DNA from: Bradyrhizobium quebecense
GTDB lineage: Bacteria > Pseudomonadota > Alphaproteobacteria > Rhizobiales > Xanthobacteraceae
NCBI RefSeq assembly: GCF_013373795.3
Contig: NZ_CP088022.1
Location: 2,790,001 to 2,854,000 of the forward strand
Direction: 5' to 3'
Length of the DNA: 64,000 bases
In this document: positions 1-64,000 of the stretch, piece after piece
How positions within the stretch are numbered: the stretch's first letter is position 1
How the letters are laid out: each line of letters starts with the position of its first letter
Notes under the pieces: generated by a model
Databases searched by the model: none
Seen by the model: only the letters and a program-made list of their open reading frames with translations
What the model was told of the DNA's origin: nothing
Made by a program: the position numbers and the translations under genes

Positions 1-1
1 G

Positions 2-1522
2 ATCGAGGAGATCGCAGCGGTCGCATTCGGCCGCGGCCCGCGCCGGCTGATCGGCAGGAGCGCGACCCTCGCACCGGCCACGATGGGCGAGAATGTGACG
101 TTCCCGAAAGTCTCGATCCACATTCCGGCCTATTTCGAACCGGTCGAGATGCTGAAGCAGACGCTCGATGCGGTGTCGCGGCTCGATTATCCGAATTTCG
201 AGTGCGTCTGCATCATCAACAACACGCCCGATCCCGACTTCTGGCGGCCGATCCAGGATCACTGCCGGATGCTCGGCGAGCGCTTCAAGTTCATCAATGC
301 CGAGAAGGTGCAGGGCTTCAAGGCCGGCGCGCTGCGCATCGCGATGGAGCGGACGGCGGCGGACGCCGAGATCATCGGCATCATCGACGCCGACTATGTC
401 GTGCATCCGGACTGGCTCAAGGATCTGGTGCCGGCGTTTGCCGATCCGCGCGTCGGCCTGGTGCAGGCGCCGCAGGAGCATCGCGACGGCGACCGCTCGC
501 TGATGCACTACATCATGAACGGCGAATATGCCGGGTTCTTCGATATCGGCATGGTCCAGCGCAACGAGTTCAACGCCATCATCGTGCACGGCACGATGTG
601 CCTGATCCGCCGCGCCGCGATGGACAAGGCCGGCGGCTGGTCCAGCGACACGATCTGCGAGGACACCGATCTCGGTCTCTCGATCCAGCAACAGGGTTGG
701 CTCACGCACTACACCAATGTGCGTTACGGCGAAGGCCTGCTGCCCGACACCTATGAGGCCTTCAAGAAGCAGCGCCATCGCTGGGCCTATGGCGGCTTCC
801 AGATCGTCAAGAAGCATTGGCGGCGCTTCCTGCCCGGCGCGAGCCGGCTGACGCCGGACCAGCGCCGCGAGTTCTCGCTCGGCTGGCTCAATTGGTTAGG
901 GGCCGAAAGCCTCGGCGTCGTGGTCGCGATCCTCAATCTGATCTGGGTGCCGATCGTCGCCTTCGCCGACATCGCGATCCCCGACAAGATCCTGACCCTG
1001 CCGATCGTCGCCTCCTTCATCGTCTCGCTGGTGCATTTCGTCGCGCTCTACCGGCTGCGGGTGAATATCAAGGCCGGCCAGATGCTGGGCGCCATGATCG
1101 CGGCGATGAGCGTGCAGTGGACAGTGTCGCGCGCGGTGGCGCAGGGCCTGATCACCGAGCATCTCGCCTTCGCCCGCACCTCGAAAGGCGGCCTGTCGCG
1201 GATGTCGATCGAATTCCAGGCGTTCTGGGAAGCCGTGATCGGCGTGCTGCTGCTGGTCGGCGCCATCGTGCTTGTCGTCACCAACGGCTACAAGCAGGTG
1301 CGCGAGATCTACATCTTCGCCGCGGTGCTGGTGCTTGAAAGCCTGCCGTTCCTCTCCGCCGTCGCCATCGCGATCCTGGAGAATTCGCGGATCAACGAGT
1401 TCGCGTTCTGGCGCAACAGCGCGATCCGGACGGCGGAACTGATCGGGCTCCGCCCGGTCAGCCTGCCCTCGGTCGCCGCCCCGTCGCAGCCGGTCGGCTC
1501 GGAAATCCGCCACGACAGCTGA
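2..1522 (+). CDS. Membrane glycosyltransferase family 2, C-terminal part (5' truncated by window edge)
   Basis: Processive-type GT2 enzyme that would transfer a sugar from a nucleotide sugar to a glycan at the inner membrane. Counting from the ATG at 83, the family landmarks are the DAD metal-binding motif (residues 102-104), the acidic ED (193-194) and a QRHRW motif (230-234). Several membrane segments follow (about 270-430). The frame has no stop between base 2 and 83, so the gene very probably begins outside the window and the ATG at 83 is internal. Rhizobial beta-glucan synthases of the NdvB/NdvC type have this kind of C-terminal half, sometimes behind a glycosyl-hydrolase-like domain. 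That identity is a guess, since the N-terminus is not visible. Confidence 0.85.
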   Translation: MEEIAAVAFGRGPRRLIGRSATLAPATMGENVTFPKVSIHIPAYFEPVEMLKQTLDAVSRLDYPNFECVCIINNTPDPDFWRPIQDHCRMLGERFKFINAEKVQGFKAGALRIAMERTAADAEIIGIIDADYVVHPDWLKDLVPAFADPRVGLVQAPQEHRDGDRSLMHYIMNGEYAGFFDIGMVQRNEFNAIIVHGTMCLIRRAAMDKAGGWSSDTICEDTDLGLSIQQQGWLTHYTNVRYGEGLLPDTYEAFKKQRHRWAYGGFQIVKKHWRRFLPGASRLTPDQRREFSLGWLNWLGAESLGVVVAILNLIWVPIVAFADIAIPDKILTLPIVASFIVSLVHFVALYRLRVNIKAGQMLGAMIAAMSVQWTVSRAVAQGLITEHLAFARTSKGGLSRMSIEFQAFWEAVIGVLLLVGAIVLVVTNGYKQVREIYIFAAVLVLESLPFLSAVAIAILENSRINEFAFWRNSAIRTAELIGLRPVSLPSVAAPSQPVGSEIRHDS

Positions 1523-1700
1523 GCCAACTTCAAGAAACCGGCCTAACCCGAGGCGCCGGAACGGCAAATCCGCCGCCACGGTGCACAATTGACCGCCCTT
1601 CGGCTATTGACCCGATGGGCCCTGCCCCCTACACAGCGCGGGCTGGAGCATGATCCGGAGCGGCTCAAGGCCTGCGTCCGGATCCGATGTTAAGGTGAGT

Positions 1701-1776
1701 GAGCGCGTAGCTCAGGCGGTAGAGCACGTGACTTTTAATCATGGGGTCGAGGGTTCGAGTCCCTCCGCGCTCACCA
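1701..1776 (+). tRNA. tRNA-Lys (anticodon UUU)
   Basis: Full cloverleaf read by eye: acceptor GAGCGCG/CGCGCTC, D stem GCTC/GAGC, anticodon stem CGTGA/TCATG around the loop CTTTTAA (anticodon TTT at 1734-1736), T stem GAGGG/CCCTC with loop TTCGAGT, discriminator A and an encoded CCA at 1774-1776. It stands alone and is not part of a tRNA cluster. Confidence 0.97.
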
Positions 1777-2073
1777 ATTCCCCAGACTCTCCGAGCTGTT
1801 TCAGAGGCTCCCCGAAGCAATATCCATTTGCCGTTGGTGCCGCACGTCATTAGGCGCGGCGAGGGATGGCGATAGCTCGGACTCATCCTGGAAGTAGCGT
1901 TTCATCAACTACGGTCCCCGAGAAACTTTCCCGTTAGGCTTAGGCAGCTTGAGTTGGTCGCGCTGAGCACAGAGGCCGCCAATCTTGTCGAGCATCCGTT
2001 CAAGCAGCGCTTCGGTCGCTGACCTTGGCCATCCCTCTTTCCATGTGCAGAATGCGATACCAGGAGCTAGCAC

Positions 2074-2529
2074 ATGAAACTTGCCAGGGCAGTCGCAGTT
2101 TGGGTCGTGCCCTGCGTACTTGCCGCAACTGCCAACGCACAGAGCTGCCTCACGGGCCCCATCAAAACGAAGGATGGCTCGCTGCAGACGTGGACTGTCG
2201 TCAATCACTGCGGCGCACCGGTAACAGTGCGCTATTCGCTGAAAGGTCCCCAGGGCAAAGATGCAAAAAGCGCAGTCGTCCCCGCTTGCAGTAGGCAGCG
2301 GATTGTTCAGACCTTCGAGACAGACCAGATCGATTTTCTAGAAACTGCATATGGTCCAGGCTGGGAGAAGATTTGCCCATCATTGGACGATGAGATTCGA
2401 CCCAAGAAGCGACCGGAAAAATCAACCAACGAAGCAGATCAGATCCCATTTCCATCCATAAGCCCTCCGCCCTTGGCCGGTCCCAAGCCAATAGGCCCTG
2501 CGGGAGGGAAACCCATTCCCAAGGGATAG
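2074..2529 (+). CDS. Hypothetical secreted protein with proline-rich tail
   Basis: 151 residues. A signal peptide is clear (MKLAR, a hydrophobic core, cleavage near ANA-QS at about residue 22). The mature part has four cysteines (in SCLTG, NHCGA, PACSR and KICPS contexts) that could form two disulphides in the periplasm. The last 30 residues are rich in Pro and Gly. I do not recognise a family. The flanks hold no partner gene. A 99-residue frame on the other strand (1909-2208) overlaps the first third and is judged a shadow. Confidence 0.65.
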   Translation: MKLARAVAVWVVPCVLAATANAQSCLTGPIKTKDGSLQTWTVVNHCGAPVTVRYSLKGPQGKDAKSAVVPACSRQRIVQTFETDQIDFLETAYGPGWEKICPSLDDEIRPKKRPEKSTNEADQIPFPSISPPPLAGPKPIGPAGGKPIPKG

Positions 2530-2700
2530 TCTGGGGATTGATTTCTCAGTGCCCCCGCGACCCGCAACAGTCTGGATGCTCCCGCAGCTGCGACTAGCTC
2601 AGTGTCGACCGAATTTCACGCTGTTCAAGATGACGGAGCCGAAGTTGCAGCCGTGCCCTCACTTCCCAAGCCGATCACAGATACCGTCACCGCTACCCGC

Positions 2701-2946
2701 TCACGGTCCCACCGTCAGCGGCAGCTCGCCCTGGCCGTTCGTCCAGTCGATGATGTCGAGCTGCAGCCCTCGCTTCAGCATCTCGGCCTCGAGGCTGCCG
2801 GCGTGGCGTTTCCACTCGGGCGTCGCGCGGACCCGGAATTTTGGCTCTTCGCCGTGTGCCTCGAAATCATCGTCGGCCTTGAGCGCGCCGCGGACGGCTT
2901 CGTACATCATCCTCAAGCTGGCGTCGGTGAAGGCGCCGTAGTCCAT
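2701..2946 (-). CDS. Hypothetical small protein
   Basis: 81 residues, acidic to neutral, no signal peptide or membrane segment. It starts MDYGAFTDASLRMMYEAVRG and has a mixed charged composition typical of a real cytoplasmic protein. Lineage-specific small proteins of this type are common in Bradyrhizobium. No function can be read from it. A strong hairpin (2977-3010) lies just upstream of its start and would insulate it from transcription coming from the right. Confidence 0.6.
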   Translation of the reverse strand: MDYGAFTDASLRMMYEAVRGALKADDDFEAHGEEPKFRVRATPEWKRHAGSLEAEMLKRGLQLDIIDWTNGQGELPLTVGP

Positions 2947-2976
2947 CGGTCGTCTCCCTCAGCACTCTCGGAACGC

Positions 2977-3010
2977 AAAAGGCCGCCACGGAGCTTGTCG
3001 TGGCGGCCTT
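2977..3010 (-). terminator. Rho-independent terminator (minus strand)
   Basis: Perfect 12-bp inverted repeat (AAGGCCGCCACG at 2979-2990 and its complement at 2999-3010) with an 8-base loop. On the minus strand it is followed by four T. It probably ends the transcript of the secreted-protein gene at 3181-3426; about 170 bases without a convincing gene lie between. Confidence 0.7.
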
Positions 3011-3180
3011 CGGCGTAGCGGCCCATCCAGACGGCCCAACATGAGCGTGGATGAGTCGCGTTAATGAAACGTTGTTCGTGCGGCGGCATCCCTCCGTGGA
3101 GCTCGCCGACAAAGCCGGCAAAGAAGGGCCCCGCCGAAGCGAGGTCCTCTTTGGTTACGCGTGGTGCGTCCCGCTCCCGT

Positions 3181-3426
3181 TTAGTCGTCGTCCCAGTCAC
3201 GACCACGGATCACGATACCACGGTCGCGGTAGTAATCGCGGTGATGGTACCAGCCGTGGTGCCAGCCGCGATCGTGCTCCCGGTATACGCGCGGACCGTC
3301 ATACCGATAGCCGTAATAGCCGGGGCTGCTACCGAAATAGACGCCGACACCCTGCGCGCTGGCAATGGTCGGTGCCGCTATCGAGAGGGCCGCCGCTGCG
3401 GCAAGAGCGTAAGTAAGCTTCGTCAT
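3181..3426 (-). CDS. Small secreted Tyr/Arg/His/Asp-rich protein
   Basis: 81 residues from the ATG at 3426, which follows a very good ribosome-binding site (AAAGGAGGA). The frame can be extended upstream to 3576, but the extension lacks protein-like composition and the internal start is followed at once by a signal peptide (MTKLTYALAAAAALSIAAP, cleavage near ASA-QG). The mature part is rich in Tyr, Arg, His and Asp (YYGYRYDG, HHGWYHHRDYYRD) and ends DWDDD. Such low-complexity periplasmic peptides are frequent in Bradyrhizobium; the role is unknown. Confidence 0.75.
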   Translation of the reverse strand: MTKLTYALAAAAALSIAAPTIASAQGVGVYFGSSPGYYGYRYDGPRVYREHDRGWHHGWYHHRDYYRDRGIVIRGRDWDDD

Positions 3427-3604
3427 GACATCCTCCTTTCCAGTACCAGGGCTAACGGCCGGCGTCCGCACATGTTGCAGGAACACGTTCGGAACTTTCC
3501 TGAACGCGTGTTCAACATCATGGTGAGTTCGATGTGATCCGCGGTGCGAAGTCGAGGGAACCTCGACGCGTTCCAATCACCGAGACCGTAGAGGCTGGCA
3601 GCGC

Positions 3605-4510
3605 TCAGATCGTGATGCGGTCGAAGTCGTTGGCTAGCCGGCTATTCGGGAAGGTCCCCGTCGCCTCCACCAGAATGTCCTCGTCCGGGTAGCGGCCCGA
3701 GATGTGCGTGAGGACGAGCTGCTTGACCGCGCTCCGCGCCGCAAGCGCGGCAGCTTCGGTGGCCGTCAAATGCCCGTAGTCGTGCGCGGTGGCCGCGTCG
3801 CGCACGAGAAACGTCGCTTCGATCACCAACACGTCGGCGTCTCTAACGTGGTCGTCCAGCCCCTCGGTGGTTTCGGTATCGCCGACAATGACGAGCTTCC
3901 TTCGTCCATGGGCGGGACCAAGCACCTGCTCCGGATCGATGGTCCGGCCGTCGTCCAACCTCACCTGCCTTCCCTCCGCGAGCTCCCTGCGAACGGGCCC
4001 ATCAGGAACGCGCAGCGCTAGCAGCCGGTCTGGGAGCAGATGCCGGCGGATCGCGCTTTGAAACGAGAAGGCGAAACTGTCCGTGTCCTGGTGCCGGACC
4101 GGAAAACAGTCGATGGTGAATTCGCCTGCGTCGAGGACTCGTCCCTCGGACAATGGCGCGAGGTCAAGTGGGATCGGCGCTCGGCCTTCGCCCCAAAGCC
4201 CTGCCAGCATGCGGACGACGACATCGAGCGTGCCGGGCCCGCCATGAATTGTCATCGCATCCGAACTTTGCCGCAACCGCAGGGTCGAAAACAGCCCGGG
4301 AATGCCGAGCACATGATCGAAATGCCCATGCGTCAGCAGGAGGTGATCAAGCCTTCGAAAGCCGGCGCCACTCCGCAGCAGCTGACGCTGCGTTCCCTCG
4401 CCGCAATCGACCAAGATACGACTGCCGACTGCCTCGACGAGAATGCCAGGGTGGTTGCGTTCGGGCGACGGCACGCTTGCCGACGTTCCCAGAAAAGTCA
4501 GCGCGAACAT
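3605..4510 (-). CDS. rnz: Ribonuclease Z (tRNA 3' processing endonuclease)
   Basis: 301 residues, the usual length for short-form RNase Z (ElaC type). This metallo-beta-lactamase-fold enzyme cleaves pre-tRNA 3' trailers. Visible marks are the N-terminal strand FLGTSASVPSPERNHPG, VDCGEGTQRQL, the zinc-binding HxHxDH motif as THGHFDHVLG (about residue 60), the later histidine in PVRHQD, a conserved GDT (VIVGDTETTEG) and LTHISGRY near the C-terminus. Because the tRNA-Lys in this window encodes its own CCA, the enzyme may act mainly as a backup or on other RNAs; that is inference. It stands alone on the minus strand. Confidence 0.92.
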   Translation of the reverse strand: MFALTFLGTSASVPSPERNHPGILVEAVGSRILVDCGEGTQRQLLRSGAGFRRLDHLLLTHGHFDHVLGIPGLFSTLRLRQSSDAMTIHGGPGTLDVVVRMLAGLWGEGRAPIPLDLAPLSEGRVLDAGEFTIDCFPVRHQDTDSFAFSFQSAIRRHLLPDRLLALRVPDGPVRRELAEGRQVRLDDGRTIDPEQVLGPAHGRRKLVIVGDTETTEGLDDHVRDADVLVIEATFLVRDAATAHDYGHLTATEAAALAARSAVKQLVLTHISGRYPDEDILVEATGTFPNSRLANDFDRITI

Positions 4511-4728
4511 CGCAACACCTCTTGGACTGCCGACGGCTCCATGCCCTAGACGGAGCTTCTGATGGCAGCCTCGTCCTGCGTGTTCAAGCGCTCGATGTTG
4601 GCGACAACGGCGGGACCACGGTCATCCCGAAGCCGGCGCCCTTACCAATCTCACCGCCGCCGTGGCCGAGCAAGCCGGCTGCTTCGCATGGGCGGTCGCA
4701 CCACGCCCTTGTCAGCCTCTCAATCGGA

Positions 4729-4923
4729 TCACAGCCTCAAGCATCGAAACAGTTGGGCCAGCGCCGTGTTGGCGGATTGTGCGCGCCGTTCGAGGATTTC
4801 GGCCGCCGTGGCGTAGTTGCGTGCCAGGATCTGGAGCGCGCGTCGAGCATCCGGCAGCGTGGACTGCTTGGCCATCTCTAGGCACTGGTGCTCGAAGTAG
4901 CGAAGCTCCTCAAGTTCGGTCAT
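4729..4923 (-). CDS. Hypothetical small helical protein
   Basis: 64 residues, predicted almost wholly helical (MTELEELRYFEHQCLEMAKQ, then ARRALQILARNYATAAEILERR). No signal peptide or membrane segment. Ala/Glu/Arg-rich two-helix proteins of this size are common orphan proteins in Bradyrhizobium genomes. Function unknown. Confidence 0.65.
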   Translation of the reverse strand: MTELEELRYFEHQCLEMAKQSTLPDARRALQILARNYATAAEILERRAQSANTALAQLFRCLRL

Positions 4924-5259
4924 TGCGATTCGTCCGATTTCATCTGCATCTTCGAACTCAGTGCGCCAACGGCCTAGTGAAAGTTTGGCAAGATTGTTGC
5001 GGACGCGGGATGATCTGGTCGGAGTGTTGCTGGATGCGCGATTTGATAATCACTGCTCCGTGACCAGTGCGGTGCGCGCTGCGCGGATCGACAAGCACGC
5101 CCGATCGTTTCAGTATGCGTGAGTCTTGTTTGGGACGCAGCAACGTCTTGACCGCGGTGTTGGGGCATCTTCGCGCGGATTGCGGTGGCGAGGCATTTGG
5201 TGGCGTGGTTGGCGCAGGCCCGTGGCCGGCGTGTCCCTGAGTTGGCATTGTTGAACCCG
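4924..5259. other. Intergenic stretch, no feature recognised
   Basis: Reading frames here are short and compositionally poor on both strands. I see no hairpin, tRNA or repeat. The left end should carry the promoter of the minus-strand gene at 4729-4923. Confidence 0.4.
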
Positions 5260-5490
5260 ATGAAGAAACGCGATTGGGCCTTTGTGGCCGCCTGTGTGGC
5301 CGGCGCGATGTTGTTCGGTGTCTGGAGTTTCCAGATGGGGATCGCGTTTCATCGCTCCCGGCAGGGTGCAACCGATCTCTCCAGCTCGCACCGGCGTGGC
5401 CAGGCCGGCTCTCAGGACGGCTCTTCCGCGAGTAGCCCTGCCCGGCCCGCGGCCGACGACAGCGACCAACAGGCCCGACAGCCGCGATAG
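5260..5490 (+). CDS. Possible small single-pass membrane protein
   Basis: 76 residues from an ATG at 5260 (the frame is open from 5185). It starts MKKRDWAFVAACVAGAMLFG, a plausible membrane anchor, followed by a hydrophilic Ser/Gln/Arg-rich tail. No good ribosome-binding site precedes the ATG and I recognise no family, so this may be a chance frame. Confidence 0.3.
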   Translation: MKKRDWAFVAACVAGAMLFGVWSFQMGIAFHRSRQGATDLSSSHRRGQAGSQDGSSASSPARPAADDSDQQARQPR

Positions 5491-5529
5491 CTGGCGCAAT
5501 TGCGTTCTTCACCGCCGCATCGCCTCGAT

Positions 5530-6024
5530 CTAAGCCCACGCCAGCACCGCGACGACAGCGGGATCATCATCGTCGGTCCTTGCACCGGTGAGACGCCTGC
5601 GGCGCGGGCTGTCCTTGGCGCGACGATGACGCGTCTCAAACCGGCGTAGCGCCATCGGCACACGCCGCGCGAGGCTTTGAGCGAGCTCGATGGCCTGTCT
5701 CACGACGGCCATCACGGTCGCCACGCGCGTGAACAGGCCGATCAGGAAGATCATCGAGAACACGTCGATATAGGCCAGCACATCGCCGACCAGCATCAAT
5801 TCGGGAGGAAGCGGAATCCGGTGCAGATAGGCACCGATCACGATGACGACCGGGATCAGGGCAATCAGCTTCCGTAACGTCAGCCGATCCAGCAAGGCCG
5901 CGAGCTCAACGACCAGGACCTGCCAGAGCCAGTCGCCAAGCGCGGCCGGCTTGTCGATCGTCCAAGTCTGCCAAAAGGTCCGCCACAACGGCTGCCACAG
6001 CTGCCGCCAGTTCCGTTTCCACAT
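5530..6024 (-). CDS. Hypothetical membrane protein
   Basis: 164 residues. A Trp-rich N-terminus (MWKRNWRQLWQPLWRTFWQ) is followed by hydrophobic segments near residues 34-65 and 75-105, then a basic C-terminal tail (RRFETRHRRAKDSPRRRR). It looks like a two- to three-segment inner-membrane protein with a cytoplasmic basic tail. No family recognised. It follows the 54-residue gene at 6061-6225 by 36 bases on the same strand, so the two may be cotranscribed. Confidence 0.65.
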   Translation of the reverse strand: MWKRNWRQLWQPLWRTFWQTWTIDKPAALGDWLWQVLVVELAALLDRLTLRKLIALIPVVIVIGAYLHRIPLPPELMLVGDVLAYIDVFSMIFLIGLFTRVATVMAVVRQAIELAQSLARRVPMALRRFETRHRRAKDSPRRRRLTGARTDDDDPAVVAVLAWA

Positions 6025-6060
6025 CGCAGCGTCCGCATCCTCTCGAGCGCAATATCGGCG

Positions 6061-6225
6061 CTACGGCTTCGACGACGCCTCGCTGCCGTTGCCCTCGACC
6101 GCGGCGCCTTGCACGTCAGCCGAATCGGCCGATGGAAAGATGCGCTCGTAGTTGGCCCGGGCCTCGCGAATCAGACGCGCACGCTCGCGTTCCGATTTCG
6201 AGATGAACCTGATGATCTCGCCCAT
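6061..6225 (-). CDS. Hypothetical 54-residue protein
   Basis: Starts at the ATG at 6225 (MGEIIRFISKSERERARLIR); the open frame extends 15 codons further upstream but that part is not protein-like. A basic helix (SERERARLIREARANYERI) is followed by an acidic tail. Lies upstream of, and probably with, the membrane-protein gene 5530-6024. Function unknown. Confidence 0.6.
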   Translation of the reverse strand: MGEIIRFISKSERERARLIREARANYERIFPSADSADVQGAAVEGNGSEASSKP

Positions 6226-6312
6226 GTGCTCTCCAACGCAGGGGGAATTCTCCGACCATCGGCAATGCAACCATCATGCCTGATGGCCGCCCGGCCGACA
6301 TGCTCGCGGCGT

Positions 6313-6573
6313 TTATCGTATCCGCCGCGGCGATATCCGCTGCTGGCTGAACGCAACACGGGGATTGATGCCGCAATAGGCATCGCGGCCTGACGCCGAC
6401 GCCTGGCACTGCTCGTAGGTCTGATAGCCGCAATAACCGGGGTATCCCTCATCCCTGCCCTGGATGCACCAGGGATAATCGTAGGGATCGGCCGCCGCCG
6501 GCTGTGCGGAGCCGACAATCCAGCTCGTTCCGAGCGCCGCGAACGCCAGAATTGCCCAATTCGACCTGCGCAT
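6313..6573 (-). CDS. DUF3551 secreted protein
   Basis: 86 residues with a signal peptide (MRRSNWAILAFAALGTSWIV, cleavage near AAA-DP). The mature part carries the cysteine pattern of the DUF3551 family: YPWCIQG, GYCGYQTYEQCQASASG, DAYCGINP. These small periplasmic proteins occur in many copies in Bradyrhizobium and relatives; their role is unknown. Family assignment is by motif recognition only. Confidence 0.8.
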   Translation of the reverse strand: MRRSNWAILAFAALGTSWIVGSAQPAAADPYDYPWCIQGRDEGYPGYCGYQTYEQCQASASGRDAYCGINPRVAFSQQRISPRRIR

Positions 6574-6726
6574 GATCCTGCTTCCTTCTCGATCGGCACC
6601 CAGCCGTTGATTTAGGTACGCCGGGAAGATCTGCGAGGTTTCCGCTCACCGTCTCAAGAAGGTGTGACCCGAGCGCGAGGGAGCGCATCGGAAGCCAGGG
6701 CGCTCCGGATGGGCGCGGGACCACAC

Positions 6727-6770
6727 AAAAAACACGAGGCCCGGTGTGCCTAGGAGCCCGGGCCTCGTGT
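6727..6770 (-). terminator. Rho-independent terminator after hbd
   Basis: Perfect 13-bp inverted repeat (ACACGAGGCCCGG at 6732-6744, complement at 6758-6770). On the minus strand a run of six T follows. It lies 100 bases past the stop of the dehydrogenase gene. Confidence 0.85.
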
Positions 6771-6869
6771 CTGATGTCCCCCGCCTCAGTGGCGGATCAG
6801 GCGTTGTGGTTACGCGAGCTTGCCCGCGCGATCCATCCCGGATGACTACGGGGGTCAGGCGCGCAGATT

Positions 6870-7721
6870 TCATTTGCTGTAGCTGTAGAACCCCTGCCCG
6901 GTCTTGCGGCCGAGATGGCCGGCATCGACCATCTCCTTCAGCAGCGGCGCCGGCCGGTATTTGGGATCGTTGAAGCCGGTGTAGAACACCTCCATCACCG
7001 ACAGCATGGTGTCGAGCCCGATCAGGTCGGCAAGCGCGAGCGGGCCGATCGGATGGTTGCAGCCGAGCTTCATGCCGGCATCGATCTCTTCCGCGGTCGC
7101 AATGCCTTCCTGCAGCGCGAAGATCGCCTCGTTGATCATCGGGCACAGGATGCGGTTCACCGCAAAGCCCGGGCTGTTCTTCGCGGTGATCGCGACCTTG
7201 CCGACACGCTTGGCAAACGCTTCGGCCTTGGCGACCGTGTCGTCCGAGGTCTGCAGGCCGCGGATCAGTTCGAGCAGCGCCATCACCGGGACCGGATTGA
7301 AGAAGTGCATCCCGATGAAGCGGTCGGGACGATCGGTCGAGGCCGCAAGGCGGGTGATCGAGATCGACGAGGTGTTGGTCGCGACCAGCGCGCTCGGCTT
7401 CAGCCCGGCGCAGAGATCCCTGAGGATCTTGACCTTCAGCTCCTCGTTCTCGGTGGCCGCTTCGATCACGAGATCGCAGGCGGCAAGCTTGGACTTGTCG
7501 GTGGTCGCGTTGATCCGCGCGAGGGTCGCGTCGCGATCGGCCGCCGACATCTTCTCCTTCGCGACCAGGCGATCGAGACTGGACCCGACCGTCTTCAGGC
7601 CGCGTTGCACCGCCGCGTCCGAGATATCCACCATGGTTACGGCAAGCCCTGCCGCCGCGCAGATTTGCGCGATACCGTTGCCCATGGTTCCGGCGCCGAT
7701 GATGCCAACCGTCTCGATCAT
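6870..7721 (-). CDS. 3-hydroxybutyryl-CoA dehydrogenase
   Basis: 283 residues from the ATG at 7721, preceded by GAAGGGACGG. The longer open frame (to 8219) is not protein-like upstream of this point. The enzyme oxidises or reduces 3-hydroxyacyl-CoA with NAD(P) in short-chain acyl-CoA or poly-hydroxybutyrate metabolism. Visible marks are the Rossmann motif [14 protein letters not shown] at the N-terminus, the catalytic Ser/His regions NTSSIS and [11 protein letters not shown], the substrate-domain signature [19 protein letters not shown], and the C-terminal [11 protein letters not shown]. The length and single-domain form fit the HbdA/PaaH group. A terminator follows, and no related gene is adjacent. 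Confidence 0.93.
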
Positions 7722-7863
7722 TGTGTCCGTCCCTTCTCGTCGCTTGCGCCGCCGCGCGGCCGCATCGTCAAAAACGGCGAACCCCCTTAGGGTCCGCGGA
7801 TAGCGCATGCATAGCAGTCCGGCCGAACGGCCGATATAGGACACGGCGGTATTCTGGTGAGGT

Positions 7864-8055
7864 CTATTCCGGGCGCGGCGGGATAGATCGCCGTGGCGGG
7901 ACGGCGGGGCGCGGTGGCAATTGGGTGCGCGGCGGCTCGCCCGCGCGCGACGGCTCGAGCACGCGGTTGAGCCGTACGATCCACCAGGCGAACCGGCCGT
8001 AGCTGCGGCGCAGCGCCGACCCAAATCCCTCGTCGATGTCTTGGTCCCGATCCAT
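7864..8055 (-). CDS. Hypothetical small protein with proline-rich tail
   Basis: 63 residues from the ATG at 8055 ([20 protein letters not shown]). A short amphipathic part with [13 protein letters not shown] is followed by a Pro/Arg-rich tail. The open frame runs 15 codons further upstream. Unrecognised; the first half looks protein-like, the tail less so. Confidence 0.4.
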
Positions 8056-8301
8056 GCCGCTCTTGTTAACGCCGATCCTTGAAGGAACGGTGTGACGCAA
8101 TCACGGGCTGCGCCGGCCGCCGTTAGGAATTTGGCAACCATCGGCGCGCAGTCTGAAGGCTTCGGCGCCGGTAATCTCCCGGATTGCACAGGGAAGCCCC
8201 CGCGCTGCAGCATCGCCATTGCGGCGCGCCTCCCTATTAGTTGATCGAATTTTCCGCCGGGCGCCGCGACATAAGGACATTAGACGACGAGGGCTACGCC
8301 C

Positions 8302-8451
8302 ATGCTTTCTGAAAAGTTCTTTTTGGTTCTCGAGACATTGCTCAACGGCCAGACCCATTCCGACGGCAGTCCGCGTGTGGTGAGCACATCGCCCCACATC
8401 CCGGTCAAGCTTCCGCAGGAAAGCCAGCCGGAACGCAGGACCCCCCGCTAG
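8302..8451 (+). CDS. Hypothetical 49-residue protein
   Basis: ATG at 8302, TAG at 8449-8451, with GACGAGGG upstream as a possible ribosome-binding site. It begins MLSEKFFLVLETLLNGQ, an amphipathic helix, then a Ser/Pro/Val-rich stretch (PRVVSTSPHIPVKLPQ). The composition and the defined start make it a likely real small protein of the kind conserved among Bradyrhizobium. Function unknown. Confidence 0.55.
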   Translation: MLSEKFFLVLETLLNGQTHSDGSPRVVSTSPHIPVKLPQESQPERRTPR

Positions 8452-8585
8452 GCTTCGTGCCGCGAGCCAGCCTGATCGATCGCCGCGACGAGCGAAGCCG
8501 ATCGTCCGTCTCGCGCCCGTGATCCAGCTCATAGTCGGTGCAGGTGAGCCGCGCTACACCACTCCCGCAACGAAGTGGTGCCGCC

Positions 8586-8801
8586 TTGAACTATGAGACC
8601 GACAGCAAGACCGATTTCGGGAGCATCGCCGTCGCGATCTGCGTCGCCGCCTACACAGCGATCATGCTCGCCTATCTGGCCCAAAACGATCTCGGCCTGA
8701 CCGCCACGCAAACGCGTCATCTTTCGATGATGGCCGCGCTGTTCCTCGCGCTGCCGATCGCGCTGGATTTGCTGCGCACCGGTCCCGGCAAGGCGCGCTG
8801 A
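8586..8801 (+). CDS. Small membrane protein
   Basis: 71 residues if started at the TTG at 8586; a GTG at 8538 would add 16 residues. Two hydrophobic segments (SIAVAICVAAYTAIMLAYLA and MMAALFLALPIALDLL) joined by a short polar loop suggest a two-pass inner-membrane protein. No family recognised. The start is uncertain because neither candidate has a strong ribosome-binding site. Confidence 0.5.
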   Translation: MNYETDSKTDFGSIAVAICVAAYTAIMLAYLAQNDLGLTATQTRHLSMMAALFLALPIALDLLRTGPGKAR

Positions 8802-8929
8802 GCCGAGCAACGGCGCGCCCACCGCATCCGATCTCCCCTACCGAACACACGCCTGCGCAACATAGCGCTAGGTGAAGCGACGCGAATCAGCGTTACTTTG
8901 CAACTGATCACTTCGTGGGATTTGGCTGC

Positions 8930-9187
8930 ATGACCCAGCCCAGCGTCCTGGATCAGAAGATTTTGGATCAGAACATTCGCGAGCTGCAGGAATGGCTCCG
9001 CACCGCCTGGCAACAGCTTGCGGACCCCTCGCTCACCGCCTTCTCCCGACGCGAACTGCGCAACCAGATGAAGCAATGCAACGCCGATTTGCGCGTGCAG
9101 CTGCAAGCCGCTTCCAAACAAATGCTGAGTCAGCCCTCTGCATCGGGCAAGACGTTCGTCAGACCTGAGCTGCGGATACTCGCCTAG
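8930..9187 (+). CDS. Hypothetical small helical protein
   Basis: 85 residues from the ATG at 8930 (MTQPSVLDQKILDQNIRELQ). It is rich in Gln, Leu and Arg with a heptad-like pattern through about residue 65 (LQEWLRTAWQQLAD, ELRNQMKQCNADLRVQLQ), suggesting a coiled coil. No function can be assigned. Confidence 0.6.
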   Translation: MTQPSVLDQKILDQNIRELQEWLRTAWQQLADPSLTAFSRRELRNQMKQCNADLRVQLQAASKQMLSQPSASGKTFVRPELRILA

Positions 9188-9389
9188 GAGCGGTTTCCAG
9201 CTCGCGTGAAGAAAACGCGCCGGTGTCACGAGCGCCAGCGCGCCAAAATGCCGCGATCTCCTGCTGCATGCGCGCCATACGCACCCTCTGCTTGTGCAGA
9301 GGCGCCCGACAAGGCACAGCAAAACGGCCCCGGTATACCTATATAGGGCGTCGCAAAGCGGCCCATGCCGCCAAACCTCAGGGACTCCC

Positions 9390-10679
9390 GTGTTATATCT
9401 GGAACTTGCGATCGTGGCGGTCTTGATCGTCGTCAACGGTCTGTTGTCGATGTCGGAGCTCGCGATCGTCTCCTCCCGTCCGGCGCGCCTCGCCGCGCTG
9501 GTCGAACGCGGCGTCAGCGGCTCGCGCCGCGCGCTCGCGCTGGCCTCCGATCCCGGCAAATTCCTCTCCACGGTGCAGATCGGCATCACGCTGATCGGTG
9601 TGCTGTCGGGCGCCTTCTCGGGCGCGACGCTGGGCCAGCGCCTCTCGCAATGGCTGTTCGAGCTTGGCGTGCCGGCCAACGTCGCCGACGCTGCCGGTGT
9701 CGGCATCGTGGTCGGCGGGATCACCTATGCCTCGCTGATCGTCGGCGAGCTTGTGCCGAAGCAGATCGCGCTGCGCGATCCCGAGGCGATCGCGGTGCGG
9801 GCCGCGCCTGCGATGACGGTGATGGCAAGATTGTCGCTGCCGGTGGTGTGGCTGCTCGACCGCTCCGGCAAGTCGCTGCTGTGGCTATTGGGCCATCGCG
9901 AGGATGCGCAGGACCGCGTCAGCGAGGACGAGATCAAGACGCTGGTGGTGGAAGCCGAAAACGCCGGTGTGCTGGAGCCCGGCGAAAAGGAGATGATCGC
10001 CGGCGTGATGCGGCTTGGCGATCTGCCGGTCGGCGCCGTCATGACGCCGCGCCACGAGGTCAGCCTGATCGACCTCGCCGCCCCCACGGCCGAGATCCTG
10101 GCGGCGCTGCAAAAGAGCAGTCATTCGCGCTGCGTGGTGTTCGACGGCAACCGCGATCATGCGCTCGGCATCGTGCAGGCCAAGGACGTGCTCGACGTCT
10201 ACCTCGCCGGCCAGACACCCGACATCCGCGCGCTGACGCGCGATGCGCCGATCATTCCGGAGACCGTCGACGCCCGCGACGTGGTCGCGATCCTGCGCGA
10301 CTCCGCGGTGCATATCGGCCTCGTGCACGACGAATACGGCACTTTCCAGGGCGTCGTGACCAGCGCCGACATCCTCGAGGCCATCGTCGGCGCCTTCCAT
10401 ACCGAGGAAGGCCCGGCCGAGTCCGCCTATGTCAGGCGCGACGACGGCTCCTATTTGATCTCGGGCTGGATGCCGGCGCTAGAATTCAGCGAACTGCTCG
10501 GCATCGCACTGCCCTCGCCGCGGCCCTACCAGACCGCCGCCGGCTTCCTGCTGCATGCGTTCGGCGCGATCCCCGATGTCGGTGCGAAAACCAATGCGCA
10601 GGGCTGGGATTTCGAGATCGTCGATCTGGACGGCCGGCGTATCGACAAGGTGCTGGCGAGCAAGCAGCCGGCGGCCTGA
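9390..10679 (+). CDS. CNNM/CBS-domain membrane protein (TlyC/CorC-like hemolysin family)
   Basis: 429 residues from a GTG at 9390; the open frame upstream is not protein-like. Order of parts: an N-terminal DUF21/CNNM membrane domain of about four segments with ELAIVSSRPARLAALVERG and a VGELVPKQIALRDPE motif (about 1-190), an acidic helix region (VSEDEIKTLVVEAENAGVLE), a pair of CBS domains (about 215-340, starting VMTPRHEVSLID), and a C-terminal CorC_HlyC domain. Relatives are implicated in magnesium or cobalt efflux or resistance; the historic hemolysin label is not evidence of toxicity. The start codon is the least certain part. Confidence 0.88.
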   Translation: MLYLELAIVAVLIVVNGLLSMSELAIVSSRPARLAALVERGVSGSRRALALASDPGKFLSTVQIGITLIGVLSGAFSGATLGQRLSQWLFELGVPANVADAAGVGIVVGGITYASLIVGELVPKQIALRDPEAIAVRAAPAMTVMARLSLPVVWLLDRSGKSLLWLLGHREDAQDRVSEDEIKTLVVEAENAGVLEPGEKEMIAGVMRLGDLPVGAVMTPRHEVSLIDLAAPTAEILAALQKSSHSRCVVFDGNRDHALGIVQAKDVLDVYLAGQTPDIRALTRDAPIIPETVDARDVVAILRDSAVHIGLVHDEYGTFQGVVTSADILEAIVGAFHTEEGPAESAYVRRDDGSYLISGWMPALEFSELLGIALPSPRPYQTAAGFLLHAFGAIPDVGAKTNAQGWDFEIVDLDGRRIDKVLASKQPAA

Positions 10680-10798
10680 GGTTGCCAGCCGGCCGACCTG
10701 TTGATAACGGGCAGGACAACGAAACAGGCGGCCGCGGTGTGCTATCGGCATGGCGGCCGCCCAAGCAAATCCCGCGTAACCCCCACGGAATTGATCCC

Positions 10799-11398
10799 AT
10801 GCGCCTTACCCTCGTCGGTTCCCGCCATTTCGGCGTGACGACCTTGAACATGCTGCGCGAGCACGCCGTCGAGATCGCCCGGGTGATCGTCCATGACGGC
10901 GAGGACCGGCTGGCGGCCGCCGCCCGCGCAGCCGGCATCGAGGTCGTGGTCCAGGCCGATCCCAAGCTGGTGACGGCCGCCGAGATCGCTCCGGGCACCG
11001 ACCTGATCGTCACGGCCCACAGCCACGCCCGGGTCAGCAAGGAGGCCCTCGCCGCGGCCAAGTTTGGTGGCGTCGGCTACCACCCGTCGCTGCTGCCCCG
11101 CCACCGCGGCATCGCGGCGGTGGAATGGACCATCAAGGAAGGCGATCCGATCGCCGGCGGCAGCATCTATCACCTCGCCGACCGCATGGACGCCGGCGCC
11201 ATCGCCGCCCAGGACTGGGTGTTCGTCAAAAAGGGCGAGACCGCACGCGAATTGTGGGAGCGTGCGCTGGCACCGCTCGGCCTGCGCCTGCTCGGGGAGG
11301 TCATCGACTACGCGAAGGCCTTCAAGACGCTGCCGGCCAAGCCCCAGGACGAGCAGTTTGCGACCAAGGCGCCTAACCTCAGCCCCGGCAAACACTAA
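10799..11398 (+). CDS. Formyltransferase-family protein (methionyl-tRNA formyltransferase-like)
   Basis: 199 residues from the ATG at 10799. The fold is that of the N-terminal formyl-transferase domain: MRLTLVGSRHFGVTTLNML, an HSHARV segment, and GVGYHPSLLPRHRG, which holds the histidine of the family active-site motif, followed by the aspartate in AGAIAAQDWVF. It lacks the C-terminal domain of true Fmt (about 310 residues), so it is a short paralogue, possibly acting on a nucleotide-sugar amine or another small substrate rather than on initiator tRNA. It follows the CNNM gene by about 120 bases on the same strand. Confidence 0.8.
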   Translation: MRLTLVGSRHFGVTTLNMLREHAVEIARVIVHDGEDRLAAAARAAGIEVVVQADPKLVTAAEIAPGTDLIVTAHSHARVSKEALAAAKFGGVGYHPSLLPRHRGIAAVEWTIKEGDPIAGGSIYHLADRMDAGAIAAQDWVFVKKGETARELWERALAPLGLRLLGEVIDYAKAFKTLPAKPQDEQFATKAPNLSPGKH

Positions 11399-11601
11399 TC
11401 CGCAAATCCGCAACCTCGGTATCTAAATACCTGACGCAATCAAGCGACGGAACAAATCCTTCGTTCCTGCCCCGGAACCAGATTCACTATGATGTGTTTG
11501 AGTTCACAGGAACATTCAGGGGCTCCCGCGACGCAGCAAATTTTGAACACATTGTGACAGGATAAGCCGCGTCATCACACGAAATTACAGGGATTTGATT
11601 C

Positions 11602-11961
11602 ATGCGTTCGATCCGCATTCGCGACCTGATTTTGGTCACCTCGGTCGCGTCGGCCGTTGCCCTCACCGCTGCTCCGGTGTCCGCCCAGCAGCCCTATGAC
11701 GGCCTCTGGAGCGTCACTGTGGTCACCAAGACCGGCAGCTGCGAGCCGTCGTCCAGTTCAACGGTGAATGTCGTCGACGGAAAGATCTCAGCACAGGGTG
11801 CGGGGATCTCCGGAACCGTGGGCAGCGGGGGCCTTGTGCGAGTCTCGATCAATGGTGCATATGCGAACGGACAACTCAGTGGCAACTCCGGATCGGGGAA
11901 GTGGAATGGGGCATCAGCTGGCGTACCGTGCAGCGGCCGATGGGAAGCATCCCGTCAGTAA
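11602..11961 (+). CDS. Secreted hypothetical protein
   Basis: 119 residues with a signal peptide (MRSIRIRDLILVTSVASAVA, cleavage near VSA-QQ). The mature part begins PYDGLWSVTVVTKTGSCEP and is rich in Gly, Ser and Val in beta-strand-like alternation with one cysteine pair (SCEP, VPCSG). Small single-domain periplasmic beta proteins of this type recur in Bradyrhizobium. The 3' end overlaps the next gene if that gene starts at 11906. Confidence 0.65.
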   Translation: MRSIRIRDLILVTSVASAVALTAAPVSAQQPYDGLWSVTVVTKTGSCEPSSSSTVNVVDGKISAQGAGISGTVGSGGLVRVSINGAYANGQLSGNSGSGKWNGASAGVPCSGRWEASRQ

Positions 11962-12460
11962 GATCACCAGCGTATCGAGTTTCTTCGCCATCGCGCGGCG
12001 GCCAGCATTTGCAGCCGCCGCGTTTTTCGTGACCGCATTGGCAAGCACCGCGAGCCATGCCCAGTCCAGCCCGTTCGCCGGCATGGCGGGCACCTGGTCG
12101 GGCGCCGGCACGGTCACCCTCGATGACGGTTCCAGCGAGCGCATCCGGTGCCGTGCGACCTACCGCGTCGGCGGGCCCCGGATGACCATGAGCCTCACCT
12201 GCGCCAGCGACGCCTACAAGTTCAACCTAGCGGCGGATGTGCAGGCCGAGGGTAATGCGGTCATGGGCTCCTGGAGCGAGTCCAGCCGCAATGTCAACGG
12301 CGATCTGCGAGGTCGCGGCGGCGGCGGCAACTTCCAGATCGTTGCCAGCGCGCCCGGCTTCAATGCCGACATCGCGATGCGCACCGCCGGCAACAAGCAG
12401 TCCGTCACGATCAGGGCCGACAGCCAGTTCCGCGGCGCCAATATCACGCTGTCGAAGTAA
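11906..12460 (+). CDS. Secreted hypothetical protein, Gly/Ser-rich
   Basis: The reliable part starts near 11970 with a signal peptide (FFAIARRPAFAAAAFFVTAL, cleavage near SHA-QS) and continues SPFAGMAGTWSGAGTVTLDD to the stop at 12460. It resembles a lipocalin-like or beta-clam secreted domain with two cysteines (RIRCRA, LTCASD). The start is uncertain: the ATG at 11906, overlapping the preceding gene by 56 bases, is the nearest in-frame ATG, behind GGGGAAG. It is similar in general style to the preceding secreted protein, and a terminator follows directly, so the two probably form one transcript. Confidence 0.65.
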   Translation: MGHQLAYRAAADGKHPVSKITSVSSFFAIARRPAFAAAAFFVTALASTASHAQSSPFAGMAGTWSGAGTVTLDDGSSERIRCRATYRVGGPRMTMSLTCASDAYKFNLAADVQAEGNAVMGSWSESSRNVNGDLRGRGGGGNFQIVASAPGFNADIAMRTAGNKQSVTIRADSQFRGANITLSK

Positions 12461-12480
12461 CCAATCGATACGCCGACGAG

Positions 12481-12511
12481 AAAAGCCCTCGGGTCATCCC
12501 GAGGGCTTTTT
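12481..12511. terminator. Bidirectional rho-independent terminator
   Basis: Perfect 13-bp inverted repeat (AAAAGCCCTCGGG at 12481-12493, complement at 12498-12510) with a TCAT loop. T runs exist on both strands. It separates the converging secreted-protein and RidA genes. Confidence 0.9.
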
Positions 12512-12552
12512 GCTGGCTGCGCGGCAACCACCGCGCGCGCGTCTCGACGGTT

Positions 12553-12951
12553 CTATGCGGCAGGCACGAACGCGGTGACCTCGATCTCGACCTTGGCGCG
12601 CTGATCGACCAGCCCGTCGATATAGAGCAGCGTGGACGGCGGGAAATTGCGTCCGAGCGTCTCCTTCCACGCCGCGCCGATACCAACGCCCGCGGCCTCG
12701 TATTCGCTGCGGCTGGTCAGATACCAGGTCAGGCGGACGATGTGCTCGGGACCGGCGCCGGCTTCGTTCAACAGCTTGATGATGCGCTTCAGAGCCATGC
12801 CGACCTGGGCAGCCATCTCGGGCGCGTACTCGCCCTTCTCATCGCCGCCGGTCTGCCCCGCCAGCACGATCCATTTGCCGGGCGCATCGAACGCGACACC
12901 GTGCGAGAAGCCGCGGGGTTTCGACCATTCGGCCGGTTGCAAGACACGCAT
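12553..12951 (-). CDS. RidA family protein (YjgF/YER057c/UK114)
   Basis: 132 residues. Trimeric RidA proteins hydrolyse reactive enamine/imine intermediates or related small molecules in the cytoplasm. Family features seen are an N-terminal PRGFSHGVAF, VLAGQTGGD, a central QVGMALKRIIKLLNEAGAGPEHIVRLTWYLT block and a C-terminal PPSTLLYIDGLVDQRAKVEIEVTAF. The canonical RidA arginine is not at the usual R(S/T)xV position, since PPSTLLYIDGL replaces it. It is therefore more likely one of the Rid subgroups of unclear substrate than RidA proper. Confidence 0.85.
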   Translation of the reverse strand: MRVLQPAEWSKPRGFSHGVAFDAPGKWIVLAGQTGGDEKGEYAPEMAAQVGMALKRIIKLLNEAGAGPEHIVRLTWYLTSRSEYEAAGVGIGAAWKETLGRNFPPSTLLYIDGLVDQRAKVEIEVTAFVPAA

Positions 12952-13094
12952 GAGCAGATCCTCCTGATGTGATTATTCGCGCTCTGCTTAGCAGAGATCG
13001 CGTGGTCGGCGCACCACCGCGTCGGCAGAATTGCGCGTTGCAAATTCATACCAGCTCGCCGATACCGGGAAGCCCTCCTCATCTCATTCCCATC

Positions 13095-13970
13095 ATGGAT
13101 CGCACGCCCTCAAAGACCCGCGCAGCACTATGGATGTCCGGTTGGCTCGCGCTGATGCTGATCGTGGCGGTGGCCGGCCGCGAGGCGACGCGCGAGGTCA
13201 ACGTCTTCCAGCTGATGGCCGTGCGCGGCGTGCTCGGCTTCGTGATGCTGTATCCGCTGGTCCACATCAATGGCGGGTTTGCGATCGTGAAAACCGCTCG
13301 CGTGCACCTGCACATCGCGCGCAACCTGATCCATTTCTGCGCGCAGCTTGGCTGGTTCTATGCGCTGACACTGATCCCGATCGGCCAAGTGGTCGCGATC
13401 GAGTTCACCATGCCGATCTGGACCGCGATCCTCGCGGCGGGCTTCCTGGGCGAACGGATGACATCCTGGAAGATCGTCGCGATCGTGCTTGGCCTCATCG
13501 GCGTCATCGTGATCGTGCGGCCGGCGACCGGTGCGATCAATCCGGGCCAGCTGATCGCGCTCGCCGCGGCCATGGGCTTCGGGATCTCGATCGCCGTGGT
13601 CAAATCGCTGACGCGGACCGAGCAGGCGCTGACGATCATCTTCTGGATGCTGGTGGTGCAGTCGCTCGCCAGCATCGGGCCTGCGCTCTATGTCTGGACC
13701 TGGCCGCCGCTCTCCACCTGGGGCTGGCTTGCCGTGATCGCATTCTGCGGCACCTTCTCGCATTACTGCATGGCGCGCGCCCTGCTCCACGCCGACGCGA
13801 CCGTCGTGATCCCGATGGATTTCGTCCGGGTCCCGCTGACCGCGATCGTCGGGTGGCTGATTTATGCCGAGCACCTCGACGCCTATACGGTGCTCGGCGC
13901 CGCCATGATCCTGGCTGGCAACCTCCTGAACCTGAAGCCCGCTGCAAAGGTGTCCGCGCGCGCAAGATGA
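13095..13970 (+). CDS. EamA/DMT-family transporter
   Basis: 291 residues from the ATG at 13095. Ten hydrophobic segments arranged as two EamA repeats (about 1-140 and 150-285) are seen, with the usual PIWTAILAAGFLGERM at the end of the first repeat and PLTAIVGWLIYAEHLD at the end of the second. DMT proteins of this type export amino acids or other metabolites across the inner membrane; the substrate cannot be told. It converges with the BrnA-like gene across a terminator. Confidence 0.88.
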   Translation: MDRTPSKTRAALWMSGWLALMLIVAVAGREATREVNVFQLMAVRGVLGFVMLYPLVHINGGFAIVKTARVHLHIARNLIHFCAQLGWFYALTLIPIGQVVAIEFTMPIWTAILAAGFLGERMTSWKIVAIVLGLIGVIVIVRPATGAINPGQLIALAAAMGFGISIAVVKSLTRTEQALTIIFWMLVVQSLASIGPALYVWTWPPLSTWGWLAVIAFCGTFSHYCMARALLHADATVVIPMDFVRVPLTAIVGWLIYAEHLDAYTVLGAAMILAGNLLNLKPAAKVSARAR

Positions 13971-14006
13971 CGGCCGCGCAGCGCTACACTGCTGCGGCTC
14001 GACCGC

Positions 14007-14032
14007 GAAGCCCGGGGATCATGCCGGGCTTC
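14007..14032. terminator. Hairpin between converging genes
   Basis: 9-bp inverted repeat GAAGCCCGG (14007-14015) / CCGGGCTTC (14024-14032). There is no long T run, so termination strength is uncertain. It sits between the stop codons of the EamA gene and the BrnA-like gene. Confidence 0.55.
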
Positions 14033-14049
14033 CCTGCTTCGAAAGCGTG

Positions 14050-14295
14050 CTACTTCCCGGCGGCCTTGCGCAGCGCCGCGTTGATGCGGTCCTGCCAGCC
14101 AGGGCCGCCCTCCTGGAAATATGCCAGCACGTCCTGATCGATCCGCAGCGTGACCTGCTCCCGGACGCCGGGGACCGGGACGGCCGCAGTCTTTGGCAGC
14201 GCATCCGCGACCTTGGTGGTGGCCCGTTTGAACGCCGCCTCGGCTTCGCTGCGGGCATCGTTCAGGGTTCGCGGTCGTCTCGGCTGGTCGGCCAT
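14050..14295 (-). CDS. BrnA-like antitoxin without an adjacent toxin gene
   Basis: 81 residues. The C-terminal part (QVTLRIDQDVLAYFQEGGPG, then WQDRINAALRKA) matches the BrnA antitoxin family, whose ribbon-helix-helix-type end binds DNA and normally represses a brnTA operon. The N-terminal half is a charged helix. The start lies 3 bases after the cysK stop on the same strand, so it is probably the second gene of a cysK operon. No BrnT-like ribonuclease frame lies on either side, which makes this an orphan or domesticated regulator. Confidence 0.75.
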   Translation of the reverse strand: MADQPRRPRTLNDARSEAEAAFKRATTKVADALPKTAAVPVPGVREQVTLRIDQDVLAYFQEGGPGWQDRINAALRKAAGK

Positions 14296-14298
14296 GTC

Positions 14299-15273
14299 CT
14301 AGATTCCTTCAAACAGCACCGTCGAGAGATAGCGCTCTGAGAATGACGGCACAATCGCCAGGATGGTCTTGCCCGCAGCCTCCGGCCGCTTGCCGATCTG
14401 CAAGGCGGCCGCGATCGCTGCCCCCGACGAAATACCGCCGGGGATGCCTTCGTTGCGCGCCAGCGCGCGCGCGGTCTCGATCGCGGTCGCGCTGTTGACC
14501 TTGACGATCTCGTCGATCACCGAGCGGTCGAGGATGTCAGGGATGAAGCCTGCGCCGATGCCCTGGATCTTGTGCGGCGTATGTTGGCCGCCCGACAGCA
14601 CCGGGCTCTCCTCCGGCTCCACCGCGACAATCCGCAATGACGGCTTGCGCGGCTTCAGCACCTGCCCGACGCCGGTGATGGTGCCGCCGGTGCCGACGCC
14701 GGCGACGAAATAATCGATGTTGCCGCCGGTGTCGTTCCAGATCTCCTCCGCCGTGGTGCGGCGATGGATTTGGGGGTTGGCGAGGTTCTTGAACTGCTGC
14801 GGCATGACGGCGTTGGGGGTCGTGCGCACGAGTTCTTCCGCGGTCGCGATCGAGCCCTTCATGCCCTGCGCCGCCGGGGTCAGCACGATCTCTGCACCGA
14901 GAAAGGCGAGCATCCGCCGCCGCTCGATCGACATCGACTCCGGCATCACGAGCTTCAGCCGATAGCCGCGCGACGCCGCGACGTAGGCCAGCGCAATCCC
15001 GGTATTGCCCGAGGTCGGCTCGATCAGCACGGTGTCGGCGTTGATGATGCCGGCCTTCTCCATCGCCACGATCATCGCCGCACCGATGCGGTCCTTCACG
15101 CTGGCCGCCGGATTGAAGTATTCCAGCTTGGCGAGGATCGTCGCGTTGACGCCGCTTGCCTGCGGCAGTCTGCGCAGCCGCACGATCGGCGTCGAGCCGA
15201 TCGCATCGACGATGGAGTCAAAGACGCGGCCGCGTCCGGGTTGCACTGCACTGGTTGTCGACGGCGCGTCCAT
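14299..15273 (-). CDS. cysK: Cysteine synthase A (O-acetylserine sulfhydrylase)
   Basis: 324 residues from the ATG at 15273. This PLP enzyme makes L-cysteine from O-acetylserine and sulfide in the cytoplasm. Visible marks are [13 protein letters not shown], the PLP-lysine context [15 protein letters not shown], the substrate loop [19 protein letters not shown], the phosphate-binding [12 protein letters not shown], and [12 protein letters not shown] near the C-terminus. AGGAG precedes the start by 8 bases. Two tiny upstream frames run into the start (stop and start overlap as TGATG), suggesting translational coupling. The BrnA-like gene follows after 3 bases. Confidence 0.93.
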
Positions 15274-15340
15274 CAAGCGGCTCCTGTTGCGGGATATGCT
15301 GGAAATATGCGGTCTTCTTTCATTAGAAGCAGCGCATCAT
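15273..15340 (-). promoter_or_regulatory. Two overlapping short uORFs in the cysK leader
   Basis: First uORF 15323-15340 reads MMRCF with a TAATG stop/start junction. The second, 15273-15323, reads [16 protein letters not shown] and ends in TGATG, overlapping the cysK ATG by one base. The chain implies that ribosomes could be handed from one frame to the next. The single Cys codon in the first is suggestive for a cysteine gene but may be chance. No strong ribosome-binding site precedes the first ATG. Confidence 0.35.
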
Positions 15341-15501
15341 GACGCGCAAGTGAGAAACCGCCGAGGCGCCAATTCGTTGCATCGCAAAATAAGAACCTAC
15401 GCAAATAACGTAAAACCTACGCATTTGTGTTGCGACAAGGTCAAACAAGTGCGTCTATATACTTTCGTCAGGTGCAGCTCAGAACGCAAAGGGAGGCGCG
15501 C

Positions 15502-15717
15502 ATGCCGGCACTTGCTGAAGCTCTGTCGACCGTAACGTCCAGGCCCGATCCGCGCGGCAGCGATTTGCCGACCTGTCCGGTGTGTGCTGACTCCATGGTG
15601 GCGGCCGAAGCGTCCGCCTACCTGTTCGACAATTTGATCAGCTATCTCTGGACCTGCGACAATTGCGGTTACGGGTTCGTGACCAAGCACACGGTGAAAC
15701 CGATCGTGTGCAACTGA
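15502..15717 (+). CDS. Small protein with CxxC pairs
   Basis: 71 residues from the ATG at 15502, behind a good ribosome-binding site (AAAGGGAGG). Two CxxC motifs (TCPVCADSM and WTCDNCGYGF) about 35 residues apart suggest one zinc ribbon. No signal peptide or membrane segment. It runs divergently from cysK and converges with tgt. Function unknown; a regulatory or RNA-linked zinc-ribbon role would be guesswork. Confidence 0.65.
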   Translation: MPALAEALSTVTSRPDPRGSDLPTCPVCADSMVAAEASAYLFDNLISYLWTCDNCGYGFVTKHTVKPIVCN

Positions 15718-15726
15718 TCACACAGC

Positions 15727-16860
15727 TCACCTCGGAGCGATGTCACCGCGCGCCCAACCGGCGCGCGTTTTCGTTTTAAAATCCTCGAAGGTGCCGTTTG
15801 CCACCGCGTCGCGGATGCCCTGCATCAGCTCCTGGTAATAGGTGACGTTGATTTCGGACAGCAGCATTGCCCCAAGGGTTTCGCCGGCACGCACCAGATG
15901 GTGCAGATAGGCGCGCGAAGTGTTGCGCGCTCCCGGCCACGTGCTCTCTTCATCGAGCGGACGCGGATCTTCGATGTGCCGGGCGTTGCGCAGGTTGATC
16001 TGCCCGAACCGGGTGAACGCCATGCCATGCCGCCCGTTCCGTGTCGGCATCACACAGTCGAACATGTCGACGCCACGCGCCACCGCCTCCAGAATGTCCT
16101 CCGGCGTGCCGACGCCCATCAGATAGCGCGGCCGATCGGACGGCAGCGCCGGCGCGGTCTCTTCGATCATCGACAGCATCACTGCCTGCGGCTCGCCGAC
16201 CGCCAGCCCGCCGATCGCGTAGCCGTGAAAGCCGATCCCCGTCAGGCCGCGCGCGCTGACGTGGCGGAGATCGGGGATGTCGCCGCCCTGGACGATGCCG
16301 AACAGCATGTAACCATCCGGTGCGCTCTCGAAGGCACGCTTGGAGCGCTCGGCCCAGCGCAGCGACAGCTGCATCGCGCGCTCGATGTCGGCGCGCTCGG
16401 CCGGCAGCCGCACGCACTCGTCCATCTGCATCGCGATATCGGAGCCGAGCAGCCGCTGCACCTCGATCGAGCGCTCCGGCGACAGCTCGACCTTGGCGCC
16501 GTCGATATGCGAGCGGAAGGTCACGGCCTTCTCGGTCACCTTGCGCAGCTCCGAGAGCGACATCACCTGGAAGCCGCCGGAATCCGTCAGCATCGGCCCG
16601 CCCCAGCCGGTAAAGCGCTGCAGGCCGCCAAGCCCCGCGATCCGCTCGGCGCCCGGCCGCAGCATCAGGTGATAGGTGTTGCCAAGCACGATATCGGCAC
16701 CGGCATCGCGCACCTCGCGCCAATGCATGCCCTTCATCGCCCCGGCGGTACCGACCGGCATGAATGCGGGCGTCCGGACGACGCCATGCGGCGTGATCAG
16801 GCGCCCGGTGCGGGCGGCGCCATCAGTGGCCAGCAGTTCGAAATGATTGGGAAGATTCAT
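15727..16860 (-). CDS. tgt: Queuine/preQ1 tRNA-guanine transglycosylase
   Basis: 377 residues from the ATG at 16860; the frame extends 12 codons further but [10 protein letters not shown] is the natural start. Tgt exchanges G34 of tRNAs with GUN anticodons for the queuosine precursor preQ1. Marks are [30 protein letters not shown] with the catalytic aspartate, the SHIDG and [12 protein letters not shown] blocks and the second aspartate in [14 protein letters not shown]. The usual zinc-site cysteines of the C-terminal region are not obvious: it reads [12 protein letters not shown] and [11 protein letters not shown] where CxCxxC would be expected. The next pathway enzyme, queA, is 5 kb away on the same strand. 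Confidence 0.9.
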
Positions 16861-16975
16861 GCGGCTGCTTATTGCGTGTCGCCGGTGCCCGATCAACCCG
16901 TCGGGTAACGGCCTCCACGCGACTTCGTGAACGGCAGCGGCCGGGCGGATGCTTGCCCCGGAACGGTCGTTCCGT

Positions 16976-17001
16976 TAAACAAAACGAAACCGTATCGTTT
17001 T
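16976..17001. promoter_or_regulatory. Operator-like palindrome, site 1 of a matched pair
   Basis: AAAACGA (16981-16987), spacer AACCGTA, TCGTTTT (16995-17001): a perfect 7-bp inverted repeat in an AT-rich patch between tgt and the patatin gene. The 25 bases 16976-17000 match 19135-19159 with only two mismatches. Position and form fit a TetR-type operator upstream of the patatin-tetR pair. Confidence 0.5.
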
Positions 17002-17114
17002 ATGTCGAGAATAAGGCGGCGGATCGTTCCCGCCGCGACTGCAATCCGCGTGAAACCTGACTGGCCGAGATGTTCCCACCCTGCAGCGCCCGGCCTGACG
17101 GCGTCCGTCATCGG

Positions 17115-18248
17115 ATGACTACCGCTCATGCGATCCGGCAAGCGGTGCTGCTGTGCGGGCTCGCCTTCGCGCTGGCGGCCTGCAGCTCGCTGCCGCGGAT
17201 GCCTTACGCGGCTGCCGACGCCGCCAATTCGCGGGTGCTCGATCTCGACGGGCTGCGCCGCTACGCCGACGAGCCGGCGTCCAAATTCCGGCTCGAGAAG
17301 AGCGACCGCGCCCCGATCAAGACCTATCTCGCCCTCTCCGGCGGCGGCGCCGACGGCGCCTATGGCGTCGGCGTCCTCAACGGCTGGACCGCGGCCGGCA
17401 ACCGCCCGAGCTTCTCGGTCGTCTCCGGTGTCAGCACTGGCGGACTGATCGCGCCCTTTGCATTCCTCGGCCCGCGCTACGACGATACGCTGAGGGAGGT
17501 CTACACGTCAGGGATCGCCGAAAGCCTGCTGCAGGACCCGAGCCTGATGCGGGTGCTGTTCGGCTCCGGCCTGTTCGGCAACAAGCGGCTCCGCGAGCTG
17601 GTGGCGCGTTACGTCGGCCAGGACGTCCTGAGCGAGGTGGCGCGCGAAAACGCCAAGGGCCGAAAGCTCCTGATCGTCACCACCGATCTCGACACCCAGC
17701 GCACGGTGATCTGGGACATGGGACGGATCGCCGCCGTCGGAACGCCCGAGGCGCTACAGCTGTTTCGCGATGTGATGGCGGCCTCCGCCAGCATCCCGCT
17801 GGTATTTCCGCCGATCATGATCGACGCCGAGGGTCAGGGCCGCCGCTTCCAGGAGATGCATGTCGACGGCGGCGTGACTGCGCCGGTCCTGACGCTGCCA
17901 GACGCACTGCTGTTTCGCGACCGTGCCTGGCCCGCCGATGGCCGCATGAACATCTACATCCTCGTCAACAAGAAGCTCGAGGGCAACTTCGAGCTGGTGT
18001 CGAACTCGACGATCGACGTCGCTTCACGCAGCATTTCCGCAATCACCCAGGCGCAGACGCGCTCGGTCATTCTCTCGACCTATGATTTCGCCCGGCGCAA
18101 CCGGCTGGGCTTCCATCTGTCCTACATCGAGCGCGACTATCCGGCGCCGGAAACCCAGGGCTTCGACACCGCCTATATGCGCGCGCTCTACCAGCACGGC
18201 TACGAGAAGGCCGCCGCGGGGCAGGCCTGGACCGCGACGCCGCCCTGA
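17115..18248 (+). CDS. Patatin-like phospholipase lipoprotein
   Basis: 377 residues from the ATG at 17115; the upstream 15 codons of the open frame are not a signal peptide. An N-terminal lipoprotein signal (LCGLAFALAACSS, lipobox LAAC) anchors it in a membrane. The patatin domain shows the oxyanion loop SGGGADGAYGVGVL, the nucleophile elbow GVSTGG (GxSxG) and the catalytic-dyad DGG in MHVDGGVTAPVL. The family cleaves acyl groups from lipids. It is followed after 95 bases by tetR in the same direction, and both genes are bracketed by matching operator-like sites, so the regulator probably controls it. Confidence 0.88.
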   Translation: MTTAHAIRQAVLLCGLAFALAACSSLPRMPYAAADAANSRVLDLDGLRRYADEPASKFRLEKSDRAPIKTYLALSGGGADGAYGVGVLNGWTAAGNRPSFSVVSGVSTGGLIAPFAFLGPRYDDTLREVYTSGIAESLLQDPSLMRVLFGSGLFGNKRLRELVARYVGQDVLSEVARENAKGRKLLIVTTDLDTQRTVIWDMGRIAAVGTPEALQLFRDVMAASASIPLVFPPIMIDAEGQGRRFQEMHVDGGVTAPVLTLPDALLFRDRAWPADGRMNIYILVNKKLEGNFELVSNSTIDVASRSISAITQAQTRSVILSTYDFARRNRLGFHLSYIERDYPAPETQGFDTAYMRALYQHGYEKAAAGQAWTATPP

Positions 18249-18304
18249 GCGTGCCAGCCCCGGTACCACCGAATGGACGAATCCGCACCGCGCGGGTTAT
18301 AGAC

Positions 18305-18320
18305 CGGACAGACCCGTCCG
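18305..18320. promoter_or_regulatory. Short inverted repeat just before tetR
   Basis: CGGAC-6-GTCCG, ending 24 bases before the tetR ATG. It could be an autoregulatory site, but its sequence differs from the matched sites at 16976 and 19135. Short GC inverted repeats are common in this genome, so confidence is low. Confidence 0.25.
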
Positions 18321-18343
18321 AACGCAAACGAGATGAATGGGCA

Positions 18344-19081
18344 ATGGGATTGACGGCAACCAAGGCCAAGGTGGCCAAGCGCGGCGTGATCAAGTCACGT
18401 GGCGGCCGGCCGACCCGGGATGCTGCGATCGAGCGCGACCAGCGGCTGATCGAGGTCGCCACGCGCCTGTTCCTCGAGCGCGGCTTCGATGCGACGTCGA
18501 TCGACGCCGTGGCCGAGGCCGCCCGCGTCAGCAAGCCCACCGTCTACGGACAGTACGGCGACAAGCGCGGCCTGTTCACCGCGGTGCTCAGGCGCGAAAT
18601 TGCCCGCTGGCTTGCCCCGCTCGCCGCCGCGGCGGCCGAAGCGCAGGCCGGCGGTAGCTGCGATGGTTCGGTCGAGGAACGGCTGATCGAGCTCGGGCGC
18701 CAGCTGCTGGTGCTGAACTGCAGCGCCGACTCCATCGCCTTCAGCCGGATCCTGACCGCGCAGGCGATCAATTTCCCCGAGGTCGCCAAGCTTGCCGTCG
18801 ACGAAGGCTGGTCGAAGGCGGTGTCGACGACGGCGGATTTCTTCGACCATCTGGTCGACAATGGCGCCCTCGACCTCGAGGACACGACGATCGCGGCCGA
18901 GACCTTCCTCAACATGGTGGTCGGCCACACCCACCGGATGGCGACATTCGGGATTCTGATCGACATGAAGGCCGCGGTGACGCGGATGGAAGTCTCGATC
19001 CGGCTGTTCCTCGCCGGTGCCGTGGGACCGCGGGACCGGCTGCGTGACGCCGCCAAGGCCCGTCGCCGGCCGGCGCGCTGA
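18344..19081 (+). CDS. TetR/AcrR family transcriptional regulator
   Basis: 245 residues from the ATG at 18344. An N-terminal basic stretch leads into a TetR DNA-binding domain (about residues 28-80): QRLIEVATRLFLERGFDATS, IDAVAEAARVSKPTVYGQYG, DKRGLFTAVL. The C-terminal ligand/dimer domain resembles the AcrR/AefR-type C-terminal domains (SADSIAFSRILTAQAINFPE). It probably represses itself and neighbours in response to an unknown small molecule. Likely target sites are the palindromes at 16976-17001 and 19135-19160. A strong hairpin ends the transcript at 19267-19299. Confidence 0.9.
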   Translation: MGLTATKAKVAKRGVIKSRGGRPTRDAAIERDQRLIEVATRLFLERGFDATSIDAVAEAARVSKPTVYGQYGDKRGLFTAVLRREIARWLAPLAAAAAEAQAGGSCDGSVEERLIELGRQLLVLNCSADSIAFSRILTAQAINFPEVAKLAVDEGWSKAVSTTADFFDHLVDNGALDLEDTTIAAETFLNMVVGHTHRMATFGILIDMKAAVTRMEVSIRLFLAGAVGPRDRLRDAAKARRRPAR

Positions 19082-19134
19082 CCGTTTTATAGGATCGTTT
19101 CGTCGTCTTACACGTTGCCGTGATGAGTCTTGAA

Positions 19135-19160
19135 TAAACAGAACGAAACCGTATTGTTTA
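19135..19160. promoter_or_regulatory. Operator-like palindrome, site 2 of a matched pair
   Basis: AGAACGA (19140-19146), spacer AACCGTA, TTGTTTA (19154-19160). The arms are imperfect, but the 25 bases from 19135 match site 1 (16976) at 23 positions, including the complete spacer. It lies 54 bases after the tetR stop, before the terminator hairpin. Confidence 0.45.
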
Positions 19161-19266
19161 GTTGCAAAGAGACGCTCAGCCCGGATCGCCCCCCAAGGGT
19201 TCTGCGTCACCTTGTAACTTCGATCGTCACGACGGAGCTGCCGCCATCGCTCCGCCTGAACGTTCG

Positions 19267-19299
19267 GCGGCCGACCTCTGACTAACAGAGGTCGGCCGC
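19267..19299. terminator. Strong hairpin after tetR
   Basis: Perfect 14-bp inverted repeat (GCGGCCGACCTCTG and its complement) with the loop ACTAA. Only three T follow soon after on the plus strand. It probably ends the tetR transcript. Confidence 0.65.
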
Positions 19300-19371
19300 A
19301 CCTTTCTCGGCCCGCCCCTCGCTCTGCGAACGCGGGTCATGCGCGTGCACATGTTCAATACAGGTTCGACG

Positions 19372-19989
19372 ATGAGGACAGGACGATTGCGCGCACTGAG
19401 GCATTGGGCATTGGGAGCGCGGCTGCTTGCAACCGCTCTGCTGGCGCTGCCCTTCGCGTCGCCGGCCCATGCGATCACGAGCTCGGCTGCCGCCGCGCTC
19501 ACCCCGCAGGACAGTGACAGCGCGCTCGACGTACATGCGGTTCGCCGCGAGCTCGACAGCTTCCAGTCCGCCCAGATCTCGCTGCGCAAGGCGATGGCGA
19601 TTGCGGAGGCGCTGCACTCAGGCTCGATCACCGCCGACATCAGCTTCGACGGCGCGTCGGATCCCGCAGTCTACCGGGTCAAGACCATGCAGCAGAACCG
19701 CATCTGGCAGCATGCGATCGACGCCTCGACCGGCCAGGTGGTCGGCGGCGAGCCGCCTTCGCCGCTGGCCTCCCTCGGCGCCGAAGACCGCGACAATCTC
19801 GTCGTGCTCAGGGCGCTGCGGCATCGGCTCGCCGATGCGGTGCGCGTCGCCGAGCACACGACCTCGGGCAAGGCGATCAGCGGCGGCTTGATGCGCGAAC
19901 GCGGCAAGCTCAATTTCGTCATCGTGGTGCTGACGGGCAGCGACCTGAAAGAAGTGATCCTCGAGCCGCCCGGCGCGCGCCGGCGCTGA
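19372..19989 (+). CDS. Secreted PepSY-domain-like protein
   Basis: 205 residues from the ATG at 19372 (also possible at 19339 or 19351). The start is chosen so that the signal peptide reads MRTGRLRALRHWALGARLLA, with cleavage near AHA-IT. A PepSY-like unit follows (ISLRKAMAIAEALHSGSITA, PAVYRVKTMQQNRIWQHAID, ASTGQVVGG). A second stretch (LRHRLADAVRVAEHTTSGKA) may be a degenerate repeat. PepSY domains bind or inhibit partners in the periplasm; the partner here is unknown. Site 2 of the operator pair lies upstream, so it might belong to the TetR regulon. Confidence 0.7.
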   Translation: MRTGRLRALRHWALGARLLATALLALPFASPAHAITSSAAAALTPQDSDSALDVHAVRRELDSFQSAQISLRKAMAIAEALHSGSITADISFDGASDPAVYRVKTMQQNRIWQHAIDASTGQVVGGEPPSPLASLGAEDRDNLVVLRALRHRLADAVRVAEHTTSGKAISGGLMRERGKLNFVIVVLTGSDLKEVILEPPGARRR

Positions 19990-20043
19990 GAGCGGCGCAA
20001 GCTCTGCCAGGTTCTCCCTTGCCAAGTTTTCGCCCAAAAGCCG

Positions 20044-20072
20044 TTGACGGACGCCGATCTCTGCCGCATAAG
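20044..20072 (+). promoter_or_regulatory. Predicted sigma-70 promoter of the asd leader
   Basis: TTGACG at 20044-20049 and CATAAG at 20067-20072 with a 17-base spacer. A start point about 7-8 bases on falls at 20079-20081, that is at the A of the leader-peptide ATG. By eye only; the -10 is a 4/6 match. Confidence 0.5.
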
Positions 20073-20080
20073 TCCGCACC

Positions 20081-20152
20081 ATGATCACCGCGACCAAACG
20101 CACGACCAAAACCACCAAGCCCTCTGGGGCCTCGGGAGGCGTGCGCGCGTAG
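20081..20152 (+). CDS. Thr/Lys-rich leader peptide of asd (candidate attenuator uORF)
   Basis: A 23-codon frame, ATG at 20081 to TAG at 20150. It begins MITATKRTTKTTKPSG: six Thr and three Lys codons fall in the first 13 residues. Thr and Lys are end products of the pathway that asd feeds. No ribosome-binding site precedes it, and the predicted transcription start coincides with its ATG, as expected for a leaderless uORF. The 3' half (20126-20136) can pair with the 5' arm of the terminator that follows. Clusters of product codons ahead of a terminator are the hallmark of ribosome-mediated attenuation, as in enteric thr operons. Too short for ordinary gene callers. Confidence 0.75.
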   Translation: MITATKRTTKTTKPSGASGGVRA

Positions 20153-20212
20153 TCGGTCGTACAGCATCATCTCTACCCGAAGCCCCGCCTGATGAAGGTC
20201 CGGGGCTTTTTT
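20126..20212 (+). terminator. Attenuator of asd: terminator and competing antiterminator
   Basis: Terminator: AAGCCCCG (20180-20187) pairs perfectly with CGGGGCTT (20201-20208), followed by a run of six T (20207-20212), about 38 bases before the asd start. Antiterminator: GGGGCCTCGGG (20126-20136), inside the leader peptide frame, pairs with CCCGAAGCCCC (20176-20186) at 10 of 11 positions, using up the 5' arm of the terminator. The two structures exclude each other. Folding energies were not computed. Confidence 0.75.
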
Positions 20213-20250
20213 GTTGCCCGCGTCATGCTCAAATTCGAATGGAGGACAAA

Positions 20251-21276
20251 GTGAGTAACGATCCCGTCGTCGCGATTGTCGGCGTCACCGGCGCAGTCGG
20301 CGCCGAATTCATCGCCACCATGGACAAGCGCGGCTTCCGCGTCGGCAAGCTGAAGGCGCTGGCGAGCGCCCGCTCGGCCGGCAAGACCGTCAGCTTCCGC
20401 GGCAAGCCGGTCGTGATCGAGGAGTTGACCGAGCGCGCCTTCGAGGGCGTCGACATCGCGCTGTTCTCGGCCGGCAGCGGCATCTCGAAGAAGTTCGCGC
20501 CTGTTGCCGTGAAGTCCGGCGCCGTCGTGGTCGACAATTCGTCGGCGTTCCGGATGGATCCGAACGTGCCGCTGGTGATCCCCGAGATCAACGCCAACCG
20601 CATCCGCGACCACAAGGGCATCATCGCCAACCCGAACTGCGCCGCCATCACCGCGCTGGTGCCGCTGTGGCCGATCCACCGGAAGAACCGCATCAAGCGC
20701 GTGATCATCTCGACTTACCAGGCCGCGAGCGGCGCGGGAGCAGCCGCAATGGAGGAGCTCGTCGAATCCACCCGCGCCAATCTCAATGGACAGGTCTACA
20801 CCCCGAAGGTGATGCCACACCCCTACGCCTTCAACCTGTTCAACCACAACACGGCCATCGATCCGGAGACCGGCTACAACGACGAAGAGACCAAGGTCAT
20901 CAAGGAGACCCACAAGATCTTCGAGGACGAGAAGATCGCCGTCGGCGTCACCTGCGTGCGGGTGCCGGTGCTGCGCGCGCATTGCGAGACGATCACCTTC
21001 GAATGCGAGAAGCCGATCACCGAGGACCAAGTGCGCGCGATCATGGCGCAGGCGCCGGGCGTCAAGATCGTCGACGACCGCGCGAAGAACTATTTCCCGA
21101 TGCCGATCGATGCGTCCGGTCAGGATGACGTGCTGGTCGGCCGCATCCGCAAGGATCTCAGCGACCCCAGCGGGCACTCGATCTCGATGTTCGTCGCGGC
21201 CGATCAGCTGCTCAAGGGCGCCGCGCTGAACGCGGTGCAGATCGCCGAGCTGTTGCCCGAACGCGCAATGGCGTGA
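20251..21276 (+). CDS. asd: Aspartate-semialdehyde dehydrogenase
   Basis: 341 residues from the GTG at 20251, placed 5 bases after GGAGGA; an in-frame ATG at 20239 would overlap that ribosome-binding site. The enzyme reduces aspartyl phosphate to aspartate semialdehyde with NADPH, the branch point to lysine/diaminopimelate, threonine and methionine. Marks are VAIVGVTGAVGAEFI, FSAGSGISKKFAPVAVKSGA, the catalytic-cysteine region GIIANPNCAAI, the TYQAASGAG segment, and the substrate-binding histidine region HSISMFVAADQLLKGAAL. Transcription is probably controlled by the Thr/Lys leader and attenuator immediately upstream. A palindromic repeat separates it from the converging queA. Confidence 0.95.
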   Translation: MSNDPVVAIVGVTGAVGAEFIATMDKRGFRVGKLKALASARSAGKTVSFRGKPVVIEELTERAFEGVDIALFSAGSGISKKFAPVAVKSGAVVVDNSSAFRMDPNVPLVIPEINANRIRDHKGIIANPNCAAITALVPLWPIHRKNRIKRVIISTYQAASGAGAAAMEELVESTRANLNGQVYTPKVMPHPYAFNLFNHNTAIDPETGYNDEETKVIKETHKIFEDEKIAVGVTCVRVPVLRAHCETITFECEKPITEDQVRAIMAQAPGVKIVDDRAKNYFPMPIDASGQDDVLVGRIRKDLSDPSGHSISMFVAADQLLKGAALNAVQIAELLPERAMA

Positions 21277-21296
21277 GGTCGCGGCGATACCAAACC

Positions 21297-21427
21297 CGTC
21301 ATCCCCGCACAATGGCGTAGCCATTGTCGTGGAGGTGCGAGCGGAGCGAGTCTCGAAGGATGTACGGCCCCAGTCGGGCCGTCGCCCTTCGAGGGCCGCT
21401 GAAGAGCGGCCACCTCAGGGTGACGGT
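21297..21427. repeat. Palindromic intergenic repeat (asd-queA)
   Basis: A composite of nested inverted repeats between two stop codons: GTCATCCCC... at the left and CACCTCAGGGTGACGG at the right. Inside are GAGGTGCGAGCGGAGCGAG, ACAATGG/CCATTGT and CGGCCC/GGGCCG pairs. The CCTTCGAG...CACCTCAGGGTGACG style is familiar as a dispersed repeat in Bradyrhizobium genomes. It may double as the terminator of both converging genes. Confidence 0.7.
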
Positions 21428-21448
21428 GATAAAGTTGAGTTTGCTGAA

Positions 21449-22525
21449 CTACCCGCCCGCGCGGAACAGCAAACAGGCATCGCCGTATGAATAGAACCGG
21501 TAGCCGTCGCTGATCGCGTGCGCGTAGGCGTTCTGCATCGTCTCGAGGCCGGAGAAGGCCGAGACCAGCATGAACAGCGTTGAACGCGGCAGGTGGAAGT
21601 TCGTCAGCAGGATATCGACCGCGCGGAAGCGATAGCCCGGCGTGATGAAGATCGAGGTTTCCGCCGCGAACGGCTGGATGGTGCCGTCGGCATTGGCAGC
21701 GCTCTCCAGCAGCCGCAGCGACGTGGTGCCGATCGCGACGATCCGGCCGCCCTTTGCACGCGCGGCGTTCAAGGCAGCAGCAGTCTCGGCGGTGATGCAT
21801 CCCCATTCGGCATGCATTCTATGCTCGGAGGTTTCGTCCACTTTGACCGGCAGGAACGTCCCTGCCCCGACATGCAGCGTCAGGCGATGCAGATCGACGC
21901 CGCGGCTCTTCAGCGTGGCCTCGAGCGCCGGCGTGAAATGCAATCCCGCCGTCGGCGCGGCGACCGCGCCTTCATTGGCGGCGAACATGGTCTGGTAGTC
22001 GCTGACGTCCTGGTCGTCGGGCGTGCGCTTGGAGGCGATGTAGGGCGGCAGCGGCGTGGCGCCGACATCGGCGATGGCCTGGTCGAGCACCGGACCATGG
22101 AACGAGAATGACAGCGTCACCTCGCCTTCCTGCCCCTTGGCCTCGACCTCTGCATCGAGATTGCCGAGCAGGCAGACCTTGCCCTCATTGCCGAAGCGGA
22201 TGGTGTCGCCGGGCGCAAGCTTCTTCGCCGGCTTCACCAGCGCCTGCCAGCGCGAGCCGTCGAGCCGCTTGATCAAGGTCGCCTCGATCTTCGGCTCGGT
22301 CTCACGCCCGATGCGGCGGCCCTTGAGCTGGGCTGCGATCACCTTGGTGTCGTTGACGACGATCTGATCGCCGGGCTCCAGCCAATGCGGCAGGTCCGCG
22401 ATCGTGGCGTCGCGCAGCACGCCGTCCGGATGCACCACCAGCATCCGCGCGGAATCGCGCGGGCTCGCGGGGCGAAGTGCGATGCTCTCGGGCGGCAGTT
22501 CGAAATCAAAGAGATCGGTGCGCAT
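21449..22525 (-). CDS. queA: S-adenosylmethionine:tRNA ribosyltransferase-isomerase
   Basis: 358 residues, the normal length. QueA transfers the ribosyl moiety of SAM to 7-aminomethyl-7-deazaguanine in tRNA, the step after Tgt in queuosine synthesis. Marks are [19 protein letters not shown] at the N-terminus, [23 protein letters not shown]...[38 protein letters not shown] and the C-terminal [17 protein letters not shown]. It is the last gene of a minus-strand run coaD, ppiA-like, hypothetical, ppiB-like, queA, though a 76-base gap with a palindrome precedes it. Confidence 0.96.
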
Positions 22526-22548
22526 GGCGCGATTGTAACTTCAACGTT

Positions 22549-22589
22549 GTCATTCCGGGTACGTCGCTTTCGCCACGCCCCGGAATGAC
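22549..22589. repeat. Palindromic intergenic element (queA-ppiB)
   Basis: GTCATTCCGGG (22549-22559) and its complement CCCGGAATGAC (22579-22589) around a 19-base centre. The GTCATTCCGGGG form is a common dispersed palindrome in Bradyrhizobium. It sits within the presumed coaD-queA transcript. Confidence 0.6.
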
Positions 22590-22601
22590 AAAGTGTTCAG
22601 C

Positions 22602-23066
22602 TCAAGCCGCGTCGGCGGCCATGCGCGCCTTGACGATCTTGTCCGGATCCTTCACCGGCTCGCCGCGCTTGATCTTGTCGACGTTCTCCATGCCCTCGGT
22701 GACCTTGCCCCAGACCGTGTACTGGCCGTTGAGGAAGGAGGCGTCGTCGAAGCAGATGAAGAACTGGCTGTCGCCGGAATCCGGATTGGCGGCGCGGGCC
22801 ATCGAGGCGGTGCCGCGGACATGCGGCTCCTTGTTGAACTCGGCCTTCAGCTTCTTGCCGGAGCCGCCCATGCCGGTGCCCTGCGGGCAGCCGGTCTGCG
22901 CCATGAAACCGTCGATCACGCGATGGAACGCGATGCCGTCGTAGAAGCCTTCGCGCACCAGCTCCTTGATCCGCGCGACGTGACCGGGAGCGAGATCCGG
23001 GCGCATCTCGATCGTGACCGGGCCCTGGGTGGTTTCGAGGATCAGAGTATTTTCGGTAGCAGCCAT
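22602..23066 (-). CDS. ppiB: Cytoplasmic peptidyl-prolyl isomerase, cyclophilin type
   Basis: 154 residues without a signal peptide (MAATENTLILETTQGPVTIE). Cyclophilins speed cis-trans isomerisation of X-Pro bonds. The family core is complete: GIAFHRVIDGFMAQTG with the catalytic Arg, a GMGGSGKKLKAEFN stretch, TASMARAANPDSGDSQFFIC and FLNGQYTVWGKVTEGMENVD. The first 25 bases overlap the end of the preceding small secreted-protein gene in another frame, so the two are translationally linked. Confidence 0.94.
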   Translation of the reverse strand: MAATENTLILETTQGPVTIEMRPDLAPGHVARIKELVREGFYDGIAFHRVIDGFMAQTGCPQGTGMGGSGKKLKAEFNKEPHVRGTASMARAANPDSGDSQFFICFDDASFLNGQYTVWGKVTEGMENVDKIKRGEPVKDPDKIVKARMAADAA

Positions 23067-23482
23067 GCTCGCTTCTCCTGGCTTCGGGGTGGATATTTCT
23101 TGTTCCTGAACGGGATCGCGAATGGACGGCCCGCAACCGCGCCGCCCAGGCTCTCGGTAAATGGCATCGGCGTGCAGCGTTGCAGCGCATCCATCACGGC
23201 GACCCGGTATGCGATCCGGTCGTTGTCGGTCGCCTCCTGCGATTCATAGCTGATCCTGGGATGCCCGAGGATCGCGCCCTCTCGGTTGAAGCTGACAATG
23301 ACGGTAATGTCGATCGGGCCGGCCTTGTCCGCCGGCGGCGGCCGCCAGCAGCGATGGATGGCAAGAACAACGTCCCTGATCGTATTGAGTTGCTCCGGCT
23401 CGGCCGCCACCGGTCCGGTCAGCCCGAGCCACGCCACCAGCGGCGCGGCGAACCAGACAAGTGGTCTGCTGCGCGCCGCCAT
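23042..23482 (-). CDS. Secreted hypothetical protein between two cyclophilins
   Basis: 146 residues with a signal peptide (MAARSRPLVWFAAPLVAWLG, cleavage near AAE-PE). The mature part (VVLAIHRCWRPPPADKAGPI, then DITVIVSFNREGAILGHPRI, then VMDALQRCTPMPF) resembles the energy-transducing TonB C-terminal/TolA-like beta-alpha-beta module, in which paired cysteines flank the strands. It begins 6 bases after the ppiA-like stop and overlaps ppiB by 25 bases, so it is surely cotranscribed. The basic tail (NKKYPPRSQEKR) lies in the overlap. Function unknown. Confidence 0.75.
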   Translation of the reverse strand: MAARSRPLVWFAAPLVAWLGLTGPVAAEPEQLNTIRDVVLAIHRCWRPPPADKAGPIDITVIVSFNREGAILGHPRISYESQEATDNDRIAYRVAVMDALQRCTPMPFTESLGGAVAGRPFAIPFRNKKYPPRSQEKRAWLLPKIL

Positions 23483-23488
23483 CGCCGA

Positions 23489-24052
23489 TCACTTGATGTC
23501 GGATGCGACCTGCACCTTCACCATCTTGTCGGGATCGGTGACGGCGCCGCCGGGAGAGCCCGCGGGAGCCTTCTTCAGCTTGTCGACCACGTCCATGCCC
23601 GACACCACCTCGCCGACCACGGTGTACTGGCCGTTGAGGCTCGATCCGTCGGCGAACATGATGAAGAACTGCGAATTGGCGCTGTCGACGCTGTCGCCGC
23701 GCCGGGCCATGCCGACGATGCCGCGCTTGAACGGGACCTGCGAGAATTCCTGCCTCAGGTTCGGATATTTCGAGCCACCGGTGCCGTTGAAGTTCTGGCC
23801 GTCGCCAGTCTGCGCCATGAAGCCATCCATCACGCGATGGAATGGCACGTTGTTGTAGAAGCCCTCGCGCGCCAGCTGCTTGATGCGCTCGGCATGCTGG
23901 GGCGCGATGTCGGTGCGCAGCTTGATGACGATGCGGCCCTTGGTGGTGTCGATCACGATCGCATTGGCCTTGTCGAGATTGGCAGGCAGCGGCTGCGCGA
24001 CCGCAGGCACGACGCAGAGCAGCGCGGCAACGAATGCAAGAATGCGGATCAT
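23489..24052 (-). CDS. ppiA: Periplasmic peptidyl-prolyl isomerase, cyclophilin type
   Basis: 187 residues. A signal peptide (MIRILAFVAALLCVVPAVAQ) directs it to the periplasm, where it would assist folding of exported proteins. The cyclophilin core is complete (VPFHRVMDGFMAQTGDGQNF, GIVGMARRGDSVDSANSQFF, LNGQYTVVGEVVSGMDVVDKL). It is the exported counterpart of the ppiB-like gene two positions downstream. It follows coaD by 46 bases. Confidence 0.93.
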   Translation of the reverse strand: MIRILAFVAALLCVVPAVAQPLPANLDKANAIVIDTTKGRIVIKLRTDIAPQHAERIKQLAREGFYNNVPFHRVMDGFMAQTGDGQNFNGTGGSKYPNLRQEFSQVPFKRGIVGMARRGDSVDSANSQFFIMFADGSSLNGQYTVVGEVVSGMDVVDKLKKAPAGSPGGAVTDPDKMVKVQVASDIK

Positions 24053-24098
24053 GGAAACTCCGGACCTTTGATGTTCTGGGTGTGGCAGGCCGCCGGCA

Positions 24099-24596
24099 TC
24101 AGCCGGCGAACTTGGCCTTCAGGCTAGCGGCGACTGATGACGGCACGAATGCAGAGAAGTCGCCGCCCATCTGGGCGATTTGGCGCACCAGTGTGGCGGT
24201 GATCGGGCGGACCGCGACCGACGCCGGAACGAACACGGTATGCACCTCGGGCGCCATCGCCTCGTTCATGCCGGCCAGCTGCATCTCGTAGTCGAGATCG
24301 GTGCCGTCGCGGAGGCCTCGAATCATCAGCGTGGCCTTGGCCGAGCGCGCCGCCGCGACCGTGAGGTTGTCATAGGTCGCGCTTTCGAAGGCGCAGCCCG
24401 CCTTCTGGGCGATCGGGCCGAACACCTCATGGACCATGGCCAGCCGTTCCTCGGTGGAGAACAGCGGCTTCTTGCCGGGATGGACGCCGATGGCGACGAT
24501 CAGGCGGTCACAGAGGAAGACGGCCTGTCTCACCACGTCCAGATGGCCGTTGGTGACGGGATCGAAGGAGCCGGGATAGAGCGCGATACGGGACAT
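24099..24596 (-). CDS. coaD: Phosphopantetheine adenylyltransferase
   Basis: 165 residues from the ATG at 24596, preceded by TTAGGAGGGACC; the open frame upstream is not protein-like. The enzyme adenylylates 4'-phosphopantetheine to dephospho-CoA. Marks are the nucleotidyltransferase motif [18 protein letters not shown] (TxGH as TNGH), [17 protein letters not shown] and the ISSTLVR-equivalent [16 protein letters not shown]. First gene of the coaD-ppiA-orf-ppiB(-queA) run, an arrangement also familiar downstream of gyrA in rhizobia. Here gyrA lies 5 kb upstream with other genes between. Confidence 0.95.
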
Positions 24597-24863
24597 GGTC
24601 CCTCCTAACCCGCCCGGCTCTCCCCGGCAAGCCGCCCGGGTTCCGCCCGTCGCGTGAAATATATCTCTCCTCGTCCAGTGAACGAGTCCTGGGATGCCAG
24701 CGTCTACGTGGGTGAATGTTTCGTCGGCCGTTGGCGGACGAAACAAAGCCGGCCGGCGATGAAACCATTTTCCACCCTGGCGAAGACACCAGGAAACGTG
24801 CGGCCGGTAGACATTGGACAACGAAACGACGGGCCCGGGGGGCCCGATCCTATGGGGACCGTC

Positions 24864-25121
24864 ATGATCAAGGCACTTTCCGCTATCACCGTTGCCGCGT
24901 TCATTGCCGCCGCGCTCACCGTTCTGCCGGGCTTTGCGCCGCAGGTCGCGGCCTCCACCCCGCAGCCGCTGGCCAAGAGCGACCGTCTCGACATCCACCC
25001 GGCCGGCAAGGACTGCTCGCAGCAAGCCTGGCCGAATTTCGAGGCCTCGTGCCTGCGCAGCGCCGGCAACAAGACGGTGGTTCGCGAAGCCCGCCTCGTT
25101 ACCGCGGACCGCACGCCGTAG
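24864..25121 (+). CDS. Small secreted protein
   Basis: 85 residues from the ATG at 24864. Signal peptide [20 protein letters not shown] with cleavage near VAA-ST. The mature peptide is about 55 residues with two cysteines ([10 protein letters not shown] and [10 protein letters not shown]), probably one disulphide. Short exported peptides with this CSQQxWP...C pattern are lineage-specific; no function known. It is divergent from coaD. Confidence 0.65.
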
Positions 25122-25339
25122 GCGCTTTCAAGCCACCTCGACGCCCGTCCATGTGAGGACCACGCGTCCCCAGACCTTTGCCGCTCCGACGCGATCCGAA
25201 CGGAAAATGCCTCGTCAGCCCGGTGTAAGCTCGGGCCGTCACACAAAACCCAATGGTAATTTGCGACGTCCCGTCGCAGACTATCGTCTAAGGCGCCCGA
25301 CCGGATGACCCGGCGGGCGCAAGCCATCGGGGGATTGCC

Positions 25340-27256
25340 GTGACCAGTACGCCCGCCATCGTTTCTTCTGGCCATCCTCCAACCAGCCCGATTCCGTTTG
25401 CCGTCACGCTCGGTGCCCTGGGTGTCGTCTATGGCGACATCGGCACCAGCCCGCTCTACGCCCTGAAGGAAGCCGCCAAGGCCGCCGCCCATGGCGGGCC
25501 ACTTAGCCAAACTGCCGTGCTGGGCACGGTCTCGCTGATCCTGTGGGCGCTGATCCTCATCATTTCAGTCAAATACGCCATGCTGATCCTGCGCGCGGAC
25601 AACCGCGGCGAAGGCGGCATCGTCGCGCTGCTGGCGCTGCTCTCGGCACGCAACGCGGCGCCCGGCACCTGGCGCGCGCATCTGTTGGTTGTCGGCCTGG
25701 TCGGCGCCGCCCTGCTCTATGGCGACGGCGCGATCACGCCGGCCATTTCCGTGCTGTCGGCGATCGAAGGCCTGAAGGTCGACGCGCCCTCGCTGGCGCC
25801 GGCGGTGGTGCCGCTCACCGTCGTGATCCTGATCGGCCTGTTCTTCATGCAGAAGCAGGGCACCGGCTTCATCGGCAAGATCTTCGGCCCGGTGATGCTG
25901 TTCTGGTTCGCCGTGCTCGCGGCGCTGGGCATTCACGGCATCGTCAAGGCGCCCGGCGTGCTGGTCGCACTGAGCCCGTTCTATGCGTTCGATTTCCTGA
26001 TCCATCAGGATTTTCACGTCAGCTTCGCGATCCTCGGTGCCGCGTTCCTCGCCGTCACCGGCGGTGAGGCGATGTATGCCGACATGGGGCATTTCGGCCG
26101 CTTTCCGATCAGGCTCGCCTGGTTCGCCATCTGCCTGCCCGCGCTGGTGCTGAACTATTTCGGCCAGGCCGGCGAGCTGATCAACGACCCGAGCTCGATC
26201 GACAACCCGTTCTTCCAGCTCGCCCCCGGCTGGGCGCATTACCCGCTCGTCCTGCTCGCGACGGTAGCGACCGTGATCGCCTCACAGGCCATCATCTCCG
26301 GTGTGTTCTCGCTGACCCAGCAGTCGATCCAGCTCGGCTTCCTGCCGCGGATGCATATCCACCACACCACGAGCGATGCGATCGGACAGATCTATGTGCC
26401 GCTGGTGAACTGGCTGCTCGCGGCCGCAACGCTCGGCGCCGTGCTCGCCTTCGGCACCTCGGACGCACTCGCCGGCGCCTACGGCATCGCCGTGTCGCTG
26501 TTGATGGCGATCACCACGCTGCTCGCTGCGCTGGTCGCGATCCAGTGGGGCTATTCGCCGATCATCGTGATCGCGGTGAACGGCTTCTTCTTCATCATCG
26601 ACGCGATCTTCTTTGCGGCGAACACCGAGAAACTGCTCGAGGGCGGCTGGTTCCCGCTGCTGCTTGCGGCCGCGGTGGCGTTCCTGATGATGACCTGGCG
26701 CGGCGGCGTCAAGCTGGTCGAAAGGGCGCGCGGCAAGCTGCGCCAGCCCGAGGAGGATCTGATCGAGACCGCGGTCAACAAGTGCAGCGCCCGCCTGCCC
26801 GGCACCGCCGTGTTCCTGGCCTCGGCCCCCAACGGGGTGCCGCTCGCGCTGACCCAGTTCGTCAAGCACAATCACGTGCTGCATCAGCGCGTGCTGTTGG
26901 TCACCGTGCAGATCGAGGAGCGGCCGCGGATTCCCGAAGAGGAACGCGCCGACGTCAACGAGATCAGCCCGGGCATCACCCGGATCATCCTGCACTACGG
27001 CTTCATGCAGTACCCGACGATCTACGAAGGGCTGCAGCTCGCCTGCCGGCAGGGCAAGCTGCCCGGCATCGATCTCTCCGACGTGACCTACTACATCGGC
27101 CGTGAAACCATCATCCCGCGCGAGGACGTCCCGGGCATGTGGGTGTGGCGTGAATCGCTGTTCGCCTTCCTGCAGCGCAACGCCGAGCGGTCGGCGGCGT
27201 TCTTCGGCGTGCCGACCGGTCAGGTCGTGGAGTTCGGCACCGAGATCGAGATTTGA
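25340..27256 (+). CDS. kup: Kup-family potassium transporter
   Basis: 638 residues from the GTG at 25340, which follows GGGGGATT. Kup proteins take up K+ with H+ across the inner membrane. Marks are the N-terminal LGVVYGDIGTSPLYALKEA, GDGAITPAISVLSAIEG, a chain of about twelve membrane segments to residue 450, GGEAMYADMGHFGR and a cytoplasmic C-terminal domain of about 180 residues ending VVEFGTEIEI. Length and motifs are complete. It stands alone, followed by a palindromic repeat. Confidence 0.95.
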   Translation: MTSTPAIVSSGHPPTSPIPFAVTLGALGVVYGDIGTSPLYALKEAAKAAAHGGPLSQTAVLGTVSLILWALILIISVKYAMLILRADNRGEGGIVALLALLSARNAAPGTWRAHLLVVGLVGAALLYGDGAITPAISVLSAIEGLKVDAPSLAPAVVPLTVVILIGLFFMQKQGTGFIGKIFGPVMLFWFAVLAALGIHGIVKAPGVLVALSPFYAFDFLIHQDFHVSFAILGAAFLAVTGGEAMYADMGHFGRFPIRLAWFAICLPALVLNYFGQAGELINDPSSIDNPFFQLAPGWAHYPLVLLATVATVIASQAIISGVFSLTQQSIQLGFLPRMHIHHTTSDAIGQIYVPLVNWLLAAATLGAVLAFGTSDALAGAYGIAVSLLMAITTLLAALVAIQWGYSPIIVIAVNGFFFIIDAIFFAANTEKLLEGGWFPLLLAAAVAFLMMTWRGGVKLVERARGKLRQPEEDLIETAVNKCSARLPGTAVFLASAPNGVPLALTQFVKHNHVLHQRVLLVTVQIEERPRIPEEERADVNEISPGITRIILHYGFMQYPTIYEGLQLACRQGKLPGIDLSDVTYYIGRETIIPREDVPGMWVWRESLFAFLQRNAERSAAFFGVPTGQVVEFGTEIEI

Positions 27257-27269
27257 TCTCACCATCTGC

Positions 27270-27359
27270 GTAGCTCGGATGCAGCGAAGCGTAATCCGGG
27301 ACAAACGAAACCCCATATCGCAAGAACCCCGGATTTCGCTTCGCTGCATCCGGGCTACG
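27270..27359. repeat. Palindromic intergenic repeat after kup
   Basis: GTAGCTCGGATGCAGCGAAG at the left and the near-complementary CTTCGCTGCATCCGGGCTAC at the right form a long imperfect stem around about 25 bases. The same family (GTAGCCCGGATG...GCGTAATCCGGG) recurs at 27790, 40281, 40817 and 42618 in whole or part. It may serve as the kup terminator. Confidence 0.75.
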
Positions 27360-27529
27360 ATATCCGACAATGTCAGACGATCCGCCCCTCCAGTTGAAGC
27401 CAGGGCTGTCGGTCTCGATCGACCAGGCGCAGGCGATCGTTAGCCGCGTCTAGCCTGGATGATGCCAACGGGCACGCGCAAACACGTGCACGGTGACGGG
27501 TTCTCCACGCAATGCTTCAGTACGAAAAC

Positions 27530-27739
27530 TCAGCAAAAGTAACGCGCTATCTCTTTGACGATTTTTGTATCGACCTCGCTCATCGATCGAGACCGCGCGG
27601 CCTCCAGCTTAGCCAAGATGCCTTTGGCCGGTACACTGTTCGTAGCAACCAGTGAAAACAGGTGAGCCTTCGCGGCTTGATCCGACACGTAGGTGTCGAT
27701 CAACTGTCGGAGGTGCGAACGCAAATCATCGACGGTCAT
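27530..27739 (-). CDS. Hypothetical 69-residue protein
   Basis: Starts at the ATG at 27739 (MTVDDLRSHLRQLIDTYVSD); the upstream extension of the frame overlaps a repeat and is not protein-like. Helical and charged, without signal peptide or membrane segment (AKAHLFSLVATNSVPAKGIL, LEAARSRSMSEVDTKIVKEI). Function unknown. Confidence 0.6.
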   Translation of the reverse strand: MTVDDLRSHLRQLIDTYVSDQAAKAHLFSLVATNSVPAKGILAKLEAARSRSMSEVDTKIVKEIARYFC

Positions 27740-27789
27740 TCGGACCAAACATGGCAACAGCGGGCGGAGCGCATGCGGACCCAAGTCTT

Positions 27790-27821
27790 GTAGCCCGGAT
27801 GGACCGAAGCGCAATCCGGGA
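27790..27821. repeat. Half-copy of the GTAGCCCGGATG repeat
   Basis: GTAGCCCGGATGGACCGAAG followed by CGCAATCCGGGA, the left arm of the family seen whole at 27270-27359. No matching right arm is close by. Confidence 0.5.
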
Positions 27822-27900
27822 TAGGCGACACCCTTACGGCAAGACACCGCAAAACGGATGCGCTGGCGGTCTCACCAGAGACCTCGGGGATTCGGACAGT

Positions 27901-28092
27901 CTATTCGCCCGCCGCGAGACGACGAACGCCGGATGCGGTCAGACCGAGTTCACCGAGCCGTCTGACCGCGTAGCCGAGACCGACCAAGCGCTCCCCGTGC
28001 AACTGGGGAATCTCCCGTTGCGCTTCGCCCTTGCCGACCTCGACCAGGGAGGCGAACTCGTCCGAACTGAGGGCTTGGGGATCATCCGTCAT
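27901..28092 (-). CDS. Hypothetical 63-residue protein, coupled to transglutaminase gene
   Basis: MTDDPQALSSDEFASLVEVG, then a helical stretch ending GELGLTASGVRRLAAGE. Its ATG overlaps the TGA of the preceding transglutaminase gene (ATGA at 28089-28092), so it is translated in the same operon. It resembles small winged-helix-like or helix-turn-helix peptides in its C-terminal LGLTASGVRRL, but this is weak. Function unknown. Confidence 0.65.
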   Translation of the reverse strand: MTDDPQALSSDEFASLVEVGKGEAQREIPQLHGERLVGLGYAVRRLGELGLTASGVRRLAAGE

Positions 28093-28898
28093 GACGCGGC
28101 CTCGTCGGTCCAGACCTTGAACGAAATCAGCGTGTTTGGCCCAAACGTCTGGGTGATCGGAACGTCGGAGGCATCCCGTCCCTGTGCGATCAGAACCCGG
28201 CCGATCCTTGGCACGTTGTTGCGCGGATCGAACATATGCCAGCGGCCGCCGATATAGGCCTCGAACCAGCCGGCGAAATCACCAGCCGCCCAAGGCAGCG
28301 GGGTGCCGATGTCGCTGAGATAGCCGGTGCAATAGCGCGCCGGAATGTTCATGCAGCGGCAGAAGGCAATAGCCAGATGCGCGTAGTCGCGGCACACGCC
28401 CTTGCCTTCGTCGAAGACCTCCCACGCCGTCTTGGTGGCGCGGGCGTGCTCGTAGCCGAAAGCGATGTGGCGATGGACGAAGTCGCAAATGGCCTGGACC
28501 CGCGGCCAGCCCGGCGGTGTGCCCTCGAACAGCTTCCATGCGATTTCTGAAAGCCGGTCGGTCTCGCAATAGCGGCTGCCCAGCAGATAGACCAGCGTGT
28601 CCGCCGGCAAGTCCTCGACCGCGTGCTGGCCGGCCGAAGCAAACACCGGATCAGGCTCGCCGCTGTCGCGCACGACGCCATCGGCCGCCAGCCGCATCGG
28701 ACCGGCCGGCGCGACGATACGGCTGCACCAATTGCCGAATCCGTCACGGTACGGCGTGATCGGCACCGCGGGGGTGGTGGTCAGGTGGTCAGGGACGATG
28801 ATATCGGACGCGCGCGTGAAATGCGTGCCGAGCACCATGATCATGGGCGTCGGCTGGGGGAACTCGTAGTGCATTTCGAATCCGACGCGAAGCTTCAT
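28089..28898 (-). CDS. Transglutaminase-like cysteine protease family protein
   Basis: 269 residues from the ATG at 28898 (MKLRVGFEMHYEFPQPTPMI); an ATG at 28931 would add 11 residues. The N-terminal bacterial transglutaminase-associated domain (about 1-110) is followed by a transglutaminase core with the catalytic triad visible as GVCRDYAHLAIAF (Cys) and WHMFDPRN (His, Asp). Proteins of this architecture are thought to act as proteases or amidases in the cytoplasm. The 63-residue gene downstream overlaps by four bases. Confidence 0.88.
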   Translation of the reverse strand: MKLRVGFEMHYEFPQPTPMIMVLGTHFTRASDIIVPDHLTTTPAVPITPYRDGFGNWCSRIVAPAGPMRLAADGVVRDSGEPDPVFASAGQHAVEDLPADTLVYLLGSRYCETDRLSEIAWKLFEGTPPGWPRVQAICDFVHRHIAFGYEHARATKTAWEVFDEGKGVCRDYAHLAIAFCRCMNIPARYCTGYLSDIGTPLPWAAGDFAGWFEAYIGGRWHMFDPRNNVPRIGRVLIAQGRDASDVPITQTFGPNTLISFKVWTDEAAS

Positions 28899-29159
28899 TC
28901 GAAATACATTCCCTGTTTGTGCTACCGACATGGCGACGATGCGGTCGAATACAAGGTACGATCGGCCTGATCGGACAAATACCCGCATCGCGCGAGAAAG
29001 TGCTGGCTATTCGCTGCAATCGCGCGCAGGAACGACGACGCTTGCCGGCTGGCGCGGCTTGCCAGCGCGAAGCGAACCCGACCAATGTTCCGGTCGGATG
29101 GTTGAATGCCTCCTCCGTGCGTTCAGGACAGCTTCGAACGCACTCACCGAAAGACCTTC

Positions 29160-29339
29160 ATGCAAAATCTCTCGCCTCGTCACGTCAAGACCGAAGAGTC
29201 CGTGCGCCTCGGCGTGACTTCCGGTTGGTATTCCACAAAAGTCAGCGGAACATTCGTGACCGGCCCGCATGACACCGAAGCCGATTGCCTGCGCAAGATC
29301 GCCGAGATCAATCCTCCCCCGCCCAGGAAGAAGAAGTAA
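29160..29339 (+). CDS. Hypothetical 59-residue protein
   Basis: ATG at 29160 (MQNLSPRHVKTEESVRLGVT), ending in a proline run and three lysines (INPPPPRKKK). The frame could start 18 codons earlier, at 29106. Mixed beta-like composition (SGWYSTKVSGTFVTGPHDTE). The ending is followed by short spacing to another small gene at 29401. No function. Confidence 0.55.
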   Translation: MQNLSPRHVKTEESVRLGVTSGWYSTKVSGTFVTGPHDTEADCLRKIAEINPPPPRKKK

Positions 29340-29400
29340 CTCCTGCGCGACCAGATTGGGCGCGCTCGCAAGCGGGCCAACCAAGACGCATATCGGCAAG

Positions 29401-29592
29401 ATGGCCAAACAAACCCGCGTTCGCCTCCTGGAGGTTATCGTGAGTGCGCAGAAAGAGCCCACTCGCTGGAAATGGCATGTTTCCGAAGGCGGTTTGGAGC
29501 TCGTGCACGGCTACGCGACGTCACGCGAAACAGCGCAACGGGACGGCGATAGCGTTCTGTTCGCAATGCTGTCTGTCCCCCAGGCGCCCTGA
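29401..29592 (+). CDS. Hypothetical 63-residue protein
   Basis: ATG at 29401 (MAKQTRVRLLEVIVSAQKEP); an internal GTG start at 29440 is possible. The middle (RWKWHVSEGGLELVHGYATS, then RETAQRDGDSVLFAML) has the beta-beta-alpha look of small stand-alone domains with an aromatic strand and a Glu/Arg helix. Follows the 59-residue gene by 61 bases. No function. Confidence 0.55.
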   Translation: MAKQTRVRLLEVIVSAQKEPTRWKWHVSEGGLELVHGYATSRETAQRDGDSVLFAMLSVPQAP

Positions 29593-29750
29593 ACGGGTCG
29601 CCCTTCGAACATCGACGCAAGGTCTCGAAGCCCGCCGAAACGACCCCGGGGCGCAGCCCTGCATGCCCGAGCAATCCGGCACCAGTCAACCTGGCGGGGC
29701 GTGGCGCCCAACCTCGAGCCGCATGCAACGAACCACGTTCGGGAACGGCT

Positions 29751-32480
<2,730 letters not shown>

Positions 32481-32694
32481 AGGGGAAATCCGGTCAGTTC
32501 TGCTGGGGAATCATATAGACCATCGGAGGCCTGATAACCACCCTTGCGCGGCTCCGGCAAGCCGTTTTTCCCTTCGTTTTTTCATGCACTTACGGGTTTG
32601 TTTGCGGCTTCGGTCGCGGCCCGGTCCGGGAAGCGAATTGTGAGCGGCGAATTGCGAATGGAACGCGGGTTCCCCCTTCGCGATTTCGCTTCCC

Positions 32695-33093
32695 TCAGTG
32701 CCCGAACACCACTGCGTGCATGATCCGCCCGGGCATGAAGGTGAACAGGCCGGCAATCACCAGCGCGCCGAAGAAAATGCCGATCATCGTGAACTTGTGG
32801 CGGCGGACGTTGTGGCTCCGCGCGGCCGTCACGCCGAGCACCAGCATGACTAGCGAGAAGATCGACAGCAGGTGGATCGGGCTCCACGGGCCCACCATCT
32901 GGATCTGATGGATCCAGAACGAGCTCCCGGCGACCACCAGCATCAGGATCACCCAGATCCAGCCCAGCGTCCGGTGCGGCAGCGTGCCCTTCGGTGCGGC
33001 GAGTTGGATGGAGCCGAGCACGAAGGCAGCCATCGCGGCAAAGGCATGGAGCGGGATCGCAGGCGCAGCGTCGAGTAGTGGCGCGAGGCTCAT
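32695..33093 (-). CDS. DUF2306-type membrane protein
   Basis: 132 residues from the ATG at 33093 (MSLAPLLDAAPAIPLHAFAA). Four hydrophobic segments, the HRTLGWIWVILMLVVAGSSF segment, HLLSIFSLVMLVLGVTAARS and a basic loop HNVRRHKFTM fit the DUF2306 family of small four-helix membrane proteins, some of which carry histidines suggestive of haem or metal binding. A sigma-70 promoter with an embedded palindrome lies 50-85 bases upstream, implying regulation by a dedicated repressor. Confidence 0.75.
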   Translation of the reverse strand: MSLAPLLDAAPAIPLHAFAAMAAFVLGSIQLAAPKGTLPHRTLGWIWVILMLVVAGSSFWIHQIQMVGPWSPIHLLSIFSLVMLVLGVTAARSHNVRRHKFTMIGIFFGALVIAGLFTFMPGRIMHAVVFGH

Positions 33094-33141
33094 GATGGCA
33101 GCCCTCGAGTGAAGCTCACGGCCAGACGTCGCTCGCCGCAG

Positions 33142-33177
33142 GCCAATGTAAATATCATTCACATTAGCCTGTGTCAA
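33142..33177 (-). promoter_or_regulatory. Promoter with embedded operator palindrome, DUF2306 gene
   Basis: On the minus strand, TTGACA (33172-33177), 17 bases, then TATTTA (33149-33154). Over the spacer and -10 lies a palindrome with arms GCTAATGT and ACATTGGC (plus-strand 33142-33149 and 33161-33168, one mismatch). A repressor bound here would block RNA polymerase. The form suits TetR- or GntR-type factors; no such gene is adjacent. Confidence 0.6.
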
Positions 33178-33349
33178 AGTCGAGGGAACTTGCACGATCC
33201 ACTGGATGTTAGTTGAATATGATCAGATGGATATGAAGTTATCCTCATAATCCACACAAGGACCTATCCTCGCGCGTCATACCGCCGCTCCGGGAAATGA
33301 ATCTTCACGGAACGGCGTCTGACGAGATCGCGGAAACCGCGACATGCGG

Positions 33350-33844
33350 TCAGAACGGGATGTCGTCGTCCATGTCGCTGTTGCGGCTGCCGCCGCCGGC
33401 GGCGACCGCACGGCGCGGCGCCGAGCTGACCGGACCGGACGAACCGAAATCGCTGCCGCCGCCATCATCGGCGAAGCTGCCGCCTCCGCCGCCCCGCCCG
33501 TCGAGCATGGTGAGGTTGGAGTTGAAGCCCTGCAGCACGACCTCGGTCGAGTACTTCTCGACGCCGCTCTGGTCGGTCCATTTGCGGGTCTGCAACTGAC
33601 CCTCGATGTACACCTTGGCGCCCTTCTTCAGGTACTGCTCGGCGACCTTGCAGAGGCCCTCGTTGAAGATCACGACGCGGTGCCACTCGGTCTTTTCCTT
33701 GCGCTCGCCGGTGCCCTTGTCGCGCCAGGTTTCCGAGGTGGCGATGGAAAGATTGGCGATCGGACGACCGTCCTGCGTCCGCCGGATCTCCGGATCCTTG
33801 CCGAGGTTTCCAACCAGGATCACCTTGTTCACGCTTCCTGCCAT
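33350..33844 (-). CDS. ssb: Single-stranded DNA-binding protein
   Basis: 164 residues from the ATG at 33844 ([20 protein letters not shown]); the frame extends further but this start fits the family. An OB fold (about 1-110; [38 protein letters not shown]) is followed by a Gly-rich linker and the acidic tip DMDDDIPF that recruits repair and replication proteins. A LexA box lies 167 bases upstream (34011-34025), so SOS control is likely. uvrA, its usual divergent neighbour, lies beyond three porin genes. Confidence 0.96.
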
Positions 33845-33970
33845 CGCATCATCTCCACTCAAACCGGGCGCCGGGCATCGGCCGCCACTCTCAACCATCG
33901 CCACTTACTTGCAGGCGCCGCGAATGACCTATACGGCGGGTGCCGGCTCGACGCCTTCGCCGTCGCGCGG

Positions 33971-33979
33971 TTATCCACG
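33971..33979 (+). promoter_or_regulatory. Near-consensus DnaA box upstream of ssb
   Basis: TTATCCACG, one base off TTATNCACA. A single site, so it may be chance, but it lies in the ssb promoter region. Confidence 0.25.
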
Positions 33980-34010
33980 ATTATCGAGATATAGCACCGC
34001 AGCCGACACC

Positions 34011-34025
34011 GTTCCAGTTTTGTTC
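34011..34025 (+). promoter_or_regulatory. LexA (SOS) box of ssb
   Basis: GTTC (34011-34014), seven bases, GTTC (34022-34025): the direct-repeat operator of alphaproteobacterial LexA. It lies 167 bases before the ssb start. A second perfect box lies before uvrA. Confidence 0.7.
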
Positions 34026-34288
34026 GCCGCAACCAGCCGTAGAAGCGACCGATGGCGACGACGCGGCCGCCGATTTCGGTCCCGGTCACCGGCGGGCTCC
34101 GGCGCCTCACGAAAATGTAAGTTAAATCAATGCCTTGCATTGTCGACACTTCTTCCGCGAGTGTTGCATTTGGGAGACGGCGTTTCCGGTTGAATCAGCG
34201 TATAGCTACCAGTTATCAGACGGGCGCTCGCGTCTGAGATCGCGCTTCGGGACCTTTGGAAGCCGATCGGGAAGCTGGGGGTTTGATA

Positions 34289-35035
34289 ATGAAGAAGTTT
34301 TTGCTCGCTACGGTTGCCCTGATTGCGTTCGCTGCGCCGGCCGCGGCCGCCGACCTCGCTGCGCGCCCCTACACCAAGGCGCCGCCGCCGATGATTGCCG
34401 CCGTCTATGACTGGAGCGGCTTCTACATCGGCGCCAACGGCGGCTGGGGCTCGAGCCACAATTGCTGGGACCAGGTCCCGGGCGGCATCCTGCTCGGCTC
34501 GGATGGTTGCCATGATGCGACTGGCGGCGTTGCCGGTGGCCAGATCGGCTATCGCTGGCAGGCCGGCGCCTGGGTGTTCGGCCTCGAAGCGCAGGGCGAC
34601 TGGGCTGACCTGAAGGGCAGCAACAACAGCGCGATCTTCCCGGGTCTCTTCACCAACCAGAGCAAGATCGACGCGTTCGGCCTGTTCACCGGCCAGATCG
34701 GCTACGCCGTCAACAACGTGCTGCTCTACGCCAAGGGCGGTGCGGCGCTGACCGACAACCGCTTCAGCACCTACTTCACGCCGACCGGCGTCCTCGCCGG
34801 CAGCACCAGCGACACCCGCTGGGGCGGCACCATCGGCGCCGGCATCGAAGTCGGCTTCGCGCCGAACTGGACCGCCGGTGTCGAATACGACCACCTGTTC
34901 ATGCAGGACAAGACCTACAACCTCACCACCCCGACCGGCGCGCTGTTCAGCAGCATCCGCGATCGCCAGGACGTCGACCTCGTCACCGTCCGCGTGAACT
35001 ACAAGTGGGGCGGCCCGGTGGTTCCGCGCTACTGA
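34289..35035 (+). CDS. Omp31-like outer-membrane beta-barrel protein, copy 1
   Basis: 248 residues from the ATG at 34289 behind GGGGG. A signal peptide (MKKFLLATVALIAFAAPAAA, cleavage near AAA-DL) leads to LAARPYTKAPPP and the YDWSGFYIGANGGWGSS block that opens the rhizobial Omp25/Omp31 family. Amphipathic strands continue to the terminal VNYKWGGPVVPRY, ending in Tyr as outer-membrane barrels do. Two cysteines (NCWDQ and GCHDA) may form a loop disulphide. A terminator follows; a decayed relative and another intact one lie downstream. Confidence 0.88.
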   Translation: MKKFLLATVALIAFAAPAAAADLAARPYTKAPPPMIAAVYDWSGFYIGANGGWGSSHNCWDQVPGGILLGSDGCHDATGGVAGGQIGYRWQAGAWVFGLEAQGDWADLKGSNNSAIFPGLFTNQSKIDAFGLFTGQIGYAVNNVLLYAKGGAALTDNRFSTYFTPTGVLAGSTSDTRWGGTIGAGIEVGFAPNWTAGVEYDHLFMQDKTYNLTTPTGALFSSIRDRQDVDLVTVRVNYKWGGPVVPRY

Positions 35036-35064
35036 TCGAGCGACACTGATTTGATCCAAACGTA

Positions 35065-35090
35065 AGGGCCGGCCTCGCGCCGGCCTTTTT
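35065..35090 (+). terminator. Terminator after porin copy 1
   Basis: GGCCGGC (35067-35073) / GCCGGCC (35079-35085) followed by five T. A nearly identical hairpin ends copy 3. Confidence 0.85.
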
Positions 35091-35103
35091 GTTTGCCTGG
35101 TCG

Positions 35104-35735
35104 GCTCGTTTGCGTGGTCGGTGCGCTTCCCAGGGCGGCGGCGGCTGGGGCACCAGCAACGAGACCTATCTCGGCGCACCGAACGATGCGGCATTCATCG
35201 GCACCCAAACCTCCAACACCAGCGGCGGCTTTGTCGGCGGCGTGATCGGCTACAATGTCCAGACCGGCCCCGTCGTGTTCGGCGTCGAGGGCGACTATCA
35301 TTGGTCCGCCGTCACCGGCCGCTTGTCGGAGCGCCGAGCGTGCTCGACAGCTACTACACCGAGTTGCGCAGCTTCGGCGACATCAAGGGCCGGCTCGGCT
35401 ACGCCGACGGCGCCACGCTGTGGTTCGTCAACGGCGGCGCCGCGGTCGGCGACATCCTGCACCGCTACAACGCCGGGCTCGCGCCGCCCTCGGTCTTGGC
35501 CAGCGACACGCGCTGGGGTTGGACCGCCGGCGACGGTGTCGAATACATGTTCGCCGCCAACTGGTCGGCCAAGCTCGAGTACAACTACATCGATCTCGGC
35601 AAGGTCGCGCCGATCCAGTACACGCCCGCGATCAACGATCGCTCGGAGTGGAAGGACACGTTCCACACCGTCAAGCTCGGCATCAATTACCACTTCAACA
35701 CGACGAGCCCGGTCATATCAGCGAAAATGCTGAGC
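35104..35735 (+). pseudogene. Decayed Omp31-like barrel gene, copy 2
   Basis: Barrel protein sequence is readable in two frames: first GGGWGTSNETYLGAPNDAAF ... GFVGGVIGYNVQTGPVVFGV up to about 35325, then, shifted, SVLDSYYTELRSFGDIKGRL ... VEYMFAANWSAKLEYNYIDL and VKLGINYHFN. The signal peptide and first strand are absent, one frameshift (or small indel) falls near 35325-35340, and the C-terminus runs past the expected Tyr/Phe ending. The piece starts within 20 bases of the copy 1 terminator, as if the 5' end was deleted. Its own terminator survives. Confidence 0.8.
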
Positions 35736-35775
35736 TACCCGCAGTCGCGCGCCGCACCTGCACAGCGAACACAAG

Positions 35776-35798
35776 AGCCGGCACTGCGCCGGCTTTTT
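35776..35798 (+). terminator. Terminator after the porin pseudogene
   Basis: AGCCGGC (35776-35782) / GCCGGCT (35788-35794) followed by five T. Confidence 0.8.
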
Positions 35799-35963
35799 CG
35801 TTGCGAGCAAGGCGCGCCTCGCGCGGGCCGTTTTCCGTGCATTGTGGTTTCACGGATACACAACTTCCAAGATTTCTATGTAGAAACACCTGATCGTCAC
35901 ACGACACTGCTGTGACGTTCCCTTCAATATTTGAAGGGACAACAAGAAAATGGGACTGGGACT

Positions 35964-36629
35964 TTGAAAATCAGGAATGTTTTGCTGGCATCGGCCGGCA
36001 TGTTTGCCCTCAGCGCAATTGCACCGGCAATGGCCGCCGATATGGCGGCCCGCGCGCCTTACGTGAAGGCGCCGCCGCCGGCCGCGATCTACAACTGGAC
36101 CGGCTTCTACATCGGCGGATTCGGTGGCTATGCCAGCGAGGAATCCGGCAACCCGAAGATGGAAGGCGGCTTCGCCGGCGGCACCATCGGCTACAACTGG
36201 CAGGCCGGTAACATCGTGTACGGCCTCGAGGCCGACGGCGCCTGGGCTGACGTCGACGCTTCGGTGAGCACGCTCGGCGTCACCGTGAAGAGCAAGGTCG
36301 ACGCGCTCGGCACCGCGCGCGGCCGCATCGGCTTCGCCGTCGACAAGGTGCTGTTCTATGGCACCGGCGGCTACGCCTGGGTCGACAACAAGATCAGCGT
36401 CAGCGCGCTCGGCGTGACCGCTTCGCAGAGCAACTTCCACTCCGGCTGGACCGTCGGCGCCGGCATCGAGGCGTTCATCGCGCCGCAGTGGTCGGTCAAG
36501 GGCGAGTACCTGTATCGCAGCCTCGGCAGCGAGACCTACTTCGGCGTTCCCTCCCCCGACCTCAACCTGCACAGCGTCCAGTTCGGCGTGAACTATCACT
36601 TCGGCGGCCCGATCGTCGCCAAGTACTAA
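35964..36629 (+). CDS. Omp31-like outer-membrane beta-barrel protein, copy 3
   Basis: 221 residues from a TTG at 35964 (MKIRNVLLASAGMFALSAIA after initiation), with GGGACTGGGAC just before it; an upstream TTG at 35931 is possible. Signal peptide cleavage near AMA-AD. The barrel begins MAARAPYVKAPPP and YNWTGFYIGGFGGYAS and ends VNYHFGGPIVAKY. It is shorter than copy 1 and clearly paralogous. Family members are abundant outer-membrane proteins of unknown transport role in Brucella and rhizobia. A terminator follows. Confidence 0.85.
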   Translation: MKIRNVLLASAGMFALSAIAPAMAADMAARAPYVKAPPPAAIYNWTGFYIGGFGGYASEESGNPKMEGGFAGGTIGYNWQAGNIVYGLEADGAWADVDASVSTLGVTVKSKVDALGTARGRIGFAVDKVLFYGTGGYAWVDNKISVSALGVTASQSNFHSGWTVGAGIEAFIAPQWSVKGEYLYRSLGSETYFGVPSPDLNLHSVQFGVNYHFGGPIVAKY

Positions 36630-36667
36630 GCCAAGCACTGAGATCGATCTGCGATCAGATCGCACGG

Positions 36668-36697
36668 AAAGGCCGGCCTCACGCCGGCCTTTTTGCG
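36668..36697 (+). terminator. Terminator after porin copy 3
   Basis: AAAGGCCGGC (36668-36677) / GCCGGCCTTT (36683-36692) followed by further T. Same hairpin family as at 35065. Confidence 0.88.
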
Positions 36698-36701
36698 TCA
36701 G

Positions 36702-36804
36702 AGCGTTCGAGCGAAGTGGATCCCGGTTCGCGTCAGGAAAACGCGTCAAAACAGAAATCCAGAGCCCCGTTCCGATTCCATCGGAATGGGAAAAGGCTCT
36801 AGCG
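36702..36804. repeat. Dispersed intergenic repeat before uvrA
   Basis: AGAGCGTTCGAGCGAAGTGG ... GGTTCGCGTCAGGAAAACGC ... AGAGCCCCGTTCCGATTCCA ... TCGGAATGGGAAAAGGCTCT. The right part contains the palindrome GTTCCGATTCCATCGGAAT and an AGAGCC/GGCTCT pair. This element is familiar as a high-copy rhizobial repeat. A partial relative (GAGCGGTTTCCAGCTCGCGT, GAAAACGCG) lies at 9190-9222. Confidence 0.7.
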
Positions 36805-36885
36805 GAACCGGGCCCTGCTGACGGCTGCTGCCATCAGGCAAACTATCCGTTGATGGACGCGACTCAGCACTGGAAATTGTCGGCC

Positions 36886-36900
36886 GTTCTTCCTACGTTC
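36886..36900 (+). promoter_or_regulatory. LexA (SOS) box of uvrA
   Basis: GTTC (36886-36889), seven bases, GTTC (36897-36900), a perfect alphaproteobacterial LexA box 88 bases before the ATG at 36989. Confidence 0.8.
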
Positions 36901-36988
36901 CAGTCTTCTCACCCATCGGCGCAAGGTCCCGGCAGCACCGGCGATGCGCGCCCAAAAGGCGCCCGATCATGCGCCCGGAAATGTCGCT

Positions 36989-39964
<2,976 letters not shown>

Positions 39965-39969
39965 CAGGA

Positions 39970-40236
39970 GTGCCTCTGTACACATATTTCGCGAGCTACA
40001 GAGGGGCGACGTGTGCCGTGCAGGGCAGCTACAGCAACTACAAGGGCTTTGCACCACAGGCGCTTGCGCAGATTCCGGATGGTGCGCTTCCAGGGCTAAC
40101 CCCAGCCATACGAAAAGACCTGGCCAAAGCTTGGGGCGAATGGGAGCAGGTGCCGGAATTATCGCGGGTGTGGCGGATCAGCTTTAAGGTGGGCGATCAC
40201 GAGATGATCGTGTACGCGGTCGAAACTAAATCCTAG
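39970..40236 (+). CDS. Hypothetical protein directly after uvrA
   Basis: 88 residues from a GTG at 39970 behind AGCAGGA, five bases past the uvrA stop, so it should be cotranscribed and share SOS control. It starts MPLYTYFASYRGATCAVQGS and continues YSNYKGFAPQALAQIPDGAL; the end (RVWRISFKVGDHEMIVYAVE) is strand-rich. No family recognised. The long open frame upstream in this phase is the uvrA shadow. Confidence 0.6.
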   Translation: MPLYTYFASYRGATCAVQGSYSNYKGFAPQALAQIPDGALPGLTPAIRKDLAKAWGEWEQVPELSRVWRISFKVGDHEMIVYAVETKS

Positions 40237-40280
40237 CCCAGCTCACGTCCTATCTTCCGCCCAACGAGAATTGTTAGCAA

Positions 40281-40382
40281 GTAGCCCGGATGAGTTCGTA
40301 GGGTGGATTAGCGAAGCGTAATCCACCGATCCCTTTGCGAAATTGCGGCGGGTTACGCCTAAGGCTACTAACCGGCCCTACG
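40281..40382. repeat. GTAGCCCGGATG-family repeat with GTAGGGTGGATTAG segment
   Basis: GTAGCCCGGATGAGTTCGTA, then GGGTGGATTAGCGAAGCGTA and ATCCACC form stem arms (GGTGGATTA with TAATCCACC). A right part GGGTTACGCCT...CCCTACG follows. Two repeat families appear fused here. Confidence 0.65.
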
Positions 40383-40389
40383 CGCTATC

Positions 40390-40758
40390 TCAATTCCCAC
40401 GGTACGTAGCCATCTGCCAGACGTTTGCCCAGGAATCCCGGACTGTCGCTCGTCTGTCGCCATAAGGCGTATCCGCAGGCGTCTCGATCGATTCAGCGCC
40501 CGCCGCAATCGCCCGCCGATAAGTCTCGTCCGCGTTCTCAACGTAGACATAGAGAAAGGCCGGCATGGCCTCGCGGACGCCTCCACCGTCGCTGATCAGG
40601 ATAATCGAGTCTCCGATCCGCATTTCCGTTGGCGCTCCGGACCGGACGTCGCCATCCGCGCCGAAAACGTCTCTCAGGAATCCGGTCAAGCCGCTGAGGT
40701 CGCTCGTGACAATACGCGGTATGACGGAAGGCCAGCCGACGGGCTTGAATGGGGACAT
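40390..40758 (-). CDS. VOC (glyoxalase/bleomycin-resistance) family protein
   Basis: 122 residues, starting MSPFKPVGWPSVIPRIVTSD. Single VOC domain: LSGLTGFLRDVFGADGDVRS, EMRIGDSIILISDGGG, YVYVENADETYRRAIAAGAE and TPYGDRRATVRDSWANVWQM. The family binds a metal and small substrates; members near this size include resistance and epimerase-like proteins, so the substrate stays open. Flanked by repeats on both sides. Confidence 0.85.
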   Translation of the reverse strand: MSPFKPVGWPSVIPRIVTSDLSGLTGFLRDVFGADGDVRSGAPTEMRIGDSIILISDGGGVREAMPAFLYVYVENADETYRRAIAAGAESIETPADTPYGDRRATVRDSWANVWQMATYRGN

Positions 40759-40816
40759 GGGTCAGCCTTGACTAAACAACGACGATGCATCGTCGATCTA
40801 AGATACCGGGAAGCAA

Positions 40817-40905
40817 GTTGCCCGGATGAGCTAAGCGATATGCGGGACCGTCGGTAGTCGTCGACGACCGTCCCACATATCGCTTCGCTCACGCGGACTA
40901 CGGAG
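40817..40905. repeat. CCCGGATGAG-family palindromic repeat
   Basis: AGTTGCCCGGATGAGCTAAG, then GATATGCGGGACCGTCG ... CGACGGTCCCGCATATC as an imperfect stem (TATGCGGGACCGTCG against CGACCGTCCCACATA). It ends TTCGCTCACGCGGACTACG. It lies upstream of the VOC gene. Confidence 0.65.
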
Positions 40906-40939
40906 CTCCAATCTGTGCGCGACCGGTCACGCCTGCGCC

Positions 40940-41272
40940 TTACACCGCCCAATAATTCGGGTGCGTGTATGCGTGTGAGCGGTCGCCCCAGTCGAACGCG
41001 TCACCGTCGAACTCGGACGGGCCGGTCCGCAGATCGTCCAGCGTCACCTCGGCCTCGAAGGCCTGGCGCTCGGGATCGAATTTCAAGGCCGTCCACCTGA
41101 CCGGATAATGGTGGTGGCTGCTGAGCACGCCACCGGTCTTGATCACGGCGTAGGCCACCGTTCCGCTCACCTTGTCGAGCATCAGCCGCTCGATCGAACC
41201 GAGCTTCGTGCCGTCGCGCCCGAACACGCAGACATGCTCGACGCGGTCGCTGGGTACCAAGGTATGATGCAT
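40940..41272 (-). CDS. PRC-barrel domain protein
   Basis: 110 residues. MHHTLVPSDRVEHVCVFGRD, then GTKLGSIERLMLDKVSGTVA, YAVIKTGGVLSSHHHYPVRW and LKFDPERQAFEAEVTLDDL follow the PRC-barrel pattern, a small beta barrel found in photosynthetic reaction-centre H subunits and in soluble stress-linked or RNA-processing proteins. Here it is the stand-alone type. Next to hemerythrin and cytochrome genes but divergent from them. Confidence 0.85.
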   Translation of the reverse strand: MHHTLVPSDRVEHVCVFGRDGTKLGSIERLMLDKVSGTVAYAVIKTGGVLSSHHHYPVRWTALKFDPERQAFEAEVTLDDLRTGPSEFDGDAFDWGDRSHAYTHPNYWAV

Positions 41273-41547
41273 GGCATCCTCCCTATTTTCCCTGGTTCAG
41301 CTGACATTATAGCACCAGAGCACGCCGGATGTGCAGAGATCGCATCCATCGCGGCGCGCCAAACCCGCCTGCTCACCGCCGCGACTTCACCCACCGCAGC
41401 CAATCCGTTAGCGGCCGCCCCGATGCCTTCGCGGCGACTCCCGACCTTGGGCCGTCAAGCAAATTCGGCGGCGCCTTGATCCAGCGCAAAGTCCGGGACG
41501 GTCTTTTCGTCTACTGATTCCTTGAACCTTTTGCGTGGATCACTGCC

Positions 41548-42111
41548 ATGGTCATCGACATTCTGTCCCGGGAGCACCGCAATATCGAGCGGCTACTTAC
41601 CGTTCTTGAGCACGAGCTGGACATCTTCGATCACGCTGGCCGGCCGGACTACGAGGTGATCGGCAGCGTCATCGCCTATTTCGAGGTCTACACAGAACTC
41701 TATCATCACCGCCAGGAAGATCTGATATTCGCCAAGCTCCAGCTCCGCGATCCGGTCGCTGCCGCGAAAATCGGCGATCTTGCTCGCGAGCATCAAAAGG
41801 GCTCCGATCGCCTGCACCGCGTCGCGCATGCCGTCGCCAATGTGCGCGCCGGGGCCGAAATTCCGCGCGAGAATGTCGACGCCATCATCCGCGATTTCCT
41901 GGCGCACGAGCGGCGGCACATCATGATGGAAGACCGCGATTTCTTCCCGACCGCGGTCAAGGCATTGACGGCGCAGGACTGGGCCGAAATCGCGTCCGCC
42001 CTGTCCCCGCACAAAGACCCGTTGTTCAGCGATGTGACCGAAGCGCGATTCGACGTCCTGCGCGACCACATCATGGAGCTGGAGAAGGAGGCGGAAGCCG
42101 AGCGGCATTAG
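41548..42111 (+). CDS. Hemerythrin-domain protein
   Basis: 187 residues. A four-helix bundle with the diiron ligands spaced as expected: SREHRNIERLL (His), TELYHHRQEDLIF (His, Glu), REHQKGSDRLH (His) and HERRHIMMEDRDFFPTAV (His, His, Asp/Glu). These cytoplasmic domains bind oxygen, nitric oxide or iron. A C-terminal helix of about 30 residues follows. A cytochrome c gene follows after 76 bases on the same strand. Confidence 0.9.
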   Translation: MVIDILSREHRNIERLLTVLEHELDIFDHAGRPDYEVIGSVIAYFEVYTELYHHRQEDLIFAKLQLRDPVAAAKIGDLAREHQKGSDRLHRVAHAVANVRAGAEIPRENVDAIIRDFLAHERRHIMMEDRDFFPTAVKALTAQDWAEIASALSPHKDPLFSDVTEARFDVLRDHIMELEKEAEAERH

Positions 42112-42187
42112 CCACCATGCCGGGCGGCTGCCGGCACATCGACCCACATCTCACCGATTACAAGCCAATCCATTTCCGGAGACTCTC

Positions 42188-42592
42188 ATGATGGGAATGA
42201 AATTCGGCGCCGCCTGGTCTGTCGGCAGCGTCGCGCTCGCCGCCGCCTTGCTCGCGACATCTCCGGCGCCGGTCCGGGCGATGGACGGTGACCCGATCGC
42301 GGGCCAGGCCATCTTCCAGCGCACTTGTGTGAACTGCCATTCGCTCGATGTCGGCGTGAACAAGGTCGGCCCGAGCCTGTGGCACGTCGTTGGCCGCCAG
42401 CCGGCGTCGGTCCAGGGCTTCGACTATTCGGACGCCATGCGCGGCACCAAGACGCCCTGGGACGTGGCGGCGCTGGATACCTACCTCGCCGATCCCCGCG
42501 GGGACGTTCACGGTGCGAAGATGTTCTTCAAGGGGCTGCCCGACGCCCATGATCGCGCCGACGTCATTGCCTATCTGAAGACAGCGCGCTGA
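42188..42592 (+). CDS. Periplasmic c-type cytochrome, class I
   Basis: 134 residues. A signal peptide (MMGMKFGAAWSVGSVALAAA, cleavage near VRA-MD) takes it to the periplasm. Haem attachment site CVNCH at about residue 47; PSLWHVVGRQP and the axial methionine region VHGAKMFFKGLPDAHDRADV complete a mitochondrial-type cytochrome c fold. It could pass electrons to a terminal oxidase. The converging beta-propeller/MxaD-like genes beside it suggest, but do not prove, a link to PQQ-dependent oxidation. Confidence 0.92.
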   Translation: MMGMKFGAAWSVGSVALAAALLATSPAPVRAMDGDPIAGQAIFQRTCVNCHSLDVGVNKVGPSLWHVVGRQPASVQGFDYSDAMRGTKTPWDVAALDTYLADPRGDVHGAKMFFKGLPDAHDRADVIAYLKTAR

Positions 42593-42617
42593 AACTCGCA
42601 GCGCGTGTGCGATGAAG

Positions 42618-42653
42618 GAGCCCGCATGTCGCTTCGCTCAGGCGGGCTACCGG
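42618..42653. repeat. Small palindrome of the CCCGGATG/TCGCTTCGCTC family
   Basis: GAGCCCGCATGTCGCTTCGC then TCAGGCGGGCTAC: arms AGCCCGC and GCGGGCT. It lies between the converging cytochrome and beta-propeller genes and may act as a terminator for both. Confidence 0.5.
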
Positions 42654-42659
42654 CCGCAG

Positions 42660-43598
42660 CTACTCCGTCCGCCTGAGAAACGCCCCGAACGCCCTTGGGC
42701 CGTCGCCGACCTTCACCTCGCCGATCACCTTCATCTCGGCGGCATCGATCACACTCAGCGTGTTGCTCTCCCAGTTCGCGACCACGATGCGCTTGCCGTC
42801 GGCCGTCGCCTCGATGCCCTCGGGATAGTCGCCGACCGTGATCCGCTTCACCGGCTGCAAGGTCGCGAGGTCGAACACGCTGACCTTACCGTCATACTGG
42901 TCGGTGACGAAACCGCGGCCCTGCGCCAGCGCCACGGCATAGGGGCGCAGGCCGACATGGACGCGGCCGATCTCGCACGCGGTCGCGATGTCGATCACGG
43001 AGACGTCGTTGGAGCCGACATTGGCAGTGTAGGCGCGCTTGCCTTCGGCATCGATGATGACGCCGAACGGACGGGTCCCGACCTTCACGATCCCTCGCCG
43101 CTCGTGCGCGGAAATGTCTGTTATCGACACGCTGTCGTCGTCGCGATCGGCCGAGAGCAGCAGCCGCCCGTCCGGCGTCACGGCAAGCCCGGACGGCGAA
43201 GCGCCGACCGCAAGACTGGCGACGACCCGCCGCTCCCCGGCATCGATCACCCGCACCGCGGCGGCGAACCAGTCGGCGACATAGACGGTCGCGCCGTCGG
43301 GTGCCACCGCGATGCCGAGCGGCCCGCCGCCGACCTCGATCCGGCCGACCACCTTGCGCGCCGACGCATCGACCATCGTGACCGCCTTGGCATCGGGGCT
43401 CGTCACATAGGCAAAGCGGCCGTCATGGCTGACGGCAACGCCCGCGGGCTTGCCGCCGATCGGGATCGTCGCAACCGGCTTCGAGGTCGCAAGATCGACC
43501 ACCGTGAGATCGTCGCTGAGCTGGTTGGTGACGAACGCCTCCTCGGCGCGGGCGCCACTGAAGCCGGCGAGCAGCGCCAGCAGCGCGATCGCGCGCAT
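42660..43598 (-). CDS. Periplasmic YVTN-type beta-propeller protein
   Basis: 312 residues from the ATG at 43598 with a short signal peptide (MRAIALLALLAGFSGARAEE). Repeated blades of the form (V/I)VDLATSKPVATIPIGGKP, PAGVAVSHDGRFAYVTSPDA, and so on, about seven in all, make it a closed propeller. The size and secreted YVTN form match the beta-propeller proteins linked to PQQ-dependent alcohol dehydrogenase clusters. The SRPBCC (MxaD-like) gene directly upstream, two bases away, strengthens that link. The dehydrogenase itself is not in the window. Confidence 0.85.
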   Translation of the reverse strand: MRAIALLALLAGFSGARAEEAFVTNQLSDDLTVVDLATSKPVATIPIGGKPAGVAVSHDGRFAYVTSPDAKAVTMVDASARKVVGRIEVGGGPLGIAVAPDGATVYVADWFAAAVRVIDAGERRVVASLAVGASPSGLAVTPDGRLLLSADRDDDSVSITDISAHERRGIVKVGTRPFGVIIDAEGKRAYTANVGSNDVSVIDIATACEIGRVHVGLRPYAVALAQGRGFVTDQYDGKVSVFDLATLQPVKRITVGDYPEGIEATADGKRIVVANWESNTLSVIDAAEMKVIGEVKVGDGPRAFGAFLRRTE

Positions 43599-43600
43599 GC

Positions 43601-44140
43601 TCAGCTTCCGCTCTCGATCTTCTTCTTCAGCGCCGCCAGCCCGCCTCTGTAGAGCTCGCTCACCGCCTTCACCGCGGCCTCGTCGTTCAGCTCCGGCGGC
43701 GGATCGTTGTTCGGAAAGCCGCGATAGAACGCGCCGGCCCATTCCAGCTTCGCTTTGCCGCCCGGCGCCGGCGACACCGACAGCGTCGAGGAGTAATTGG
43801 TGACGGGCAGCACCTTCACGTCGACAGCCGTGATCCGGTACGAATAGCTCATCATCTCGGGCTCGTATTTGTAGAGCTCCTCGTCGATGGTAATGCCGGG
43901 CGCCAGGGTCAGCCGCCGCGTGGCGCCGATCTCGTTGCCCTTCTCGCCCTCGGTCTTGGCGACACCGGCAAGCCAGCTCATGTCCTGGAAATTGCCGATC
44001 ACGGCCCACACCTTGGCCTGCGGCGCATCGATCTCGATCGATTCCCGCACCTTCTGGCGGGTCGGCCCATGGGCCCAAGCGGCCCCCAATACAGCCAATG
44101 CCGCCACCACCACGCCAGCCTTCGCGAACGTCAACCTCAT
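43601..44140 (-). CDS. SRPBCC-family secreted protein (MxaD-like)
   Basis: 179 residues with a signal peptide (MRLTFAKAGVVVAALAVLGA, cleavage near AWA-HG). The mature part reads RESIEIDAPQAKVWAVIGNF, then QDMSWLAGVAKTEG, the START/polyketide-cyclase-like fold, ending YRGGLAALKKKIESGS. Periplasmic SRPBCC proteins of this length are MxaD-like accessory proteins in methanol/XoxF dehydrogenase clusters, proposed to help electron flow to cytochrome c. Two bases separate it from the beta-propeller gene, so they form an operon. Confidence 0.82.
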   Translation of the reverse strand: MRLTFAKAGVVVAALAVLGAAWAHGPTRQKVRESIEIDAPQAKVWAVIGNFQDMSWLAGVAKTEGEKGNEIGATRRLTLAPGITIDEELYKYEPEMMSYSYRITAVDVKVLPVTNYSSTLSVSPAPGGKAKLEWAGAFYRGFPNNDPPPELNDEAAVKAVSELYRGGLAALKKKIESGS

Positions 44141-44296
44141 CCTTGGTCACTCCCGATGTCTATCGGTCATGCGTCGCCTGGCGCATGCCGCAGTTTATGA
44201 TTGGAGGTTCTAGACCAGATCGGCGACCCGCTTCTTGCACCAGAGCGAAGTCGCGGCCGGCGGCTTCCCCGGGAGGCCAGCCCGCCGGGATCGGCG

Positions 44297-45064
44297 TCAG
44301 TCCTCGATCGCCGCCTCGACGAACCCTTTCGGATCGTCGCAGAACTCGCGCATCAGCCGGTAGTGATCGGTCTCCCGCAGGCTGACCGGCTCGAGCCCGT
44401 ATTTGCTCAGCCGCAGCAGCGTCGCGTCGGGATAGGCCATCAGGACCGGCGCATGCGTGGCCATGATCACCTGGCAGTGGCCGGTGCCGTTCATCCGGTG
44501 CAGCAGCTTGAGGAATTCGATCTGCCGTGACGGCGACAGCGCCGATTCCGGCTCGTCGAAGATGAAGATGCCCTGCCGCTGGCAGCGCTCCTCGAAGAAG
44601 CGCAGGAAACCCTCACCGTGGGAATGCGACAGGAAGTCGGGCGGCAGCCCGCCGGCGTCCTGCGCTGCCTCGTCCAGATACCTTGCCACCGAGAAGAAGC
44701 TCTCGGCGCGGAAGAACCAGCCGTTGGTGATCTTGGGCAGCCAGCTCGCGCGCAGCGCTGACGCCAGCGAGCCGCCCATTTTCTCCAGCGCACGACCATG
44801 GTCGACCGGCCGATAGCCCTTGCCGCCGCCGGCATCGTCATAGCCGGCCATCACGGCGATGCCCTCGAGCAGCGTCGACTTGCCGGTGCCGTTCTCGCCG
44901 ACGATGATGGTGATCGCCCGATCGAAGCTGAGTTCGAATTCGTCGCGCAGCAGCGGCAGCACGAACGGATATGCGTTGCGATCGGGAATGCGCTCGGGAT
45001 CGAGCCAGACGCGCCTCAGATACGGCGCCGGCATGTTGATCGGGCGGTGTCGTGCTCTGGCCAT
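44297..45064 (-). CDS. AAA/ABC-type ATPase
   Basis: 255 residues. Walker A GENGTGKSTLLEGIAVMAGY (about residue 57), a Q-loop/lid region, Walker B GIFIFDEPESALSPSRQIEF and a switch histidine in VIMATHAPVLMAYPD. This is the compact RecF/SMC-head-like ATPase class without a coiled coil; such proteins act alone or with a nuclease partner in DNA transactions or defence. No nuclease gene is adjacent. It is divergent from a WYL-like small protein gene (45148) across 83 bases. Confidence 0.88.
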   Translation of the reverse strand: MARARHRPINMPAPYLRRVWLDPERIPDRNAYPFVLPLLRDEFELSFDRAITIIVGENGTGKSTLLEGIAVMAGYDDAGGGKGYRPVDHGRALEKMGGSLASALRASWLPKITNGWFFRAESFFSVARYLDEAAQDAGGLPPDFLSHSHGEGFLRFFEERCQRQGIFIFDEPESALSPSRQIEFLKLLHRMNGTGHCQVIMATHAPVLMAYPDATLLRLSKYGLEPVSLRETDHYRLMREFCDDPKGFVEAAIED

Positions 45065-45147
45065 CGGCGCGGATCCGGGGAAACAACGGCAGGTGGCCCA
45101 GCTTATATGATAGGAGCCCGCCGCAATCCTAGATGGCCCGATGTCCC

Positions 45148-45471
45148 ATGCCTAGCAAAGCTTACGCCCGCTTCCGCGAGGCGATCCTCACCGAGCAGCA
45201 GGTGGTCTGCAGCTATGACGATCGGCCGCGCGAGCTCTGCCCGCATATCATCGGCCACAGCAAGAGCGGTGAAGAGGTCGTGCTGGCGTGGCAGTTCGCC
45301 GGCGAAAGTTCGGGCAAGCTGCCGCAATGGCGCTGCCTGCGGCTTGCCCAGGTCAGCGCGATCAGCTTGCGCAAGGGTCGCTGGCACGAAGGTGGCTCGC
45401 ACCGCACCGAGCAGACCTGTGTCAGTGCGATCGACCTCGACATCAACATCCATGTCCGCAAGCGGCGGTGA
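45148..45471 (+). CDS. Hypothetical protein with WYL-like segment
   Basis: 107 residues from the ATG at 45148; an ATG at 45133 would add five. It runs MPSKAYARFREAILTEQQVV, CSYDDRPRELCPHIIGHSKS, GEEVVLAWQFAGESSGKLPQ, WRCLRLAQVSAISLRKGRWH: a beta-barrel pattern resembling the ligand-binding WYL domain but without a DNA-binding part. The resemblance is by eye. Divergent from the AAA ATPase gene and sharing its promoter region. Confidence 0.6.
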   Translation: MPSKAYARFREAILTEQQVVCSYDDRPRELCPHIIGHSKSGEEVVLAWQFAGESSGKLPQWRCLRLAQVSAISLRKGRWHEGGSHRTEQTCVSAIDLDINIHVRKRR

Positions 45472-45533
45472 GCGGCCCTTACCTGTCGCGAGGATGCAGA
45501 TGTGTGTCTCACAGGCGGCGTCACACACTCGCC

Positions 45534-45559
45534 GTCGTCCCGGCGAAGGCCGGGACGAC
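45534..45559. repeat. GTCGTCCCGGC palindrome
   Basis: GTCGTCCCGGC (45534-45544), GAAG loop, GCCGGGACGAC (45549-45559): perfect 11-bp stem of a family widespread in alphaproteobacteria. It lies between converging genes and may act as a terminator. Confidence 0.7.
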
Positions 45560-45584
45560 GCGCGGGATGGAGTACGCCCCGCCC

Positions 45585-46460
45585 CTACGGCCGCTCCGCC
45601 TCCTCCAGAACTTCCAGCACCAACTCCATCGTCATCAGCACGGGATTGTCGCCGCGCACCAGGCGTCCCTCGGCGATGCCGCCGAGATAGTCGACCAGCG
45701 CGACGTCGAGACTGGCGCGCACCCGACGATTGGCGTCGGGCGCGATCTGGCCCGCGGTCACCGCGAGCTCGGTCGCGAACGGCACCACGCTGTGGCCATC
45801 GCTGAAGGCCGCGCCGATGGTCGAGCCGACGCCGCCATGCAGCCGCGCGCGCAGGATGCCGTGCTGGCGACAGAAGCCTTCCAGCGCACAGGCGAAATCC
45901 TGGTTCGGGCGCAGCCGCAACGCGAAGGCATGACTCGTGGTCTTCGCCCCGCGCGGCGCGCTGGCGACCGGACCGAACAGCTTGAAATTGGTCTCGCTGT
46001 CGGGCTCGGCCACAAACGTCGCGCCGTCGATGCCGAACGCGCTGACCTCGAACGGCTCGGCGACGATGGTCTCATCCGGCAGCATGTGTCCGCCATTGAA
46101 GCGGCCGTCGGCCTCGGTCCACAACCCGTGGCAATGGAAAAACGGTGTGCCGTCGCGTTCGCCGAAGGTCAGCGCCGCGAGCTTGAGCCGTGTCACGCCG
46201 TCGGGACGGAACGTGTCGCTGTAGAACGCAGCGTTGACGCCGTCCTTCGACAGCGCCGGCATCACATAGGCGAACGGCCCGAGCGCGCCACCCTTGGCGC
46301 CCAGCACGCCGCCGGAAAATCCCTCCGCCGCAAAGCCGCGGCGCACGGCTTCGAGCAAGGGAATGCCGGCCTGCAGCACGAAGGAAAAGGCGCGGCCGCG
46401 CGCGCCGACCCATTGGATGCGCTCGGCGACCGCAGCGCCGGGCTGGGCGATGCTGCGCAT
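45585..46460 (-). CDS. PCC/PPC-domain protein (DUF296-like), two-part
   Basis: 291 residues. The first half carries PFFHCHGLWTEADGRFNGGH, MLPDETIVAEPFEVSAFGID, the histidine cluster and trimerisation pattern of the plant-and-prokaryote-conserved (PCC/DUF296) domain. The second half (LHGGVGSTIGAAFSDGHSVV, PFATELAVTAGQI) may be a degenerate second copy. It begins 4 bases after the acyl-CoA synthetase stop, so the two proteins are made together. Role unknown; a ligand- or DNA-binding control of the synthetase pathway is possible. Confidence 0.78.
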   Translation of the reverse strand: MRSIAQPGAAVAERIQWVGARGRAFSFVLQAGIPLLEAVRRGFAAEGFSGGVLGAKGGALGPFAYVMPALSKDGVNAAFYSDTFRPDGVTRLKLAALTFGERDGTPFFHCHGLWTEADGRFNGGHMLPDETIVAEPFEVSAFGIDGATFVAEPDSETNFKLFGPVASAPRGAKTTSHAFALRLRPNQDFACALEGFCRQHGILRARLHGGVGSTIGAAFSDGHSVVPFATELAVTAGQIAPDANRRVRASLDVALVDYLGGIAEGRLVRGDNPVLMTMELVLEVLEEAERP

Positions 46461-46464
46461 CGCC

Positions 46465-48105
46465 TCACGCGCCCGTCGATTTGGCGATCACCTCGAGCAG
46501 CCCGCGCGCCTCGAGCTCGTCGCGGATCAGCCGCTTCGGCACCTTGCCGTAGCCGGACTTCGGCAGCGCCTCCCAGAAGAAGAAGCGCTTCGGCATCTTG
46601 TAGCGCGGCACCTTTGGCGCGAGGTACGCCGCAAGCTCCGCCTCCGCGACCGCCTCGGTGCCCTCGCGCGCGACGCAGACGGCGACACCGACCTCGCCCC
46701 AGAACGGATCGGGCACGCCGAGCACGGCGACCTCGCCGACCGCGGGATGGGTCAAGAGCTTCTCCTCGATCTCGCGCGGATAGATGTTGGAGCCGCCGGA
46801 GATGTACATGTCGGAGGCGCGGCCGGTGATGTATACGAAGCCCTCCTCGTCCATGTGGCCGAGGTCGCCGGTGCGAAACCAGCCGTCGCGGAACGCCTTC
46901 GCGTTGGCTTCGGGGTTGTCGTAGTAGCCGGCGAACACACCGGGCCCGATCACGCAGATCTCGCCGGTCTCGTGCGCCTTCAGCTCGCTTCCGTCGTCAC
47001 CCTGGATCGAGACCTGCATGCCGGTGCGCTCGAAGCCGCAGGTGCCGATCCGGGCATGCGGTCCGTCCTCCGTATCGTGCAGACCGGGCGGCAGCACGGT
47101 GATGTTGCCGGTGACCTCGCCGAGGCCGAAATACTGCACGAGCACACCGCCGAGCTTGTTCAGCGCCGCCTTCTGGTCCTCGCGATACATCGGCGCGCCG
47201 GCGTAGATGATGTAGCGCAGCGAGGAGTGGTCATGCTGGTCGGCGGCGGGATGCTCGACCATCATCTTCAGGATGGTCGGCACCGTGAACATGTTGCTGA
47301 CGCGGTATTTGGCGATCAACCGGTACGCCTCGGCGATGTCGAATTTCTCGGACGACAGCAGGATGGTCGGCACGCCGCGCGCGGCCTGCACCAACTGGTG
47401 CACGCCGGCGCCATGCGACAGCGGCGCCACCACCAGCGAGGCGTCGTCTTCGGTGGTGCCGGGCATCAGGTCGGCGAGATGGTTGGTGATCACGAAGGCC
47501 ATCTGGCCGTGGGTCAAGACCGCGGCCTTGGAGCGGCCGGTGGTGCCGGAGGTGAAGAAGAACCAGCAGGGATCGTCGTACTCGACCGGCGTGTTCTCGA
47601 CCGCGGCACCAGCGTGCTTGGCGATGACGTCGCCGACGGTCGCCTCGCCGAACGTGCCCTCCTCGCCGATCCGCCAGACGAATTCGAGCGCGGGAGTGGC
47701 GGCCGCCTTGGCGTGCTCGGGGAAGTCGGCATGGCAAAGGAACGCCTTGGCGCCGGAGGCCGACGCCAGATAGGCGACCTCGTCGGGCATCAGGCGGAAA
47801 TTGGTCGGTACCCAGACCGCGCCGAGCCGGAAGGCCGCGAACATCGACCAGAACATCTCGTCGCAGTTCTTGGAATGCACCAGGATGCGGTCGCCCTTGC
47901 TGATGCCGCGCGCGGCAAGCGCTGCCGCCAGCGCCGAGACGTTCTGGTCGATATGGCGCCAGGACCAGGCCTTCTCGTTCCAGATGAAGCCGGGACGATC
48001 GCCATGGCGGCGGGCGTTCTGGGTCAGGATGTAGGCGAGGTTCATCACCCGGCGCGACACCCGCGCGATCCCGCCGCGCGGCGCGGTCACCTCGGTCCCG
48101 CTCAT
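46465..48105 (-). CDS. Acyl-CoA synthetase (AMP-forming)
   Basis: 546 residues from the ATG at 48105; the ATG at 48045 (MNLAYILTQNARRHGDRPGF) is also plausible. ANL-family marks are the P-loop WFFFTSGTTGRSKAAVLTHG, YGLGEVTGN-type motif as YFGLGEVTGNI, GYYDNPEANAKAFRDGWFRT, GDLGHMDEEGFVYITGR, SGGSNIYPREIEEKLL and the C-terminal lysine region LPKSGYGKVPKR. It activates a carboxylic acid to its CoA thioester; the chain length cannot be read. Operon partner of the PCC-domain gene, four bases downstream. Confidence 0.92.
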   Translation of the reverse strand: MSGTEVTAPRGGIARVSRRVMNLAYILTQNARRHGDRPGFIWNEKAWSWRHIDQNVSALAAALAARGISKGDRILVHSKNCDEMFWSMFAAFRLGAVWVPTNFRLMPDEVAYLASASGAKAFLCHADFPEHAKAAATPALEFVWRIGEEGTFGEATVGDVIAKHAGAAVENTPVEYDDPCWFFFTSGTTGRSKAAVLTHGQMAFVITNHLADLMPGTTEDDASLVVAPLSHGAGVHQLVQAARGVPTILLSSEKFDIAEAYRLIAKYRVSNMFTVPTILKMMVEHPAADQHDHSSLRYIIYAGAPMYREDQKAALNKLGGVLVQYFGLGEVTGNITVLPPGLHDTEDGPHARIGTCGFERTGMQVSIQGDDGSELKAHETGEICVIGPGVFAGYYDNPEANAKAFRDGWFRTGDLGHMDEEGFVYITGRASDMYISGGSNIYPREIEEKLLTHPAVGEVAVLGVPDPFWGEVGVAVCVAREGTEAVAEAELAAYLAPKVPRYKMPKRFFFWEALPKSGYGKVPKRLIRDELEARGLLEVIAKSTGA

Positions 48106-48330
48106 TGCCGCCCCGCCGATACGCGCAACAGAGAGGACATGGTCAGGACGGTCATCGGCTGTTTCCTCGGTCAGAACCGGGCGTCTTCAAGCGCCGCAAG
48201 GGATTGGTGTCACCCGGTTTATCGCCAAGCAGCGCGCCTCGGCAAGGCCCGCCGGGCGCGGCGCGATGATACCGCGCCGGCGGTCGCCAACCCGACAATG
48301 CCTGGCCCGACAGTACCTGGCCGGAGGCCG

Positions 48331-48732
48331 CTATTGCGGATGCTTGGCCAGGTCCTGCTCGCTCAGGTTCCAGTCCTGCCAGAGCTGCAAGGCGCCGATC
48401 ATGGCGACCAGCCCTCCGAGCAGGATGTGCCAGAGCTGCAGCGCCTGGTCTTCCGAATAGCCGAAGATGTTGGGCGACGCGATCAGCCAGAGGCCGAGCA
48501 CGATGCTCGCCACCTCCTCCCAGCGGTGCAGCGCGACATATTCGAGCTGAGCGAGGCCCAGCACCAGCATGCCGACCACGAAGCTGTTGAGCACCAGGTG
48601 GCTGCGCTCGACATCGACGACGTCGCTGACCTGGATCGGAAACCAGGGCGAGACCATGATCAGCACGCCGAGCAGCATGCCGAGCCAGTCCTCCCAGGGG
48701 CGGTGTGTGCCGAAGAAACGATTGTCCGACAT
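48331..48732 (-). CDS. SPW-repeat membrane protein
   Basis: 133 residues from the ATG at 48732 (MSDNRFFGTHRPWEDWLGML). Four hydrophobic segments; LIMVSPWFPIQVSD carries the Ser-Pro-Trp signature and a second degenerate copy is LWLIASPNIFGY. SPW proteins are small inner-membrane proteins of unknown role, often stress-linked. It is monocistronic. Confidence 0.82.
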   Translation of the reverse strand: MSDNRFFGTHRPWEDWLGMLLGVLIMVSPWFPIQVSDVVDVERSHLVLNSFVVGMLVLGLAQLEYVALHRWEEVASIVLGLWLIASPNIFGYSEDQALQLWHILLGGLVAMIGALQLWQDWNLSEQDLAKHPQ

Positions 48733-48916
48733 GACGAACCTCCTTGCGACAAGGGGCATACGTCAGCGGCCGGCCTCACCACTCGGTACCAGACGACCGT
48801 CGGGCCGCATCCGGGGGCGTATGTCTGGGAACAAGCCTAATCGAATTGCATCGGCCCGCAAGGCCCGATCGGCGTGTGTGCGATGCGACAGGATCGAGGG
48901 CACCCGGCACCGCGCG

Positions 48917-49861
48917 TTAGCGCGCCCCGCCAAGCCGCGCGAGCGCCTCCCTGGCGGACTTCAGATCGGGCTGCAGCTCCAGCGCCTTGCGAAAATCGGC
49001 CGCCGCGCCTTTGCTGTCGCCGAGCCGCAGCTTGGCCTGGCCGCGGTTGTTCCAAGAATAGACGTCGGCGGGATCGTATTGCAGCGCCTTGTCGTAGTCG
49101 GCGAGCCCGCCCTTATTGTCGCCCTGGAAGAGCCGGATCATGCCGCGGTTGCGCCAGCCGCGCGCATCGGTCGGCGCAATCTTCGCCGCCTCGCCGTAAT
49201 CGGCGGCAGCGCGATCGAGCTGCTCGGCATCGCGATAGACATTGCCGCGGTTGATGTAGGCGAGCGCGTTGGGCTCGAGCTTGATCTCGGTGGTGTAGTC
49301 GGCGATCGCATGCGCCGCATCGCGCTTGCGGTAATAGACAAAGCCGCGATTGCCATAGGCGGTGGCGAGCTGCGGATTGTATTTGATGGCGAGGCTGAGA
49401 TCGGCCAGCGCGCGGTCGAGATCGCCCTTGTTGAGCCACGCATCGCCGCGATTGTTGTAGGCCAGCGCGAAGGCCGGATCGATGCGGATCGCCTCGTCGT
49501 AATCGGCGATCGCATGGTCGAGATCGCGCTTCAAGGCGTAAACCCGGCCGCGGTTGGTGTAGGCACAGGCATAGGCGGGATCGAGCTTGATGGCCTCGTT
49601 GAGGTCGGCAAGCGCGGCGTCGAGCTCACGCTTTTCGGTCAGTCCGTGGCCGCGGTTGCAATAGGCCCCGGCCAGCCGCCTCCCGGTCTGGGTCTTGCCG
49701 TCGATCACGGCCGTGCAGGCGGTGACGCGATCGCCTGGGTCCGTCGTGGCGCCGATGCAAGTCTGCCAGCTAGGATCATCGGCTGCCGCCGCTTTCGGAG
49801 GATTTGGCAGCGTCAACGCGGCGCCGAGCAATGCGGCGGTCAGGCAGGCCAAAATGCGCAT
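48917..49861 (-). CDS. Secreted tetratricopeptide-repeat protein
   Basis: 314 residues from the ATG at 49861 (MRILACLTAALLGAALTLPN), signal peptide cleaved near AAA-DD. From about residue 60 it is a tandem of about seven TPR units (AYTNRGRVYALKRDLDHAIA, DYDEAIRIDPAFALAYNNRG and so on), ending LQPDLKSAREALARLGGAR. TPR arrays mediate protein contacts; the two Cys at the start (SWQTCIGA, VTACTAV) are outside the repeats. No partner gene adjacent. The long antisense frame over this gene is a shadow. Confidence 0.9.
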   Translation of the reverse strand: MRILACLTAALLGAALTLPNPPKAAAADDPSWQTCIGATTDPGDRVTACTAVIDGKTQTGRRLAGAYCNRGHGLTEKRELDAALADLNEAIKLDPAYACAYTNRGRVYALKRDLDHAIADYDEAIRIDPAFALAYNNRGDAWLNKGDLDRALADLSLAIKYNPQLATAYGNRGFVYYRKRDAAHAIADYTTEIKLEPNALAYINRGNVYRDAEQLDRAAADYGEAAKIAPTDARGWRNRGMIRLFQGDNKGGLADYDKALQYDPADVYSWNNRGQAKLRLGDSKGAAADFRKALELQPDLKSAREALARLGGAR

Positions 49862-49961
49862 CTCGTCAATCCACAAATGTCAATTTGCGGGTTGGTCGCG
49901 GCTTTGCACCGGCGGGTTCACGGGCTTAGATCAAGGCCAGTGAATCAACCGGGATTTTGCA

Positions 49962-50234
49962 ATGGCTGCCGTCCGCGACAACAAGGCCGAGAGGCGCTTC
50001 GAGCTCGATACCGAGGGCGGCACAGCCTTTGCGAATTACCGGCAGACGCCCGCTGCCGTCATCATCACCCATACCGAGACACCGCGCGCCCTGCGCGGCC
50101 GTGGCATCGCATCGGAGCTGGTCAAGGGCGCGCTGGAGCTGATCCGCGCCGACGGCCACAAGGTGATCGCCGGCTGCAGCTTCGTGGTGGACTACCTCGA
50201 CAAGCATCCGGAATACGCGGATCTTGCGGGTTAG
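49962..50234 (+). CDS. Small GNAT N-acetyltransferase (YjdJ-like)
   Basis: 90 residues. Compact GNAT domain of the COG2388 type: ERRFELDTEGGTAFANYRQT, HTETPRALRGRGIASELVKG, ALELIRADGHKVIAGCSFVV, DYLDKHPEYADL. The acetyl-CoA loop RGRGIASEL and the conserved Cys in GCSFV are present. Substrate unknown. It runs divergently from the TPR gene and converges with the FAH-family gene. Confidence 0.9.
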   Translation: MAAVRDNKAERRFELDTEGGTAFANYRQTPAAVIITHTETPRALRGRGIASELVKGALELIRADGHKVIAGCSFVVDYLDKHPEYADLAG

Positions 50235-50245
50235 CACCGCGTTCG

Positions 50246-51058
50246 TCAGACGATCTTGATCGACATGTCGGGCAGGCCCTCGAGCTTGCAGAGCAGCACG
50301 TCGCCCTTGACCACCGGGCCCACGTTCTCCGGCGTTCCGGAATAGATGATGTCGCCGGCCTTGAGCTCGAAGGCCTCGGAGAGTTTTGCGATCTGCTCGG
50401 CGACGCTCCAGATCATGTTCTTCAGATCCGAGCTCTGTCGCACCGTGCCGTTGACCGCGAGCGAGATCGCGCCCCGCGTGAAATGGCCGGTCTTATCAGC
50501 CGGATGAATCGGCCCGAGTACCGCGGCGTGGTCAAAGCTCTTGCCGATCTCCCACGGCTTCTTCTCCGCGGCCATGCCGTTCTGCAAATCGCGCCGCGTC
50601 ATGTCGAGGCCGAGCGCGTAGCCATAGACGTGATCGAGCGCCTTGTCGGCGGGGATGTTGGTGCCGCCGGACCTCAGCGCGGCGACCAGCTCGACCTCAT
50701 GGTGATAGTTCTTGGTCAGCGACGGATAGGGATGATCGGCGACCGTGCCGATCGCGACATTCTGGATCGCATCCGTCGGCTTCTGGAAGAAGAACGGCGG
50801 CTCGCGGCTCGGATCGGAGCCCCGCTCGATCGCATGCGCGGCGTAGTTGCGGCCGATGCAGTAGATGCGGCGGACCTGGAACACCTCGGTAGCGCCGACG
50901 ATCGGGATCGTCACGGCCGGGACCGCTAACAACGCCTTCGGCGCCTCGGCGTGGGCCGGCGCGGATTGCGCGGCGGCGCCGGCCAGTGCGAGGGCGCCGG
51001 TCGCAAGCATCGTCCGGCGATCGAGATCAGTCGTCGGAGTTTTCGTGGGAGTTTTCAT
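50246..51058 (-). CDS. Fumarylacetoacetate hydrolase-family protein with Tat-like signal
   Basis: 270 residues from the ATG at 51058. The N-terminus (MKTPTKTPTTDLDRRTMLAT, then GALALAGAAAQSAP) resembles a Tat signal (DRRTML) and suggests export, unusual for this mainly cytoplasmic family. The catalytic domain shows RRIYCIGRNYAAHA, HHEVELVAAL, EKKPWEIGKSFDHAAVLGPI and GDIIYSGTPENVGPV. FAH-family enzymes hydrolyse C-C bonds of dicarbonyl acids. Export would need experimental support. Confidence 0.85.
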   Translation of the reverse strand: MKTPTKTPTTDLDRRTMLATGALALAGAAAQSAPAHAEAPKALLAVPAVTIPIVGATEVFQVRRIYCIGRNYAAHAIERGSDPSREPPFFFQKPTDAIQNVAIGTVADHPYPSLTKNYHHEVELVAALRSGGTNIPADKALDHVYGYALGLDMTRRDLQNGMAAEKKPWEIGKSFDHAAVLGPIHPADKTGHFTRGAISLAVNGTVRQSSDLKNMIWSVAEQIAKLSEAFELKAGDIIYSGTPENVGPVVKGDVLLCKLEGLPDMSIKIV

Positions 51059-51106
51059 GGGCGTTCTCCTTCTTGTCCGCCGATCTATAGATGCTCGCCG
51101 GCCCAT

Positions 51107-51134
51107 AAAAAAGGGCCCGCGCTGGCGCGGGCCC
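51107..51134 (-). terminator. Terminator after the DUF3597 gene
   Basis: GGGCCCGCGC (51113-51122) / GCGCGGGCCC (51125-51134) with a minimal loop; on the minus strand it is followed by six T. It lies 26 bases past the DUF3597 stop and before the FAH-family gene. Confidence 0.88.
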
Positions 51135-51160
51135 TGGCGGTGTGTGGGATGGCGATCCCG

Positions 51161-51574
51161 TCAGTGCTTGATATCCGGGGGCGGCTTGCCGCCATTGGCC
51201 GCGAGCTTCGTCATCACCTGCTTGTGCAGCCAGATGTTCATGCTGGCGGAATCGTTGGTGTCGCCGGTGTAACCGAGCTCCTTGGCGAGCTCCTTGCGCG
51301 CCGACAGGCTGGAGTCGATGTCGAGCGCCTTCATCAGATCGACGATCGAGGTCCGCCACTCGAGCTTCTCGCCCTTCGCGGCAACCGCCTTGTCGAGGAT
51401 GGGGGCGACGTCGACGGACTGCGCGGGCGCCGCACCGGCGGGTACCGCGGCAGGAGACGGCGAGGCGCTACCGGATCCACCGGCGGGAGCTGCGCTTGTG
51501 GCCGTCCCGCCGGCGGGCGCGGCGCTGGCGCTGCTGCCGAAGATCGCGCCCATGATTCTTCCGAAAATGCTCAT
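51161..51574 (-). CDS. DUF3597 protein
   Basis: 137 residues from the ATG at 51574 (MSIFGRIMGAIFGSSASAAP). A short N-terminal helix is followed by an Ala/Pro/Gly/Ser-rich linker (about 15-50) and a compact helical C-terminal domain (VDVAPILDKAVAAKGEKLEW, TSIVDLMKALDIDSSLSARK, ELAKELGYTGDTNDSASMNI) typical of the DUF3597 family. The fold is a LysM/peptidoglycan-adjacent-looking small bundle; the function is unknown. Confidence 0.85.
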   Translation of the reverse strand: MSIFGRIMGAIFGSSASAAPAGGTATSAAPAGGSGSASPSPAAVPAGAAPAQSVDVAPILDKAVAAKGEKLEWRTSIVDLMKALDIDSSLSARKELAKELGYTGDTNDSASMNIWLHKQVMTKLAANGGKPPPDIKH

Positions 51575-51864
51575 CGTTCGCTCCCAAGAGAGTTGAGATG
51601 TGAAGGCCACGCGGCAATGCACCGGCTGACCGAGGTCGCAGTTCAAGTGTATCGCTCCCTCAATACCTTGCCAATGCGACATTCACTTAAGCGTGAGTGC
51701 TTTTGGCGCGGTTTGGGAGTACCCTCATTCAACAGTTCGCGACACGGCCAGTTCTCTCTGCTCTGTCTTTCGCGTCTGGCTTGCTCGTGATCGCTTCGAG
51801 AGGCGGTACGTTTGTGCCCGCGCGGCGGGCGCAGAATGCGCCCGCCCAGAGGGAGACAACGACC

Positions 51865-52776
51865 ATGGCCAGTCCATACCAAGGCAATGTCACATCGATG
51901 ACGCAGAGCGGACAAGGCCCCGCATCTGCGCCAGTTATCCGCACCATCGGCCTGTCCGATTTGCATCAAGCGCTGCGTCTCGGCTGGGAAGACTTCAAGG
52001 CAGTACCAAGCCACGCCATCATCCTGTGTCTGATCTATCCCGTGCTCGGCATCGTGCTTGCGCGCACCGTGCACGGCTATTCCGTGCTGCCTCTGCTGTT
52101 TCCGCTGGCCGCGGGCTTTGCTCTGCTCGGCCCGTTCGCCGCGATCGGCCTCTACGAGATGAGCCGCCGTCGCGAGGACGGCGGTCAGGCATCCGCATGG
52201 GACGCCATGCAGGTATTCCGCTCGCCGTCATTCGGCGCGATGCTCGGAGTCGGAACGTTGCTGTTCGCACTGTTCGTGACCTGGATCGCCACCGCGCAGG
52301 CGATCTACACTGCGGTGTTCGGCTATCAGGTCGCGGCCAACATTCCCGATTTTGCCGAGCGCGTGCTGACCACCCCGCAAGGCTGGTGGCTGATCGTGGT
52401 CGGTTGCAGCGTCGGCTTCCTGTTCGCGCTCGTCGCGCTGTGCATCAGCGTGGTCGCCTTCCCCATGATGCTCGACCGCCAGGCAACCGCCGGCGAAGCC
52501 ATCGTGACGTCGATGCGCGCCGTCGCACAGAACCCGGTGCCGATGGCGGCCTGGGGCTTGATCGTCGCGGTGCTGCTGGTGCTGGGCACGATCCCGTTCT
52601 TCCTCGGGCTCGCCGTCGTGATCCCCCTGCTCGGTCACGCCACCTGGCATCTCTATCGCGAGGTCATCGTCAAGGATCCGAACGCACGGCCGGTGATCCC
52701 CGAGCCGCGCGAGCGCAAGCCCGCCGCCGACTTCCCGGCCAACCTGTTCCCGTGGCGGCGCAGCGATCGCGGCTAA
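51865..52776 (+). CDS. DUF2189 membrane protein
   Basis: 303 residues from the ATG at 51865 (MASPYQGNVTSMTQSGQGPA). A cytoplasmic N-terminal of about 40 residues leads to the DUF2189 hallmark IGLSDLHQALRLGWEDFKAV. Six hydrophobic segments follow (ILCLIYPVLGIVLA, LLFPLAAGFALLGPFAAIGL, MLGVGTLLFALFVTWI, LIVVGCSVGFLFALVALCIS, WGLIVAVLLVLGTIPFFLGL and the end). The family is implicated in cytochrome c oxidase regions, but this copy stands alone. A terminator follows. Confidence 0.85.
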   Translation: MASPYQGNVTSMTQSGQGPASAPVIRTIGLSDLHQALRLGWEDFKAVPSHAIILCLIYPVLGIVLARTVHGYSVLPLLFPLAAGFALLGPFAAIGLYEMSRRREDGGQASAWDAMQVFRSPSFGAMLGVGTLLFALFVTWIATAQAIYTAVFGYQVAANIPDFAERVLTTPQGWWLIVVGCSVGFLFALVALCISVVAFPMMLDRQATAGEAIVTSMRAVAQNPVPMAAWGLIVAVLLVLGTIPFFLGLAVVIPLLGHATWHLYREVIVKDPNARPVIPEPRERKPAADFPANLFPWRRSDRG

Positions 52777-52809
52777 GCGCCAGTCACCCCGAACGCGTAA
52801 ACGCCAAAG

Positions 52810-52843
52810 CAACCGCCGGCCGATTACATTCGGCCGGCGGTTT
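52810..52843 (+). terminator. Terminator after the DUF2189 gene
   Basis: 13-bp inverted repeat AACCGCCGGCCGA (52810-52822) / TCGGCCGGCGGTT (52829-52841) with TTACAT loop. The T run is short (three). Confidence 0.75.
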
Positions 52844-53010
52844 GTCGTTCCGGATCGTCAAATGGGTGTGAAGTTGGCGTGGCATTTGCAGCACCTGCCT
52901 GAGATAAACGGCTCGATCACGAGCCATGTTTTGGCCGCTGTTGCCGCGAACATACCCGCCGGGTTTCGCGACCAATCGATGACATCGCAGACTCCGGAGT
53001 GAAATTGCCA

Positions 53011-53826
53011 ATGACCTCGCGCTTTTCCTTTCACACGCTCGCCGTTGGGGCGTGGCTGTTGACCTCGACCGTGTCTGCGCTCGCCGCCCAGTGCGGCACG
53101 GGCACGTTCGAGTCATGGCTCGACGATTTCAAGAAAGAGGCTGTGACGAAGGGCATTTCGCAGAACGCGATCCAGGCCGGGTTGAATGGCGTCACGCAGG
53201 ACAAGGCGATCCTGGCGCGCGACCATTCGCAGCAGGTGTTCAGCCAGACCTTCGAGCAGTTCTCGGGTCGCATGGTGCCGCCGCGGCTCAATCGCGGCTC
53301 CGACATGATGAAGCGCTACGGCTCGGTGCTGTCGCGAATCGAGGAGGCCTACGGCGTGCCCGGTGAAATCCTGGTCGCGATCTGGGGGCTGGAGACCGAT
53401 TTCGGTGTCAACACAGGCAAGTTTCCGACCCTACGCTCGCTGGCGACGCTGGCCTATGATTGCCGCCGCTCCGACATGTTCAAGGCCGAGTTGATGGATG
53501 CGTTGCGCATCGTCGAGCGTGGTGATCTCTCACCGCAGGAGATGCGCGGCGCCTGGGCCGGCGAGCTCGGCCAGACCCAGTTCATGCCGTCGTCCTACAT
53601 CAAATTCGCGGTCGATTTCGACGGCAACGGTAAACGCGACCTCCTGCACAACGTACCTGACGTGCTGGCCTCGACGGCGAACTTCCTGAAGAGCTACGGC
53701 TGGAAGAAAGGCAAAGGCTGGGAGCCCGGCAGCGAGAATTTCGCGGTCATCCAGCAGTGGAACAAGAGCGAGGTGTACGCCAAGACGATCGGCTACTTCG
53801 CCACCCAGCTCGCGAAGGCTCCGTAG
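53011..53826 (+). CDS. Lytic murein transglycosylase, MltB family
   Basis: 271 residues from the ATG at 53011; a GTG at 52999 would add four. Signal peptide MTSRFSFHTLAVGAWLLTST, cleavage near ALA-AQ. The enzyme cuts peptidoglycan glycan strands with 1,6-anhydro ring formation in the periplasm. Marks are the catalytic Glu in ILVAIWGLETDFGVNTGKFP, TLRSLATLAYDCRRSDMFKA and GELGQTQFMPSSYIKFAVDF. The short form lacks a C-terminal peptidoglycan-binding domain. Confidence 0.93.
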   Translation: MTSRFSFHTLAVGAWLLTSTVSALAAQCGTGTFESWLDDFKKEAVTKGISQNAIQAGLNGVTQDKAILARDHSQQVFSQTFEQFSGRMVPPRLNRGSDMMKRYGSVLSRIEEAYGVPGEILVAIWGLETDFGVNTGKFPTLRSLATLAYDCRRSDMFKAELMDALRIVERGDLSPQEMRGAWAGELGQTQFMPSSYIKFAVDFDGNGKRDLLHNVPDVLASTANFLKSYGWKKGKGWEPGSENFAVIQQWNKSEVYAKTIGYFATQLAKAP

Positions 53827-53909
53827 CGCGGTGGAGTTGCGTAGCGGCGAGAAGCCTGCACGTCGGCTCTGCTTCGATCAGCGCTGCTCCTGCTCCGGAT
53901 GAATCAAAG

Positions 53910-53938
53910 AGGGCCGATCGCCCCAGGCGATCGGCCCT
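53910..53938. terminator. Bidirectional terminator between mltB-like and small secreted gene
   Basis: Perfect 13-bp inverted repeat AGGGCCGATCGCC / GGCGATCGGCCCT with CCA loop. Lies between converging genes; T runs are weak on both strands. Confidence 0.75.
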
Positions 53939-53957
53939 TATCGCCATGATCAAAAGC

Positions 53958-54233
53958 TTACTTCGCCATGCTCTCTTCGGCAGCCTTGCTGAGATGCGCG
54001 CCGCATGCGCCCCACTTGTTGTTCAGCATCGCGTCCTGCGCGAGCGAGACTTCCTTCTCCGCCGCGAATTTGACCTCATTGTCGGCCATAGCTTCGACGG
54101 CAGCTTCAGTCTTGCCGAAATTGGCACCGCTGCAGCCGACGCCCATATGATGACGATGAGCCGCCTGCGCGGGAGCAGCGACAGCGTAAGCAACGGCAGC
54201 CATGCCGGCTGCGGCGATGAATGTTTTAATCAT
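53958..54233 (-). CDS. Small secreted protein
   Basis: 91 residues from the ATG at 54233 (MIKTFIAAAGMAAVAYAVAA); four more codons with a second ATG lie upstream. Signal peptide cleavage near AQA-AH, then HRHHMGVGCSG (His-rich, possibly metal-binding), and helix-rich acidic/Lys segments (KTEAAVEAMADNEVKFAAEK, EVSLAQDAMLNNKWGACGAH). Two Cys. Function unknown. Confidence 0.7.
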   Translation of the reverse strand: MIKTFIAAAGMAAVAYAVAAPAQAAHRHHMGVGCSGANFGKTEAAVEAMADNEVKFAAEKEVSLAQDAMLNNKWGACGAHLSKAAEESMAK

Positions 54234-54981
54234 GGGATGATCCATCTCTTGTTCTTGGACAGATCCCTGCGTGATTGCGGAATCTGCAGCGCAATTATTC
54301 GCTGTTCCCGGCGCCGTTCAGAATGAACTTCGTGCGATACGAATGTGATGAGCGCTGCACGCGGATCGCGCATGCGTTGCATAGTGTTTCGATTACATGT
54401 CGGTAAGGAAGCGGCGCCGCATTAGCTCTGCTGCCAACGTTCACTTCAATCGAAATGCACTTCCGATAATCCTCAGCACATTCCGGGCGACACGCTGGAC
54501 GCGACCGAGATCCGCACGGCGCGTGCCGTACATAATTACCTTTCGCGTCAATGCGACCGATTGACGCTCCGCCCATTCACCGGCGCTCGCACCAACATAT
54601 GAATTTATAATCATTCCAATGCCCATCTTGTCGCATGCGAATCACGCATGGAACACATCGATGTGATCCAGTGAGCTAGGACGCGGAAAGACTTGATTGG
54701 GCGGTCTTTAATTACCATATACCCAACCTGATCTGGCTTGCTGAAATTTCAACAACCGATTGATATCAGTAATATTTTTGCGATATGCCGCGTGTCGGCG
54801 GAACTTTCATTTACAAACCTGCTCGGCAAGCGCCAAACGGTTAACCAGACCTTACCTCCGCCATGCGTTTTCGGTCTAGCTGCATCGCACCATTGGAACT
54901 ACCGCGCCGCACCATATCATCTATATTCAGTTCAACGATGAGGCTTTTGAAAAGCTGAATCTGAATTACTAGGAGACTACC
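54234..54981. other. AT-richer intergenic region of about 750 bases
   Basis: Visibly lower GC than its surroundings, especially about 54660-54960. Frames here (54295-54576 minus, 54441-54626 minus, 54738-54941 plus) look compositionally random. I find no tRNA, hairpin or repeat. The right end probably holds a long promoter or leader for the 50-residue DUF1127 gene; an unrecognised small RNA is possible. Confidence 0.4.
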
Positions 54982-55134
54982 ATGTTGCTCTCGCTCATCC
55001 GCATGATCCAGGCTTTCCGGGATTATCAGCGCAATGTCAGCGAACTGTCCCAGCTCAGCGATCGTGAACTGGCCGATATCGGCCTCGACCGCTCGGACAT
55101 TCCGCGCGTTGCCGCCGGTACCTACAACGGCTAA
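54982..55134 (+). CDS. DUF1127 (YjiS-like) small protein
   Basis: 50 residues, ATG at 54982 behind TAGGAGACTACC, stop at 55132-55134. It reads MLLSLIRMIQAFRDYQRNVS and ELSQLSDRELADIGLDRSDI, the DUF1127 signature (LxxLSDRELxDIGLxRxDI). Such very short proteins bind RNA or regulators and control phosphate, nitrogen or stress responses in Agrobacterium and Rhodobacter; the role here is inferred only. A terminator follows at once. Confidence 0.9.
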   Translation: MLLSLIRMIQAFRDYQRNVSELSQLSDRELADIGLDRSDIPRVAAGTYNG

Positions 55135-55162
55135 TCGGCCGTAAGCCATCTGACGAACGGAT

Positions 55163-55187
55163 AACGCCCGCTTCCACAGCGGGCGTT
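55163..55187 (+). terminator. Terminator after the DUF1127 gene
   Basis: AACGCCCGC (55163-55171) / GCGGGCGTT (55179-55187) with seven-base loop TTCCACA, followed by TCTCGTTT. Confidence 0.85.
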
Positions 55188-55244
55188 CTCGTTTCTGGTG
55201 CGGTTTCAGATGCATATGATCTCGAAACGCGCTAACGCTGCGCG

Positions 55245-56678
55245 ATGACACCGCATCAATCCTCTTCCCAACCCGTGCACATCGTGGGCGCGGGGCTCGC
55301 CGGCTCGGAAGCCGCCTGGCAGGTTGCCAATTCCGGCGTCCGTGCCGTCCTGCATGAAATGCGCCCGCACCGAATGACCGAGGCGCACCGGACCGAAGGC
55401 TGCGCCGAACTGGTCTGCTCGAATTCCTTCCGCTCCGACGATGCCGCCAACAACGCGGTCGGGTTGCTGCACGCCGAGATGCGGCGGCTGGGCTCCCTCA
55501 TCATGCGCTCGGCCGATGCCAACCAGGTGCCCGCTGGCGGCGCGCTGGCGGTCGACCGCGACGGCTTTTCCGCTGCCGTCACCAAAGCGCTGAACGAACA
55601 TCCGCTGATCGAGATCAGCCGCGAGGAAGTCGCGGGCCTGCCGCCGGCCGACTGGGGCAACGTGATCGTCGCTACCGGTCCCCTCACCTCGGCGCCGCTC
55701 GCCGACGCCATCAGGCAGCTCACCGACGAGAACGCGCTGGCGTTCTTCGATGCGATCGCACCGATCGTACACAAGGATTCCATCGACATGTCGGTGGCCT
55801 GGTTTCAGTCGCGCTACGACAAGGTCGGTCCCGGCGGCACCGGCGCCGACTACATCAACTGCCCGATGACCAAGGAGCAATATGACGCCTTCGTCGCGGC
55901 GCTGCTCGACGGCGAGAAGGTCGACTTCAAGGATTGGGAGACCAACACGCCCTATTTCGACGGCTGCCTGCCGGTCGAGGTGATGGCCGAGCGCGGTCAG
56001 GAGACGCTGCGCCACGGGCCGATGAAGCCGGTGGGATTGACCAATCCGCACAATCCGACGGTCAAGGCATATGCGATCGTTCAGCTGCGGCAGGACAACA
56101 AGCTCGGCACGCTCTACAACATCGTCGGTTTCCAGACCAAGCTGAAGCACGGCGCGCAGCAGCGCGTGTTCCGCACCATCCCGGGCCTCGAGAATGCGGA
56201 GTTCGCCCGCCTCGGCGGCCTGCATCGCAACACCTTCCTGAATTCACCGAAGCTGCTCGATAGCCAGCTGCGCCTGCGCGCGCAGCCGCGGCTGCGTTTC
56301 GCCGGCCAGATGACGGGCTGCGAGGGCTACGTCGAATCGGCCAGCATCGGGTTGATTGCGGGGCTCTGCGCTGCCGCCGACATGCGCGGCACCGCGCTGA
56401 CGCCACCGCCCGCCACCACCGCGCTCGGCGCGCTGCTCGGCCACATCACCGGCGGTCATATCGAGACGATCGACGCCGGTGCGCGCTCGTTCCAGCCGAT
56501 GAACATCAATTTCGGTCTGTTCCCGCCGCTGGCCAGCCCTCCGACCAAGAAGCCGGACGGCTCGCGGCTGCGCGGCAACGAGAAGACGGTCGCCAAGAAG
56601 CAGGCGATCAGCGCGCGGGCGCTCACCGACCTCGACCATTGGATCGCAGAGCACCTGCGCGTTGCGGCAGCGGCCTGA
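55245..56678 (+). CDS. trmFO: Methylenetetrahydrofolate-tRNA (uracil-54-C5)-methyltransferase
   Basis: 477 residues. TrmFO makes ribothymidine at U54 of tRNA using methylene-THF and FAD. Marks are the dinucleotide site [82 protein letters not shown] and [15 protein letters not shown]. The C-terminal [17 protein letters not shown] is typical. The kinase-like gene follows after 5 bases in the same direction, suggesting joint transcription. Confidence 0.96.
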
Positions 56679-56683
56679 CAGTC

Positions 56684-57796
56684 ATGAGCGTGCCGAAAGA
56701 CGACGACGCCACCCTGTCGGCGCGATGGAGCCAGGGCGTGCTGCTCAAGCGCGACGTGTTCTCGACGGTCGAGCGCGGCCGTTTCCGGACCGATGACGGC
56801 GAGGTCGAGGGCGTGCTGCGCCGGCTCGATCAGGTGCCGTTCTGGTCGTTCGCCGTGGCGCTGCATCTGTTCTCGCGCGAACGCCGCGCGCTGACCCTGG
56901 CGCGCGATCTCGACGTCGGCCCCAAGCTGCTCTGGGCAGGCAGGCGCGCGCTGGTGCGCGGCTTCATCGACGGCGCAGCGCTGCATCTGGCGAAGCCGCA
57001 TGGCGACGTCGCCTATTTCCGTTCCGCCAAGGCCGCGTTGCGCAAGCTGCATCGTGCCGGCATCTGCCACAACGACCTCGCCAAGGAGCAGAACTGGCTG
57101 GTCGGCCGCGACGGCCGCGCCTACCTCACCGACTTCCAGCTTGCTGCCTGCTTCAAGAGCCGAAGCCGGCTGTTCCGCATCGCAGCCTATGAGGATCTGC
57201 GGCATCTGTTGAAGCACAAGCGCAGCTACGCGCCGGAGGCGTTGACGCCGAAGGAGCGCAAGGTGCTTGCGAAGAAGTCCGCGGTCGCCAGCGTCTGGCT
57301 CAAGACCGGCAAGAAGGTCTATCAGGCGATCACCCGCGGCATCTTCAATTTCACCGACCGCGAGGGCGGCGGCCGGCGGCTGGTCAACGACGCGCCTGTG
57401 CTGGTCGATCTGATCCGCAGGAATCCAGATGTGCGCGACACCGCGATCGTCGCCTTTGCCGACCGGCGCGTCGGCGTCGGACTCTACGCCTTCGTCGAGG
57501 CCGACCAGTCCGCGCTGGAAAAGACGCTGCGCAACGAGCTTGCCGCCGCCAAGGGCGTCAAGCCGCCCGAACACATCCAGATCGTGCATGCATTGCCGCG
57601 CGATGCGGCGGGCAAGCCGCGCACCGAAATCCTGCAGCTCGTCGCCATGAACCAGATCGACCTGATCGAACCGATGATGCGCAGCGACGCCGATCGCGAG
57701 TTCCTCAAGGACATCCTCGAGCAACGCAAGAATCTGCGCGATCGCTTCAATTTCGAAGTTGCCGAGATGGATCGGCCGGCGGGCCAAGCGCGATGA
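56684..57796 (+). CDS. Fusion: protein-kinase-like domain plus AMP-binding enzyme C-terminal domain
   Basis: 370 residues from the ATG at 56684. Residues about 40-200 look like a kinase fold reduced to its catalytic core: GICHNDLAKEQNWL (H129, N130, D131) and YLTDFQLAACF with DFQ (150-152) in place of DFG. Residues about 235-325 resemble the C-terminal domain of ANL acyl/aminoacyl-adenylating enzymes: LIRRNPDVRDTAIVAFADRR, GVGLYAFVEAD, and the LPR-x3-GK block (304-311) that carries the catalytic lysine. The two-part architecture is unfamiliar. It starts 5 bases after trmFO. A role in phosphorylating a small molecule or regulating an adenylating enzyme is pure inference. Confidence 0.75.
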   Translation: MSVPKDDDATLSARWSQGVLLKRDVFSTVERGRFRTDDGEVEGVLRRLDQVPFWSFAVALHLFSRERRALTLARDLDVGPKLLWAGRRALVRGFIDGAALHLAKPHGDVAYFRSAKAALRKLHRAGICHNDLAKEQNWLVGRDGRAYLTDFQLAACFKSRSRLFRIAAYEDLRHLLKHKRSYAPEALTPKERKVLAKKSAVASVWLKTGKKVYQAITRGIFNFTDREGGGRRLVNDAPVLVDLIRRNPDVRDTAIVAFADRRVGVGLYAFVEADQSALEKTLRNELAAAKGVKPPEHIQIVHALPRDAAGKPRTEILQLVAMNQIDLIEPMMRSDADREFLKDILEQRKNLRDRFNFEVAEMDRPAGQAR

Positions 57797-57945
57797 GATC
57801 GGATTTGGTCCACGTCGCGCGTTGGGCTCTCGTTTGAGCGCGATCTCCGCATCGACGCTGCACGCTTCCGAGCGCGCAGCTCTCGACAAACGGAGCGTGA
57901 CGCGCCAATCTTGCGAGGGGGTATCGCGCTCAAGGGACTAGCTTA

Positions 57946-58230
57946 ATGCCACTGACCCGTGGCCGTATCGGGGGATATGATGCCGAGCGGATGGCGTTCG
58001 GATTCACCATGATGCACGGCGACCAGGAAATTGAATGCCAGATCAGCGACGCTGCAATGGACGACTTGGCCGGCACGCGCGGAACGGCGAGCATCGCTCG
58101 CCAGGCCCAGTTCGTTGCGCTGCGCGACGCCGTCGAACGGATCGCATCCGACATCTTTGACAGCGGCCCGGTGGTCAAAGGCGCGACGATCCGGATCTTC
58201 ACCAAGCACATCTCGAAGGAACAGAGCTAG
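57946..58230 (+). CDS. DUF1488-family protein
   Basis: 94 residues, starting MPLTRGRIGGYDAERMAFGF. TMMHGDQEIECQISDAAMDD and ATIRIFTKHISKEQS, with an acidic helix between, fit the small soluble DUF1488 family of unknown function. Its last four bases overlap the 3' end of the squalene-synthase-like gene on the other strand. Confidence 0.75.
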   Translation: MPLTRGRIGGYDAERMAFGFTMMHGDQEIECQISDAAMDDLAGTRGTASIARQAQFVALRDAVERIASDIFDSGPVVKGATIRIFTKHISKEQS

Positions 58231-59090
58231 CGACCGAACTCTTCGGTGCGCGCAGCCCGCCACAACGTCCAGAGCGTGCGCAGGCGCGACGCCGGCTTCG
58301 GCAGGAACGGATCGTAGTCGGCCCTCCTCACCCGGTTTAGCTCGCGCCTGACGTGAGCGAGCGGCAGGAAGATCGGCCTCACGCCGGACGGTACATCCGC
58401 AAGCAGCCCGAATGCGGTCTTGAGATGACCCTGAGCCTCGTCAGCAAGCTGATCGATCGCAGCACGGATGTTCGGCGTCGGCTTGCCGGCAAACACCTCC
58501 TCCTTGCTGCTGCCGTGCTGTTGCAGCAGTTGCAGCGGCAGAAACAGCTGCTGCCGCGAGGCGTCGCGGCCCAGCGCCGCGATGACCTGCGCCATGCCTT
58601 GCGCGAGGCCGGCATGACGAGCCAGATGATCGATCGCCTCCGATGGCCGCGCCACCACGCGCGTGGCTTGTGCGAACAGCGCCGATGCCGTGGCGTCGAG
58701 GTAGCCCTCGAGCGCGGCCAACGACGGCATCGGGTCGTTGTAGAGATCGAACTGATGCTCCTCGACCAGGAGCGAGAACGGCGAGACCGGCAGGCGGTGA
58801 TTGCGGATCGCATACAGCAGCTCTGCCGCGACCGGATTGCCCTCGACGCCGCCGTGTCCGGCCCCGGCCAGCATGTCGGTCCACCATTGCAGCCGCATCT
58901 CGCCGGGCAGCGGCTGGCTGACCTGCTCGTGCACGCGCGAGACTTCGATGTTGAAGGCGTAGATCGCGAGCAGCGCCCGGCGCTCCGGACCCGGCATGAA
59001 CAAAGTCGACGCGTAGCGCACGAAGTCATGGGTCCGCGCCAGATCGGCGCAGAACGCCGCGCCGTCGGTCGGCGCCTCCGTCGCGCTCAT
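58227..59090 (-). CDS. Squalene/phytoene-synthase-family protein (NDUFAF6-like)
   Basis: 287 residues. Class I prenyltransferase-like helical fold: DLARTHDFVRYASTLFMPGP, LLAIYAFNIEVSRVHEQVSQ, GEMRLQWWTDMLAG and a second half DEAQGHLKTAFGLL. The Asp-rich metal motifs of true squalene/phytoene synthases (DxxxD) are not evident: the usual positions read IEVSRVHEQ and ADEAQGHLKTA. That argues for the non-catalytic NDUFAF6-like branch. It overlaps the Mth938-like gene by 4 bases (ATGA). Confidence 0.8.
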   Translation of the reverse strand: MSATEAPTDGAAFCADLARTHDFVRYASTLFMPGPERRALLAIYAFNIEVSRVHEQVSQPLPGEMRLQWWTDMLAGAGHGGVEGNPVAAELLYAIRNHRLPVSPFSLLVEEHQFDLYNDPMPSLAALEGYLDATASALFAQATRVVARPSEAIDHLARHAGLAQGMAQVIAALGRDASRQQLFLPLQLLQQHGSSKEEVFAGKPTPNIRAAIDQLADEAQGHLKTAFGLLADVPSGVRPIFLPLAHVRRELNRVRRADYDPFLPKPASRLRTLWTLWRAARTEEFGR

Positions 59091-59470
59091 GGCACCGCGA
59101 TCAGCGCCGCCGCGACGCGACGCCGCTCGCCCAGCATGATGTTGTAGGTGCGGATCGCGGGGCCGGTCTGCATCGGGTCGAGCACCACCCGCACCGCGCG
59201 CAGGGCCTCGCGCAGGCCCCTTGGCGGCACCCAGACCTCGGTGCCGGTGCCGACGATCAGTGTATCAATCGCATTGGCGGCCGCGAATACCTTCTGCAGC
59301 GCGTATTCGTCGATCTCCTGCGGCCTGGTCACCGGCCAGGCCCAGATCGCGTCGGGCAGGCACAACAGCGAGCCGCGGTGCGACATATCGGCAAACGCGA
59401 AGCCGCCCTTGCCGTAGGCCTCGATCGGCGCCGACCTCGGAAGATGGGGAGCGTCCGAGGAGTTGCTCAT
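59087..59470 (-). CDS. Mth938-domain protein (NDUFAF3-like)
   Basis: 127 residues with SNSSDAPHLPRSAPIEAYGK, GGFAFADMSHRGSLLCLPDA, VFAAANAIDTLIVGTGTEVW and VVLDPMQTGPAIRTYNIMLG, matching the Mth938 domain, whose mitochondrial relative NDUFAF3 assists complex I assembly. It lies 6 bases after secF and overlaps the squalene-synthase-like gene by 4 bases, so all are cotranscribed. Confidence 0.85.
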   Translation of the reverse strand: MSNSSDAPHLPRSAPIEAYGKGGFAFADMSHRGSLLCLPDAIWAWPVTRPQEIDEYALQKVFAAANAIDTLIVGTGTEVWVPPRGLREALRAVRVVLDPMQTGPAIRTYNIMLGERRRVAAALIAVP

Positions 59471-59476
59471 GACCGG

Positions 59477-60505
59477 CTACTTCTTGGCTGCCGCGTTCGG
59501 CTTCTTCTCCGATTCATCGGCGGCGGCGTCGCGCCTCGTGGTGCCGACGCCGAGATAGATCAGGATCGGTGCCGCGATGAAGATCGAGGTGTAGGTGCCG
59601 ACCAGCACCACGCCGAACATCATGACGGCGGTGAAGCTGTGAATCGCCTGGCCGCCGAACAGCAGCAGCGCGAGCAGCGCCAGGGTCACGGTGACGTGGG
59701 TGATGATCGAGCGCGACAGCGTCGAGTTGATCGATTCGTTGAGCAGCTGCGGCATCGGCATCTTCTTGTAGCGCCGCAGCATCTCGCGGATACGGTCGTA
59801 GATGACGACGGTGTCGTTGAGCGAATAGCCGAGAATCGTCAGCAGCGCCGCGATGCTGGTGAGATCGAAATCGACCTGGGTGATCGACATGAAGCCGATC
59901 GTCAGCACGATGTCGTGGACGTTGGCGATCATGGCGCCGAGCGCGAACTGCCACTCGAACCGGAACCAGAGATAGATCAGGATGCCGACGATCGCGAGCA
60001 TCAGGCCGAGCATGCCGTAGGCGAGCAATTCGCCGGAGACGCGCGGTCCCACCACTTCGACGCGGCGGTAGTCTACGGAATCGCCGAGCGCGCCACGAAC
60101 CTTCGTCACCGCGTCCTGTTGCGCCTGATCACCGCCGGGTTGCTCGGCGACGCGGATCAGCACTTCGGCCGGACCTCCGAACTGCTGCAACTGCACCTCG
60201 CCGAGACCAAGACCGTTCAAGGTCGTGCGCATCGCGGCAATGTCGGCGGTGCCGGACTTGGCCCGTACCTCCAGCAGTGTACCGCCCTTGAAGTCGATGC
60301 CGAAATTCAGGCCGTGAGTGAAGAACAGCGTGATGGCAAGGATCGAAAGCAGCGCCGAAATCGGGAAGCTGATGCGCCGAAAGCGCGTGAAGTCGAAATG
60401 CGTGTCGTCGGGCACGATGCGCAGCGCCGGCATCAGCCCGAGCGCCGCGACCACGGTCAGCACGGCAATCAGGATGCCAAGGCCAATGAGAACGGTATGA
60501 GTCAC
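59477..60505 (-). CDS. secF: Protein translocase subunit SecF
   Basis: 342 residues. SecF with SecD uses the proton gradient to pull secreted proteins through SecYEG. Six membrane segments with the RND-like pattern: HGLNFGIDFKGGTLLEVRAK in the first periplasmic domain and SLNDTVVIYDRIREMLRRYK in the fourth segment. Starts 10 bases after secD. Confidence 0.96.
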   Translation of the reverse strand: MTHTVLIGLGILIAVLTVVAALGLMPALRIVPDDTHFDFTRFRRISFPISALLSILAITLFFTHGLNFGIDFKGGTLLEVRAKSGTADIAAMRTTLNGLGLGEVQLQQFGGPAEVLIRVAEQPGGDQAQQDAVTKVRGALGDSVDYRRVEVVGPRVSGELLAYGMLGLMLAIVGILIYLWFRFEWQFALGAMIANVHDIVLTIGFMSITQVDFDLTSIAALLTILGYSLNDTVVIYDRIREMLRRYKKMPMPQLLNESINSTLSRSIITHVTVTLALLALLLFGGQAIHSFTAVMMFGVVLVGTYTSIFIAAPILIYLGVGTTRRDAAADESEKKPNAAAKK

Positions 60506-60515
60506 AATAGGCCTC

Positions 60516-62111
60516 TCAGATCGGCACGGTTTGCGGCCGCTTCCACCGGACCCATGCCGCGACGATCAGGCGCGTCAAGGTAAAGGCGGTGAACACCGTG
60601 GTGATGATGCCGATGCCGAGCGTCACGGCAAAGCCGCGCACCGGTCCGGTGCCGATGTAGAACAGCACCGCGGCAGCGATGAAGGTGGTGATGTTGGAAT
60701 CGAGGATGGTCGCCAGCGCCCGCTTGAAGCCGGCGTCGATCGCCGAGATCGCGTTGCGGCCGCCGCGCAATTCCTCGCGGATGCGCTCGTAGATCAGCAC
60801 GTTGGAGTCGACCGCGATGCCGACCGTCAGCACGATGCCGGCGATGCCGGGCAAGGTCAGCGTGGCGTTAAGCAGCGACAGCAGCCCGAAGATCATGGCG
60901 ACGTTGATGGCCACCGCCATGTTGGCGAACACCCCGAACAGCCGGTAGGTGATCAGCATGAACACGATGACCAGGATCGAGCCGACATAGGCCGCAAGCT
61001 CACCCTTTTCGATCGAGTCCTGCCCGAGGCCGGGACCGACCGTGCGCTCCTCGACCACCGTCAGCGGTGCCGGCAGCGCGCCGGCGCGCATCAGGATCGC
61101 CAGATCGTTGGCCGACTGCACCGTGAAGCTGCCCGAGATCTGGCCCTGTCCGCCGGTGATCGGCTCGCGAATCACGGGTGCCGAGATCACCTTGTTGTCG
61201 AGCACGATCGCAAAGGGCTGGCCGACATTATCGGCGGTCGCCTGAGCGAATTTGCGCGCGCCCGAGGTATTGAACTTGAAGCTGACGATCGCCTCGCCGG
61301 TACGCTGGTCGAAGCCGGGTTGGGCATCGGAGAGTTCACTTCCCGAAACCAGGACCTGCTTCTTCACAATGTACGGAACCGGTGGTGGCGATGCGCTCAT
61401 GAGCCGCTCCGAGTCCGCCGGCACCGTGGCCTGATCGGGCGATGCCGTGGTGTCGACCATGCGGAATTCCATCTTCGCGGTCTTGCCGAGCAGCTCCTTC
61501 AGATGGGTCGGGTCCTGCAGGCCCGGCACCTGCACCAGGATGCGGTCGGTGCCCTGACGCTGGATCAAGGGCTCGACGGTGCCGAGCTCGTTGACGCGGC
61601 GTTCGACGATCTGGATCGACTGTTCGATGGTCTTGCGCATCCGCTCGATCATCGCGGGCTGCGACACGGTCAGGCGGATCAAGCCGCCCCCCGCGTCCGT
61701 CACATCGACATCGCGCTGGCCGCCGGAGCCGAGCAAGCCGCCGATCGGCTGCGCGACCTCGCGAAGCTTCGTCAGCGCCGCCGGAACATCGGCTTCCTTG
61801 GCGATCCGGGCCTCGACGGCGTCGTTCCGGATCGTGATGCCTCCGGTAAAGCCGATCCGGGCGTCACGCAGCGCCTTCCTTGTGTCGTCGCGAACCTGTT
61901 CGAGCTTCTCCTTCTTCACATAATTGGCGTCGACCTCGAGCAGCAGATACGAGCCGCCCTGCAAATCGAGACCGAGAACGAGGCGCCGTTGCGCCCAGGC
62001 CGGCCAGGTCTTGACCTGCGCTTCGGGGAAGAAATTGGGCACGGCGCACAGGCAGACCACCAGCGCTGTCAGGATAATCCCCAGCGCTCGCCACCGCGTG
62101 AAATACAACAT
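60516..62111 (-). CDS. secD: Protein translocase subunit SecD
   Basis: 531 residues. Marks are the N-terminal membrane segment, LVLGLDLQGGSYLLLEVDAN, the periplasmic P1 head domain (about 60-340) and the C-terminal membrane domain with LTVGIAVDSNVLIYERIREE. It lies 40 bases after yajC. Function as for SecF. Confidence 0.97.
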   Translation of the reverse strand: MLYFTRWRALGIILTALVVCLCAVPNFFPEAQVKTWPAWAQRRLVLGLDLQGGSYLLLEVDANYVKKEKLEQVRDDTRKALRDARIGFTGGITIRNDAVEARIAKEADVPAALTKLREVAQPIGGLLGSGGQRDVDVTDAGGGLIRLTVSQPAMIERMRKTIEQSIQIVERRVNELGTVEPLIQRQGTDRILVQVPGLQDPTHLKELLGKTAKMEFRMVDTTASPDQATVPADSERLMSASPPPVPYIVKKQVLVSGSELSDAQPGFDQRTGEAIVSFKFNTSGARKFAQATADNVGQPFAIVLDNKVISAPVIREPITGGQGQISGSFTVQSANDLAILMRAGALPAPLTVVEERTVGPGLGQDSIEKGELAAYVGSILVIVFMLITYRLFGVFANMAVAINVAMIFGLLSLLNATLTLPGIAGIVLTVGIAVDSNVLIYERIREELRGGRNAISAIDAGFKRALATILDSNITTFIAAAVLFYIGTGPVRGFAVTLGIGIITTVFTAFTLTRLIVAAWVRWKRPQTVPI

Positions 62112-62151
62112 CGAATTGACCTGTCAGATTCGGCAAAAGGCTCCGCGGCAA

Positions 62152-62508
62152 TCAGCTCGCGGATGCCTCGTCCTTGGCATCGCCCTTCGCCGGCTCACCC
62201 TTGGTACGCACGCCCGAAATCATCTGGCGCATCTGCCGCACGCGAACGCCGTCCGAAATCTCGAACTCGATCTGGTCGTCGTCGACCACCTTGGTCACCT
62301 TGCCGACGAGGCCGCCCGAGGTCACCACGGTGTCGCCGCGGCGGATGTTCTTCACGAGGTCCGCATGGTCGCGCACCTTCCGCTGCTGCGGGCGCAGAAT
62401 CAGGAAGTACATGATGACGAAGATCAGCGCGAATGGCAGCAGCGACATCAACATGCTGTTGGTATCAGTGCCAGCTCCAGCCTGAGCAAACGCAGGAGTA
62501 ATCAGCAT
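62152..62508 (-). CDS. yajC: Preprotein translocase subunit YajC
   Basis: 118 residues from the ATG at 62508 (MLITPAFAQAGAGTDTNSML); the open frame continues upstream without protein-like content. One membrane segment (LLPFALIFVIMYFLILRPQ) is followed by QRKVRDHADLVKNIRRGDTV and VTSGGLVGKVTKVVDD, the YajC core. First gene of the yajC-secD-secF-Mth938-squalene-synthase-like operon. It has the usual cytoplasmic tail, here Lys/Asp-rich. Confidence 0.95.
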   Translation of the reverse strand: MLITPAFAQAGAGTDTNSMLMSLLPFALIFVIMYFLILRPQQRKVRDHADLVKNIRRGDTVVTSGGLVGKVTKVVDDDQIEFEISDGVRVRQMRQMISGVRTKGEPAKGDAKDEASAS

Positions 62509-62698
62509 TCGGACGATCCTCGGATAAGACGGGAAAGAACCGGCAGCGCCCTCGGGTTCGGGGCGGTATGGCGGTCCGGACAAATTCGCGCGGACTATAG
62601 CGGCCGCGGTCCCAATTGCAACGTTAACGGACCTTCATTTAGGGCGCTTGCGGGACCGCCGCCAGCCCGATAAGGCTGCGCCGTCAGGAACTGGACAA

Positions 62699-63682
62699 AT
62701 GCCGAAAAAAGCCAAGAAAACTCCCAGTAAAACAGCCCGCAAAACCGCCCCTCAAGCTGCCGCCAAGCGTGCCGCAAACGCCGCGACAAAACGCCCGGTA
62801 ATGCCGCTCGACGGCGCCACTGCCGAGCGGATCGCGAATGCCCTGGAGACCATTGCGAGCCGCCTTGTGGCCGCCTCCCCGGCCCCCGATCCGGCCGAGT
62901 CGTTCGGTGCCGCGGACGCCTTTGTCTGGCATCCGGACGGACGCCTCGCCCCGGTGCCGCGCGTCAGCCGCGTCGAGATCGGCCTGCTCAAGGGTGTCGA
63001 CCGGATGCGCGATATCCTGATGGAGAATACCGAGCGCTTCGCCAACGGACTGCCCGCCAACAATGCGCTGCTGTGGGGCGCCCGCGGCATGGGCAAGTCG
63101 TCGCTGGTCAAGGCGACGCATGCCAGCCTCAATGTCGATCGCAAGCCGGCCGACCGGCTGAAGCTGATCGAGATCCACCGCGAGGACATCGAGAGCCTGC
63201 CCGGCCTGATGGAGCTGCTGCGCAGCTCCTCGTTCCGCTTCATCGTGTTCTGCGACGACCTCTCCTTCGACGGCAACGACGCCTCGTACAAATCGCTCAA
63301 GGCGGTGCTGGAAGGCGGTATCGAGGGACGCCCCGAGAACGTCATCCTCTATGCGACCTCGAACCGGCGGCATCTCTTGGCACGCGAGATGATCGAGAAC
63401 GAGCGCTCGACCGCGATCAATCCGGGCGAAGCGGTGGAAGAGAAGGTGTCGCTGTCGGACCGCTTCGGTCTCTGGCTCGGCTTCCACCGCTGCAGCCAGG
63501 ACGAGTACCTCGCGATGGTGAAGGGCTATTGCGACCATTTCGGCATCGAGATCGCCGAGGACGAAATCGAGCGCGAAGCGCTCGAATGGTCGACCACCCG
63601 CGGCTCGCGCTCCGGCCGCGTCGCCTGGCAGTACACGCAGGAACTCGCCGGCCGGCTCGGCGTGCGGCTGAGCGGGACATAG
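62699..63682 (+). CDS. DUF815-family AAA+ ATPase with histone H1-like basic N-terminal tail
   Basis: 327 residues from the ATG at 62699. Residues 1-32 are Lys/Ala/Arg-rich (MPKKAKKTPSKTARKTAPQA and so on), then a DUF815 ATPase: NALLWGARGMGKSSLVKATH (Walker A), FIVFCDDLSFDGNDASYKSL (Walker B) and ATSNRRHLLAREMIENERST. The basic tail looks like a nucleic-acid-binding extension. The family is found near DNA-repair and cell-cycle genes, but its role is unknown. Divergent from yajC. Confidence 0.85.
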   Translation: MPKKAKKTPSKTARKTAPQAAAKRAANAATKRPVMPLDGATAERIANALETIASRLVAASPAPDPAESFGAADAFVWHPDGRLAPVPRVSRVEIGLLKGVDRMRDILMENTERFANGLPANNALLWGARGMGKSSLVKATHASLNVDRKPADRLKLIEIHREDIESLPGLMELLRSSSFRFIVFCDDLSFDGNDASYKSLKAVLEGGIEGRPENVILYATSNRRHLLAREMIENERSTAINPGEAVEEKVSLSDRFGLWLGFHRCSQDEYLAMVKGYCDHFGIEIAEDEIEREALEWSTTRGSRSGRVAWQYTQELAGRLGVRLSGT

Positions 63683-63748
63683 CACGAGCCGCACGACCGG
63701 CAAGTCGCAGGCCTTCTGGATTCGGTGCGGCATGGGTACACTCGACGC

Positions 63749-64000
63749 ATGCCGACCGAACCCAGCACGACTGCGAGACAATGTGGCGAGTGCACCGCTT
63801 GCTGCGATGGCTGGCTGAAAATCCGGATACGTGGCCACGACGTCCATCCGGGGCAGCCGTGCCCGTTCAGCAGCGCGGGCAAATGCACGATCTACGACGA
63901 GCGTCCGGTCGATCCGTGCCGGAAGTTCGTCTGCGGCTGGCTTACGCCGACAAGCCCGCTGCCCGACTGGATGCGTCCGGATAGATCCGATGTCATCTTT
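63749..64000 (+). CDS. Cysteine-cluster protein (YkgJ-like), 3' truncated by window edge
   Basis: ATG at 63749, open to the last base of the window (84 codons visible). CGECTACCDGWLKIRI begins the CxxCxxCC cluster, and CPFSSAGKCTIYDERPVDPC and KFVCGWLTP add more cysteines, the pattern of the YkgJ/UPF0153 family thought to bind zinc or an iron-sulfur cluster. It follows the DUF815 gene by 66 bases. Confidence 0.75.
   Translation, partial: MPTEPSTTARQCGECTACCDGWLKIRIRGHDVHPGQPCPFSSAGKCTIYDERPVDPCRKFVCGWLTPTSPLPDWMRPDRSDVIF

Follow-up and report, generated by a model that had tools for sequence, protein, structure and literature searches.

Background

The aspartate-family genes of the Escherichia coli thr operon are controlled through thrL, a threonine-rich leader with mutually exclusive hairpins, which carries Thr plus Ile codons, has its own ribosome site and governs thrABC. 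The leader described here differs from thrL in that it carries Thr plus Lys codons and stands before a gene for aspartate-semialdehyde dehydrogenase (asd). In rhizobia, rnTrpL is a leaderless attenuator RNA that starts at its AUG and has been termed dual-function (PMC10117765); the present locus, probably leaderless too, would share with rnTrpL/trpL the combination of a leaderless attenuator RNA and a leader peptide and differs from it in amino acid and target, which in the known system are tryptophan and trpE. SEP5 of Sinorhizobium meliloti is a small frame that is translated and sits in the 5'-UTR of a so-called aspartate dehydrogenase gene; six Thr and three Lys codons are clustered towards its 3' end, and a role as a possible leader peptide has been proposed for it; the passages that deal with it describe SEP5 as conserved in Sinorhizobium only and give no attenuator structure (PMC10117765). 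A Thr/Lys leader before an aspartate-pathway gene of a rhizobium has thus been proposed earlier, for SEP5, which corrects the initial annotation of the present locus on this point. Beyond that report, searches of the open-licence literature listed nothing on rhizobial Thr/Lys leaders at asd, Lys leaders at dapA or leaders at thrS, and the main text of a Bradyrhizobium japonicum start-site map contains none of the terms "asd", "semialdehyde" or "attenuat" (PMC4842269).

Here, we describe a predicted Thr/Lys attenuator in a 64,000-nucleotide window (the whole stretch of DNA that was analyzed) of the Bradyrhizobium quebecense genome, together with related leaders in the same genome, the genus and the order. 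In SEP5-type leaders the Thr/Lys cluster lies at the end of the frame, whereas in the leader of the window it lies at the start, before a second asd gene (asd2).

Results

The asd gene of the window is a second copy

The gene behind the leader (20251..21276, forward strand, GTG start, with the ribosome site GGAGG at 20241-20245) encodes an aspartate-semialdehyde dehydrogenase (NCBIfam PRK14874, 431 bits; TIGR01296, 405 bits), as had been proposed from the sequence; it is, however, a second copy and not the housekeeping one. When 60 relatives were searched, 35 of the 36 genus members gave two asd matches, at 84-100% and about 44-45% identity, the 36th (G032) gave only the match of about 44-45%, and each of 24 genomes of other families gave a single match at 41-46% identity; the second match in the genome of the window itself is 44% identical to the asd of the window. 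The region upstream of this genome's own housekeeping asd (L031) contains no Thr/Lys frame, and to speak of a new control point of the aspartate family as a whole therefore goes too far for this strain.

When the family was sampled more widely, asd2 was detected at E values up to 1e-110 in 104 of 391 genomes, of which 103 belong to the genus and one (G133) to a different genus; it was absent from four listed genus members. Bradyrhizobium stands in the title of 77 of the best 80 named relatives, which were taken from 573 confirmed stretches; the remaining three are a Bradyrhizobiaceae MAG, a Xanthobacteraceae MAG and one record titled Frankia. The last of these, Frankia sp. RB7 (L070), carries a leader typical of Bradyrhizobium before an asd2 that is 94% identical, and the record is probably mislabelled or mixed. 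Two genomes hold a second asd2 copy (L108 and L180 in the same genome; L181) with leader and terminator kept.

Upstream of asd2 lies a gene for a PepSY-domain protein (19339-19989) and downstream, on the opposite strand, queA, so that asd2 is probably its own transcription unit. At the Rfam gathering threshold, the window yielded one tRNA only, with no lysine riboswitch, T-box or other element at asd2. Elsewhere in the window, 17070-18248 encodes a patatin-like phospholipase that weakly resembles CBASS/anti-phage phospholipases and scores far under their cut-offs.

Predicted elements of the asd2 leader

All of the predicted elements lie on the forward strand. A -35 element TTGACG (20044..20049) and a -10 element CATAAG (20067..20072) are separated by a 17-nt spacer and end 8 nt before the ATG of a 23-codon leader frame, MITATKRTTKTTKPSGASGGVRA* (20081..20152), which is probably leaderless and carries six Thr and three Lys codons within its first 13 codons. 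The putative control codons 5-13 (20093..20119) comprise Thr5, Lys6, Thr8, Thr9, Lys10, Thr11, Thr12 and Lys13, with Lys10-Thr11 nearly invariant as AAA ACC. Hairpin H1 (AAGCCC-TCTG-GGGCCT, 20117..20132) is a possible competitor for the candidate antiterminator 5' strand, GGGGCCTCGGG (20126..20136), and a further hairpin, H2 (GCCT-CGGG-AGGC), occupies 20129..20140. The antiterminator 5' strand is complementary at 10 of 11 bases to the 3' strand CCCGAAGCCCC (20176..20186), which is common to the 5' arm of the predicted intrinsic terminator (20180..20212; stem 20180-20190/20196-20208, T-run 20207-20212). The leader frame with its codons, the promoter, the pairing at 10 of 11 bases and the terminator, which folds as claimed, had all been put forward in the initial annotation, and all are present in the sequence.

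The terminator arm appears in the predicted fold (z -1.4 against shuffles), and the full leader RNA is no more stable than shuffles (z 0.19); the leader stands above chance because it is conserved, not because of whole-leader folding energy. A simple promoter and terminator consensus scan returned neither the asd2 promoter (it returned no promoter at all) nor the asd2 terminator, the latter being missed because its bulged stem and long loop fall outside the scan rules.

Conservation of the leader, control codons, promoter and terminator

Across 183 asd2 loci, some of which are one genome reached by two routes and the later of which were picked for diversity, the leader frame was present in 182 (181 of 183 by pattern search, the two misses being inspected by eye) and the terminator with its T-run in all 183 (179 by pattern, four by eye); these leader counts are not independent, because the homologues are related. 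In one of the two misses, L117, the leader is intact and the terminator contains one G-U pair, a feature outside the search pattern that is also found in L110 and L114; in the other, L135, a one-base deletion 3' of the control codons causes a frameshift. The 179 loci with leader and terminator collapse to 134 distinct sequences, which encode 74 different peptides. Leader length is 24 codons including the stop in 122 of the 134 distinct sequences, and some of the 22- and 23-codon leaders are an artefact in that the search picked an internal ATG; L107 and L081 show one-codon length changes with the frame kept, and the gap from stop to terminator is 26-33 nt, with single-base variation.

Within the 24-codon leaders, codon 10 is AAA in 121 of 122, codon 11 is ACC in 120 of 122 and codon 6 is AAA in 120 of 122, and Thr at codons 5 and 8 is mostly retained through ACC/ACG swaps, so that the Thr/Lys codons named at the outset are conserved in related genomes. 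Lysine is encoded 297 times by AAA and 34 times by AAG in the 134 distinct leaders; the corresponding counts in the asd2 genes of 64 loci are 11 and 1195. Beyond the control codons, the peptide tail GGVRA is kept, and the residues at codons 15 and 18 vary.

The promoter, searched for as a -35 TTGAC with a spacer of 16-18 nt allowed, was matched in 129 of the 134 distinct leaders, with a spacer of 17 nt in 129 of 129, TTGACG in 127 and CATAAG as the -10 element in 118. The distance from the end of the -10 element to the ATG is 7-13 nt in 129 of the 134 leaders and 8 nt in 118 of 129. Two of the five unmatched promoters are present, with an internal ATG chosen by the search; L122 has a longer frame, and L108 and L181, both mentioned above, have a different sequence where the -35 element would stand. 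None of four Shine-Dalgarno-like words tested occurred in the 18 nt 5' of the ATG in any of the 134 leaders. Together, this spacing and the missing Shine-Dalgarno-like words support the leaderless start originally suggested: initiation is probably leaderless, with the transcript start at or next to the AUG.

Position-dependent folding of the leader RNA

A ribosome scan was computed in which the RNA left free at each codon was folded, with protection taken to reach 12 nt downstream of the first A-site nucleotide. Before the terminator 3' arm is made, the antiterminator, scored as pairing of the GCCCC strand with the leader, had P > 0.5 in every one of the 134 leaders for a ribosome at any of codons 5-11; the share was 99% at codon 12, 38% at codon 13, 80% at codon 14, 40% at codon 15 and 0-1% at codons 16-24, a profile that is not monotonic, codons 13-15 being mixed across the 134 leaders. 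Of 34 leaders (every fourth one), 23 had an open run as far as codon 12 and 11 as far as codons 14-15, and the window sequence changes from open to blocked between codons 12 and 13; varying the protection from 9 to 15 nt moved the end of the open run by about one codon. The initial annotation had been troubled that a ribosome at the leader stop would cover little of 20126-20136 and had suspected that position within the frame matters instead. In the computed folds, a ribosome at control codons 5-12 leaves the antiterminator free and one from codon 16 on blocks it; since codons 5-12 set the switch and H1 can compete from codon 13, the difficulty with the geometry is answered.

At equilibrium with the terminator complete, the mean P of the terminator across the 134 leaders was 0.66-0.79 at codons 5-9, 0.45 at codons 10-11 and 0.84 at codon 12; the antiterminator peaked (0.55) with the ribosome at the nearly invariant codons 10 and 11, and in the window leader it was retained at codons 5-8 (0.98). 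As the finished terminator is on average favoured at most stall positions, the switch would have to be kinetic. With no ribosome, the complete terminator had a mean P of 0.95, and the antiterminator, as long as the 3' arm of the terminator is still unmade, one of 0.54 in the 134 leaders and 0.997 in the window sequence, so that in this strain folding alone cannot clearly separate an untranslated from a stalled transcript.

The computed antiterminator pairing became weaker on synonymous recoding: its energy was -17.9 kcal/mol in the real leaders versus -13.8 kcal/mol in recoded ones (n = 134). Individual p values were at most 0.05 in 51% of the 134 leaders and at most 0.1 in 72%. At Thr11, P exceeded 0.9 in 89% of a set of 37 leaders versus 27% of recoded ones. 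Pair counts and covariation were assessed against shuffles in 45 aligned homologues in a fixed register. The terminator stem was paired in 95.8% of cells and H2 in 87.2%; at one H2 pair, 10 of the 45 sequences carry changes in both partners, possibly through a single inherited event. H1 was paired in 68.5% of cells (shuffles, 65.8%), with a covariation score under that of the shuffles, and the antiterminator in 77.0% (shuffles, 77.3%), with no covariation. By eye, the register of H1 and of the antiterminator moves from clade to clade with complementarity kept; the terminator 5' arm has two partners and is therefore not free to vary, and clades shift register instead. The alternative pairing proposed at the outset is hence supported by energy, ribosome position and recoding, but not by compensatory covariation in a fixed register.

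Related leaders at dapA-like and thrS-like genes

A covariance model built from 45 asd2 leaders was searched against the genome of the window and gave, besides asd2, matches at G000:C1:5332437 (E 4.8e-5) and G000:C1:3018320 (E 0.0033), as well as five weaker ones (E 0.16 to 2.2). One of the weaker matches, L352, was rejected, as it resembles an ordinary terminator and not a leader.

At the better match (L350 1501-1625; G000:C1:5332437-5332561), the leader MITTSCAVVSSKKAPLPGTRDRAR and a terminator precede a gene of the DapA family (TIGR00674, 202.4 bits, just below the cut-off of 206; Pfam DHDPS), which was found in 57 of 60 genus genomes (58 matches). To our knowledge, lysine-coded attenuation at a dapA-like gene is unusual. 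An adjacent Lys pair (SKK, always AAAAAA) and a terminator were present in 30 of 30 loci, these being the best-scoring 30 of the 58 dapA-like matches. Over these 30 leaders, the Lys codons gave a mean P of 0.99 (first) and 1.00 (second). The two preceding codons gave 0.98 and 0.86, and P fell to 0.40 and then 0.06 at the next two codons downstream. The open run also takes in the two or three codons upstream of the lysine pair; the second Lys was the last open codon in 24 of 30 loci, including two with Lys at codons 16-17, and the open run reached further in 6 of 30. After recoding, only 2% exceeded 0.9. For four genus genomes without asd2 (G362, G378, G399 and G032), the model matches the dapA-like leader instead; in G395, also a genus genome without asd2, the best model match (L359) has no dapA-like leader.

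The other match (L351 1501-1610; G000:C1:3018320-3018429) is a leader containing LTTATT, with a terminator, before a gene for a 400-residue threonyl-tRNA synthetase whose confident Pfam matches are limited to its catalytic core and an anticodon-binding domain and which seems to lack the N-terminal domains. This thrS-like gene was found in 9 of 60 genus genomes and the leader with terminator in 8 of these 9, mostly with a T-run of four. Its open run is shallow (mean P 0.58-0.77), starts from codon 3 and is shut after codon 13, the last Thr codon being 14. For dapA-like and thrS-like leaders alike, the complete terminator is favoured throughout at equilibrium (about 1.0). With a Lys leader at the dapA-like gene and a Thr leader at the thrS-like gene, the leader codons match the amino acid served by the gene. 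A possible parallel to the thrS-like gene is thrZ of Bacillus subtilis, a second threonyl-tRNA synthetase gene induced on threonine starvation, along with other second synthetases that starvation induces; control there runs through a T-box RNA, whereas a peptide-coding leader and a terminator are found here.

Thr/Lys leaders at asd elsewhere in the order

The order was sampled with 64 loci (63 housekeeping asd and one asd2-like; 24 best-scoring and 40 selected, from 188 genomes matched), in which we sought frames up to 350 nt upstream with at least 7 Thr/Lys within 10 codons, or 6 at a looser threshold. Thirty-three of the 64 loci reached 7, versus none on the opposite strand and a mean of 0.03 in 30 shuffles, and K+T ranked top among 190 residue pairs (33), with A+T next (19). 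By hand tabulation at threshold 6, housekeeping-asd Thr/Lys leaders occur in 16 of 25 sampled families of the order. In the window's own family, one of 68 housekeeping asd loci reached 6 (L325, with little resemblance) and none 7; in a class-level set, two of 31 loci reached the threshold (L283 and L290).

In family f24 (which includes L207 and L434), 44 of 50 asd loci (L404-L453) reached 6, in a count made without a shuffle control, with frames of up to 70 codons. The tail KTTAKTTTKTV is exact in nine of the 50 and occurs as variants in many others, and one f24 leader matches a Mesorhizobium hypothetical protein. In L434, from a 6.9-Mb genome, this tail holds exactly six Thr and three Lys, the numbers given for SEP5. 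Judged by this match, SEP5 would stand at the housekeeping asd, whereas the leader of the window stands at the second asd, has 23 codons, is probably leaderless and is followed by an intrinsic terminator. The likeness to f24 tails suggests that SEP5 is an asd leader, of a type far wider than Sinorhizobium.

A run of five T between leader and asd is missing in 38 of 40 other-family regions (39 housekeeping, one asd2-like), so that a similar sensor there would act through another output. Sequestration of the ribosome site was considered as such an output and was not significant overall in these 40 regions (mean z -0.5, 15% below -2). A recurrent CTCCCC with two possible GGGGAG partners was noted by eye in other-family asd leaders. 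In family f50, L186 and L362 (G500) carry an asd2-like gene of 62% identity with a Thr/Lys leader, whose region contains a GCCCCG/CGGGGC hairpin without a T-run.

Discussion

The predicted asd2 element is very probably a ribosome-mediated transcription attenuator that senses both threonine and lysine. Transcription would begin at or next to the leader AUG, and a shortage of charged tRNA-Thr or tRNA-Lys would stall the ribosome at codons 5-12, where it can cover the start of H1 while 20126-20136 stays free. This strand would pair with 20176-20186 as the latter emerges, the terminator would come too late, and readthrough into asd2 would follow. With both charged tRNAs plentiful, the ribosome would advance and mask 20126-20136, and the terminator would form. 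As far as sequence can tell, the initial annotation was correct on the mechanism as well as on the observation.

Several other accounts of the same elements deserve weighing. Sensing of threonine only, with the lysine codons serving the RNA or the peptide, would fit the excess of Thr over Lys codons (5-8 Thr in 65 and 2-3 Lys in 72 of the 74 distinct peptides) and leaders such as that of the outgroup L042, with six Thr and one Lys, or L181, with one Lys; we consider it unlikely, however, given that, among 122 leaders, AAA encodes Lys6 in 120 and Lys10 in 121 and that a Lys leader of the same build stands at the dapA-like gene in all 30 best-scoring loci. A role in trans, as reported for Sinorhizobium peTrpL/rnTrpL, might also belong to the peptide or to the short RNA left by termination, attenuation then being only part of the function. 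The tail GGVRA, conserved past the control codons, and the dual-function label of leaderless rnTrpL (PMC10117765) would agree with this account, but the conserved tail overlaps H1, H2 and the antiterminator strand, so that RNA pairing could account for its conservation, and the residues at codons 15 and 18 vary; such a role in trans seems rather improbable, though not far-fetched.

The form of the output bears on a further account, in which control is exerted by translation or by Rho and not by the intrinsic terminator. The 38 of 40 other-family asd leader regions without a run of five T would suit it, yet all 183 asd2 loci have a terminator with a T-run and ribosome-site pairing in those 40 regions was not significant, which leaves it little likelihood. 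Lysine riboswitches and T-boxes regulate such genes in other bacteria, and an element of this kind at asd2 would make the frame incidental; with the control codons conserved and a tRNA as the window's only Rfam match at the gathering score, we regard this as very improbable. Hardly credible, finally, is a chance frame amid a constitutive promoter and a terminator: hairpins are frequent in GC-rich DNA, the whole leader folds like shuffles and the L135 frame is lost after the control codons, but the leader is present in 182 of 183 loci and the order-level shuffle and strand controls speak against chance.

Conclusions

The asd2 attenuator would not stand alone, as the dapA-like (Lys) and truncated thrS (Thr) elements of the same build would make up a set with it, the codons of each leader following the gene product, and the three switches suggest a small amino-acid starvation circuit in Bradyrhizobium. 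We are evenly divided on a broader reading, in which Bradyrhizobium would run a starvation circuit of spare enzymes in which the signal is spelled out by the codons of the leader (Thr plus Lys for asd2, the branch-point enzyme, Lys for the dapA-like gene, Thr for the truncated threonyl-tRNA synthetase), the dapA-like and thrS-like leaders being probably leaderless too and the housekeeping asd exempt. The rest of the order would, on the same reading, place a similar sensor at the housekeeping asd, mostly without an intrinsic terminator, giving one peptide signal with two outputs, and the short RNAs and peptides may act in trans. Joint sensing of Thr and Lys at asd would mean that aspartate-family control in alphaproteobacteria can be read by the ribosome and need not rest with a riboswitch or with an allosteric kinase only. 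The orphan small protein of Sinorhizobium would then have an explanation, and the second asd and the extra dapA- and thrS-like genes of Bradyrhizobium would have a reason.
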